DNA from: Sycobia sp. Sy_11
Taxonomy: Eukaryota; Arthropoda; Insecta; Hymenoptera; Epichrysomallidae
Assembly (NCBI GenBank): GCA_018907035.1
Contig: JACCIC010000019.1
Coordinates: 1,276,001 to 1,340,000, forward strand
DNA length: 64,000 bases
Reading direction: 5' to 3'
Part shown: piece after piece, positions 1-64,000 of the stretch
How positions within the stretch are numbered: the stretch's first letter is position 1
How the letters are laid out: each line of letters begins with the position of its first letter
Translations under genes and position numbers: made by a program
The notes under the pieces: generated by a model
The model's input: the letters and a program-made list of their open reading frames with translations, nothing else
Told to the model about the DNA's origin: nothing
Database searches by the model: none

Positions 1-163
1 AATTTCACGAAGAGGGGAGAGTTGTGCCATTCGCTGACGTAGAAAACGAGTTCATGAGGGAAGAGCGAAAACGAATTGGGAAGCTTAGTTTTTTTCTTTG
101 AAGCCGACATTTGGAAGTTCTTACGACAGATGAGAGCCTCGACTTTTTATGAGAGATAGTAGA

Positions 164-194
<31 letters not shown>

Positions 195-1210
195 AGCTTC
201 GCGAACGTTGAATCGATACTTTTCAAACGAATAACCAATAAGTTGTAGATTATTTAGGGTATGATCGAAAATTGAAATTGTCTGCAAAACTGAAATTTGC
301 AAGCACGTTAAAAGCAAAGAAATAGATTAGCTATTTTGGTCAGTCCCGAGATCTATTTTATAATAATTTCAGAAGCAATTCAATTCAAAAGCATGTGTAT
401 ATTTTTTTCGAATTAACAATTACAAAGCAATCTATATAAGAAGAACGAATGTTAACTACAAATATTGATTTAAACAACCACTTTAAGTATGAAACAACTT
501 AGCCATAAATAGTCTTTTTTAAAATGAAAAACTAACTAATTGGCTATACTAGACAGCGAATTTGAGGATATTGTTATACATTTTCGTGAAATATATGAGT
601 TACTTCTTCCACACATGGAATTGCCAAACTAAATAAGAAATATGTAAGAGAAATCTGCAAAACGTTTATCGAGTATTTTTGTCTCTCATTATTGATCCTT
701 AATTCATTCCATACATGTAATCGTGGCCGTTTACAATCGACCGATATCAATCTGCCAAGTAATCCAAAAGATTGCCTTTAGAATTAATTACTTTGTGGTT
801 TTTCGAGAATTGCATTTTTAATGAATTTTTTGCCAATGCCTGTTACAAACTTTTTGCCAATTTTTTCACAGAGCCGAAGAAAGTATGGTGAATCCAGTTT
901 AAATGGATGCATATAAGAGTTGTATAATACATTAGCTATATTCGATAATGCAAAACATTCATTAATTGAAGTCCATTTTTATCTTTAATCAATAAAATTT
1001 AAATAAAATTTGGTTATATTTTGTATATACATTATTTTTGTATATATAGTAATAAGATAGTATTGAACGAGAAAAATTGGAATTATTATCTTTGTTATTT
1101 TCAATAGGCATACAATGATATTTGCCTATTAAGTAACATTATTTTTTTATTTATAATTCAATCATCGCCGCCAAAGATATATGGTCGAATCATACGAGAG
1201 GAAAGTTCTG
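1..1210. other. AT-rich non-coding DNA
   Basis: It contains a short (GA)n tract at about 161-200, with no coding signature or recognisable element. Confidence 0.6.
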
Positions 1211-1240
1211 AAATATATATATATATATATATATATATAG
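1211..1240. repeat. (AT)n microsatellite
   Basis: About 15 AT units. Confidence 0.9.
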
Positions 1241-2114
1241 TTTGTGAGATATATGTATATTATTTTGAAAAAAAAATCCTTCGTCCCGACACGAGCGCTA
1301 GCGCGCCGTGTCGCCACCGTAGTCGCGGATTATTATTCGCGAGAGGGGCAGGAGCTCGCCGCGTGTAGTAGGGCTGTCAGAAAGGGGCGCGCAGGTGTGA
1401 CCCTCTTTTGGCTTCTTTTCCAGCTTGCGATGATATATCCCGTCCGCCGACAGGTAGCGCGGCTTCTGGGCGGAGAGAGACAGAAGGAGCGAGAGAGATG
1501 ATAATTTTTATGTTATGCAGAATACGTCGTACAGTATAATACACGGTAATAATAATTATACAAATCAAATAATAGAATAGAGAAATAATGAAATATGGAA
1601 GTTTTTGAAATGAAAGATTAGGACTTTAGATTGTGGTTCGTTTGTGATTGATCAGAGATTAGGTGAGCGAAGAGGGCATGCTTATAAAACAGAAGAAAGA
1701 GGGTAAATTATTTACCAATGAGGGTAGAGAGTTTCAAAAAGTTGGTCGACGCGATATGAAAAGTTTTGGCGCACAACTCCCTCGGTACGGTTCGACATCG
1801 CTAACGGAACTGACCCACCTCAACGGGGCCAATATTTACTGCAGGCTGCGTTGAACTCGCGCGGGGCGTCTCATCGATAAACGGCATATAAAGGTATCGT
1901 CGGTCGCCTACAAGCGCGTTCTATTATTCGTTCCGCAGACCTAACGAATGCCTCTGCTCAGCGGTATCTCGAGTACGCCGAATTGCCGTCATCGGCGAGG
2001 TCTGAGATTAGAATAAAGGGACGAGTAGCCATGGATCTTCGACTCGACTTCTGCCGGGGAGATTATTATTAATTGGCATCTGTGTAATTTCGTAACCACT
2101 GGCAATGAGCAAAA
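1241..2114. other. mixed-composition non-coding DNA
   Basis: Includes modest CpG-rich patches at 1280-1490 and 1740-2060. Open frames here lack any recognisable domain, and no gene was identified. Confidence 0.5.
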
Positions 2115-2152
2115 CAAAAAAAAAAAAAAAAAAAAAAAAAAGAAAAAAAAGA
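2115..2152. repeat. poly(A)-rich tract
   Basis: A long A run with rare G. It could be a retroposed tail, but no element is recognised upstream. Confidence 0.85.
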
Positions 2153-5032
2153 AACGAGAGAATATTTAAAATTCAAATGATCACTCGTATATGCCGATAA
2201 TGTAGGAGAAAAAATACCGAGGAATTCTAATTGCGGATCAATTTAAGTTCAAGGTGTCAGTCGCATTGCTTAATTAGTACATACGGTAGCGTACTTTTAC
2301 GACTAAATGGATTTAGGGCAATTGCGAAATTTCAGCTTGATTAAATTAAAGCCATGTTTTAATTCACTTATAATGCTTGGTTTCAACTGATAAAGTTTGA
2401 AATGATTTAATATAGTATTAAAAATTCTTCATTGATTATTATAACGGCATCGGTCTTTTTTCGCAACAACAAAAAAAAAAAACAAATTATTCTGCCCAAA
2501 CTGTTAGATCATCGTCTCCTTGGTGACAGTTCAGACTGTAATATTTTCTATACTTATAGACTCGCTAACGGATGACTAACGCACGTCGCGCCGATTAACA
2601 GCAATGTTTTGTGGACGTTTCGAATAGTTTGGCAAAAACACGCGTCCAGAATCGAGGATAGAAGTGCGGCGTACGTGGAGCAACAGGCGTCGAGCTTTTT
2701 TCTTCATCTTCTTCGTCTTCGTCTTCTTCTTTCCTCCTTCATTTATTCCGGGGCCAAGGGCGCGATTCTCCGTATGGAAAGTATCCTATTAATTAAAATG
2801 ATTGATTATTCAAACGGTCGTTGGCGCAACCTTAATCGGATATTACAGACGGCAATTATTTTCCTAATATATTTGTTTTTATACAGAGCGCCTATGGAGA
2901 TATTAGTGTAGTCTATTAGCACGATCGTCGTGTACAATTTCTTCAGATATAAAATAGTAATTTCTGCAAGGATATTTTTTAAGATATCCCTGCCGATCTT
3001 TGGACTTTTTAATTCAATATAAGAGGCACAAGAAAGCAGAATACCTCGACGCATTCAAACTTAGATATTTTTTCTCCTTTTTAATGAAAAGTCGATAAAG
3101 CTTGTCTTATATCGGCATGATAGATTATCCAGTTTTTATTGGCTTCTTGGTAACTTTTTTGGCTACGAAAAATTCTAATACGGCTTCGATATCATTGATG
3201 AAAGACACCCGCGCACGTGCTTCTTAATTACCAATTTCGAATAAAAAAGATAAATAGTTGCCGGTCTGCACGTCAAAGTTCACTTGGATAAAGAATGAAC
3301 TACAGGATGAAAAATTAATTTCCATTCCGCTCCGACATCATCCGGGCAAAAACCGAACCTCACGCGAATATTACATGCGCGCGCGCGTGTATATAACCAT
3401 CCTTCCCGCGACACATCCCCGTTAATTCACTGAACGTTGCCGCCACCCTCTATCCGATAATAACGATCAATAAATTAATCCATAAATTTCCCCTCCCCCT
3501 CTGTTTCTGTCTCTCGCGTATAAATAATTAACGATCCTACGCCCTATTACGTATACGCGCGTTGTCTTTATTTAAGCGGCTCTTCCGCGTTGCTTCGTCC
3601 GGCGCGGCCGGAGCGGCCTCGCGCACCCCCCCCCCCCTGGAGCATAGTAATCTATGTCGGACATCGGTCGCGCCGGGGCCATCTGCCCGCTCGGCGATCG
3701 GGATTTACATTATATATATATATATGATGGGCGAATCTGTCCCGCAGGTGCTCGGCAATTTTTGTACATGTACGTGTAGAGCGGGCGGGCAGAATTTCGT
3801 TACGCCGATCGGCGTACCAGCGCAACCGGTCAAGAAGGGGGGAAAACGATTTTAACAACTTTTACGATTAAAAGGAGACAGAAATTAAAAAATCAACAGC
3901 GTACTTTCAGTCGTTACGTGTACGTGAAAAAAAAAATTAGGGAACAACTATTTAGATCAGAGAAATATTGGACTATTGGCGCGCGATTTATCACAAACGA
4001 AAAAACAAAAAACGAACAGAATAATTCTATGTTTCTTCTTCTGCCTACAGTTTCTCTGGATGAAAAATTGACAAAAATGGCTTTAACCGCGACAATATTG
4101 GAAAGAATTGGATTCGCGTGAAAAGAGCGAGTGCACGACTGCATTCGTTTCAGAGAAGCAAATAGGGGAAGAACTACGAAATTTTTGCATTTTTCTTAAA
4201 TAATTAAATTAAGTAAAAGAGGAAAAAAGGTTTGTTTACGCAGCATATCGTGCGTTTACATATATAAAAGTTTCTATCTTTTACGCGTGCAAAACCGCGG
4301 AGATTGCTCACTTTTTCCCATTACGTTGAATAAATCTTTATCCACTGGTCTACAGGTGAAATGTACGACCGATCGCCCTGAACAGGCGGACGAGCGATAG
4401 GCCGGCGGCAGGTAAGGAGGGGGGGGGGAGATATCCCCCGCGCGACCGTGGGAGAGAGGGACGATCGTATCAAGGGAAATATAATCGTCAACGGACGTCT
4501 GGACAGATCGATTCGATCGGTTCTGTCGTCCTCTCGCACTCTTATTTCTCAAGGATATCGGCGGCTAGTCTTCGTCTAGGGTCGTGGATGGGAGGAGGAG
4601 AAGGAGAAGGAGGGTGGGAGGGGGCAAAAGTCAACGGCGGATGACGAATGCTATAAGATAAACATAACGAATATAAATAGTGTATCAACACTGACGCCCT
4701 ATAATAGACGTATTATATATCTATATTTAGAATGTTTTTACGCTCCCGCGACAAGGGCGGGTTACAAACTGTATAAAGTGTATTTTCGTTACATGTATAT
4801 AAAGAGCGTTTTTACCCGTTACGTCGTTAGTTTACAACTTTTCCACGAATTATTGGCTTGTCGTGTTTGATATCTAAATTGATTTTCCTTTTATTCTGTT
4901 TGCGATAACCATGTCACAATTGTTACTGCGATTGGATTTCAATATTTCAATTGCACGACACTATTTTGAAGGCGTGGATTTTATGTTCTTCATGTCAATG
5001 ATTTATTTATAAATTATTTACGTATATGTGAA

Positions 5033-5034
<2 letters not shown>
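2153..5034. other. non-coding DNA with a CpG-rich island at about 3340-3860
   Basis: The island holds a C-run near 3629 and a short (AT)n at 3711-3725. A G-run with purine-rich sequence follows at 4417-4620. No convincing exon or RNA gene was found. Confidence 0.5.

Positions 5035-5077
<43 letters not shown>
5035..5077. repeat. (AT)n microsatellite
   Basis: Uninterrupted AT units. Confidence 0.95.
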
Positions 5078-5082
<5 letters not shown>

Positions 5083-5381
5083 CAAAAGTATGATTAATAA
5101 ATGTAAAATAAAATAAGTCCAGTCTGAATTGTTAAAGAAAGCAATAATTTCGATAGATTTTAATATAGTTCGATTACGAAATATTTAATAGACAATAGAA
5201 AAAAATCTAGATAGTTACGCGAGAGTTCCAAATCATTTCGTCTAATTTATATTTGTGTAGGGCAGAAGTAGAATTTTTCAAATTATATCAGTTACGTGAA
5301 CTGTTAAGAAAATTGTAATGGTCGTTGCAATCAGAGCGTGCGAAGGTATTCTTCACGATATAAAAAAGTAAATCATTATTA

Positions 5382-5405
5382 TCGAAATTATCTCGATAAT
5401 TTCGA
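5382..5405. repeat. 11-bp perfect palindrome with 2-nt spacer
   Basis: TCGAAATTATC and GATAATTTCGA face each other across TC. No associated gene or element is visible. Confidence 0.6.
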
Positions 5406-5540
5406 CTATTTCGGAATATGACTTATGAAGTTCCTCTGTCTATATAATTGATAAGGCTAATAAAAGATGAATTCTAGAATTTGAGAAGAAGATCGTAGTT
5501 ATTGCCAATTACCCATGCTTACACCGGGTAATAATAAATT

Positions 5541-5553
5541 ACACACACGCGCG

Positions 5554-5598
<45 letters not shown>
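5541..5598. repeat. compound (AC)n-(GC)n-(AC)n microsatellite
   Basis: A central GC-dinucleotide run of seven or eight units is embedded in AC repeats. Both are alternating purine-pyrimidine sequences able to adopt Z-form. Confidence 0.95.
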
Positions 5599-5601
<3 letters not shown>

Positions 5602-6247
5602 TGATTTTCATCGAAATTCAGATTTATACGCATCTTCATTCATCTTGAAACTCATCTGTTCTTCAAGGATTTAGCCATTGTGTAAATCAACAACCAGGGT
5701 TCTGGAGATGTTAAATCACTCGCAAAAATATACGGATAATTTTTTTAATTTCAAGACAAAAGGATGAAGTTGTTTTTCGACATGGGAAATCTATGTGCAA
5801 TTCTATTTGATCCATGCCACTAATTCTATTTCACATGATAATCTATATAGTTATGATAATATATCACAATTCCCCTAAAGGGTACCTTATTGATTGAAGA
5901 CATAAAAACAAAAGATATAAAAATCTTTAATTTTAGACTTACTTAGTTTTAAGTCCTAATTCCAAAGTGGGACTGATTTTATCCAAAATCCAACCGAGGA
6001 AACAAACGCAACGTCCTAACGCCCCGAAAGTAATGATTTATCAACATATACATAATTATACGTTTTTTTTCCTTCGACTGATCCTTAAACTGTGAATAAG
6101 CGGTACATTTCTGCGATCACTTTTGATTAATCGAAGAAAATTAAGTTTACGCCTCCCCCGCTCCACGGCAGCTGCAGAATTATTTCGCAAAAGGGCTGTA
6201 ATCGACGACGTTTATCTTGCAATAATTAACAGCCGGCAATAATGATA

Positions 6248-6248
<1 letters not shown>
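5599..6248. other. AT-rich non-coding DNA
   Basis: No gene or element recognised. Confidence 0.55.
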
Positions 6249-6305
<57 letters not shown>

Positions 6306-6442
6306 CACCGGATAAATTTTTTTCGCTCATTACCCTGTTTTTTTTCATCGTCGCCGCCGCCGCCGCCGCGCCGCATGAGAGGCCGATCGTCGCCGTATTT
6401 TATCGCGCCGAGCGCTGTTTAAATTTTATCGATTTTCGAAAG

Positions 6443-6487
<45 letters not shown>

Positions 6488-6583
6488 GAGCGCTGCGTCA
6501 ACACCGCGGGGGAGGCCGACTCGGAAATGTTTGATTTCATTAAATTCTTGGCTGCAGCGTACCGGCGCGGCTGTTGCATAGCG

Positions 6584-6634
<51 letters not shown>
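6249..6634. repeat. cluster of three (TA)n arrays with CpG-rich spacers
   Basis: Arrays lie at 6249-6300, 6445-6485 and 6586-6634. The spacers are GC-rich, the first containing a CCG triplet run at about 6352-6371. CCGAGCGCTG occurs just before the second array (about 6407) and just after it (6486). Apparent Ile-Tyr reading frames here are translations of the repeat. Confidence 0.9.
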
Positions 6635-6636
<2 letters not shown>

Positions 6637-6869
6637 ACGAGCGTCGTTCAAGGCTCACGGAGCGCCAGGCCGACGGCGGCCGATTGCAATTGCGAGGAAA
6701 TAAAGGCGTGCGTATGCGTACGCGTGTGCGTGTGCGTGCCTGAATGTAAGTTGGCGTTCCACTTTGCGAAAAGCGAAAGTGTTACGGCTAATTTTATTCT
6801 TCTTGTAAAGCTGGGCCGTTATAATTTGCATGTGCGTCTGAGTGTCGTTCTAGGAGGAGAGAGAGGTTT

Positions 6870-6872
<3 letters not shown>

Positions 6873-6906
<34 letters not shown>
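6873..6906. repeat. (TC)n microsatellite
   Basis: About 17 TC units. A second, shorter (TC)n run lies at about 7103-7127. Confidence 0.95.
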
Positions 6907-6911
<5 letters not shown>

Positions 6912-7127
6912 ATCTCTCTTACTTGTTTGTTATATTTTTCCCGTGCTGTTTCTGTTATATTTTTAATTATTTTTTTTTAATGAAGCAATTATTATTTACG
7001 TAAGCTACCACTCTTACTTAGTTGTAATCATTATCATGGACCACAAATCCTTAATCTAATTAATAGCTAACCATGTATCTATCTTTCTATCTATATATGT
7101 CTTTCTCTCTCTCTCTCTCTCTCTCTC

Positions 7128-8386
7128 CCCCTTTTCTGTCTACCTCTCTATGAATCTCATTTCTCATGTATATGTCGGTATATAATAATATCACATTTAT
7201 AATTTATCGTGCAAATTTCTGTATAAGCATTAGGATGGAAGGGAAACCTCGTGAATTATTGGGTGTATTATATATGACCGTCAGCGTCCCTACATTATAT
7301 ATTCTTCTCGCCAGGGGGCAAGGACCACCTTCGATGCCGATATTATATCGTTTCTCATTGCCGATGTGTTTCCCGTAGGTGATAATTTTTCCCGTGCATG
7401 CTCTGCCTAGCCGCAATTATAGATTTTACATGCAGCATTGATCTTTACAAGATGGAAAATTAATTTTCAATTGTGCAGTAATCACTCGACTCGTTGATTA
7501 CACATTGCAGCAGATTAATGCAGGATTTCATTGGAAAATCGAACGAACGAAATTCGACACTTGCCTTAGTCAATTTTACTATGCGGTAATTTCACTATAG
7601 TTTAAAAAATCGCCGATACAGGCGGCATTTTCATAAAGTTTAGTAATCAAAATGGTCTCGATAAAATATTAAAAAAATACAACTTGTATACACTATTTCT
7701 TCATTGATAACGTTTTGTTTTATTTGGGTAGGTCCTTCTGAAATCAATTGTTTAACTCATTACGATTTATTAGAATATTGAACATTGTACATGATAGATA
7801 AAATTTTTACTATTTTCAAAAAATATACGGGTTTAAAATGAGTTTATAATTAGTCAGAAGGCAGAAATATTGAATATATAGAATTCGTAATATATACATT
7901 ATATATTTACGTTAAAAAATGAAATATACTTTCCCATCAATACGAAATTCTCAAATTCTTTGTAACAGTATTGATGATGAATCTTCTGAACTAACGATGA
8001 GATTTATTATTCCTTGTCGAATTTTAAGATATCGGGAATATTCTCAGTTTGTTTAAAGATAAAAAATGGATAGGTAAATTGTATTCAGAACAATTTACCC
8101 GTTGCCCATTAAAAATTTTGCATTCGTTTGGAAGTATGGATAAAAACCTTCTGGACCATCACATTTATTAGAGTAGAATTGTCCTACATCAACACTGTCG
8201 TGGAAAAATTAGACTTTCAGAGTAATAGCGTGCGGTCCGTTTAAGCATACTCGAACATCACTACTTATTAGAAGTCGTCAAGTCAAGTGCCCAGATCCCA
8301 AGGACCGCAGTATAACGTTTTCCCATTATTCCTCAAATATTAATAATTCAATTTACGTCATCGTGAGCTCACCCTCCGTTCTCATA
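7128..8386. other. AT-rich non-coding DNA
   Basis: No coding or RNA signature recognised. Confidence 0.55.
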
Positions 8387-8420
8387 TATCTATCTATCTA
8401 TCTACCTATCTATCTATCTA

Positions 8421-8469
<49 letters not shown>
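8387..8469. repeat. compound (ATCT)n-(TA)n microsatellite
   Basis: ATCT tetranucleotides to about 8424, then TA dinucleotides. Confidence 0.95.
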
Positions 8470-8474
<5 letters not shown>

Positions 8475-8522
8475 CGCATACACTATATTGACATACTTGA
8501 CAGTTTAGAATGCAGTGCACAA

Positions 8523-8525
<3 letters not shown>

Positions 8526-8586
<61 letters not shown>
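8526..8586. repeat. (CA)n microsatellite
   Basis: About 30 uninterrupted CA units. Confidence 0.97.
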
Positions 8587-8589
<3 letters not shown>

Positions 8590-8928
8590 TGGAAGTCGAA
8601 ATTTCATTTTAAAAAAAGAAAGTCCTATTAAATAATATAATCGTAAGAAATGTTATGTATGGATTTATGGCCAAATCTGGAATGGTTCTAGTAGAGTACT
8701 AGTAGAATTTTCTAGTGTTTCGTCGGTAGTAAGTGTCTAGTAAGTATCGATAATTCATAGATGAACGTCTTTTGTGCGTTAGTGGATTATTTATTTGAAA
8801 GAGAAGATTTTAATACTTATACTCAAATGGATGCACATGAATTTATTTATAAAAATTAACATTTATTTATTATTTTATTAGCAGATGTAAGTAATAAAAA
8901 TTTCATATTTAATTTTGATATGCTCCTT

Positions 8929-8954
8929 AAAAAAAAAAAAAAAAAAAAAAAAAA
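8929..8954. repeat. poly(A) tract
   Basis: A run of 26 A. Confidence 0.95.
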
Positions 8955-9403
8955 TTGTTTCTTTTTTTTCAGTCGATATCTTATCATAATTTCGTACAAG
9001 TTTAATTCTGTCTTTTTTCATATATATGCCTGAGAACCATGGTGTTGATAAACCTGTCATTACTAGTCGATTCTTATAGTTTTTACTCATTATACGAAAA
9101 CAATGCAAAACATATCGCGTATATGATTCAATTATTAGAAGGGACTAACTTCATCAGCGACCGATATCCCTCCTAGCGAGTACTGTAGAATAGATATCGG
9201 GTACTGACCATGCACGAAAAATCGACGAATCACCAGGCAACCTGGACTTTTCGGATTATATTAAGTTTCATGTGTAATATTATTACAGAGCTGAATGCGC
9301 GATCCAATGGAACAGCAAATGGATCCTCGGTCCTCGAATTCCTGATGTGGTCGAGGCATGCTTTTTCCATATTTTGGTGCTTATATTGGTATGCACTTGA
9401 GGG

Positions 9404-9417
9404 TTATTATTATTATT

Positions 9418-9453
<36 letters not shown>
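9404..9453. repeat. (TTA)n-(TTG)n trinucleotide repeat
   Basis: Five TTA-type units run directly into eleven or more TTG units. The frame through it reads Tyr then Cys runs and is not a plausible protein. Confidence 0.95.
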
Positions 9454-9479
9454 CTCGTTGTTGCCGTTGTTGATGCCTC

Positions 9480-10593
9480 CCTGCTGACTGCATTTATTCT
9501 ACATCAAAAGCCTAATTAACATCTATTTAAATAAAATATGTTCTCTAAAAAACTGTTGTACCGAACTAAAGGAGAATTAAGCATTAAAAGTGCAATAATG
9601 GAGTGAAGAGTGCAAAAAATAGATCATGGAGTTATTGCTGAGAGAGATCTAATGTGAATAAATAAGTGTGATTCCTAAATTAAGTCTTCATTATAATCCC
9701 GAATCTGAAGTCGCTAAAATCCCAACGATTAATTTATTTTGTGATATTCAACTGGCGAACAAGCATAAAGAGCAGAAAAAAAATAATAATTAACTGCCCT
9801 AAGAAAACAGTTCTTCGTCGTTGATATAATAATTATATTTCTAAACCATATACATGTATTATTTTTATTTCATTCTTTTTTTTATTACGTGGTCCGTTTT
9901 ATTAAAATTTCAAGAAAACAATTATATTGCGATTATTCTTTTTTTTTGGTAATTCGCTAAGGATTTTCCAATCTAGTACATTTTATAAATATCTTAAACA
10001 TAAATCCCGAATTTTTCATTAAAATATCAGTTTTGTATTTCAATCGGTAGCGCCATCTCGTACACCCGCTGGACGTTTTCTTTGCCAATAGTAGAGCTTT
10101 ATTGATATCTACAGTTATATACGTATATACGCGTATCCGACTCGACCTCGGGCGATGCGCGCACGCTTATCGAGCCCTAATCCATATTTCTATGTAAGTA
10201 ATGCCCAGTCCAGCTGGTCGGCCCTGCCGGAGGGAAGACGCGCGTTCGTTCGATCGGACCGGTCCGAGGGTAAAAGCCGCCGTCGCCTCGGTTGAGGCGC
10301 GGCCGCATGATCAATTTGAGAATGAGACGCTCGACGAGAGCTCGACAGACGGAGGCAGGGACGATGAAGAAGCAACGATACGTATACAGAATTTTGATAT
10401 TGTATGTGTGCGCGCCAATAGCTGATAGTCGACATGCGCGCATACACGTACAAAGTTTGCGCGTGCGAGCGCGTTTGAAACATAAAACCCGAAGATTTTA
10501 AGTACGTGTGAAATAGGGCCGGCTAGTTGGACATGGAAGGTATTGGCAAGAATTAATATTAAAAACTGTGCTTTTGTCGAATGTTTTGAATCG
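9480..10593. other. non-coding DNA with a CpG-rich island at about 10130-10480
   Basis: Open frames exist on both strands in the island without recognisable domains. A CTCF-like AGCGCCATCT lies at about 10048. Confidence 0.45.
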
Positions 10594-10649
10594 AATTAAT
10601 AAATATTTTTATCGGTCTCACAGTCTTTATACTGTAATATATTAAACTA
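10594..10649 (+). repeat. left terminal inverted repeat of copy A
   Basis: It pairs with 10875-10929. The first 25 bases match the reverse complement of the right end exactly. The rest includes the shared ACAGTCTTTATA / TATAAAGACTGT segment. Confidence 0.85.
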
Positions 10650-10874
10650 AAATAATGACAGTTAGACTGCCCTTGTGCAAAATTAGATATCAATCCTTAT
10701 TCAAAATTATAAAGAATAAAACCAAATAATAATAAAATAAAATAAAAATACTAAAAACAATAAACTATATTCTATGTTAGAAACGGATAACCTGACTACC
10801 TCCACCACTTTATTCTCTCCTTTGGTGTCCGGAGTTTCGAACCGCTATGGTTCATCCTCAGGAACTAAACCGTT

Positions 10875-10929
10875 TAGTTAATATACTGTATTATAAAGAC
10901 TGTAAGACCGATAAAAATATTTATTAATT
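10875..10929 (-). repeat. right terminal inverted repeat of copy A
   Basis: Reverse complement partner of 10594-10649, ending ATAAAAATATTTATTAATT. A separate short palindrome, AACTAAAC-C-GTTTAGTT, lies at 10863-10879 and overlaps its inner edge. Confidence 0.85.
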
Positions 10930-12094
10930 TGGCAAAAATTGTGAATTAAGAAATATTTTGGGATTCTCTGGGAAACAGCTAAATGAAAAGGAGAATAAAA
11001 CACTATAAATTATATATGCTCAAGCAAGTGCTCTCTCCTCTTCAAGCAGGCAAGCGACTAACGTACGACAAAAATTTTATTGTACTGAGAAGGTCCTACT
11101 CTCTGAAGCCCTCATCTATGTTTATGCTTCAAATAGCAGTTCCGAGTAACAGACCGTGAATAATAAAAGATTATTTGATATTAATTTTTGTATATATCAA
11201 TAAGAAAGAGAAATATTCTTTTGAAGGATTTACGTCAAGCTGAAATGTGCAAATGTGAAAGAGTAATTGGTAAGCGCTTGGAAAATTCAATCCAAAGCAC
11301 ATGAAAATTATTGAAAATTAAGCCCAGAATGAATCTGAAGAAAAGCAAAACTGACTATCGAAATCTATTATTTTGCGTGCCTAAGAACGTGAGCAGATTG
11401 TTGTTTTACCAAAATCAATGAAATCTGTGAAATGATCAAATCTTACAGACAGATATAAAATCAGTGTCTTAGTTTTTACAATATTTTACTATAATGCATT
11501 TGTCTTATTTAATCATTCTCATACATTTGCTTCTTTGTTTTTCTTTGATGATTATTAGTTACATAATTTTTTTTGAACACAAGCGAATGGAGGCGGTTCG
11601 AAAATTATCCGTCTGAGTAAGAAGCTCACCCGCCAATTCTGCGTGTATTAATCATTCCCCATTTTTGGACTAGGATTGCGCGCTGGTATAAATCACGCGC
11701 ACAAGTATACCGATTCATACGCAGTGTCAGTGACCAAACCGCTGAAGCTTTGAGAGTTGGAATCGTCAAAAAAAAAAAAAACAAAAAAAAAAACAAAAAA
11801 AAAACATAAAATTCTCTATTACCGAGGTAGAATATTTTATCAATTTCTCTATTTGCTTTTTTTCCGCCTTCGCGGATCATTGATGAAAGTTCGCGAGCGC
11901 TTGGCCTCGTGAGAGAGAAAAGTAAAGCGGCAAACGGGGAAAAAAAAAGCTTCGTCTCCGATATAATTATTATGCTTTATAGGTCGCGCGGAGATAGCCG
12001 CGTCTATTGGGAAACGTCCCGAGAGCGGCGTGGATCGTGCGCGCCTCCATACAATCTAACATACCTGTGTTATATATAGACGCGCGATTTCAGG

Positions 12095-12095
<1 letters not shown>
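10930..12095. other. AT-rich non-coding DNA
   Basis: Contains an A-rich tract with C interruptions at about 11768-11806. No gene recognised. Confidence 0.5.
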
Positions 12096-12149
<54 letters not shown>

Positions 12150-12237
12150 TATAGAGCCGCTTCGTTATTATAAAGTGGAAAATAGCCGGGAATATATAAC
12201 GCGTGTTATGATCCTCGTTTCATTATTACTATGTATA

Positions 12238-12285
<48 letters not shown>
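12096..12285. repeat. two (TA)n arrays
   Basis: Arrays lie at 12096-12152 and 12243-12285, separated by about 90 bp of unique sequence. Confidence 0.95.
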
Positions 12286-12286
<1 letters not shown>

Positions 12287-15002
12287 CGCTCCTCGCGATT
12301 GCTCGAAATGAGCGGACGATGCCCGCATTGAAAGGGCAATAATGTATTCAGATTCTGTTCTCGTTATCTACTTAAACGGTTTAAAATTATCATTGACGTA
12401 ACGTTTCGTCATAAAATCCGTTCGAATCGCATTATAGATACATAGATATATAGATACATGTACGGTTGGTTATAGATTGCATTGGCCGCTGGCATTCCGA
12501 CATTAATGGCTAGATCTTCCATTCTTTTCATTATTTTTATACTTTCGTCACTTTGACCTTTACGCCGCGTTACTCTACAATGAGACATCGATGCGATTAC
12601 TTTGTCTCTTTTATACATTGGATAAAATCAATGTCCAATCTCGCTCTAGGCGCTCTCGGCGCACAATGAACAAAGTGTACGCGTTCATCCTCGACTGCGT
12701 TATTATCGTTTAAAACTGCAACGATAAAGCACGAAAAAACAGTACACGCCTATCGTTTTCTTTTCCGTGTTCTTGTAACGAAGGGAGAAGATTTTTACGT
12801 TAAAAATTACCGACAAGTTCAATGCAGTTATTGTCGAACGGCGCTGTTTTGGATAATTTGAAACGTGTCTTGGTGAAAAATGCTCCACGGTGCAAGAAAA
12901 TTAATACAACGTCTGAAAAAATTTTTCGTCACACCTATAGTAATAACAATTTCTTTTTTTTTCTTCTAATTCTTGATTCTAATTAAAATAAATTTTTTAA
13001 ACGTATATTTAAGTAATAAGATGATCGCAACAGAAAATATCTGGAGCGTTATTACGCCTACTTTAAATAAATTATGATGACTACCCTTTTGTTTCTGTAT
13101 GACATTATTAAGTTATTTTTACGACTTAAAAGTGTTAATCACGTCCTTCAGATTGATATTTTTGTTCTCTTCCTTTAAATAAATAAGTCTGTACTCCGTT
13201 AAATCATTTTAAAAGGATATATGTCTCTCCCGCTCTGTTTGGCAAATATGAAAAATCCAGAATATTGTGAGAAAGTTTTTCTACTATCTCTAACAATGAT
13301 CGAAAAGTGCCCACTAATTTTTAACACATGAAAGATAAGATTTAACACCTGAACAATAACTCACCTCCATATCAGTGAGTTTTAGAAAGTAGGCGATTAT
13401 TAATTAGTTATTATGAATTTAACATGGCCTTATTACATTTGCAATCCATAAAAGCAGTCTTATAAGATAACATTCTCTCAATATGTGGAAATTTTAATGA
13501 AAATCGACGACCAAGAAGTTCGCCATATCGAGTATTAAAAAATATTACCAAATAATGATTTAATAAACATAATTATTGTCCAAAAAATGTTGCATATATA
13601 TATCCTCGAATCTTTTCGTTTCTATTTCAGCGTAGTTTCGGGAAAACAGCGAGTATGCGTAAAATAAAATCTAAGGCCTATGGTACAGCATACAAATAAA
13701 AAAGTCAGTGAGAGATGGAAGGATATAAAAAGACTTCGTTCCTTCCAATGGACAGGAGAAAAGAAAAGTGCGGAGATAGAGAGATAAAGAGAGTTAGTAC
13801 GGTGGCTGACTCGATGCGTGCGCATTTCTCCGTAGATAATATATATATATATGCGAACACGTTCCTGCGTGTGCACGTGGCACTGCCCTTTTCTCACCCC
13901 AGTCACCTCTGGCTCTATTACGTTGCTTGTGTCTAAATATCTATATATGTAATTACACTTTTGTGCCTCCCACAACTTTGCTTCTCAACGTTCAACCCAC
14001 GCCCGTCGCACGCTCCTCCTCGCTTTTCCGCGTTGATCTGCGCGTGGCTGCGACGTAATTTGCAAAAGTTAAGCAATGCGCATTTCACCACACGTGGAAA
14101 CGAACGTTCATCCGCGCATGTATAGTCAAAAATAATATAAAAATTAAGTTTAATCGACGAGTCGTTGGAAATTGGGTAATTCGATTTTCCGTATTGAACG
14201 TATAGAATTTTAACTTTTTTTATTTACTTTTGTTATTTTCAAGCTTTGGAGGGCAGATGTTCTTTAATGAAAAGAAACATTATTATTTAAATATGTATGA
14301 GAATACTGGGATTTTTTTACTGAAACTGAATTGAATGAATACTTATGATGAAGGATTATCTAGCATTTCGAATAATATCTTTAACAATTCCCTGAATTGA
14401 CTTTAAGATATGCGATAGAATCTCAATTTAAAACAATGCTATAATAAAAAAAATCAGATAATTTTAACGTAGGAGTTTTCGCACTATCGCATTTCAAAGA
14501 CATTTTTAAGTGCATTGATTATCGTCAATATGATCCGACGGCTAACTCCCCTATAGATAAAAGTCAAATATACCAAGATCCATATGTACAGTTAGCACTT
14601 TAATAAGTGTATAATGTGAATCATCGAAGCTAAATCAGTATTAAGCTAATTCTATATATCATCCTTTGACTTTCTCATATATATATATTACCGGATCGAG
14701 AGCCGATAAAGTAAAAAGAAAAAACGTATTCTCTCTCGCACTGCATATCGGGACATTTCTGTATATAATGTACACATTGAAAAACGTATAACATTAACGA
14801 CACGGCTGTATAACGCAGAAAATACACCTACGTGCGACACGGGAAACGCCGAGAATTCTATAATCCATCCCCTCTCTCGGCGAGGTGGCAAAGTCAGGAA
14901 AGGTTACGCCGTCCTCCTCCTATTACTGCCGCCCGCAAGCGCCCGCGCGCGGGGTCAGAAAGGACGCGCGTGGGTTGTTGCACCTCTGTCAGCATCCCGT
15001 GC

Positions 15003-15004
<2 letters not shown>
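12286..15004. other. non-coding DNA
   Basis: Mostly AT-rich. CpG-rich sequence begins near 14820. No gene, RNA gene or element recognised. Confidence 0.5.

Positions 15005-15037
<33 letters not shown>
15005..15037. repeat. (GA)n microsatellite
   Basis: About 16 GA units within a CpG-rich island (14820-15330). Confidence 0.95.
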
Positions 15038-15041
<4 letters not shown>

Positions 15042-16997
15042 GGACGAAGCGCACGCGCACGCGGTGCAGCAACCCCCGATGCAGAGCTGTCGGTTGGTGC
15101 GTACGTATGCGTATGCGCGCGCGCGTGTGTGTATGCGTGTGCGTCTGCACGCGCGTTTATATGTGATCAACGACTCGCAGAATTCATGTAACGAGATACG
15201 CAGGGAATTCAGTTCCCTTCCGTTTCTCCCCCCTCCTCCCTCCTTTCAGGAGTCGAGCAACAGGCTGCTATATATGCGCGCACGTGGACCTCTTTAGCCG
15301 GGAACGGTTCTGCCGCTTCTTGTATGCCCCCCCCCCTCCCTAATCTTTATACGAGCGTGGGTTTTTTCGATATGATTATATTGTGAGTCCGGAGAGGGGA
15401 GGGACGGCTGATTCATATCGGATTTTTAAATTGGTTTTATTACGTATGCAGGATATTATTGTGAATAAAAATCCGATGAGGGCGAGGGTCTTTTATCTCG
15501 TGATACTTTCTTTCGTGTGTTAATCCATTTCCACGTGTAGAACGGTTTTAATGAAATTTTATTCTTTGTCCTGGAAAATCGATGAAATTGAAATGATACC
15601 TTGAGCGTTGAACTTGAAAACGGATTAAAATACAGATTATATAATATTACATACTAACAATGTTACATAAGAAAATTAAACCGAGTTTTGCATAAAGTTC
15701 TATAATAAAGCTTTAAATTATAATAATGAGAGGTTCGCTATCATATTTTTCAATCTGCATATTGATTATTATACAGCTGAATTTTTATTTTCTTCATGTA
15801 TAATTTCTCTACCGGGATTCTAGTTGCGTCCAATTGTTGGAATGAATTATGTAAATACTTGAGATGAAATTTTGAAATACTTGAAATTTTAAATTAAATT
15901 TACCTCCGTTCGTGGAATAGAATTAATTAATTAAAAAGTAGATTTCCTGCAGAATATTACCGAATCAATATTATAACATTAAATTTTTTCTTTACAGAAA
16001 TGAAAAATAAAGTACTGAAATTACTAATCGGTATTTCTATATTCCATAAATCATCTGGAAATACACCATAATTTACCATTTTTTCATGATTCTTTATAAC
16101 ACGCCTGCAGCTAAATCTCTCGATTTTTAGACATTGAGTTTATGATATCTGTTTTTACTTATTGTTATTTTATATATTAGTTAACTCTGGCTAGTTGATC
16201 AAACCGAAGAAATACGAAAAATTTTCGATTTGAACGAAAAAAAAAACTGTATAAAATGTTCTAAAAATACAGCTGAAATCTACATTAAAATTGAACTAAG
16301 TAAATATGCACTTTATATGCAACCAATATATAAATACATGAAGAGTAATTGATCGAAAAATCAATTTTTTACAGTGAACTTTTTTAAAAAACCTTAACAA
16401 AATCTTATAAGCTAGAGCAAAAACGAAAGGTTTTCTCATATATGTACAACAAAGAATTTATATAAATACACTTAAAAATAATAAATAAATTAATAACAAG
16501 AAACATTTTTAAGTATTCGTAAAAGAAGCATATAAGGCTTGCGAGATTCTACAGAATATAAGTTATCTTTTTTGTACAATATACTATAGGTATTTCACAT
16601 TTATATATATATAGAATGTTACTCTGTTACTCTTACAGAGAGCGAGTATCGACTATGCTTTCTCCCCAACTCCCTTTCAGCTTATATAACGTTTGTTCTG
16701 TTTTTTTTTTTTAACTACGAACGCCCACCAGCATCCCATGACGCCGTCTACCCCGCACGTGTCGGCGATACGAACCACCCCCCTCCCTCCCTGAGGCACC
16801 CATTGAGGTGTTGTTTCTCGCTCGTTACGACGACGACGACGACGACGATAACGACGACCTCTGACGCTCGCGAGATGGTAGCGCGAACGTTATTCTTATT
16901 CAGTACGCGAGTATAACGCCATGGCGGGCCGTTCTCGGAACGCACGTGCGGCGTCTCGCGGATCTCGCGGTTTTATCGCATGTGCGTATAATGCCGT

Positions 16998-17003
<6 letters not shown>
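15038..17003. other. non-coding DNA
   Basis: The remainder of the CpG-rich island runs to about 15330 with a C-run at 15328. AT-rich DNA follows, then a second CpG-rich island from 16720 with an (ACG)n run at about 16826-16850. No gene recognised. Confidence 0.5.

Positions 17004-17052
<49 letters not shown>
17004..17052. repeat. (TA)n microsatellite
   Basis: About 24 units, followed by CA-rich degenerate repeats at 17100-17170. Confidence 0.95.
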
Positions 17053-17058
<6 letters not shown>

Positions 17059-20000
17059 TACACACGTGCACAATACACACTATAGAGCCGCTGCTGGCTT
17101 CCTATATACAAACACCCACCTACCTACTTACACTCACTCACTCACACACGCACACACGCACACACGCACTGTTTTCACTGGCGTGCGCATTTATATACAT
17201 AATATAAGTACGCGAGAGTCATGCGCCGCGAAAGTACGGTTTCGGAGTAGGAGTGAGAGAAAGAGAACAGTCAGGGGGTTATTTTGCCTCGTTCTCTGTC
17301 GGAGTTGAAGGTCGCGCGCTCACAGGGGGAAACTGCTTTAATGCGACTCCCTTGTTATGAAAATCTATATACGTATACGTTCTGACGAAGTAATAGGGAT
17401 TAAGTTTTCAGAGGAGCTATGAAGGGGGGGGGGGTAAATAAAGGCAATGCGCCGCTCTCTGCTCCATATTGTACGTTATTCTCCGTCATAGAAATATCGT
17501 GGAATGTTTCAAGTGTCGCAAATATATAATTGAGCACGTTCCGAATTCGAGCAATTGGAGATTCCTTTTCGTTCGAGGAATTTTAAAGGGTAAGACGGGC
17601 ATAATCACTGGAGGTGAACTTACGTTGCTCTATGTATAGATATTAGGGTGATGTTACTTTATTTATTTAAATAATAATCTTGCCTTTAAGATCTTATTAT
17701 AAACTTTGATTTTTTAATGTACATAACAAAATAATGCCAAAGAATGATTGATCCCTCACCGTCAAGTTTGCAATCCAAAAAACAAGCATTAGAAAGTAAT
17801 AATAAACTGCGCTCTTTTGAATTATAGAATCTATTAATAGGAACGGCAAGTAATATAAAATTATTTATAATTAATTGATTTTAATACGTATTTACTATAC
17901 AGGCCCAAATATAACGTAGAAATTGTTAACAAACTGTTATAACATGAACTAGATCGCAGTAACTAAATATCTATTCGATATAACTAGGTTATATTGGTGA
18001 TTTGAAATTTTCGTTATAGGAATCATTAAATCGACCTTTTGAATAAAATTTGAATTAAATAATTTAAAAATATTCTGTTACGTGATGTTCCGTCTCTATT
18101 ATAAACGTTATTACCAATAAGTTTTGTATATATTTTAGCTTCATAATTGACGAATTATGAACACACGTTAATGGATGTTAATGTTATAGAACCAGCTCAA
18201 GATAAATTTGAAGAAAGCAGAGTGACGACAGACTTTGGAATTTTTATAAAAGTCTATTGGCTCCATGTTGAATTATATTCTCATTAAACTGCAGTTAACT
18301 AAACTTCTAAAGTAGTTACTAGTTCGAGGACGACAAAAGGCTTCCGTTTGATTACGCCTGATTTACGTAAATCCTGAGAATTACTAGACCAAATACAGTT
18401 CAAAAGCGAAGACTTTGATTGCCCGACATATTATGACTTTTCTTACTCTCTGGATTTTTTTTTGTATTATTCTCACGGAAGAATTTTACAAACAGTACAC
18501 TACTATCTATTTACTGGATTTCTTGGAATCGGTAGCTTCGTCCAATAATTCGGAGTATGAACAAATTTTGGATCACATGTACATGTAACGTATCGTAAGC
18601 GAATCAAAAAAAGTCGTATATCATTATTTCTTGAGATTAGATTCGTTAATCTATGTACACACCGATCTAAATCCATACGGATTTAAATCGGTGTCAACAA
18701 CAAGAAGAGTCTCGCGCATCCAAAGGAACTTTATAATCTCGGCAATAAATTACAATCGAATTTAGAACAGAATTCCAGGCCGACCCAGTCATTTTCGTGC
18801 TACAACTTTATCGGGGCATTCGTCCGAGACTCTGCGCGACGGCCACGTAATAATTAATCGTTAATCGGTGAAGAGGGCGAGAAATAAAAAAAAGCAAAAA
18901 GAAATAAAGAAAGAAAGAAAGAAAATGACCCCGAACGCGAATCACCTCCTTTCCGAAACCTGTCCAAAGCTCTCCGAAATCAGATGTCCCTCGCATCCCT
19001 ATAGCGATCATCGTTCTTTATAGCAGAACGGCTTTATATAAATATATGCATTCTCAAACTTTTCTAACTATATATATAGATAACGTTGGTCGGCGTTGTT
19101 GAGCAGTTCGTGTATCGTTGCGGCGCCCCCTCCCTCCCCCGTAAAAAAATTAATCGACCTTGTCTCTGTCACGCGGTGGGGGGATATAAAGCGGTAGGAG
19201 GTTAGGGAGGCAGGTTAGGGAGCAAGACGGTGGTGGTGGCAGTTATTATTGTTGAATCACGCAAGTTATCCCGCCGCCCCGATTGCGTCAGATAGGGACT
19301 GAGCAGCGGCGGAGGCGACGGTGTCCGCGTAGGCCGGAGAAAAATTCGGTGGGGTCCCGAGACTGATTCGAAGGTCGGTCCTTTATAGTCCGCGGGCGCC
19401 ACGTGCTCTCTCTCTCTCTCTCTCCCCTCTTCTCTTCTCTGGAGCAATCTCTGTACGGGGCACCCCTTGAGCCTTCGTTATATTCTCACTCTCTCCGGAT
19501 CTCGCTCTGTCCCGCTTCCACACTCACTTTCTCTCACTTTCTCTCTCAGTTGTTCTCTTCATTTAATCGACCTTCGTCTGCCTTTGATACCGGGAGACGC
19601 ACGCACGCACGCACGCGCGCGTCTCTTAGATAAGTGTATTTGAAAAGAAGCCGCTATCTTCACACGTACTGAAATATTCTTTCTTTTTCTTTTCGCTTGT
19701 TTATACGTTCCCTCTCTCGCTATCTCTCTCCGACTACCCAAAGTATTCGGAGAACGCAATACTATTCAAAATAAGTCTTGACAGGGTCAACTTTCCTGTT
19801 CTTTATATATATAAGCGAATATTTAAAGATAAAACCATAAAACGTATCAATAAATATTCTTATGTACTCTATTAAAGAAGAATTTATGATAACAAAAAAA
19901 AATTATTTTCATTATTAAATTTCTAGTACTTTCTTTCTAATTTATATGTAATTTATAATTAAGATAGTCCCATCAAAATTAAATAGTTTCTACGATCCAA

Positions 20001-21787
20001 AAAAATGTACAAGCTAAAATTATGTAAATATTCACATTAAATCAGTGATACGTATACGCACATAATATAATACTTACTTATAAAATAAATAAAAAATTGA
20101 TTTTTAATAACGAAACGATAGATGTACTCCTATTTTTAATGATTGAAAATGTGATTTTTTTTCAATTATTTAACTAAATATTCTACCATTTATACACTTA
20201 TCAAAAATTATTATTTTTTAATTTCTGCATAATTTTTCCGACTCCCTAGATAATTGAGATGCTTTAGGCATAAATTTTTATCTGCGACTGCGGGAAAAAG
20301 GAAATAATTAACCACAAGACGTGTTTGAAAAGCCGAAAGATTAAACGAGAGATGTTGCAATTACTGGCTCCGGGGGACAAAGCGCGTTGATGAAAAAAAA
20401 AAGGGACACGATCAAAGTACGCCCTCTCCTGTTCGATTTGCCCTTTTTGTTCCTTGCCTATACAGATATTCAATGCATATACATACGTATTTTAATAAGT
20501 AATTGGATACAGATTTATAATAATGGCACGATGGGACGGCAAAAAAGTCGTGCCGTCGCGGGTCGCACTCATTGTCTAGTAGTAAAGGTAAGTCGTAGGT
20601 CAGACGCTAAAGCATGAGCGCTCGTAGAGTGACGATCGACCCCAGAGGTCGAAGCAAACGGGGAAAAAATGGTAAAGAAGATGGCAGATGGATGTGTGAC
20701 AATGTTGTCGTACAGTAAGAGCGAAAATTTGGGGAGTTAACGTCCACAGCTCGCCTTTTTCCATAAATACGTGTTTTAACACAGGCGAGACGAAATTATC
20801 AATTTTGATTGTGAGCTCACTGGTTGTTATCAAAAACTTAAAGCGTGACTTATTATTGTTCATTATCTCGAATCATGCATTACAAGATGCTGTATCAATT
20901 ATTTAGAATTTCGTTATAAATTGTAAACATATAACATTTATAATTTTTACGGTACTTATGACAATGCAATGCATCGTATAAAAAATCTACATTCAGCTAT
21001 TCTTTTTAATCGGGGACTCACAATCGGCACGTTCAGATAAATTATTCAACGTCATATAAATATTTATGTAAATACAGTAATTTACATATTTCCTTCGCTT
21101 CAATACAATTTTTATTATCAATTGAAAATCAAAAATACATCTTCGTCTATAGTAAAGAATTACATCATCCGAAAGAAAGGTTTAATTCCCATTGTTTGGA
21201 TGAATATTTACGGAAATTAAAAATTTAAGTGCGTTACACCCTATAGACTTGAGTATCCAAAATAATTGACGTATATGAAGTAAAAATTTCAAACACACAC
21301 ATTGGGCAAACATTTGCGAGGCCGCGCGTGCGTAATCCACTTGTTCATTTCGTGACCGAGTGAAAGGAGCCTCGTAAAAGCCGAGTGGTCGCAAATAAGT
21401 GGTTCGTCCACCTTGCCTTCGCATTCGCGCTCGCACATTTCAGCCCGAGCCGACGACAGAGCGAACGGCATCTAAACCGTGCTCGCCGGTACGGAGACTC
21501 GCGCATGCGTCCACCCTACCCCCGAACTAGGGTAGAGGAGTGGGGAGGGAGAGATGGAGAAAGCGCCCCCCTCCCACAGAGCCCGTTCGAATTTCGTAGG
21601 GGAGCATCGGGTCAGGGTCACCTCCAGTCAAGGGTGAGGCTTTCTATCTAGCGTCCCCTATCCCCCCTCCTCCACCCACCCAACCTTCTCCACCTCTACC
21701 CTCGACCGTAAGCACCTACAGACGTACACATACACGGAGAAGCTCCGACCGAGAGTCCGATGGCCTCGTGCATATGCTGCCTCCGCA

Positions 21788-21790
<3 letters not shown>
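17053..21790. other. non-coding DNA with CpG-rich islands
   Basis: Islands lie at about 17170-17340, 19080-19640 and from 21300 onwards. A GTAAGT donor-like site lies at 20587, but no supporting exon is recognisable. Confidence 0.45.
18659..18694. repeat. short near-perfect hairpin
   Basis: The arms ACACCGATCTAAATCC (18659-18674) and GGATTTAAATCGGTGT (18679-18694) pair over 16 positions with one mismatch around a 4-nt loop. It is too short for a microRNA precursor. No flanking element was recognised. Confidence 0.7.

Positions 21791-21824
<34 letters not shown>
21791..21824. repeat. (TC)n microsatellite
   Basis: Seventeen TC units in a pyrimidine-rich setting. Confidence 0.95.
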
Positions 21825-21827
<3 letters not shown>

Positions 21828-22802
21828 CACACTCTAACTATTTTTCTATTTCTCTCTCTCTCCCAACAAGGACGGAAGGAGGCGTCTCGACGTTAGTCGT
21901 ATAACGAGCGTAAAAGAAATAGAGGGAGGAGGCGTAAGGTGATGAGGGGGCCGAGGGTTAAGAAAGGACGTCGTTTAATACGAGCCCTCCTCTACGAAAA
22001 TAAAATCAAGGCCCGCCGAAAATAGCCGGTGCCGGCATAATGGATTTGACGGTATGTTCGAGCTGCTGTTTGTCTGTCCCTACCTTATATAACGCGACGT
22101 TCGATTTCGTAACTTGTCGATAATCACGATTTTTTCGAATATATGTGTACGTATTACTCCGTGCGCCCTCCTTTCTCTCTTTTTGCGCGTTCTAAATGTC
22201 GGTAGAAAATGGCGCGTGTAAAAAAAAAAGCGGATCTTTGCAAAGATTCGCAGCTCTTTCTTTATCATCATCGAATGGCCGTGGGCGTTCTAAATTGCAA
22301 CTTTTTATAAAAATACTCATTCATATCGGAAACTTTGAAATGTAAAATTAAGCGAGATTAGACAATCGTGATATTTGTGAAAGCAAAAAGAAACCAAATA
22401 ATGATCTGACAAAAAGCCCTTTATACTCGCGTTGATGAAGGTGGCAGTGTCGTAATAAGGAAAGTTGTTTGTACATGTAAAAGCAAGAATTATGAAAAAA
22501 GGGCCTATTTTCATTAATAAGTCACAGGGCCGACGGCTAATTAACAATAATCCATAACAAATTAATTTTTTTTCATTAATAAGTAGCGCTCTTAGTGAGA
22601 TACTAACATGATAAAAGAGAAGGAAAGGGCAGCTTCTGGGCGCATTATACATTAAAAAACTGTATGAGCATACATCCTTACATCATCGACTTTTCCCTCT
22701 TATATATCTCTTGCGCGAGACTAGCGGCGACCTTTTTGGTTACATAATTCGCTCGTACGGGCGACAAATTATCCCTCTGTATATTTTTCCAGTAGCCCTA
22801 GC
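21825..22802. other. non-coding DNA
   Basis: CpG-rich to about 22040, then AT-richer. No gene recognised. Confidence 0.5.

Positions 22803-22883
<81 letters not shown>
22803..22883. repeat. adjacent (AT)n and (GA)n microsatellites
   Basis: AT units at 22803-22828 run straight into GA units to 22883. Confidence 0.95.
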
Positions 22884-22888
<5 letters not shown>

Positions 22889-23025
22889 TACTATAATACG
22901 TGATCCTCGCCATCTCGGTTTGGGGATGTGTATATTAAAATCCGTCCACGGCCTCTCCTGCGTAGGTGTTCCGTTCGAAATGGCTCTTTTCTCCCTCCCA
23001 AGGGATGCGGGTCAAAGCCGCGTAG

Positions 23026-23033
<8 letters not shown>

Positions 23034-23076
<43 letters not shown>
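23034..23076. repeat. (TA)n microsatellite
   Basis: Lies in a CpG-rich island (22900-23540) that also has a nine-G run near 23390. Confidence 0.95.
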
Positions 23077-23080
<4 letters not shown>

Positions 23081-24595
23081 AGGAGAATATCGCCGAAAAT
23101 TCTCATTCCTCTCGCCTCGTCTTGTCGATATCCTTAATCCGGGCGCGTTTCTCCCCTCGTAAAACAGAGGACGCTCGTTTCTTCTCCACCCCGTCCCCCT
23201 CCACCCGCCGCCCCGACCACCATCGCCGCCCTTTCGACCCTCTATCGCGCCCTCGTCGTCCTCGTCTCTCGTCGCGGCAATGATCATATACGAGCCGACC
23301 ATCCCACGAGCACCGCGCAGGGAGAGAGGGACAAGGTCGCGGGCGAGGAGCGCTCCAATTGCGGCCGGCACCGTCGTCACCGGGGCGGGGGGGGGGGCGA
23401 GCTCTGCTTCTTCTGTCTTCGTTTTTCGCCTACCATTATTCTTCGTCTTCTTCGGTTTTTGCGCGAATTATTTGCTGGTGCGTCGCGTGACTTAGCACGG
23501 GTGGCGAGCAGCGACGTAGAGGACGATCGCCCATCCCCGATGCCTGATTCCATTGTAAATCCGTGATAATTTTGAGAGACTTGAAATTGGCGAGCTGTTC
23601 ACTTCCCATATTTCCTGAGACTGGATCATGCATAATGTTGACTATGTTTATGTAATGATTATTCAATTAGACTTAATAATTTCTGTTAATTTAACTTGTT
23701 AAATTTATTATATTGATTATAATTACAGGTCATTTTGTTTAATTTATTAAACCATTACGTTTAATTAAACCACTACGTTCGACTATCTAAATTGCTTAGC
23801 TTTACATTAACCATCAGATAATTTTCAAATGTCTTTCCTCATATCCTATGCCAACGCAGGTTTTAAATTTTGCTTACTAAACATTAAATTTAAATCTGAA
23901 TTTCTATAACTGATTCATTTTTCCGCTTATCCGCCTAATAATCGTTTCTATTTGCAAAAAACGAAATTAAATTAAAATTATTTATTTACTGATCTGTTCT
24001 TCACGATAAAAAATTTACTCTGATGTCTTTTATAGGGACAACGTTTCGTAAGCCGATGTTGTACACAAGTTTTTTAATGAAAGAAATCAAATTATATGAA
24101 ATTAACAAATTAACAAATAATAAAATTTCGATGAATACAATAAATAGAGTGACATAAAATAAAAATAATAAAGTATGTTTGTTAGCTGTACATGAACTTC
24201 AATCAGAGGCGTTAACTTTCATATTGAAGCAATCTTATAGCCAAGGATTTTCATAAGCCCTGTTTTATCGAAAACGTCGTTTTATCTTCGTATAATTCCA
24301 CATAAAACCGTAGTGTGTGTACAGTAGTAATCTATGTTATTCGACAATAAGGAAATCAGAGCCGATGATAGAGTTTTTATAAAATGGTCCCATTTATAAA
24401 TGTGTGAGAAATCATCGCTATATCATGGGAGCAGTAGCGACCGAGCAAAAAACGATAGAAACGAATTTGACACCTATGACCTTACGAATTCTAGACGCTC
24501 ATAATTGCCTTCCCGTGTCTCTGGTGTAATATCGGGGCTCCATCTGGAAATTTGTCCACGACTTCGTCGACGACGCGCCAGCTTCGTACCATATA

Positions 24596-24643
<48 letters not shown>

Positions 24644-24828
24644 TAATACACTATAGCTTTATACACCCTCGGTCGTCCTCCTTTCTTTTTTTTGGAGGGG
24701 GTGGGCTTTTCCACTCATTCACCCCAGCAATAATCGTTTACCGCGCGCAAGGTCGATCCCGCGCTCCCGTTCGGACGACCCATGCGCGACTCCGCCGATG
24801 ATTTATTTATTTGTTTGTGCGTCTATGT

Positions 24829-24861
<33 letters not shown>

Positions 24862-25775
24862 ACTTCGCGGCGATGGACTGCTCGCGCCTCGGACGTACGA
24901 ACGGCCTCGGCGAAAAGTAGGGTGGCTCCGTAATCGTTAACGATCTTCTGACTTTGGCGGCGGGGGGGGGGGGCACGCATGGGCTGGTCAACAGGGGCTT
25001 TTGTAAACAAAATTCTATATTAATTACGGGATCACGGGCATATATTTGGGCTTCTTTAGTTTTTAATGTATCGTCCGGTCGAGCTATTATGTGATTTTTA
25101 CGATAGACAAAGGTATTAGGCTCAAGGTGAAAAAATAGGAGTATTATCGTGATTTTGATGGATAAAGCCTATAGAACGCATTTGTTTATGTTCTTCTCTC
25201 TCTGTTTTTTTTTTAGGAATCCATTGATAATTTACAGGTCTATCATTTTATATACAATCACGCAAATGAACGACAAAGCTCCATCTATAACTATACGGTT
25301 ACTGTTCAAAGTAAACGTATAAAGTCGAAAAATATTGCATACGGACAAATTTATAGTGTCGAATGGAAAATATGCCCCCCTCCCCCTGCCCCGATCGATT
25401 TTGCGTTTTCGAATGGAGTACTTCATCGCTCATTCGAAATACGCCAGCGATGACAACATCTCTCCTAAACACGTTACTCCTTTACGATACGTCTATGGGC
25501 TTTCGCTGTGTAACCTTGGAATTGATACCGTCTTAGTCTCTTTACTAAGTCTTAACTATACCGTCTTGGCGTCCTGTAGACCTATAATAATGCCGACCGA
25601 AAGGGAGACGCGAATTTGCCTTTCGACAAATTTACGTTTGCGTCTAGATAAATTTTCAGTACAAGTTGTTTCAAGCTGCAACGGACTACTTGTATACTGA
25701 GGATGTGGTAAACGTTAAATTAACGTCGGATTGGTTTTGTATGCACTTTCTACTTGGTGTTTCAAGAACTCAACA

Positions 25776-25779
<4 letters not shown>
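23077..25779. other. non-coding DNA with a CpG-rich start
   Basis: Contains (AT)n at 24599-24640, (CA)n at about 24839-24860 and a G-run at 24962-24973. No gene recognised. Confidence 0.5.

Positions 25780-25827
<48 letters not shown>
25780..25827. repeat. (TA)n microsatellite
   Basis: About 24 units. Confidence 0.95.
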
Positions 25828-25830
<3 letters not shown>

Positions 25831-28800
25831 GCAGTCACAACTTTAAAATTTCGTATTTTCCAGTTTCTTCATACCAACCAGAAACGCATGACACGATTGA
25901 GTCACGAATCCCCTAATCTTCTGCATACATCGATTTTACTCCGTTCCTCGCCTGCAAGGGCATCAATTCGAGCTGTGTGGATTTGAGGAACCCGTTTGAC
26001 TTCGTTTATAAATATGTTATTTACATTTGTTATGAACGCTACATAATTAAATTAATGTCGAACGATCATTCGCCTTAAATTTTGGTCAGTATGACGCTCA
26101 AAATTTCTACTTAATTTTCTTTTAATAAATTTGTAATTAGGGTTGATAGTATTACCAAAAAATGTGGAGGTGCAGCGATAAATATAACAAAAACATGGTG
26201 GTATAGTCTTTAATAAAGCAATACTGTTCGTGGATTAATTAAAAAAAATAATAATAACGGATAGCAACGTAGTTTCTCGATTTATGAGGGCTTAGGATAG
26301 TTCCCGGGGAACGAATTTGTTTAAATGTAAAATCTGATAATTTTTCAGGGTGACGTATCGGGCCATTTTCATGTTCGCGGTATTAGATTAAACCATATTA
26401 ATATCTTAAAACAAAAAATCATAGAAAGACTACTTTCTTTTCAATACTCGTTTTAAAGTGTACTTTAAGATGGAATTTGTGGTTTTTTGAAAAAGGTTGT
26501 TGACAATCCAGGTAAACGTGCAGACTATTTCGTTTTTTAAGAAAATCCGATTGGCCCGATGAAGATATAGCAATGTCACATTGTCTCGCCGCTATTGGAC
26601 AAAAAAGTAGCTCGACATTATGGAAATTCGCCGAGTTACAGGCATTTGAAAAATGGCAATTTTTTAACGAAAAAGTGTACCGCGGAGTTTAGATACGCAT
26701 TCCTTAAATCTTAAATCTCCTCGTTAATGCCAAATCTAAATCGCAACGCCTCGTTCGCAACAATATCCAGTCGCGCATTCATCCCCGCAATCCGGCATAC
26801 ACAGTCCCGTGCCGACCTTCGCGAGGCGCCCGTAGTCGATCGTAGCCGATTTTACGAGCGCGCACAGTCGCGCCGTTACGGGGCGCTCGTTAGGGCCCTC
26901 GACGATCGCATCATCGCGCACCGGTACATCCGCTCCTTTATTTCGCTCTGCCTTTAGAAGCCGCGGGGCGCGATCGATGCGCAAGGCAATCCCAATTAGG
27001 GAGGTTAAGGCCGCGCGCCGCTGGGGCTCTGGACGTGTATACATCTTCCCGCCGCCGGCCTCTTACGAAAGCGCCCTATTTATCCTCGTGATAATCCCAC
27101 TTGCCTTGAATTTTCGCGCGTATTCTCCTTCCTTCGGGGGCGGGGGGGGGGAGATTTTTCACGCAAGCATCGCGCGCCGAGGCTACGCGTGGGCTTTACT
27201 CTGTGGACACTTTGGGAAACGATACCGGGGGTGGGGGAGATTAACGGTGTTTCGCCCTCGCCGCTCATTCATGAAGTGACGGATTCTCAATTTAAACTCT
27301 GGCCGTCTAACAATTTACGATTCATACATAAATTAATAAACGTAAAGAGAGAAATCAGCTTTAACGTTTCTTTTTTCATTTTCTTTACGCGTGCTTTTCC
27401 TATATCCAAACTAAAAATTAATATCCAGATCAAAAAGTTCAGATTACGAGCTTTGATTCGAGAAGAATATTATATTTTCAATCGATTTTTGACGAAGATA
27501 TAGCGTTGAGGGGAATCCTCAAATTTACGACTAAGCTATAGTGATGTCATACTTTGTTTTGAAAGTAACACTGATCCCACTCCACGATCCATTTCTGACT
27601 TATAATCGATATAATAATAATAAATTAAACTAGAAACGCTTGGATTCTTTCACAAATTACAGAATTTTATTTTTAACGATTGTCTCGGCGTTCCGTCATT
27701 CGCAAAAAAAAAATGATAATGAAGAAATACATAAGATGATGACGTATATATTTAAAGAGTATACAAGGTAACAAGGTCGGAAAAGACGAAACGTTAGATG
27801 TAAATTAGTATATGACGTTGTACAATAACAAACATGAAAAATCAATGGTCACATTTAATGGGGTATAATTAAAATATAATTAAATCATTAAATCTTAAAC
27901 TTTATTTACAATTATTGCGAGATCTAGAATTTAGCGATTTCATTCGTTACATTTTTGTTCGGAATAATAACTTTTAAGATTTTTGTGATTTCTAAATTGT
28001 CCAGCCCCGTTAATTCGTTGATATTGTATAATAACATGTACTTTCCAAGATACAAATTATGATCATTCATGTCACAATGTTCAAAAATCCCAGTACTTTT
28101 TTTTTAAGTTTGATACACATCACATGCTCATTAATTCGTTTATTTATATAACATTCAGTTTGGCCGCATGTTTAACAAGAAATCCGATAAAATTCAACTT
28201 TTTTCTGTTTAATTAACATTAGCTTTTTGATTGCCAAGCAATGATATTAAATTATTTTTATTTATATCAATGCGTTTAATTACCAAAGATCTTAGATTAT
28301 TAGTAATTCTTTCATTTGTTAAAGGTAATAATTAATTTAATGATTGTGAATTCGGAACAACGTAAAAAGTTTTGGGAAGTAATTAAAATCCTTTTTTAAA
28401 AATTATTAAACTATTATCAATAATAGAATTATCATAATAATCATTGTTTTTCGCTAAGCTATTTATTATTTTACTTCATTATCATAACTATTTTTTAATA
28501 ACGATAAGGAGATTAATCTATGAATAAAATAATGGAAAGCAATAAATATAATATTACTAGTTTGATTTTAATTAAAATTGGTCAAAACAGCTATACGTAT
28601 TCTAAATATAGAAAATAGTAACTTGCTCTTCACTTATGCGCTTACTGTTTGCGTAGTCACTTATTTTAATTTAATATTATTTTATTAAAACACGTTTCAA
28701 CAAGTAGATATCGAGTACTTTATTAATTTGATTATAATTAATCTTTTAACATAATTGCTAAGACATAAGTCGACGCAACGTTTATATCTGTGGCTCGATT

Positions 28801-29149
28801 TGCAATTTACCGTAATTTAGTCTTGAATTGTTATTAATATTTTATGTATGACTGTATTTTATATATAAAATGTTGTGACTGCAGCCTAAACGAGCAAAAA
28901 AAAAAGAAACATAGAGAACGTTGCTCAATCGAATCCCAAACACAGTGGATCCGTATTCCCGAGGGGCAAGTGGCAAAATTCATATTTCGTCGATTCGCAC
29001 GAACTTTATGCCGAAATGGAAGTTTCGCCCCAAAATCCCATGATCCCTCCAAAGTGCTCCCCTAGCGAGGACGCGCAAATCACTTATCCTCGAGATTATA
29101 GGATGATCCGGAGAGTGAAAAAGACAGAGAGATGGAACGAGAGAGTGAG
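25828..29149. other. non-coding DNA with a CpG-rich island at about 26720-27280
   Basis: The island has open frames on both strands without recognisable motifs and a G-run at about 27142. From 27500 to 28900 the sequence is strongly AT-rich with nothing recognised. Confidence 0.45.
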
Positions 29150-29187
29150 AGAGCGAGAGAGAGAGAGAGAGAGACAGAGACAAACAG

Positions 29188-29220
<33 letters not shown>
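29150..29220. repeat. (GA)n microsatellite, imperfect
   Basis: GA units interrupted by CAGACAAACAGAC. Confidence 0.92.
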
Positions 29221-29226
<6 letters not shown>

Positions 29227-29461
29227 TCGCTCTCTTTATCCTTCTCCCCTCCCTTTCCCTCTCGCTTTCTTTCCGTCGTCCTCCGCCGATGCTGTAGAGC
29301 GCGTCCTCGGCCGACTATTATATACGCTCCGAAGACGTTAAGGTCCCCCGCATCTAATTTGCGGTTCCTCGCGCGTCAAGGCTACATTATAGGCCGACGC
29401 CGGGGCTTCGAGCCCGCGCTCGCTGGAGGCATCACGCGAGCCGATTATCACGTGTACACAC

Positions 29462-29462
<1 letters not shown>

Positions 29463-29509
<47 letters not shown>
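29463..29509. repeat. (TA)n microsatellite
   Basis: About 23 units. Confidence 0.95.
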
Positions 29510-29512
<3 letters not shown>

Positions 29513-29878
29513 CCTACGTATCCTTTTGCCACCGGCGCGGCGTCTCTTCGTCGCTTCTTTCACGCAGAAAATTCCTTCCTATATATCCTGTCAGGGACAC
29601 ACAAAAAGCCTTCGTTCACCTCTGGTCGAAGAAGAAAAAAAAATGACGAGCCGATGGGGAATGAAGAAATAGAGGGAGAGAGGTAGAGAGGGAGAAAGAG
29701 GAAAGAGAGGAGAGGAACGTTGCTGCGAGGATGAAGACTCGATTTTATATAATCTGCCTCACATTTCTGGAAGCTAGACGTCCTTCCACTTCTTTTTCTT
29801 CTTTCGTATACAGTGAATACGTCCCAGTCAAATAATGGCCCACCCGAAAGTTTCCATTCCCGTTCTTTTCCACTGTTT

Positions 29879-29882
<4 letters not shown>

Positions 29883-29940
<58 letters not shown>
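29883..29940. repeat. (TA)n microsatellite
   Basis: About 29 units, followed by a short GA-rich tail. Confidence 0.95.
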
Positions 29941-29943
<3 letters not shown>

Positions 29944-30265
29944 GGAGAGAGAGAAAGATAGATACATACATATATATACGTTCTATCTTCGCTTATAACT
30001 CTCTATCCCCTATCACCCATTCTCTTCTTCAACCTCGGCGACAGATTTTTAGCTTCTGGAGAGGAAAAAAATACCGCATATCTTACATTTTTATTGTACG
30101 CGCAGATGTGAATCATGATTGTTTAATGTTAATTCTTCTGTCTGTCGGTTTAAATTGATTTCCGCATCTTCTATATATAGGTACGTATAATATGAATAAT
30201 TTTCAGCATAAATTTATACACACACGTGTAACACATAATACACACACATATATACTCAAATTAAA

Positions 30266-30481
30266 GTAAATTTCGATATTTGTGGTTTATCAGGAACAAT
30301 AAGTTTGACGTTAAAAAATAATAAACAGAATAACTTAATAATTTTGACGTTTTGACGTTTTTCACTATGAAATATATACTATAGATATATATTAAGAATA
30401 ATTTTGTTTATTTCTTTTTTATTATTATTTTTTAACGTTAATCTTTTTGTTCCTGATAAATCAAAAATATTCAAATTTACC
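30266..30481. repeat. inverted repeat of about 65-75 bp arms (possible MITE)
   Basis: The left arm (about 30266-30335) contains GTAAATTT, GGTTTATCAGGAACAA and ACGTTAAAAAATAATAA. The right arm (about 30412-30481) is its reverse complement with scattered differences. The intervening 80 bp includes a repeated GACGTTTT. The size and arm structure resemble a miniature inverted-repeat element. No coding sequence is present, and the arms differ from those of copies A, B and C. Confidence 0.75.
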
Positions 30482-30564
30482 TGAATGTCAATATATATTT
30501 CGTATATTTTCGTATTTTACATTAAATACCGTGAATTTTTAGTTAGTGGTGGTTAGAGAGAAAT

Positions 30565-30568
<4 letters not shown>

Positions 30569-30632
<64 letters not shown>
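30569..30632. repeat. (GA)n microsatellite
   Basis: About 32 uninterrupted units. Confidence 0.97.
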
Positions 30633-30637
<5 letters not shown>

Positions 30638-32842
30638 TTACTACGCCTACAAAATATGGAGTCGACGCTGAACTCGGTTTATTATCCTCATCAAATTACA
30701 AAACGGCCCTTATAATTTATGCGCTCGTAATTTATTGACGAATGTAAAATGATTTTCGATAAAAAAATATAGTCTCTGTCGTTCCAAGGATAATACAGAA
30801 TACGTATGTCGAATTTCAGAACAATTGGTTCAGTAATTTTTTTGTTTAACTTGTACAAGCAAAAATAGGCTTGGTCTTTATAAATTAGTATGTATGCACA
30901 TGCATTCCCACTCTCATTCCAGATCAATAAAATCATTTTACCCTTTTATTTCGGGTAGGCAAGTCGCATCATTTTCTCACAGTAATTATTTCAATGTTCT
31001 TGTATCCACTGAAATAGTGTCTTTATAATGTTTAATTACGGCAAAAGTAACAGATACGTTTCCGTCCGTAACATCATATTTTCTTCTTTCTTTCTTTTTT
31101 TTTTTTTGATCATCAAACAGCCAAACTCGCTTGACTCAAACACATACATCTGTACTTATATAGGCACCATGACTGTGTATAAGCATTACAAATAGTTCTG
31201 TAATCATTGACACGCAAAAAATTTGTTCACTATATGTAAAATTAATCAATCTGACATCACTCATAAGAGGACATCGGCCTTTTTCTTTTACGCATCCACA
31301 TATATGTATGCGTGCGTATGCTTATATCCCGAATGCGCGTAGATCTGACATGAATATAATTTACGAAGGCGGCGACGCGACCTCGCCCCAGGGCTCAGCT
31401 GCGCGCGAGAAAAGGCCGCCGGGGATGGGATCCTCGAGACAAGGCGAGCAGAGTAATGTTCACGTTTGAATACACAAACAAGTAACTATATAGACGGAAA
31501 CAAGATTATTCTTGATTTAGATTATATATATAATGTCACGAATTTCTGAAAACGTGTTTATTAATACTATTTCAAATAATAATGAATTAGGCTCAAATAC
31601 GTGCTTCATTGTCGAAAGTTATGATTCAGAATTAATATAATTAAGTTGTATGCATTAACTTTTGTAAAATAATAATCTTTAGATAAATGTTATATAATGT
31701 GAAATTCAGGAGAAATAATTTTTTTTTAAAAGGTTTTCGTTGTATTAATAATTGCCATTTTGTACAAATCAAATATCATCAGCTCCAACTTAGCATGACT
31801 TTTATTTATTGCTATTTGTTCATTATTTTAAGTTATAATTTACTTTATAATTATTATTCGATCATAATTTAGAATTATATTAGAAATGCATCTTTTTGAA
31901 TAAAATTTTTTTCGATCGAACTTTTTACACTTTTCGAGGATGAGTATATAAATAATACAGCTGATCGTGTACGCGCGTTGTCGCTGCGCTCGAGCGGCAG
32001 TCGTCTACTTTCCGTGCACGTAGCGCAATGTACTATTATTTCGTACATTCTTCTCCGCGCCGCCCTAAAGCGGATTAGAGATTGACAAAATGTGTAAGAC
32101 TAGAGGGATTAGCGGCTCGACCGGCGGCTCGAGCGCATCTTTTATTGGCTTTTAAGTCGAGAGCGGAATGAGCGGACTTAGCGATCAGGCGTGGAGTAAT
32201 GAACATCGTCCAAGCTTACTCGTCAGATTCAGAACGTTGCATCAAAAATTTTTGAACGTCAATAGGATTTGCTATTCCTAGCAATAATTTAATTAGACAT
32301 GAAGAAGTCCGATAAATAAATTTGAATAAAATTTGTGTCTTTGAATTAGGGCAGTTTTAGGCAGTTATTAAAGATCAGAAATTACATTTACAAATTTCCA
32401 CCATATTTACTATGCATTTTTATTATTTACGAATAGAGGCTTTTATCTTTTCTTTATCTTAATTTGCATATCTTGAAATCTAAATTTTGATGCGAACCGG
32501 GCATACGTTTAATTTTTAAAAATAAGCAGTGTGTATATAAACTTATTTTAAAAATTTTAAGAGACACGAAAAGTATTTGCAAAAATTCTGCAATGCCCCA
32601 AAACAGTGCATAGACGATTGATAGATTTTTCTATGAAAATCCCAATCTAATTTTAACATAAAGAGAGCCGAAAACAAAATTCGATGAAAAAAAAAAGCAC
32701 CGATGCAATAAAAATACAAACGAGCATCGCAGACGAAAAAGCCCCGAGTCATTTGACGAACGGAAGCTGATTCTCGCTGCATCGCCCGAGGCGGGCACGA
32801 AGTGGTTCGCGAGCGCTCTGTTCGTATGCACTTGCTGCGCAT

Positions 32843-32844
<2 letters not shown>
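30633..32844. other. non-coding DNA
   Basis: Small CpG-rich patches at 31310-31450 and 31960-32220 in AT-rich DNA. No gene recognised. Confidence 0.5.

Positions 32845-32877
<33 letters not shown>
32845..32877. repeat. (GA)n microsatellite
   Basis: Sixteen units at the start of a CpG-rich island (32740-33250). Confidence 0.95.
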
Positions 32878-32881
<4 letters not shown>

Positions 32882-33307
32882 GAGTGAGAAAGAGCGATGA
32901 GTCAAGTTCAGGGTCGCCTGGCGTCGACGTCGGTCGCGACCGCATCGCGCGCGTCGCCCGCCCGCCCGCGCTTGTGTACGAGCGCCGCGATCGCCGGCCG
33001 AGGCGTGCAACAATGCAGACATATACATACGCGCGCATACGGACATAAGACTAAATATATACACCCACGCGGGTCGAAAGCCAGCAGACGCGCGTCCGTG
33101 CGCGTGCACGGTAGCAGCAGGCGGCGGAGCCGATCGTTTTCTGCGAAAAAAGTAAGAGGCGCTCGCGCGTAATTTGGATTGTTAGGCGCGCGAGCGATCC
33201 GCCGACATGGGGAAATATTTGGCTCTTATCGGCGCGAACGCCGAGGTCGCGCCATTATCGTTGCCGATATACGATTCCTGGGATTCGAATATATGAATGT
33301 GTCTATG

Positions 33308-33310
<3 letters not shown>

Positions 33311-33359
<49 letters not shown>
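33311..33359. repeat. (AT)n microsatellite
   Basis: About 24 units. Confidence 0.95.
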
Positions 33360-33362
<3 letters not shown>

Positions 33363-34952
33363 TCGGATTGTTGGATGTGAATCAAGCGCTTCGCTTCTTT
33401 CTGTCGACCTCTATACTAACGTTTCACAAATAATTGCCCTTAATATCGTTGACTTTGATATCCTGCGGATTAAGTATTACATGGTAGCCGCATCGGATTG
33501 GGACGGCGAAGGAGGCGGAGGAAGGGAGAAGATGTTGCGAACCTTACACCCGAGATTCCCTGATAGCAACTTGGAATTCATCCGATGACTATATACGTAT
33601 AAAGTTTCGAGATGGCTTTTGATAAGTGTAGGAACGTGGACCTTAATTTGTATGTATGCAGGCTCAAAATTGCGCGGACGTTCGGTGTCCAACGACATCG
33701 TGTATACGCGATGTGCATGATCGACCTGTAATTATTCGATGAATTGTACGATCGCCCAAGAAGAGCGCGCGAAAGAAAAAATAAAAGCGACGCGAAGAGC
33801 GATAAAATCTCTCTATGACACTTGCAAGTATGGCTTTATAGTTCACTTGTGTATTGTTGCTCTGACGTTAATAAATAGTTCTAATTAACCTCTTGAATTT
33901 CAAAATTAATGGATTTAATCTCAAAATGCGAATAAGAAAATATTTCTAACAATATACATACGATATTGGAATGATTTTTTTGTAATTGTATATGAAATTA
34001 TTGAACATTAATTACTGAATATAATTACATTATTATATGTAGTATGGAATAGCTAGAGATTTCTTACTATTAAATATTATTTCAAAGCATTATATCGCTG
34101 TTTACATTAAATAACATTATTATGCTTGAAAGTAATTTTTTTTAACCTTGTCTCTAATATTTCCTGTCCAATTGTGTAGATTTCGTATTTTCTTGATCAA
34201 AAAGTATTCTACTTAAAAAAATATGTTTTTATCATAAATAATAGATTACTCGAGATAATTATAGGAAGCAGCTTGTAATATAATCTTTAGCAATAAAGCA
34301 ACCTGAGAAAAATATACAAACAATCTGATTCATATTTAAGATATTTATTAAATAAATTTTGAAGCTTAAACTGTGACTGGAAAAACTGCAAAACCAATAA
34401 ACCGGTTTACTCTAGATTATTTTAAAATTTACAGGAAAATCATCTACAGCATCTTTACTTGACCGTACTTGTCATTCCGCACAACGATCGTGCATAAATT
34501 GCATGTTTTTAACTTAAAAACGGTATACTATAGCACAATTATACCAATGACAGATTGCAAAAAAAAAAAAAACAAAAAAAAAAAACAAGTAGCCGACGCT
34601 ACGGCGAACGAACAATATTCCAATTTGTCCGTTGCTCGATGTGCCTCTCTTCCCCGCCAGGTACGTATAAAATTTATAATGCCGCAGTCACGCTGACGTC
34701 GGATGAACGCGCGCGACCTTTAAAAAAAAAATTCAAGGTCGCCGACAAACGCGCACGCGCTCCTCGCCACAAGTTCGCGATTATCGCTGTATGCACCGGG
34801 CTCCGTGTACGTATGCGCACGCGTCCGTACATGCTTTAACGTATAGAGCAACAAGTCGGCGCCGCTCGCATTGGCCGGCATATCGATGGTATAATGCACG
34901 CCGCCGATCAATGTCAGCCCCGCGCGATTGTTCCGTTCGGGGCATCGACAGT

Positions 34953-34956
<4 letters not shown>
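33360..34956. other. non-coding DNA
   Basis: AT-rich with an A-run at 34559-34586. A CpG-rich island begins at about 34600. No gene recognised. Confidence 0.5.

Positions 34957-34996
<40 letters not shown>
34957..34996. repeat. (GA)n microsatellite
   Basis: Twenty units within a CpG-rich island (34600-35340). Confidence 0.95.
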
Positions 34997-34997
<1 letters not shown>

Positions 34998-37694
34998 GCG
35001 CGGGACAATGGATAACAGACGGGCCAAAAGCGCTTTCGTCGCGAATTAAATCGCACGTGCTGGCAGAGCGGATAAACGTGCGTACACATACACGCATGCG
35101 TACATACATATCATACGTCTCCTATAGACATATAAATTACATCCAAACGCAGCAGCTCGGAGCGGCGCGCTTGCGCGTCACGTGCATGTACCGGAGCCGC
35201 ATACACGTGAGTTAACAGTCGACTGTTCGCAATCAATTTTCAGGGCAATACCAATATAGTGGTGGATATCCCGACTCTGAAGGTCGCTCCCTTACGAAGG
35301 CCCCTATCTTATGGCGTACCGGAATGCGTAAAACAGTGTCGATCCGATCAATGATTAAACTTACAATGTTATATACACCGGTATAATTAGCTGTTCAGCG
35401 AATTTACAAAGATGGGCGAGAATTAAGGAACTATGCCCATATTATGCATCGAGTTACGTCATGATTTAGTTATTTCATTCTGGCTAGACTGAAATAAAGA
35501 TATTGTTATAATCTAAAAAGAACTTTAGAATTTTATTTAATAAGACTTTTCTGCGCCAAATAGGATATCAACGTAGTATATAGAAAATTAGTAGTATCGG
35601 TGATTTTTCTTCTCTGTTAAATAACGATAGAAATACTGCAATTATAAATAAAATTTATTCAGTATTGTTAATGTCAGAATATTAACGTAACTTTTTAATT
35701 CGATCATCTGAGTAGAAACAGAAACCAGAGTAAACGATCTCTGAAGATTACTAAATATAGGAAGAGAGTTTAATCACAAGAATGCTGCATAACGCGTTAA
35801 AAGTTTTATGCTATGATGGTTGCTAATTACAACACATGCTACCGAACGAATTCAATCTATTATATTTCTGAGCTATACAATTATATTTTTTTTCCTTGAA
35901 GCCTAGCATAAATATATCAATACAACAAATTATTAGTGAAATTGTATAGAATGGAATAAACGAGCCTTTCTATCAGTTATAATTGCAGAATAATTAGCTA
36001 TTACAGCTTTGAATGAATTTTGTATTAATTTTATTAACTAGTAAATTTATTTAATTCAGAGTATTTCTTCTGCACGAATGGTGTGACATATTTTCTTTCA
36101 ATATCAATAATACGCGATTATCTATTACAAGAATAAACTTTGCTAATAAGTGCATAAGACTTACCGTGGCATTTACCGTTATTACGAGTAAAAAGTTTTT
36201 CTGAAATTGCTCCAAAAATCCTATTTTATATACGTAATGTGAGCTACTATCGAATAAATGTTTAAAGTATATCTCTGATAAACGATGTTTTTTAGTCAAA
36301 TTTGGCTCTACTATGTTCATAGTTTTTCCTAATTTTATATTTATTACCATGTCTTTCCATAGTTGATAAGAGTTTATATAATAAATGTTATTTTCGAGAA
36401 AATCGAGAACTAAAGAATATCCTGGAGACTAAATCTATCTTTGATCTTTACATGACGGGATCTTTTATTCATAATGTCTTAATAAGACATAATGTCTTCG
36501 TGAGTCCGGAATCAAGATTATTAAAAATACTAATAACCTACGGATTAAAAAGAATATATTTTACGTTTGCTTAGTATAGCGATTACAATACAACAACTTG
36601 CTTCCACGTTGAGCTCAAACCAGTCGTATGTAGTGAACATATTACTTTATGCAGTTTAATGTCTTAGACCTACCACAGTCATCTCTACATCAACATTAAC
36701 GAATTAGATGGTCTCGAGCAAAGGGTAGAGTATTTGTTCTTGCGTTATTAGAATTTCTATAATCTATACCAATGAAGGATTTCCAGTCTTCTTGAACCCA
36801 CATCTGATTGACGTTTGTATATCGAGATTGTCCGAAACCTTTTCCATGATGGATTTATAGAACAATTAAGTACAGAAAATATCAATTGGCTTCGACAATG
36901 CTAAATCAGCATTCGCATAAACGTTACCAGCTTTGGTTTCCTAATCTCTTTTACTAAACAGTTTTTCGCATACAATTAGATCAATAGAATGTATATAGGC
37001 TGTTACTGTATCTTCTATAACTAAGGGGATGGGACATTGTATCGAAAGAGTAGAATTTCTAGCTCACCACTTCAAAACCATGACAGTAAGTATTATAAGA
37101 ATCCATTGAGAAACTGTGTCTTAGTGTCGTTAGATACAATGTCTGTCATAATACCAACTCATTCTATTTATTGTCTATCTATAGTTTTTAAGAAACCAAA
37201 TGGCGCATTGCCAAAAAGCAAAACCAACTGGAATGGGTTCTCATGATCAGTAGTCTCTGCTGAGATTTGGGCAGAGCTTTTGGCCTGAAACAGACTTTCT
37301 ATTCTTTCCTCACTAGCATAAGCTTCTTTTCCTTAGACCACCGATTTTTGCGCAGAACCCTGACAAAGTGAGGACGATCACGGTTTGTATATTAAATTTC
37401 AAATATTTTTAAGGCTTGCAGCTACATTTTATCAATAACAGTTTCTACTATTGTACCAGACTGCTTTCTTTTAAACCAACAACTTTACAATAAAATTATA
37501 TACAGTATAGAAATATTGATTTTTTTACTTACGATATCAGCTATTTTTTTTCAAAATTTTTGAGCGAATAAGTTGATCTTTCTTTGTAAATATTGCTCAG
37601 AATAATAGGAATAGTTTAAATGTCTATACAGAATATGTTTGAAACAAAACTTAATGCTTGTAGTGATAGACGTTGACAAATAAAGCGCTTTACA
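34997..37694. other. non-coding DNA
   Basis: CpG-rich to about 35340, then AT-rich. The stretch 36700-37320 has near-even composition and may be an old transposon, but no domain could be recognised on either strand. Confidence 0.45.
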
Positions 37695-38866
37695 TACTAC
37701 TCTGTACAAATCTGATTAAGACTTTATTTATAACTTTTGAAATCTTTTTTTGTTTTTCTAAATCAAATCACCCCCCCTCAAAAGAATCCCCCCCCCCGAT
37801 GCAATGCAACGATGCCAATGCTTTTTCCAATTTGCAAAACATTTTTTATACTCGTATTCCAGAATGGCCATTAGTTCCTTCTTCGATTGGTCTTTTATTT
37901 CTTCAATCGAATCAAATCCGTGTCTCCGAAGTGGTCTTTTGAGTTTAGCTGAACAGCCAGAAGTTACACGGTGCTAAATCAGGCGAGTACGGTGGTTGCG
38001 GAACGATATTGGTTGAATTTTTGGGGAAATGTTTAAGTAAAATCAATACAGTGTGAGCTGGTGCATTATCGCGATGAAAAAACCAAGAATTAACTTTCCA
38101 TAAATCTGTCCTTTCCAGACAAATAGTTTCGATTAGCAACGATAATCGAAGAAAACAGTGAACAAAACCTTGATTTTTGAGCGACACTGCCGTGATTTTT
38201 TCGGTCTCCGTTCTCCTTCAGTCTCATCTCCAGTTATTATAATTTCTATCTTGTCCTGATAGTCCGAAAGCATTGTTTCACAGACCTCCATCCCATACCG
38301 TTTTTCCAAAAAATTCAGTGTTTTTGGCACCAATCGAGATTTCACCCTTTTTAGGCACAAAACGTCTTTGAAAATGGCGTTGACTGACCCATTTGAAATT
38401 CTAACAATATTAGCAAGAGTTTTAGTAGTGAATATATGATTTTGCAGAATCAATTCTTTGATTTTGTCGACGTGTAGCACGTCAGTGGATGTTCTTGGTC
38501 GTCTTTGATGTGGTTTGTCTTTAACGCGCTCTCGACTTTCTTTGAACAATTTTGTGCCAATCAAAAGCTCTTGACATTGATTTCTCAGCAAAGGCCTTCT
38601 GTAATATTCTGATATTTCATTTCGCGCACAAAATTTAATGCTATTTCTTTGTTGAACAATTTCAGGCATTATAAAAACCGAAGAGACAACTTTTCTTTGT
38701 TCACAAAACACAAGCGAAAGTATATGACGAATAAAGATAATTACGTGAAATTTGGTACAGATAACTCTTACAGTACTACAAACTTAAAAATAAAAACATT
38801 TGTCCGAATCGATAAACCTGGGAAATTTGAATTGAAAAGCCTTTCTCATATTTGTACAGAGTAGTA
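37695..38866 (-). mobile_element. mariner transposon, decayed, with both ends and flanking TA
   Basis: A 17-bp perfect inverted repeat marks the ends: TACTACTCTGTACAAAT at 37695-37711 and its complement at 38850-38866. Similarity between the ends continues weakly further in. The outermost TA on each side fits the TA target duplication of Tc1/mariner elements, leaving an element of about 1168 bp (37697-38864), within the usual mariner size. The interior encodes a broken mariner transposase on the minus strand. A partial echo of the right end, TTTGTACACAGTAGTA, lies just outside at about 38871. Confidence 0.9.
37770..38669 (-). pseudogene. mariner transposase pseudogene (D,D34D type)
   Basis: The transposase family cuts and pastes its own element at TA sites. 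The N-terminal part, from a Met at 38669, has the mariner 'QQRNSIKFC' opening, the helix-turn-helix segment 'NGSVNAIF' and 'RLVPKTLNFLEKR'. It runs to the first catalytic Asp in 'ITGDET' (about 38220-38231). Next comes a deletion of the usual segment after GDET, then 'RPKKSRQCRSKIKVL'. A frameshift near 38133-38187 moves the rest to another frame: 'WFFHRDNAPAHT' holds the second Asp, and 34 residues later 'YSPDLAPCNFWLF' has Asn where the third catalytic Asp should be. A stop follows, and the C-terminal tail is recognisable to about 37775 in further frames. C-runs at 37774-37797 interrupt the tail. It cannot be functional. Confidence 0.92.
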
Positions 38867-41800
38867 TATATTTGTACACAGTAGTAATTTTAAACATATC
38901 AGATATCGCATTTAAAACAACTGGCCTTTTAAAAATCAGACAAGAATAATACCAGGATGTTAATAAAATTGTATATATTTTTTTAGGTAATCTATATTAA
39001 CTATTGAGAAATAAATATTTCAACTAATACAAGTAAATAACTAAAACTATGTTAAACAGTAAATATAATTTGCAATTCTCTGGTAGTTTTAAGACTGGTA
39101 GAGGAAGATCCAAAATTACTTTCCAAAATTTTTCCTTTTAGTTTTTATTTTAAAGGATCTTGATATGATTGTGCTTGCTTATATGACATAAAAAGTGAAT
39201 TTTAAAAGAGATAATATCAGTTAAGTACAGTCATACATAATCAACTGATGACGAGTTTTTTCCTATAACAATGAATTTTAATTACAGATCGAGTTTAATT
39301 GTAGTCAATTTTCCATTTCTCATATATCAGAATTCACGGGATTACCGAATATTCTAATACATTTCTATAATTAATATAATATATTCTTTCACAAATTATG
39401 GCAATCGCTCTTTTTTTTATCATCTGATTTTTATAATCAATTGAAAAGTAACGCGCTTGCTTTCACAGAATATAAAACCAATATAATTTTTGAACCGCAC
39501 GATCCTCGCGCATATACACACTCTCTCACGCGACCATATACTGTATATTGTAATCATAAAGCCAAGGGAAAGTCGTCGATCGAGCATACATATACAGGAA
39601 AAATCCTATCGCGTGTCCCGCTTACCTACCGTCAGGGCGGACGTTGCGGTTTTCTTCTCGCGCACACATCCTTCGGCGCGTCATTCGTGAATGCCATATG
39701 TATATACCTGTATTGTAGAGGGGGCGCAACCTCTGTGGGTGTATGCATATATATATATATATATATTATTGTGGGACACTCGCGGTGAAACTCGCCGGCT
39801 CGGTGAATTTATTGCTCGGCGGAAGTGTATCCATTCGCTCTCGATAGAGTCGACGAAGGGGGGGGGAGAGAATCGACGCGTTAATCGATATAACTTGCTA
39901 TTGTACGCGCGCGTACCTTTTTGGGAAAAAAGTAAACAGCGCGCACGATATGTGTGCAAATTTTTACAGTGAGCGGCAAACTATAGCCGATGATATTTCA
40001 ATCTGAGGTGGGAAGATCATAAATTCCGTAATACATATTATACATTCTGATTTATTCTTCGCCGAAGAGATATTAGAAAAAGCATGATAAATACGACAAT
40101 TTTCCAAATTATTATTGTATCTTATGGCTTATGGAACGTGGCTAAATCGAATTATATGTTTTAGGATAATTGTAAAAATGTATTTTTATGATAACATAAA
40201 ATTTAAGCTCAACCTACGCTTTATACTCTATGATGCTATCGCAACATCTTTTTAACTGTGTATTTTGGAAAAGCAAGGTAAATTGTTTTATACAGGTATA
40301 TTCTATAAACTAATTCCATGGTTAGCCAACCTGTATTTCATCAGATCTTTTTTTCGACAAGTATACATAAAGAGTAATTAGCGATATGTGTCAATAAAAA
40401 AAATTATAATTTTTAGAAACTATGATGATTGTTATTATATTTTTAAGAGATAATTTAAATGTTTATAGGTGAAAAAAGAAAACCAACGATTTCATTCTGT
40501 AATAACTTATTTTAGCCTTTTCCAAGGTCCAAAAATTCAAATAACAGGAAAGATGACTGACATTCTGGATTATTATATATTGTGCATAATGAATCTGCTC
40601 CTTTTAATTATATTATATGAATTATTCATTAATTGTAAAATAATTATATTATGCTATATTATCCTGAATAATTCTACTTACATTAGAAGGCATTAAACAA
40701 TCTTGTCAATTTATTATTAAACGAAACGAATTTATGAAATAATTATATTAACCGTTTCATGAATATTAAATGATAAATATATCATTTATAAAGTATGGAA
40801 AAATTTAATTATATTCACGTTGTCAGTACATAAATAAACTTATTAAATTTACTGATCTTCCATTGCAAAAATAAATCATATAATCAGTGATCGTATAATG
40901 ACCAATGAGAGATATCCCAGAGGTAATAATTCCATCGATAATTATTTATTGATTCCCAGTGATTAATTTTACACTATTTTAATCAACTATTTACAGACCA
41001 TTAGTACATATTAATTTTTTTATTTTTAGAGATCTAACCAACACGCTCCCTTGATACTCCGTAAATTTCCTGAATTCTATGGTCAAGGCTTGCGAGAGAG
41101 ACAGTATAAGTGACGAAGTTGCAGGTCATCTATACCGATTCAACGAGAGCAGATGGGCAGCGTTAGGCACTTAAAAAGCGAGGCACCATCGTCGCCGATG
41201 AAGTAGCTTGAATCTTTAGATTTGGATCGGGTTGCATCGAGAACCTGAAATACCGACCAAGCTATACATAGAATCCTTGCGCGGCGAAGCATCATCGGGC
41301 GCAAGGACGCGCCTTCGACGAGCCGACATTAAAAATATCTCGCCGTACGTCTTTTTTTAGGCCTTTGTCTTCGTTTATTTTTATGTGTTTTATTCGCGCG
41401 GCCACCTGCGCCGCGCCGCACTTGCGGTCGAAAACTTGACGCGAAGCGCGAGCTTTCGGTGGGGGGGGGGGGGAAGATAAAAAAAAAAAAAAATTACTCG
41501 ATGCGATAAAAGTGCGAGCGCGCGAGCACTCTTGTTCTTATGGACGTCCGTTGGCTCATGGTTATTGTTCGGCTCGATGAGCGGACGGCGAAATGAGACA
41601 CGCGCGTTTTCAAAATATATAGATTAATGTGTAAAATGGGAGCTGCAAGTTATAGAATTTGATTCTGAATCAGAACGAAAATTTTGGTCCACTTTGTATA
41701 AGGCGTTAGGTACCATTACAAGATGAACTAAAAAGCTTTCCTGAGATTTCTTTTTATACAACTGAGCTTATTGGAAAAAAATTACTTTGAATAATATTTA

Positions 41801-44796
41801 AATAATGATCGTTTAGAGGAGCTCGATTTTTTTTTTGTAAAAAATAAAAATGATAGAGCATTATAAAATTATCAATGGCCTCGTGGAGGGATAGAAAAAC
41901 GATATTCTGTGGCTTGCAGCAGAATTCAGAACTGGGCTGACTTAAATTGAATGTCAAATCCAAATGAAATAATAACATTCGAGAAAGCGATCCACGTTAG
42001 AAGTCAAACCTCGTTCTATCTTTAAACGAGAGAAAAAAGTTACAGCGACACTTTGACAAATGACCGACGCAGTCGTCGTCTTAATTCGCGCAAATTAACA
42101 AAATTACGCGGCGCTGATGCGATTATAAATCGAAAGCTCCTCCACGCGTAAGCTCCTCGCGCGCGAAAATAAAAGGACGTCGCGGAAGTACGTATAATTG
42201 AGACGGCATTGTAATTTATGGGAAAATTTACGGCCGCGCGGATGCGTCGAGCCGAAGCGCCTCTGAAGTGTAATTCCCGGCGCGGTTACGTTGCGCACAT
42301 TGCAGATCCACATATGCTTATGCGCGCGTATGATTATTGTATACAGTTATAGTATAAATGGCGTTTAATTTGCCGATAACCTGCGGAAGGACTTCTATTG
42401 AAGACTGTATAAGTTATACGTATAACGCGCAGAACTGCGTTTATACTCGAGATTGCGCCAAATTGTGACAATAATGCATCAATGCATCGGATTTAATATG
42501 ATTGTTAAAATAATGTTTCATTTAAAATTTAGAACATATTGTATCCAGCATCATTATATTGACACGTTAAGAGGGTTATAAAATTTTCTTCTTCAAATTG
42601 CAACAGTTCCTCCATCGAAATACACAGGAGTCTTGAATTTAAGTTTTTATTTTTTCTTTTATACTTGATTTTCTAGAAGAGAATCTATCTGAAATTAGTA
42701 ATTACGAACATAATAATTTATCACTTGTAAAAATTACGTATACTTATAACTATGTATATAATATATAAGACGTTGTATTGACGTAAGATTCTCGTCGATT
42801 TGGACAAACATAGTTTTAAGATTACATGGAATAATGATTAACGTATTTATGAATTTATGAAAATCATTATTTTGAATACATTATGATTTAAACAAATAAA
42901 TTAAGTTGGAGAGGAAAATATATCCGTGTAATGTAATTATTCCCTTAAACAATAGAATATTCAAATTACGCAAGTATGAATCACATACTATTTTACTAAT
43001 CTTCTTTTTCTTCTTTTTCATCTTCTTTTTTGTCTTCAGATTGATTTAAGGATAATTTATGTTTGAAAGTTATCGATACTTCATACGTTTTTTAAAAATT
43101 GGATTACAATATATTATATGATGTATGTTTCTGAGAGCTTTTTTATCATATCGAGATATCAAAGAATAAATAAAAACATTCATTAGAAAAATGGTTCTAT
43201 ATATTTTGTATTTGAGGGTCTGCATTATTTTTGTTTCTGTATAATCAGATCAAATTGATCTATCATTTTAAGGCTGATAAAGTTCGTCAATTTATTCACG
43301 AAGCGGTAAAAATCCAGTGAGAATCCAATATAAATTCGGAACTTCAGTCTGAATCCGGTAATTTTGTAGATCATATGTATCATCGTTTTTAGAGAAAAGT
43401 ATTGCGTTCTAAAATTGTTTCTGTCCAAATATGTCTGGTATAGTTCTAGTCCTTTTTATCTATTATATAGATGTTTTTAGTTAGTGATACCTTGATCTAC
43501 CAATTTACCCAATCGAATTATTTCAAGAATCTAAGGACAGAAAACACTTAAATATGCTGACAATTGGTCAGACAAATGTCTGTGAATTTTATTATTCAGA
43601 AATAATCAACAGGACCATTTTCTATTGACATGTCAATAAGAGTATGTAAATTAAAATTTTTCCAATTATCTGGATGGTAAAAATGTATAGGACGCATCAC
43701 AATATATACTATCATCACTTACCATTGACTGCTCACGATGATTTATTTGTTTAGAAAGTTGAAAATAAAACACGCATGTTTTTCATAATCCATTCATTCA
43801 GCATTTGCGTAAATCCTTACGAGACAATTTATTAATAAATTTCATTACTAATATTGCTTTTAATTTTTGCCCAGTTCCGCTTTCTTCTTTCGATATTTTT
43901 TTAACTATTTTTACGCTGCATTCATATTTTCTACCAAAATCTCTTTAACAAGCATTTGGATAAAAAAAATTTGTCGCAAAAAATTCTGTCCAAGTTTCTT
44001 TATTAGACTTTTGTTTCGGTAGAACTTTTTTAAAATCGGGCCTGGTTATATATAATGCCTATTCTTTCAGATTAACTGAGATTCATCAAAACAACGGGCT
44101 CAATCGTTTTTTCTCTTGATGTTGCCTCGTTTTCTGCATTGTTCAACCAAAAGTTTTTATGCACGTCTTCGGAGCAAAAATTAACTACCCTCAATAATTA
44201 TTATTGAAAATTATTAGGATGTAATAAAATAGCCGAGGGGCGTTAATAAATTTGATTTCTATATAATGGATATTGTAAGTAATAGCTTTCTACAATTTCT
44301 TAATAATTTCATGATTATCCTTTTAAAATCAGATTTATATTTCGATTGAATATTTAAATACCATTCTATATACTACATTATTTACTCTAAAAAACTATTT
44401 ATAGTACAATTATATCAATTATATTTAATTAAAATACATAGATTGATATTAAATTTTCGTCAACGCAAATTTACAGTTGTATGTATATTAGTTTACATGA
44501 ATTTAATTTGAATCGTCAGATTTTCTAAAAAAATCCGTTATTATACTACATTCATCAATGTTGTACAAGGTAAATACAAAATATTATATATAATTCATAT
44601 ATTTCTTAATCTAACTCTGCTTCTCATTTACTATTGTCTTCGATCGTCTTTCGTTGACGGATTATTCAGCAATGCCTTAAAAAGTAACAATTTGACTATC
44701 CATTATAAAGTACAAATCGAACAACCAACTAGATCACAAGCGATATTCAAAAACGCATATCCCCTTGAAAGGAACAATTGTATATCATGAAACTTT
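38867..44796. other. non-coding DNA
   Basis: CpG-rich islands lie at 39490-39960, 41090-41600 and 42060-42310. A 13-G run at 41461-41473 is followed closely by a 14-A run. A long pyrimidine tract ending in CAG lies at 42999-43040. No gene recognised. Confidence 0.45.
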
Positions 44797-45221
44797 GATT
44801 AATTATATTTTTGTGGAGCACATAGTATGAACGGAAAATAAAAAAGCCAGGACGAATTTCTCGACAGTCGAGTCTCTCAAAGTATAATCTGAATGTCCCC
44901 ATCATTTGATCGGGTCCATAGTATAAAGGAAAAGTGTGGGGATGGAGTATATATAATTTTGTTTCAGAAGTCTTTGAAGAAGAATCGAAGGCGTTCGAAA
45001 CGTTGGACGACGTCCACTGATAATGAAGGTGGTGATAGTCAGAGTATCCTTTACTAACGGTAGTATTTGGATTAATTTTTATTCATATGTAATAATGATT
45101 TTACGGAGGTGACTATCAACAAGGACTGTCTTGATGATCATTTGACTGTCATTATTTAATTATTTAATTATAAATATATTATTTTCTGCGACTGCATGGC
45201 CGATCAAAATATTTGTTAATT
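44797..45221 (+). mobile_element. TIR/fold-back element, copy C (about 425 bp, diverged)
   Basis: This is the most diverged of the three related elements and lies in the opposite orientation to copies A and B. Its right end (45190-45221) reads GACTGCATGGCCGATCAAAA then ATATTTGTTAATT, matching the GACTGTgAGACCGATAAAAA then TATTTATTAATT end of copy A. The left end GATTAATTATATTTTTGTGG is a weaker match. Internally, TCGAAACGTTGGAC (44994-45008) is shared with copy B, TCCTTTACTAAC (45047-45058) with copy B, and GGTGGTGATAGTCAG (45029-45043) corresponds to GTGGTGGAGGTAGTCAG on the minus strand of copy A. CAAGGACTGTC and GACTGTCATTATTT follow at 45119-45157. There is no coding capacity. Confidence 0.65.
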
Positions 45222-46536
45222 CAGCTTACGACCGTCGACGTTACGTACAGTCTTACAGTAATCGTACTATTTGCAATTCTTTTATTTCGTTGAAATATTT
45301 CACTTGAAAAATTACTTGATCAGCTTCAACGTTAATTCCTTACTATACGTAATTCTATATACGCCAATTTTGTATGATTCATTTGGATTGTGTATACACA
45401 TATACAATACAATATAAGCATATAATAGTATAGTATCTTAAACATATAATTACACTGAAATAAAAGACTTTAACAAAATTTATTGTTGCACTGTTGTCTC
45501 GCTGAATTATTTTCCTATTATGCTAAAAAGGCACAAAACAATAGATATAAGCATTATCGTTGCATTAATTTAATTAGTGTTCAATTCATTACTTTGCAGT
45601 ATATATGACTCATTTACGAATAATTTTTTTACGCATTCAGCTTCCGTATTTATGACTCCGAAGCGGAATGAATCTTTAAAGATACGTAAAAATGACATAG
45701 AATAATTTATAATAATAAATTGTTATTCCAGGTTATTTTATATACATATATACGATCCCGCTTTGCTCGAAATGTTAAAAAATTACGTTAAATTTAAAAA
45801 TATGACATGCATTGCGCAATTGGCAATAATATGTAACGTAGAGAATCGTCTATAAATATTTTCATGTTCTTGAAAAACAATTTTCTACAAAAAAAAAGAA
45901 GAAGAAGAGAATGGAAAAATTTATAATCCACGCGACGAATGTTTGTAAAATATATTTCAAACTCGTGTACTTCGCAAAAATATTTTTGTGAAGTTATTGC
46001 AAAAAATTTACGAATATTTCGAGTTGGGCTTGAAATTCAATAACATGCTTCCATAAACTGACATAAATCACCAAAGACTTTCAGTCCAACTCTAATCAAT
46101 TATTTTATCCACTCGTAATAAATAAGTGTAACAGTTGTCATCGCCAGATGGATTCCTCCGCACCGTTCTCCAATTCGATCGCGTTCATCTATATATGCAC
46201 ACCCACGAGCATATAAACACACACAAACATGCACACACCCAGATATTATATATATATGTATATCATACATCCGGAAATTCTTCTAAAACGACGACCGCAT
46301 CAGTCCCCTCCCCCTCGCGCCGAGCGCGAATATTTAACAGACGACTCGTTGGCAGCCGCTCTCCTCTCCCCGCGTACATAAATGCGCGCATGACTTTCAC
46401 CTTTCACATAAATAATCCAATATAATATACGAACGCGCGTTAACCTCCAATCGCGAGACAAAGGGCAGGAAGTGGAAATTTAACGCAGCGAAGGAGAGAT
46501 GAAAGAGAGAAAGAGACCGAGTGCTCTCATTGCTTG

Positions 46537-46542
<6 letters not shown>
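45222..46542. other. non-coding DNA
   Basis: AT-rich to 46130, then CpG-rich. No gene recognised. Confidence 0.5.
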
Positions 46543-46605
<63 letters not shown>

Positions 46606-46640
46606 GTCTGAACGCTTGCTCGCCTTTTCGGAATATGCTA

Positions 46641-46686
<46 letters not shown>
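46543..46686. repeat. two (TA)n arrays
   Basis: Arrays lie at 46543-46602 and 46646-46686. Confidence 0.95.
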
Positions 46687-46689
<3 letters not shown>

Positions 46690-46887
46690 CCCCGCGCGCG
46701 TACGCGTGTATGTATATGTGCACGTATATATCTACATGTATATCATATAAGTAGTGTTGGTCGAGCATAAGTAGGCCGTGACAATTTTTGACGACTCCAT
46801 GGTCGCGCGCCTGAGTACTTTCGAGGACGCCGGGCGGCCGATACGCTGAGCCAGGGCCTTTCATGCGGACTGGAGATAGCGAGAGGA

Positions 46888-46888
<1 letters not shown>

Positions 46889-46959
<71 letters not shown>
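46889..46959. repeat. (GA)n microsatellite
   Basis: About 35 units, one of the longest GA tracts in the window. Confidence 0.97.
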
Positions 46960-46962
<3 letters not shown>

Positions 46963-47119
46963 CACAAGGAGAGTCCATCAACATCATCAGCACCTCCGTT
47001 ACATATACATATAACGAATCCGTGTATATAATATATTGGACTTCCGGACCGGATGGGCGAGTCTGCGTATATATAGATGTGTATACAAGTGCGTAATGTG
47101 ATTTTGCGAAGCCTTGTTG

Positions 47120-47121
<2 letters not shown>

Positions 47122-47157
<36 letters not shown>
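47122..47157. repeat. (GT)n microsatellite
   Basis: About 17 units. Confidence 0.95.
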
Positions 47158-47160
<3 letters not shown>

Positions 47161-47378
47161 ATTGCTAAGAATCTCTAATGAAATAAATCTATTAGTTACG
47201 AAAGAGAATAAAGTACTTTATTAAATTAATAAAGGGTATAATTTTTCTCAACTATATAAAATAAAACATCGTTAAAATTCTATTTGAGATATTTAGCAGA
47301 AAAGGTTTGACTAGTTTTTTTGTCTCATAAATAGCGTATTCTAAGAGTATAATCGTAATGGTCTAGATGTCAGAACAT

Positions 47379-47382
<4 letters not shown>

Positions 47383-47435
<53 letters not shown>
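47383..47435. repeat. (AT)n microsatellite
   Basis: About 26 units, 170 bp from the hammerhead motif. Confidence 0.95.
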
Positions 47436-47441
<6 letters not shown>

Positions 47442-47601
47442 GTACTTGAATAATTCCACAAGTTTTGCGATGTAAGACATCGACAATATTTATCTCAACC
47501 ACGATTAAGTCAAATGTGAGATTTTCTTTCCAAGGCATGTGCAAGAAATAATTTTTATTTTTGAAGAATAAGTTAAAATTATTAGCTGAAGTACATACTA
47601 T

Positions 47602-47674
47602 TTGTACGTTTCGCCCTCAGTTATCTGCTGGGCTCGTCAGTAGGACGGCAGGTAACCAATTCCTAAACGTACAA
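47602..47674 (-). ncRNA. hammerhead self-cleaving ribozyme motif, stem III open (type III topology)
   Basis: Read on the minus strand, every element of the hammerhead consensus is present in order. Stem III 5' strand TTGTACGT (47667-47674) is followed by the cleavage-site nucleotide U (47666). Stem I is TAGGA/TCCTA (47661-47665 with 47641-47645) with a 15-nt loop. Then come the core CTGACGA (47634-47640), stem II GCCC/GGGC (47630-47633 with 47613-47616) with a 13-nt loop, GAA (47610-47612), and stem III 3' strand ACGTACAA (47602-47609). All stems are perfectly paired, including the A15.1-U16.1 and G10.1-C11.1 pairs. Cleavage is predicted after 47666, at a GUU triplet, which the NUH rule allows but which is less common than GUC. 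Loops I and II are complementary at 8 of 9 positions, consistent with the tertiary contact of fast natural hammerheads. The ends lie in stem III; many animal examples are open at stem I instead. No coding sequence or second copy is adjacent, so the host transcript is unknown. The structure is seen directly; activity is inferred. Confidence 0.88.
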
Positions 47675-48479
47675 TGCTTACTAAAATCAATGAGAAGTCA
47701 GAATATAAAGACGATAAAATTATCTGTGGGAGAAGCATATTATGTTAAACTGCTGGATTTCAAATAATGAATTGTACATATCTTAGAAACTTATATAGCG
47801 ACTTTTTGTTCATTCAGCTATTAACAAAAGGATAATTTTAATTAAGTTCCACTAAGCGATATAGCGCATCTAAAAGTATCCTGATATATATTGATAAATT
47901 AACTGCATTTGGTTTGATTATTAACTGAACAACCGATTATTCTTGACTTGCTGATTTATGATCATTAAATAAAACGTAGTAAGCAAAATATGAAACTGTG
48001 TGGAGCACTTAAAGAGACAAAATTAATTAAAGAAGTTTAGAAAAATCACCGAAAAGTTGAAGTTGCGATATAAATTTGCATAACCATGCAGAAAGTTCTA
48101 TTCACAATTTGTTCCAAATAATTTCCAACGCCCATAAAGTCTTGACCTCCGCAAAAATTTACAGTAACGTGTAAAATTATCTGGACTCCTCATCTCATGA
48201 ATATTATAATAAAATAATAAATGCTGTACGTATTTATAGTTCAACCAAAAGCTTTGGCTAATTTCATAAATCTCGAAAATATGCCTTTATCTTGAATGAT
48301 AACCGGAATCGTTGTAGCCGCAGCACCGAATGGAAACTCATCATTACAGCATTACTTATTCAGAAGAAAACGATTATTTAAAGAAAATCTATGGCTTTAA
48401 AGGTGAATAGCCTGTCATACGATAAATTTCAGTTAAGATATAGCACAAAGATTAATATAATCCTTTATAGGTAAAAGCA

Positions 48480-48682
48480 GTATTTAGGAAAAATATGTCG
48501 TTACTTCTGGAATGATTACAGAGGTCTCCAGCTTCGTCTCGCGAGGCAGAAAAAAGTTTTCGAGCTTTACGCCGATTAAAATCTTCTCTCTACTAGAAGT
48601 ACAATATTTGCAAGAATGCCTAGATAGCTTAGCAGTACGTCACGTGTACGAAAATATTTTAGATAATGATACCGTAAAATGA
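48480..48682 (+). pseudogene. hAT-family transposase C-terminal (dimerisation) domain remnant
   Basis: From 48528 the frame reads 'PASSREAEKSFRALRRLKSS', the signature of the hAT C-terminal dimerisation domain ('P.SSA.AERSFSALRR.K..LR'). A stop follows. After a frame change, 'LAVRHVYENILDNDTVK' ends at TGA 48682, corresponding to the final 'LA..HVH..I' of the family. A stop also interrupts the segment just upstream. No catalytic domain or terminal repeats were found nearby, so only the tail of an old insertion, or of a domesticated hAT-like gene exon, remains. Confidence 0.78.
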
Positions 48683-49048
48683 ATTGAGACAGCAGGTTAT
48701 TGGAAAATTTGGGCGCTGTCTGGCTGAGACGAGGTGTTAAACCATTGTATTTATGCGTAAAGGACTGGCATGATTCGTAATTTCATTTTGAAAGCTATAT
48801 ATGTACAAAAGTTGAGTTGCGTAATTTTTCACCAATATAATCATGCGTTGTTTTACTAAGTGCAATAGAGTCTGTGAATTCTGCTAATATTCATCATGGT
48901 AATTGTATTGTGCTATATTCTTAGAGTCTCGTAAAACATGAATTACGGCATCGCTCGCTGCTTCCGATATTAGTTCTCTGTTGGTATTCGAATTTGCGCT
49001 CATATACTTAATAATATACATTAGTTCTTTATTGTCCAGAATTCTACT

Positions 49049-49056
<8 letters not shown>

Positions 49057-49108
<52 letters not shown>
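49057..49108. repeat. (AT)n microsatellite
   Basis: About 26 units. Confidence 0.95.
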
Positions 49109-49112
<4 letters not shown>

Positions 49113-49532
49113 AAGTAGGTTATATGTAATTTTGATCGGATTTTCTAAAGAGATTTTCTAATTTGTGATATTATATAGGATAACTTTGAGAGAAATTAGA
49201 TTAAAAAAAAAAAAATTAATAAAATTCAAAAACTAACAAACTATAATTCCACAACACGATGTATTTTACGAGTAATTGGCGCTATTTCACGTCAGCTCGA
49301 TTGCCATTATAATTTGCATCATGCGCCGTCCTCGACGTCGTCGGCTGAAAATTTTGTATGTAAAAGTCGGAAGGAAAAGCCGCGCGAATTACGTCAAAAC
49401 GCAACGCAAACGGCAAGGAATTTATTCGATATGTGTATCCATATATATGTAGTTATATACTTACGGACGTCCAGAAAAATTGTGCCGTCCTTGTCCCGGT
49501 GACACACAGAAATCCGATAGAGCTAATCCCAC

Positions 49533-49535
<3 letters not shown>

Positions 49536-49586
<51 letters not shown>
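49536..49586. repeat. (TA)n microsatellite
   Basis: About 25 units. Confidence 0.95.
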
Positions 49587-49588
<2 letters not shown>

Positions 49589-52500
49589 CAACGATGGACA
49601 TATATAAGTAATAACGAGCTGCACTCTGGCCGTGAAGTTAATAATAACAGTATCAGCTTTTTCCGTTCGCTATACAAAGTCCTTTAATTTTACATAAGAT
49701 TAGTCCTTCGCGAAGTCCAGATGTTTGTATACGAGAAGTGTGTATTTGTTTCAGGCTCCTCCGTCACAAATGATTCGAGTCGAGTAGTTTCGTGCTGAAA
49801 TCTATAACAATAATTACAATAACATGTGCAATGGTAATACTGTAACGGTGCATATGTTGGTATTGGAAGAGAAGAAAAGAGTGCGATGTATTTTTTTTTT
49901 TGTTAGACTACAAAATATCTATATTTTGAAAGAGATTAATGGAGAGCGTTAATTACTCAGTTAGACGTTTGCGTTTATTACATACCGTTGAGCTGACTGG
50001 CTAACGTAAAACGGAAGAAAATTACATATACAATGCGAATTACTTACAGACAATAATTCCATTAGCATTGAGATAATTCATTCGTATTCCGTTCAGTATT
50101 GTAGTTAATTTGTTTCACAAGCATACATTGTATCGCTTTATCAATCTATCCAGAATTTCACTCTCGGGCCAAGAAATGCAGCATTATTCAATAATTATAG
50201 TCATCATTAATTATTTAATAAATAGAATGGGAAATATTGCAATCTTCAAATGTGTCCGAATGTATTTAGATCTGGTTATATTTGGGATTTGCCGCCGATT
50301 CTTTTTAATATAATTACAAGGCAAAGTAATAGACGTGAATAATCTTCAATCTATTCAAATCCGAAGTAGCCGAAAATTTATAAAAGTTTCTTTATTTCAC
50401 GATCGATTAATCAAAATCAGTATACAAACAATTATAAAATATATCCAAATGTACTTAGATGTATCTATATATATTGGAATTGAAATGATCTTGCGAATTA
50501 TTTTTTTTTTGCGCCGTATTAAAAAATTCTTAGTTCTGTATTATTTAATGCTTTAGCATTTATACTTAACTTACTTGCCACATTGTACAATATCGATGCT
50601 CATTTTCATAAATTTATGTATCAAATCTAACGAACTTCTGCTCTGTTTGGTAAAATTACATGAAATTGTTTGGCTATCTGAAGCTTTCAATATAATTTCA
50701 AGGCATTTCATTTTGCAAATAAATTTAAAGTAAAGAATAATTTTTCGAGTACAGTATGGCTCGACGCGAATCTACAATGAATAAGACTTACGATTTATTT
50801 CATTACTATTATTTCATCGTTATTTTCAGTTACCTATAATATACATTTCTTTTACAGGCCTAATTTTAACGCGTTTGGTGTTTTGATTTTATTGAATTTC
50901 GTATATTACATCTAACCAAAACCAGCCAAAGCTTAACCATATTAGTAGCGTTAGCCATACATTCTTCTTTTATTACAGCATTTGCTGTGATTTTTCGCAT
51001 TGATTAGTTCGGTCATATTAATTACTTCCGCTCACTTTCGATAACAGCGCATACGATATTTAAGTTACCAATAAATTTACCAATAATTCCACACTTTTCA
51101 GTGATAATGAAACCGACCAATTGGATAGCTCTTTCTTCCAAAACTGTGTCCAGCGTATAAATTATCATTGGACAATTTGAAGCATAGTGCTCAACTGTTT
51201 TAGGCATCGATCCAAACTTCTCTCTATCCATAGGATTATATATATTGTAGAATTCGTTAGTAATGGTAAATGAATCGTGTTATATTTATTTTAAAAATTG
51301 GACGGTGTCCTCCCTATGCAATATGTTCCGGTCTTCTAAGAGCATTAACTATTCTAGACATAAACGTTGGTAGACTATTACACGAAGCTGACTTTGGGCG
51401 GAAAATACAAGATGAATTTTGTTAAATATAACTTCGCAATAAATTTTGCAATTAATTTGTTATATAATATAATTTGATATATTTAATTTTACTCTGAAAT
51501 CATCGAAAAGACACTATTACCATTTTTTCCAAACACAAATACGAGTTATTTATAATTTATTACTTCATTGACTGGACTCTTTTATTTGACAACTCCGCGT
51601 AAAATAAATGTTGAGATTATGAGACATTTGGACGATTGAGTAAAGCAAGAAGGTAATGTCTAATGAGATACACATTGAAAGGTACTATATGTTTTGTGAA
51701 TTGTTTATCTTACCTTAGTGGAGAAGGATAATTTTTTCCTCTATAGCCTGAAAATTGCTTTTTCAAAAGACAGATTAGTCGTTGATGGCTATTGAATAAA
51801 ACATTTAATAACACAACGACCAAGCTGATGATGCAAATTTTTTTCAGAAATAAGAAAAAAAAGCAGGTAATATACATCCTCGCAAAAAGAATCTGAGCAA
51901 TTAGTCCTCCGTCACTTGTACTACTGCATAGACTTGATTCCAATGCTTATGTAAAACATGTAATGAAATATTCATTGATTCTCTTATACTGTCCGGAACC
52001 GCTTCGCTACAATAATAATCGGTATCGCTGTCTAAACTTATTTCTCATTGTTGGCTTATTTAGGTTTTGCCAAAATAATGTGTTAAAAACCACTTGAGAA
52101 AAATGAACAGCCGTAAAATACTAATGTACATGTAATATTGTCCACGTGGTTTGAGACAGGTCTACGTTGCGACGCTATGAGAAAGGTGCATCGCAGATAT
52201 TTTTCTAATTTGCCTTGCGTCTCGACATTTTTGATACTTCTACGTAGCGAACATTTATGTGCTGATTGTTCAGATGCCTAAAATTTTCAGATTAGTTTTC
52301 TATAATGATGCAGGTGCTCAGAACTCTTCAGTTTGATACTTTTGGCATAGTTAGTCTTTTAATCCTCGTATCTATTTTATTAGTATATCTTGAATCTGAT
52401 ATTTTACCTCCTAATAATCCATGCCATGCTATATGTAAAATTCAAAGATCAATTTTCTTAATAAATCGATAAAATTTTCACAAAAGACATAAGATTTTTC

Positions 52501-52594
52501 ATCAGCTAGCGCCAGTAGAGCTAAATAGAATTTTAAAATTTTTACTCTTTAATAACTTTACTTTCCTGCAATCAGCAAATGATCCATATGGGTG

Positions 52595-52597
<3 letters not shown>
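49587..52597. other. AT-rich non-coding DNA
   Basis: No domain recognised in any short open frame, including the one on the minus strand at 51022-51231. Confidence 0.5.
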
Positions 52598-52645
<48 letters not shown>

Positions 52646-52648
52646 TAT
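52598..52648. repeat. (AT)n microsatellite
   Basis: About 25 units. Confidence 0.95.
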
Positions 52649-53244
52649 TCAGTTCTACATTGCATTTAGATATTGATATACTATTTCAAATAGATAACGG
52701 TTGCCATAGTAACACAACGAAATAATATTAGTACGTCTAATGCAAAATTTGAAATTTGATTTGAGTTTTTTAATGGTAAGGCACTCGTCCTTTCCCCGAT
52801 GCATATCCCTCTGCATTACCCTGGCCGATTAATAATGCACATGCTGTACAGCGCAGTGTGCGATATACGTAGAATAAATCGTCCCTTGTAGCACGGCGTT
52901 TAGAGCTAACTTCAAAATGTGCTGTAAATAACGATTTATGACACTAGCGTCATAATGTACCATTATTTACTTACTTTAATGTTGAGCATATAATAGCCAC
53001 TGCGCCTACTGGCGTTATTCAGATTTTATACGGCGTTGTCCTTACCGCCCCTATTTCACGCACGCACACACACCTATAATACTTATGCCGCCCTGCACCG
53101 CAGTGTCGTTCTTAGCACCGTATGAATAAAGCGCCTCCTATATATATACACACATCATACGGGCGATGAGGGGCAAAGGGACGGAGACGCATATAAGAGG
53201 CTGCGTGTGCGCGCGGCCTCCGCGGAGTGCATCAGCCCATCATA

Positions 53245-53248
<4 letters not shown>

Positions 53249-53302
<54 letters not shown>
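53249..53302. repeat. (AT)n microsatellite
   Basis: About 27 units inside a CpG-rich island (53040-53960). Confidence 0.95.
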
Positions 53303-53304
<2 letters not shown>

Positions 53305-53583
53305 AGCGACGAAGACGCGCGCTTCGTCAATATTCTGACCCTGACTTTATTTACGTTCCTTCGAGCCGCTCGCTTGCCTCAGTTTCAGACGCGCGGCGTT
53401 TTATATGGTACGCGCGCATAATGCGCGGCATGTGTTCCGCCGCGGCTGCTGCGTTGTCATGCGTGCAGGCACTATATAAACCGCGCGGCGTCGCGCTCGC
53501 CCCGCGCGTAGTTAAACGAGCGAGAAAGGTTAAAAGAGAAAGACGCGCGGTGCGCGCACGATGCGCGCGTTGAGCTTGAAGAC

Positions 53584-53586
<3 letters not shown>

Positions 53587-53624
<38 letters not shown>
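53587..53624. repeat. (TA)n microsatellite
   Basis: About 19 units in the same CpG-rich island. A (CA)n-(CTCA)n run follows at 53926-53970. Confidence 0.95.
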
Positions 53625-53626
<2 letters not shown>

Positions 53627-54166
53627 CCGCTCATCGCCGCGAGGCCTCCCTCTCTTTTGTCCGCGAAGTGGTCTGCTTGCAAATCTCCCGGAACGAGGGG
53701 GACGGGGGGAAGAGACGGATAGAGAGTAAGAGAGAAAGAGGGATTTCGACCTTCCGAGCGCCGCGTACTCCTTTCTCGGTATCGCGCTCGCGGTCACATC
53801 ACTCCCCTTCACTTTCTCCGGAAAGAAACTTTTGCCGAAAGAGAGCGTTATTGAGCGCGCGCGCGGATGTGTGCCGCCCTACTGATGGCCCGGCGAGAGC
53901 GCGGTAGGCAGAAAGAGGTCCACCTACACACACACACACACACACACACTCACTCACTCACTCACTCACGCACATGCGAATGAGGGTTCTTTTTAAGTAT
54001 CATATTGGCGATATTCGGAAAATTGTAATTATATATTTATAATTTATATAAGCGATGCTGACGTGATCGTAACGTTTGCAGCAATATTATTGGTGAAACC
54101 CATAAAAGCATATATAACTTCTAACAAATCTCTATTCTATACTTTGTTAATTAATAGAATTGCAAA

Positions 54167-54169
<3 letters not shown>

Positions 54170-54219
<50 letters not shown>
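54170..54219. repeat. (AT)n microsatellite
   Basis: About 25 units. Confidence 0.95.
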
Positions 54220-54222
<3 letters not shown>

Positions 54223-54239
54223 TTACGACTTCCGACGAT

Positions 54240-54765
54240 CAAAAGACCATATTTTATGTACTATCGCGCAGCTCCGAAAATATCGACCTACAAACCCCGA
54301 CATGCGTGTATAATAGACCGTCGCGTTGGCCCCTCGGCCGCGAAACACAGATACACAAATAAGAGGGATACCACAGAGGAGCTCGGACAACGCACTTACG
54401 CACTTCGTTCCACCTTAATGTCGATCCGCGTAGCAGCCGGAAATCCTTGACCCCGTGGCCGGACGACGGGATGCCCGTATCAAATTCAATCCGGATCGGC
54501 GGCGCGACCGCCAAGCATTGCCTTAATGTCGCTCGGCGTCGGCTGCGATTATCATCGGGGCATTCTCTTAGGGGCGCGTTGCAGCCGTCGGCCGCGGACT
54601 GTGCCTCGGCCACCCTTCGTGCCAGAGACGAGTCGTCCACGATGACCGATGCTACGGGATTACGAGTCAGGACGAGGCTTTCCTTCCACAATTCCTCGTG
54701 GCCGTTATCCGCAACGATCGAAATTAGTGTATTTGGTTTGACCTCGACTGTGTTTATATGTATAT
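54240..54765. other. CpG-rich segment open on both strands, function unknown
   Basis: Minus-strand frame 54254-54865 (203 codons) and plus-strand frame 54447-54767 (106 codons) overlap in non-repetitive sequence. Neither translation shows a domain I recognise. The minus frame runs into the probable transposon end at 54766, so it is unlikely to be a gene as it stands. An exon remains possible. Confidence 0.25.
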
Positions 54766-54990
54766 AATACAGGGTGTCCCAAAAATAATTGTTCACACTA
54801 GACTTTCGGTAATGATCGGGGGAAAGCGGTTCGCAAGGGTTGAATACAGTTTTGCACAGTTTCAAAGAGTGTTCGCGTTACATGCCAGTACTAATCAGCC
54901 AATGAGCAAATGCTATTACGGCTCTGGATCGAGAGGCATGGAAATTGCCTTGAACGTAAAGAGAAGAGAGTGGAGACTTTTAATGTAATC
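54766..54990. mobile_element. probable transposon end starting at 'ACAGGGTGTCCCAAAAATAA'
   Basis: Sequence of the type ACAGGGTGTCCCAAAA at 54770 is, to my knowledge, a recurrent terminal sequence of repeats in arthropod genomes. The CpG-containing stretch that follows, to about 54990, differs from the AT-rich sequence beyond. The opposite end was not found, and no transposase motif is visible. Confidence 0.35.
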
Positions 54991-55319
54991 TGAAGAACAA
55001 TGGGAGGAGTTTCTGGACTCGGGGAGGAGAAGGATCAGTTGTTTATTTGCAATAATTTTACCGCCGATTTCCTTACTGTATGATTAATACAAATAATATA
55101 ATTGATAAACCATCAAATACGTATGATTTATATACTTAAAAAATTTCAATCTAGAATAAGGATATGTGCATTTAGAAACCATTACAGGTCTTTACCTCGA
55201 TTATCTGATTCTTCCCATTATTCTGCAGATTACGCTCAAAGTCCATTTTTTCAATTTCCTTGCCTTTGGATGAGGAGCCAAATTAGAGTTTGCTCATTGA
55301 CTGATGAATCTTGGTAGAG

Positions 55320-57030
55320 AAGGATTCTGAAGCATTCCTTAATTGCTCCTTCTTACAGAGAACGAAAGGATTTATGAAAAGCTACTGAACTAATATTGTA
55401 AAACAATATCATGTAAGACTTTGTAAAATTTTTAAAAAATTTCTGGAGGGGTTCTCATAGGATTTTTGAAAAAATATTTGTTCATTAACCTAGTCCTCTC
55501 GGAAGGAATTTCGAAAAAATTTCGAAAAAACTAACATAAATGTTTTCTAAACAAATTTAAGAAAGAATTCTAAATTATCACGAACGAATTTAAGAATTCG
55601 TTTGGAAAGGATTTGTGAAAAAATGTTCTGTCATTAACTGAGTATTTTTTCCAAGATTCTTTCAGGAACCTTTGTGAAAAGATTAATCAACAAGAAAACA
55701 ATAATTATTTCTGTAGGATATTTATGAATTCGACTATACTTTCAGAATTATTTCGTCGAAAGTCCGTAAAAATAATATGAGAATTATTTTCGTTATTTAA
55801 TTATTTCGTTAATTAGAATCGTTTCTTTACAAAGCAATTATTCTTTCAGAATTCTTTTCAAAAAGCTTTTTAAAATGTTCACCTGCAGACTTTTTTCATG
55901 TGAAAGATAATTTTATTAAAGTATTCCTTCAGAATCCTTTTTCTGAGAATATTCTAAAGGGATATATGAGAATTGTTTTTGATGTTATTCTTTCAAAAGT
56001 CATTATTCAATTTAGTCATACAGATTACTGTAACGATGGCGTACAATAAAAATCAATAATGTTAATGTGTAGACGTAAATTCAAAAAAATGTAGAAGTGA
56101 ACGAACTGTGCAGCATGGTTGTAAGCTCAGATATCAGCTATAATCGCACGAAGGGGGGGTGTCATTAATGGCAGCTCAAAGAACAAACATTTCAGGCCCT
56201 CTCCGTATTTCCTTCGCCGTGCTCTTATATAGTTTTCTAGTAATTGTCTATAATATATTCGTAGGAATATAATTTTATTAATTTTCTTAGAATTGAATAT
56301 CTATTAGAGAAAGACAGAGGCGCGACGAAAATCTTCCCTGTAAGAATTCTGAAAGAATTGCCATATGTTTTTAGAATCATTTTGGTCAAAGAATACTTAA
56401 AGAATGCTTTCTAAAAGAATACGAGAATCCATTAGGAATTTGAAGTCCACAATGTAAGTAAAGATTCGTAGCCCCCGAGCGAACTATATATATTAATTTA
56501 TTGACGTTGAAAATAGGTTTTTCATTTCATCAACTAGAAATGTCAGTGGAAAAAAAATTGTGTTTTTATTGTACATTTTCAGGTATACCACTTAGACCAC
56601 AGGATCATTAGTTTCATCTTCAAATTAACGTACGAACTGTCATTAGCGCGTCGACTACACGTGGAGGTTTGTAATGATTTGTTACGTCAGGATATTCTTT
56701 AGTTGCTTCATTGTAGCATGACGCGTTGGCTGACTGTCAACCTATTGATTTAGTTTGGCAGTTTGCGCGTTTACGGATTTCATCATGTGCGTACATTTAT
56801 TCCTCTCCTGTTCCAGTGTCATAATCGGATTCGTGAACTTTTTTCCATGGAAAAATCCTTTTAAGTTTCTATCATAAAAGGGATTCTTGTTTCTTTACGG
56901 GAAGCTTTCAATAAAATAATTCTGAATGATTATGAGAAATCATTTAAAGAATCTTTTTCTTTAATTCTTTCTGAAATGTGGTGCTACAATTCTATGTAAT
57001 CATTTTCAAAAATCTTTTCAGCATCCTTCC
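55320..57030. repeat. zone of degenerate interspersed repeats based on TTCTTTCAGAATTCTTT
   Basis: Variants of TTCTTTCAGAATTCTTT or its complement recur near 55665, 55737, 55848, 55922, 56340, 56920 and 56960. A longer unit, 'GATTT(T/G)TGAAAAAAT..(T/G)TCATTAAC(C/T)(T/G)AG', occurs at about 55465 and 55608. The units are too diverged for exact borders. No coding sequence is visible. Confidence 0.5.
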
Positions 57031-57633
57031 GTGCTGCGCGCGATTATCTACGCGTAGAGATCTGCTCTCGGAACTGCTTTTTAACGGCATACGATGCGGG
57101 CTCCGGGACAAAATACCCGGCATTAAAATCTCGCGAAGTGACACAAAACAATCCCAGAAAGAGGAGAAGACTCGATAGCCTCTTTAAACTGTCGTCGTAT
57201 ATATAGTCTAAAGATCGCGCGCGAGACCGGTTCACCCTGAAAGTGTTTTTCATATATATATATATACATGTAGAACGGTAAATATTTTTAAAAGTGCTCC
57301 CGCGTAATCGCGTACCTATATATAATATAGAATTCCGTCTTCATCAATGATGAAACCACATCTTTACACGTATATTTTTGGAATGCGCGATAAAGAATCG
57401 CTCGTTGCGCAACCTGCATCGTTGAGGCAACGCTATATATATGTACACATACAGACGATTTTTCCATAAGGTTGGCAGGCGGAAACGACCGCGCTGCCGG
57501 TTCGATTAGTGACGGGCGCCGCGCCGCATCACGAATTCATCGATCCACTTAGAATCGGAAGCGATAATCGTGCGCGCGCGCGTCAGCGATTGTTCAATGT
57601 CGCGACGCGCGTCACACGAATCATCGCCCGTCG

Positions 57634-57634
<1 letters not shown>
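57031..57634. other. CpG-rich non-coding DNA
   Basis: No gene recognised. Confidence 0.5.

Positions 57635-57684
<50 letters not shown>
57635..57684. repeat. (CA)n microsatellite
   Basis: About 25 units. Confidence 0.97.
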
Positions 57685-57685
<1 letters not shown>

Positions 57686-57861
57686 CCCATTGACTCGCCT
57701 TTCTCGCGACGACCTCCTTTTTTTCGGCCGAAGATCCGCTGTACGCAGAATAACGCCTGGCGCGAGATCCTGTGGGCCGCGATGAAAACATCGCCCATGC
57801 CCCGATGATGCCGGTCACAAAGGGAGAGCTCGGCCGCTGTTGTGGCAAATACTTTCCGCTA

Positions 57862-57939
57862 TATGTACGTACATACGTACGTATGTATGCATGTATGTAT
57901 GTATGTATGTATTTATGTATGTATACATACATACATATA
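57862..57939. repeat. (GTAT)n / (GTAC)n tetranucleotide repeat, self-complementary
   Basis: Mixed GTAC, GTAT and ATAC units. The two ends are partly reverse complements. Confidence 0.85.
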
Positions 57940-58618
57940 ATACGGGAAAAAACGGCGCGTCGCGCCGTTGAACGCTCGCTATAGCCCGCCATGTATACGC
58001 GGGAGGGCCTTGAACGACGCGCGGGCCGCGGGCGACGGCCTTGACTCGGCCCGGCGCCGCGACATCGTCGCCCAGTGCGAAGCCTAATGGCCATATGCGC
58101 GCATATACATTACTGTACGGCGGCTCTAGACAGTCGCGAGTCGCATCTATATTATAAATTATATCCTGAGGTTTTGTCGTTTATTTTTTTTTTTTTTGGA
58201 AGCGCATGCAGAATAACTGCAGAATTATTTATAACGTATATTTGTACCGTTTCAGTTTGTACAGAGTATGAGCAAGAAAGATAAATTGAAAATTGAATTT
58301 TGATTATACAGGCCAAGAACTGGATGATCCTAGCATACTACAGTAAGAAATAAGCATAAAGTCCTAATAATCATGAGATGAGATCTACATGTAATAAAAA
58401 TACAATAAATTAATAAATATTTTTTTATTGGTCTTACAGTCCAATCAATTCCATCCAAAAATAAAATAAAATAAAAATAAAAATAAAATAAAAATAAAAA
58501 ATAAAAATAATAATAAAAAATAAAAAATAAGAAATAAAAAATAAAAAATAATAAAAATAAAATAAAAAAAAATAAAAATTAAAAATAAAAATTAATTAAA
58601 AATTAAATTAAAATTATA

Positions 58619-58721
58619 ATGACAGTCAGACTGTCCTTGTTTACATTCACCCCCGTAGCCTAATCTGAAAATAAAATATTAGCTGAAAAAATTCTTTGTT
58701 AGTAAAGGGCAGTCTGACTGT
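58619..58721 (+). repeat. left arm of long inverted repeat in copy B
   Basis: It matches the reverse complement of 58798-58900 at 100 of 103 positions. It begins ATGACAGTCAGACTGTCC and ends AGTCTGACTGT. The near-identity suggests a recent origin of the duplication or recent gene conversion. Confidence 0.9.
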
Positions 58722-58759
58722 CCCCAACACCCTTACCTAATTGAAGACTTGTCCAACGT

Positions 58760-58788
58760 TTCGAGCTCGCTACGGCTCCTCATCAGGG
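58760..58788 (-). ncRNA. hammerhead-like core stem-loop in copy B (incomplete)
   Basis: On the minus strand the order is CTGATGA (58782-58788), a short hairpin with GAGC/GCTC pairing, then GAAAC. A GTCC/GGAC pair can close the outside. Stems I and III of a true hammerhead cannot both be formed here, so it is called hammerhead-like only. The equivalent positions in copies A and C keep the TCGAAAC part and the hairpin. Confidence 0.4.
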
Positions 58789-58797
58789 ACTGGAGTC

Positions 58798-58900
58798 ACA
58801 GTCAGACTGCACTTTACTAACAAAGAATTTTTTCAGCTAATATTTTATTTTCAGATTAGTCTACGGGGGCGAATGTAAACAAGGACAGTCTGACTGTCAT
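58798..58900 (-). repeat. right arm of long inverted repeat in copy B
   Basis: Partner of 58619-58721, separated by a 76-nt loop. If transcribed from either strand, the arms plus the flanking AT-rich complement would form a hairpin of roughly 240 bp. Confidence 0.9.
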
Positions 58901-59083
58901 TCTAATTTTAATTTAATTTTTAATTTAATTTTTATTTTTAATTTTTATTTTTTTATTTTATTTTTATTATTTTTTATTTTTTATTTCTTATTTTTTATTT
59001 TTTATTATTATTTTTATTTTTTATTTTTATTTAAATTTTATTTTTTATAATGAGGACTGAAGATAAAAAAATATTTATAATTT

Positions 59084-59529
59084 GTATAAACAATCTAAAA
59101 ACATAACCATAATAACGCATTATAAAAGTACTAAATATGAGAAGAGAGAAAAAATAGAGAACAAATCTACAAATCAAACAACAAAATTCAACTAGAAGGT
59201 GATAATTAAAAATTAAACAACAAATATATACATTTAGCAATAAAAAATAAGATTAACGCGACGGAGTATAAAAATGTAACAAATTCGATTAAAAGTACTC
59301 GTAAAATAGGAATAAAACTGTCAATGCAATAAAACATAATAAATATAATGATAAATTACATAAAATAGCTATGAGAACAATCGATTTGAATAAAATACAA
59401 TAAAACATAGTTTTCAAATATCATTTATGAGGAAATATTTAAATAAATAATACTTAAGCCAGGACATCATATATAAGTTGCATAAATCATAGCGTAAAGG
59501 ATTATTTTAAACACTATTATAACGCAATA
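59084..59529. other. AT-rich non-coding DNA
   Basis: Lies between copy B and the LINE remnant. It could be the decayed 3' part of the LINE, but this cannot be shown. Confidence 0.4.
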
Positions 59530-61080
59530 CATTTAGTTCAAGGGATGAACCTCTTTTCCAGCCTGAATTATCGACATCTTTAAATACTAAATAAGTAAAA
59601 AAATATTTAGGTACTTGTGAAAGCAAAATTTTACCTACAAAACTAGTAATTGAGTATTGAGTATTTTCTGCTTGGGCTGGAAATGTAAAATATTATTTGC
59701 TTTATAGTTAGATGTTCATAGGCTCTGGTATCGGTGGCGAAGCGAATACCAAAATATGTTCGCCGTTTGAGTTTAGTTATCTGCTCTTTAGATGAATCCA
59801 AGAAGACACCTACGCAATAATAAAAGCATGGAAATGACAGGGATTTTATAAGAATTCTCCTGATCGGACGTGATAAAAACCCTTAATGTTTGCGGGTATA
59901 TAGTCCAGTCATTAAAACAGTGTCATTAAGAAAAACAGGAGGCAATTAATGATTTTTCAGACTATCTATTAAAACCCTCGATCCAATCAAAATTGCCTGT
60001 GCCTTTTCTGAATGAATTGGCCTAAAATTATCAAGCACCCTTTTAAGGATATTTTTCAAATCGGTATTGATTTGAATCTGAACTAACTATCTGAATACAG
60101 GCGATAGTTACAATATCGGAGAACTGCAGGTAAATCACTAATCAAAAAAATTCTACCTTGAGGAACCTCCGAACTTCTGCACAATGCGGCAGAAGAGCTT
60201 CTATCAAGTAAAAATACTGTACGATATCTGCAAGTTAAAAGAGTCCATCCCAGTATTAGCCGAAGGAGATAATTCGTAAAGTATCAATTTCGCGATTAAT
60301 ATGCGAATCAAAGGCTTTTGAGAAATCCATGGCTACTAACACGGAGATACAGTAATTGTCTATGGCAAGCTGGAAACCATCGACCAATTTTATAAGTGAA
60401 CTGTGAGTTCTATAACTCGCTCCAAAACCCAATTGATTTAATATTAAAATGCTTTTATTGCTAACAAAATCTTCGATTTTCATCGCTGCGAAAAAAATTC
60501 GAAGATTTTAGACGAACAGCAAAGAATGTTAATTAGTATAATGTCTTATAAAGTATGGAGGCAGCTATGCATTTTGGTAATGGACGCACTAAGGTCCTCT
60601 GATAGGAAGTAGAAGAAGCACAGATTTCAAAGTAGAAATTCAAAAATATTCATTAGAAGAAGAAAAATAACTGGTATAAGCAATCTTGTAAATAAAGCAA
60701 CAGAATATTATCAGATCCAAGAGCATTGGAACGAAAATTAAAAAATGCTATATCTATATCAGATTGATCAATGTGTTTAAGATAAAAAAACTTGCTATCA
60801 AAGCCAAAAATAATAGAAGGAAAATTCTAATCCATTAAATGTAACATTACATTTATTGAAAATTTTATTTGAAGTTTCATCTGGACAATTTAATATATAA
60901 AGCCCAATCAATATCTGGACCATAAAAAATAGGTCTACTATAATCCAATAGATTTTCTCTCTCTTTCTCTTCGCATTGTCAATTTCTTCATCGAATTTCT
61001 TTTGAAGTCGGGGGAATAATGAGATCAATGTATGGCATCTCCTTAAAACTCCTAGGAACAAGAACAATTTCAGATGCCAT
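59530..61080 (-). pseudogene. LINE (non-LTR retrotransposon) ORF2 remnant, reverse transcriptase region
   Basis: Reading down the minus strand, pieces of a LINE polyprotein appear in the correct order but in different frames. There is a basic linker 'DNAKRKREKIYW' (about 61000), then 'ALGSDNI' (about 60715), corresponding to the 'A.GPDGI' start of the RT domain. Next are 'QLGFGASYRTHSSLIKLVDG' and 'VLVAMDFSKAFD' (60483-60300), the RT motif with its first catalytic Asp region. 'SSEVPQG' (about 60140-60175), 'SDLPAVLRY', 'RLYSD' and 'SEKAQAILIGS' (about 59970-60020) follow. The usual F/YADD box is damaged. Many stops and frameshifts mark it as old. The clade cannot be assigned from what remains, and no 5' end, endonuclease domain or clear tail was identified. 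Confidence 0.85.
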
Positions 61081-63380
61081 TGAATCTTAATTCCACAACT
61101 TATCTATTCGTAAATTTTCTTTTTCTTATTTATAAATCCAGCAATATATCCAACGCTGCTGCTTTAAAATTCCATTCTCCGCGTTTTTGTAGTATAGTTA
61201 GGCATTTTCACAGTAGCATCAATTTGTTGCCTATAAAAATTGTTTAAAGACCATTCTGTTAAGATGAGCCGGACGATATAAACTGTTTTAATGCGATTTT
61301 TTGAGTTACAGGCCAGCCGAGATCTAATGCCAATTAGACGACGCGCATACTCGTCAATTCCAACGACCGCGGGAAAAGTATATCCCCCTCAGACCCTCCC
61401 CTATCAACTCGCGCGTGCCGCGTTCAGGAATAGATCGTTACAATAGGCGCGGCTTCGCCGATGACGCAGACCGACCGAAATAAATCGATCCAAACGCCGG
61501 ACGGACCGCTTATTATTACTCTATACTTGCTGCTCGTCACGCTCGTTTCCGGCACGAGGACGGATTGCGGACTCGGTTTCGCGAGCCACTACGGTACGCA
61601 CGTGTAGAAGAGAGTCTCTCTACCCCCCCTCTCTCTCTCTCTCGGCGCGCGGGCGTGCTCTTCGGATTTTAAATGGCCATTTTCACGCCTCCCCGGACCC
61701 GGTATTTTACAGGTCCTCTTCACCGCTGCACGGATGCTTATCGATTCTGCAATGCTGCCTGAAAAAACTGACGGCCGAATCACCGCGGTGATAATCCATT
61801 CGAGTAGCGTCGTCATCGCCCTCGGGCGGCTCTGCTTCGCGATGCATTGAACCCGATATTGAATCTTAAGCGTGTAGTTTATATACACTGTTACGTCGCA
61901 AGAATTAACGCATCAGCTATGAAGAACGATGATTGAATTGCTCGTGCTTAAACGATCTTATTTTATTCGAAAGCAATTTTATTTATTTATTATTTTCAAA
62001 AGAAATGTCGAAAGTTGCTGTGTTGTTTCATCCTGTGATGTGATTTGCCACGAATCAGAATCCCAAAGGAAGCGATCTTAAAATCCAGGGTCTTGTTTCG
62101 AAGCTTAATATAGTAGAAAAAATTTTGAAACATTCACTGGAGTGCGTGGTTTTGTTTTCTCAAAAAGTCGAATAAACGTCTAAATTTTTCGTTGATTGGA
62201 AAAAACGGATTGTTACCATTTTTTTTTTTTGTTATTTTTACACAGTCTTTTCAAAAAACATGACGAAAGTTGTGTATCGATTCTCAAAATTTACACTTCG
62301 CAACTTGGAAGATTTTTTCTTATCCAAGTACAGTTATTCTTTAGCGATTCTGAATAATATTTTTGAATATCTAACACAACTGGTCCTGCCTTTATGTCTA
62401 AAATAATGTTCGATTTTATATGACACAAAACGTTGAAAATTTTGATAATAAAAAACAAGATTTTGAATGTTTTTTTTTTTTACTTATTTTCAAAAATAAT
62501 TTATCATTATATAGCAATGATGTATTACTCAAACCGTATTTTTTCGACGTTAAAAATTAAAGTTTTACCTTCAGAACGTTTTGTTGGCAATTGCTGAAAA
62601 AAAAAATCTATGCCCGTAACAAGTGTGAAATATCACATAGCGCGCATCTGTACGAAATAGAAAAAGAGTTGTACTTTTTATATACTTTTTATATATCTTG
62701 TACAAAATTGCGAAACGAAAATCATTCAGGTGCCTCATTGTCTTGAATTTCATGATCACCTAATTTTAACTTGCGACTGATCAAAAATCTAACTCTGACC
62801 CCGCAAGACCGCGTTCTACGGCTGAATAAATGTTTTTGAAAATTCAGAATTTTTTTAACGCTGATTACAGGTAATGAATTTATTTTGAATAAAATAGGAG
62901 GCAAAACAGTAAGTACGGCAAAAAAATATTAAACTGACAAATAATAAAGTTAAAAGGCAATCCTTTTTGTCAATTGAAGTCGTGAAAGTAAAAAGATAAG
63001 GAAAACAAAGCCTTAAGCTCCAATGTAAATTAACTTTCAATTGAGAACGATCTATGTGCACTTACCGTGTACCTATATATCCGTGATCCAACTGCAATAG
63101 TTCTAAATGATTTTCTGTAACGCTCGCACTGAAATAAAAAGTGCAAACTTTCACGCTTTCATCGCGCGCCACCTAAAAAGCGTAGATTTCGTTCTGTATC
63201 TGAAAAGCGAGCGGAACTCCGGATAATTTTACCGCCTCGCCTTTTCGCATCGCGGTTTCGCAGCGATTTTACAATGGCTACAGAGAGGAAGCGTTAAGGC
63301 CCATAAAATATTGAGACAAAGTGCTTTATTGTTTGCAGGCTTCGCACAAAAATAATTATTGGCTCGATAGTAAACTACGT
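61081..63380. other. non-coding DNA with a CpG-rich island at about 61310-61860
   Basis: No gene recognised. T- and A-runs occur at 62218-62231 and 62469-62481. Confidence 0.5.
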
Positions 63381-63492
63381 AAATTAATAACTTATATTAA
63401 TAACTTATATTATTAGTAACTTATAAAATTATAATTTATATTATTATTAACTTTAAAGTAACAACTTATATTATTATTATTATTATTATAAC
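63381..63492. repeat. degenerate tandem repeat of (TTA)n / TAATAACTTATAT
   Basis: Repeated TAATAACTTATA-like units pass into a (TTA)n run at 63471-63490. Confidence 0.75.
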
Positions 63493-64000
63493 TTTTAAAT
63501 AATTTATTGCACTACAGCATTATAATGTTAATGATATAAACTATCGTTAGGGGAACAAAATCTTTCAAAAGTTATAGATATGTTCAATTGTTTTTAAAAA
63601 CTATGTTAAAATTGATACATCGACAACGGAATAGATTAAATATTTCAATATAAGTTAATACAAAATTTTTTAACCGTTTCGAAGAAAATATTTTTTAAAA
63701 AATTTTAAACCTATTCAGATATTTAAAAAATTATTGCAAAATATTTATATCCATGAAAGCTACTGCTCATTGTTAGGTGGCGGGACTGGCCGTCGTCATC
63801 ATGGGCTGCTTTTACACAGAGCGAATATAACGCGACGCGACTAATCGTTTTGTCACTTCACAATGCTACTAATATGCTGCTAATGTACTATTTGTATGCA
63901 TCGAGGTTATAGACAGTCTTCTGTTAATGGCTATGACGTGAATTTTATTTAAAAGCAAAAAAGTAATAATTATGTATATCAATAGCATCGTCATACATAA
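63493..64000. other. AT-rich non-coding DNA
   Basis: Nothing recognised to the window end. Confidence 0.5.

Follow-up and report, generated by a model that had tools for sequence, protein, structure and literature searches.

A stretch of 64,000 nucleotides from Sycobia sp. Sy_11 (the window) contains, on its minus strand, a 73-nt motif with the appearance of a complete hammerhead ribozyme (HHR), and this raises the question of whether the ribozyme is genuine and what kind of element carries it. The sequence-only reading had described a hammerhead with all core positions and stems of 8, 5, and 4 bp, situated near no recognized retroelement, and had listed an orphan ribozyme and a remnant of a retrozyme-like element among its possible origins.

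The hammerhead motif in the window

The motif and its parts were located as follows.

47602–47674 (−): type III hammerhead ribozyme motif, from sequence reading, RF00008, and a script, with 89 motifs compared
47667–47674 (−): 5′ strand of stem III, pairing with 47602–47609; six of the eight pairs are present in the family consensus
47665–47666 (−): predicted cleavage site, between 47666 (U17) and 47665, placed by analogy with other hammerheads
47661–47665 (−): 5′ strand of stem I, pairing with 47641–47645, from the sequence and the family alignment
47648–47659 (−): loop 1 segment complementary to the loop 2 segment 47617–47628, with 11 of 12 pairs in the window copy
47634–47640 (−): core CUGACGA, from sequence reading
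47630–47633 (−): 5′ strand of stem II, pairing with 47613–47616, from the sequence and the family alignment
47609–47612 (−): core GAAA, the last A of which opens stem III, from sequence reading

Every part of the proposed hammerhead was confirmed when the minus strand was read. Stem III is formed by UUGUACGU/ACGUACAA (8 bp), stem I by UAGGA/UCCUA (5 bp), and stem II by GCCC/GGGC (4 bp), and a U at the cleavage position gives the site GUU. The window copy has CUGANGA, GAA, the U16.1–A15.1 pair, H at position 17, and three stems with stem III open, and the type III topology assigned earlier was upheld by this copy and by the family described below. A motif script identified the complete type III motif at one site in the window and in none of 300 dinucleotide-shuffled windows. 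The loops of 15 and 13 nt did not match the canonical sizes of plant and viroid type III hammerheads (loop 1 of 6–8 nt and loop 2 of 4 nt).

The covariance model RF00008 (Hammerhead_3) was aligned end to end at 47603–47673 (−) with 35.2 bits and an E-value of 4.2e-5 (3.5 kb, 4227 families). This is below the curated gathering score of 48.5 bits, and a scan of the whole window at the gathering scores returned no matches. The absence of a match above threshold had been named beforehand as a result that would refute the motif, and in this formal sense the check went against it; we judged the shortfall to be outweighed by the family evidence. Going by its sequence, the window motif looks like a genuine hammerhead with a complete type III motif.

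The dispersed element and its ribozyme

The genome (621 Mb, 472 contigs) was searched with a 33-nt stretch of the motif, extending from the core over stem II as far as GAAAC, with up to three mismatches. The search returned 236 matches (119 + 117), of which 41 were exact and one lay in the window, while the reversed control returned 0 + 0. The 473 bp around the motif proved to be a dispersed repeat with at least 65 BLAST matches (40 of 441 candidates scored); at least 41 matches, including the window's own, covered approximately 340 or more of the 473 bases, and the other 40 had 81–90% identity. The genome-wide check for further copies was thus positive, which contradicts an orphan ribozyme, and a remnant of a retrozyme-like element was the correct one among the earlier suggestions. 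The statement that no retroelement was recognized did not hold either, since the motif sits inside one (47433–47875) and three Penelope-like 3′ ends occur in the same window. No match to RF00008 was found among the 68 of 83,076 whole-genome candidates scored, a search that missed even the known window copy and therefore carries no weight, and the exact 33-mer had no match in the IMG/VR viral contigs.

The copy in the window and its immediate surroundings comprised the following features.

47433–47875 (−): window copy of the HHR-bearing element, consisting of an inverted 5′ piece (47838–47875) and a direct unit (47839–47433) up to 3′ end A, from blastn against the other 39 loci of L001–L040 and unit mapping
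47838–47875 (+): short inverted 5′ fragment, unit positions 431–469, with its outer end near 3′ end B, from unit mapping
47383–47435 (no strand): (AT)n microsatellite at the element's 3′ end A

The family profile matched the window once, at 47872–47417 (−), with an E-value of 2.6e-142. The inverted piece ends near B, and end A lies beside the (AT)n run, apparently after a local deletion; the window copy is a diverged insertion. Microsatellites of the types (TA)n, (GA)n, and (CA)n are numerous in the window and gave matches to microRNA families below their cut-offs. An open frame at 38133–38783 (−) had no Pfam or PDB match. We take this frame to resemble the N-terminal half of a mariner transposase. 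A separate frame at L045:2154–3206 had Mos1-type Pfam domains.

Copies were compared at 82 loci, namely L001–L040 without L034 (a duplicate of L033 on another contig), L071, L072, L074, and L075–L114. The loci L001–L040 were found by likeness to the window copy, and the other 43 by the 33-mer with zero or one mismatch. The unit, defined from L033, is approximately 463 bp long with 31% GC. The L033 copy had no sizeable reading frame, its longest stop-to-stop frame being 73 codons, and no RT or GIY-YIG frame. Copies begin at variable positions and often cross the unit junction; the direct run exceeded one unit in 39 of the 82 loci, most copies had 1–1.5 units, and L071 had 2.25 units with two HHRs. 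No large tandem arrays were seen among the 82 loci. As the runs pass the unit junction, the template must have been longer than the unit, either a multimer or a circle that was traversed more than once. The element is thus a small multi-copy repeat with one HHR per unit that also occurs in tandem, as is expected of a metazoan retrozyme. An open frame approximately 620 bp away from the copy at L007 encodes a Dumpy DPY module (PF21164, E-value of 2.9e-9). Among 120 listed relatives, a single one bears a species name, that of the hemipteran insect Cyamophila willieti, and dumpy is an insect gene; taken together, these observations suggest an insect or a close relative as the host.

The ribozyme of the family was derived from an alignment over the motif (A1, 39 rows; 40 were aligned and the duplicate L034 was dropped). 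The consensus has a complete core, the cleavage site GUC, stems of 6, 5, and 4 bp, and all stem pairs. Position 17 was C in 79, U in six, G in three, and A in one of 89 motifs, so that the consensus site is GUC and not the GUU of the window. These 89 full motifs occurred in 79 of the 82 loci, 65 with an intact core and 24 with a broken core; 35 combined an intact core with all 15 family stem pairs, and 33 of these had at least 10 of 12 loop pairs. Shares of intact cores are biased upwards, because a pattern spanning the core served to select 43 of the 82 loci. Within A1, 93.4% of the cells were paired, and pairs with a double change (3 versus 2.1 in shuffles) showed no excess, which is expected for copies decaying from one source and neither supports nor refutes the structure.

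The consensus loops of 15 and 13 nt contain the segments UUGGUUACCUGC and GCAGGUAACUGA, which can pair with each other at every position (12/12), with two G–U pairs. A run of 12 or more complementary positions was obtained in 10 of 200,000 shuffled loop pairs. The window copy has one mismatch (11/12), and its longest unbroken run is seven. Read from the sequence, this complementarity could let loops 1 and 2 form a kissing contact when the ribozyme is in its active fold; fully paired, it could instead give an inactive, rod-like fold. The rod fold uses the same 12 pairs and is the energy minimum of the consensus (−27.7 versus −14.2 kcal/mol for the HHR fold without loop contact), and the complementarity alone therefore cannot separate a kissing contact from the rival fold. 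L071 and matches with CTAAGG (e.g., C201, C199, and C187) form a subfamily with a changed loop 2 base, which turns a loop–loop U–G pair into U–A.

The low energy of the rod is also what speaks for a hammerhead look-alike, in which stem III and the 12-bp loop–loop complement would make up a conserved hairpin and the HHR core would be incidental or long dead. The broken core in 24 of 89 motifs agrees with this, as does the conservation of the HHR columns (0.946; rest of the unit, 0.883), which barely exceeds that of the 125 columns just upstream (0.92–0.96). Since the upstream columns are equally conserved, no special constraint is claimed for the HHR. A look-alike is nevertheless very unlikely: the complete motif appeared in none of the 300 shuffled windows, no core base or stem pair is missing from the consensus, which also has the canonical GUC site, and a rod has no need of CUGANGA, GAAA, or GUC.

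Insertion ends and resident Penelope-like elements

The HHR lies on the strand whose 3′ ends are fixed. The right ends of the 82 copies were at A (...CTTAATTATT) in 37, at B (...AAAATTATCTATTATT) in 28, and elsewhere in 17, with A and B approximately 45 nt apart. An inverted fragment preceded the direct run in 48 of the 82 loci, and its outer end was A or B in 40 of these 48. Both ends could be classed in 34 loci, the other 48 having no inverted part or an end outside A/B, and the two ends were discordant in 30 of the 34 (16 BA, 14 AB, 3 AA, and 1 BB; Fisher p = 1.3e-5). The right end of the window copy was classed as "other" by the script, which places this copy outside the 34.

A shared flanking word of at least 9 bp was found in 18 of the 34 loci, compared with 2.4% of mismatched pairs. 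All 18 were A/B discordant, and two of the words were TA repeats; the four concordant loci had flanking words of 4–7 bp. An earlier test on 39 copies (mean shared word of 7.8 versus 6.05) was superseded by this 34-locus test. Insertions often carry target duplications of 9–13 bp, and the shared words indicate that the direct run and the inverted part belong to one insertion. The copies at L033 and L075 interrupt a Penelope-like 3′ end that continues on both sides, and the L075 insertion is flanked by an 11-bp duplication, AGGATATCCTT. The copy at L085 splits the RT frame of a Penelope-like element (PLE), of which residues 165–168 are present on both sides, matching its 12-bp duplication. For L033 and L075, a template-switch chimera was considered and set aside, given that PLE sequence flanks the element at either end. 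The inverted ends were not attributed to a DNA transposon (MITE) either, because the length of the inverted part varies between copies and one end is unlike the other.

The grouping of the 3′ ends, the variable truncation on the 5′ side, the inversions, and the target duplications would also suit a SINE-like element moved by a LINE, with inverted 5′ parts arising from ordinary twin priming. Twin priming by a LINE, however, leaves an inverted part without the 3′ end. The inverted parts observed here start at A or B (40/48) and the ends differ (30/34), both of which argue against such an origin, and PMC11167929 describes a pair of neighboring start sites as a feature found only in PLEs. We consider the SINE-like origin highly improbable.

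PLEs are resident in the window itself, where three 3′ ends were located.

10549–10951 (−): Penelope-like 3′ end, head-to-head, with a minimal type I HHR-like motif at 10834–10861 (−)
44930–45258 (+): Penelope-like 3′ end, approximately 2.2 kb from the HHR element
58387–58994 (−): Penelope-like 3′ end, head-to-head, with a minimal type I HHR-like motif at 58758–58786 (−)

In the genome, GIY-YIG scored over the cut-off at no fewer than 56 places (150 of 2033 candidates scored). RVT_1 lies upstream of the GIY-YIG match in L067, and L063 and L048 encode GIY-YIG. PLE copies end at ...AAATATTTATTAATTT or run on into a tail of approximately 40 nt, and many have inverted fragments. Both PLE ends were found by script in seven of 29 loci, and six of these were discordant (L048, L054, L057, L059, L064, and L069); PLE locus L046 was A/A and lies next to a TA repeat. 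A stricter PLE-end script paired only three loci (one B/A, one A/A, and one unclassed), and inspection found discordance in PLE locus L065 and in the window PLE at 10.5 kb. That the outer ends mostly differ (6/7) suggests that each target strand primes the one template at a site of its own. The PLE copy at L069 has inverted 3′ ends at more than one place (near 996 and 240). The minimal type I HHR-like motif, named by its core and the flanking GUCC/GGAC, was observed 292–333 nt before PLE end A in 15 instances at 13 loci, and Rfam scans of 20 of the 30 PLE loci listed no hammerhead.

According to PMC11167929, reverse transcription of a PLE starts at two adjacent internal sites, which gives rise to an optional tail of 30–40 bp, and the PLE protein cuts and extends both target strands. 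In the account of PMC3846280, the tail is optional at one of the inverted pLTRs and PLE target duplications measure 8–10 bp. The element here has these hallmarks of PLE-type integration, namely two 3′ ends, head-to-head inverted partial copies, and short target duplications. The matching end pattern, inverted parts, and target duplications in the element and in the PLEs indicate that the HHR element integrates like a PLE.

The likeness lies in the ends and not in the sequence. At the nucleotide level, the best match of the element in the sampled PLEs was 39 bp at 79%, the family profile gave one match in the 30 PLE loci (E-value of 4.8), and a junction alignment was no better than shuffles, 26 of 300 of which reached it. 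Two loci bring the unit and a PLE frame together. In L113, the GIY-YIG frame of a PLE runs straight into the unit at unit position 111 (approximately 666 in L113) in the same orientation; the junction lies approximately 13 codons before the end of the PLE frame, the protein alignment extending to residue 215 of 228. In L025, the RT-EN frame of a PLE ends with a stop a few bases before a unit in the opposite orientation (approximately 1488 in L025). As far as sequence can tell, these junctions may be insertions, template jumps, or traces of a PLE owning the unit.

Ownership of the unit by a PLE is the basis of another explanation, in which the copies would be solo or tandem pLTRs derived from an autonomous PLE lineage outside the sample, one whose own HHR is of type III, and the 463-bp unit would be a deletion derivative and not an independent retrozyme. 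It draws on the order of HHR, a few hundred nucleotides, end A, tail, and end B, which is that of the resident PLEs, on the tandem and inverted pLTRs given as typical of PLEs in passages of PMC3846280 and PMC8969392, and on the abutting frames of L113 and L025. The L113 junction, however, precedes the frame end, which means that the unit is no natural 3′ end there, and an insertion or a template jump fits it equally. Multi-unit runs also pass directly from unit to unit, and model R1 found no HHR in the 30 sampled PLE loci. We regard the pLTR origin as unlikely.

Proposed mechanism and comparison with known systems

We consider it probable that this is a non-autonomous, retrozyme-like element with a type III hammerhead, mobilized by the RT and endonuclease of the resident PLEs. 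A multimeric or read-through transcript would self-cleave at GUC (GUU in the window copy) into monomers of approximately 463 nt carrying 5′-OH and 2′,3′-cyclic phosphate ends, and a host ligase would close the monomers into a circle. The PLE protein would cut both target strands and start copying at A on one and at B on the other. Copying would run round the unit more than once, and the two cDNAs would join head to head. The tandem runs could equally stem from linear multimers, and the unit folded as a circle was not unusually structured (z of −1.0, 52% paired).

Several observations speak against mobilization by PLEs. One is the lack of nucleotide homology to the sampled PLEs. PLE locus L046 is A/A, and of the 34 element copies four are concordant, with TSD-like words that do not exceed 7 bp. 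The authors of PMC3846280 saw no cross-mobilization between PLE types and infer co-adapted cis signals, which argues against a PLE helper. The HHR may also be dispensable for insertion, since HHR mutations are described in PMC11167929 as having no effect on PLE insertion in vitro.

A more specific version of the mobilization by PLEs can be put forward only tentatively, and we hold it to be doubtful. The type III HHR of an animal retrozyme would be switchable, loops 1 and 2 zipping into a continuous 12-bp helix that switches cleavage off once the monomer is circular, while the PLE protein copies the circle from two starts, one per target strand. If this were true, type III hammerheads like those in animal HDV-like agents would have a genomic source in families of this kind.

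As to which enzyme moves animal retrozymes, the insertion scars described here point to the machinery of PLEs in the same genome, and even in the same window. Mobilization by a PLE helper predicts that copying starts at A and B, which is testable with purified PLE protein in the manner outlined in PMC11167929. Searches of the open-licence literature yielded no described animal type III retrozyme family and no use of PLE end signatures to identify the helper of a retrozyme.

In the descriptions given by PMC7229834, PMC7761336, and PMC11722881, animal retrozymes have type I HHRs and type III HHRs are found in plants. PMC7761336 mentions in passing insect elements with type III HHRs (in preparation), and PMC3088659 refers to HHRs in interspersed repeats of the mosquito Aedes aegypti. 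The element resembles the metazoan non-LTR retrozymes of the first three papers, as they portray them, in being a small, non-coding, GC-poor repeat with one HHR per unit, dispersed and partly in tandem. The same papers propose that copying proceeds via circular RNA and name PLEs as candidate helpers on account of their co-occurrence with retrozymes. The metazoan retrozymes they depict have a type I HHR, units of approximately 170–400 nt, and often multimeric arrays, whereas the present element has a type III HHR, a unit of 463 nt, and mostly 1–1.5 units. Because its HHR is not of type I, the element can be said to work like a metazoan retrozyme as a variant. PMC7761336, where it discusses helpers, sees no conserved motif in the retrozyme repeats that reveals one and names PLEs as likely by co-occurrence; the insertion ends of the element offer such a clue, in contrast to the described animal retrozymes.

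Type III HHRs with loop pseudoknots are documented by PMC7936874 in termite and toad HDV-like agents, in termite genomes, and in Diptera. Their type III topology, 5-bp stem I, pairing between the loops of stems I and II, and occurrence in animals are shared with the element, judging from the motifs presented there. In the PMC7936874 motifs, as drawn, helix I is longer and bears an additional hairpin, stem II has 6 bp, and the contact is GCCR/YGGC; in termite genomes these motifs are isolated. The element, by contrast, forms a mobile family of many copies in which loop 1 is a simple loop of 15 nt and stem II has 4 bp, with the 12-nt complementarity. It does not match the termite/toad HDV-like class, for which its stem I of 5 bp fits and its loop 1 and stem II do not. 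The structure searches summarized in PMC7936874 are given as finding no such HHRs in hymenopterans, hemipterans, and a cockroach.

The plant LTR retrozymes outlined in PMC7761336 share with the element a type III HHR in a non-autonomous retroelement. They are characterized there by LTRs, a primer-binding site, and a polypurine tract, and in the relevant part of PMC7936874 by a loop 1 of 6–8 nt and a loop 2 of 4 nt. The 5′ ends of the element vary as in target-primed copying, unlike those of plant LTR retrozymes. With the PLEs bearing minimal type I HHRs, as far as these are covered by PMC11167929 and PMC3846280, the element has in common two 3′ ends, an optional tail, inverted partial copies, short target duplications, and an HHR a few hundred nucleotides before the end. 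It differs from PLEs in that neither an RT/EN frame nor nucleotide homology to them was found, and in its full type III HHR in place of a minimal type I one. The element places a type III hammerhead in a mobile, multi-copy insect family, beside PLEs with minimal type I-like ones.
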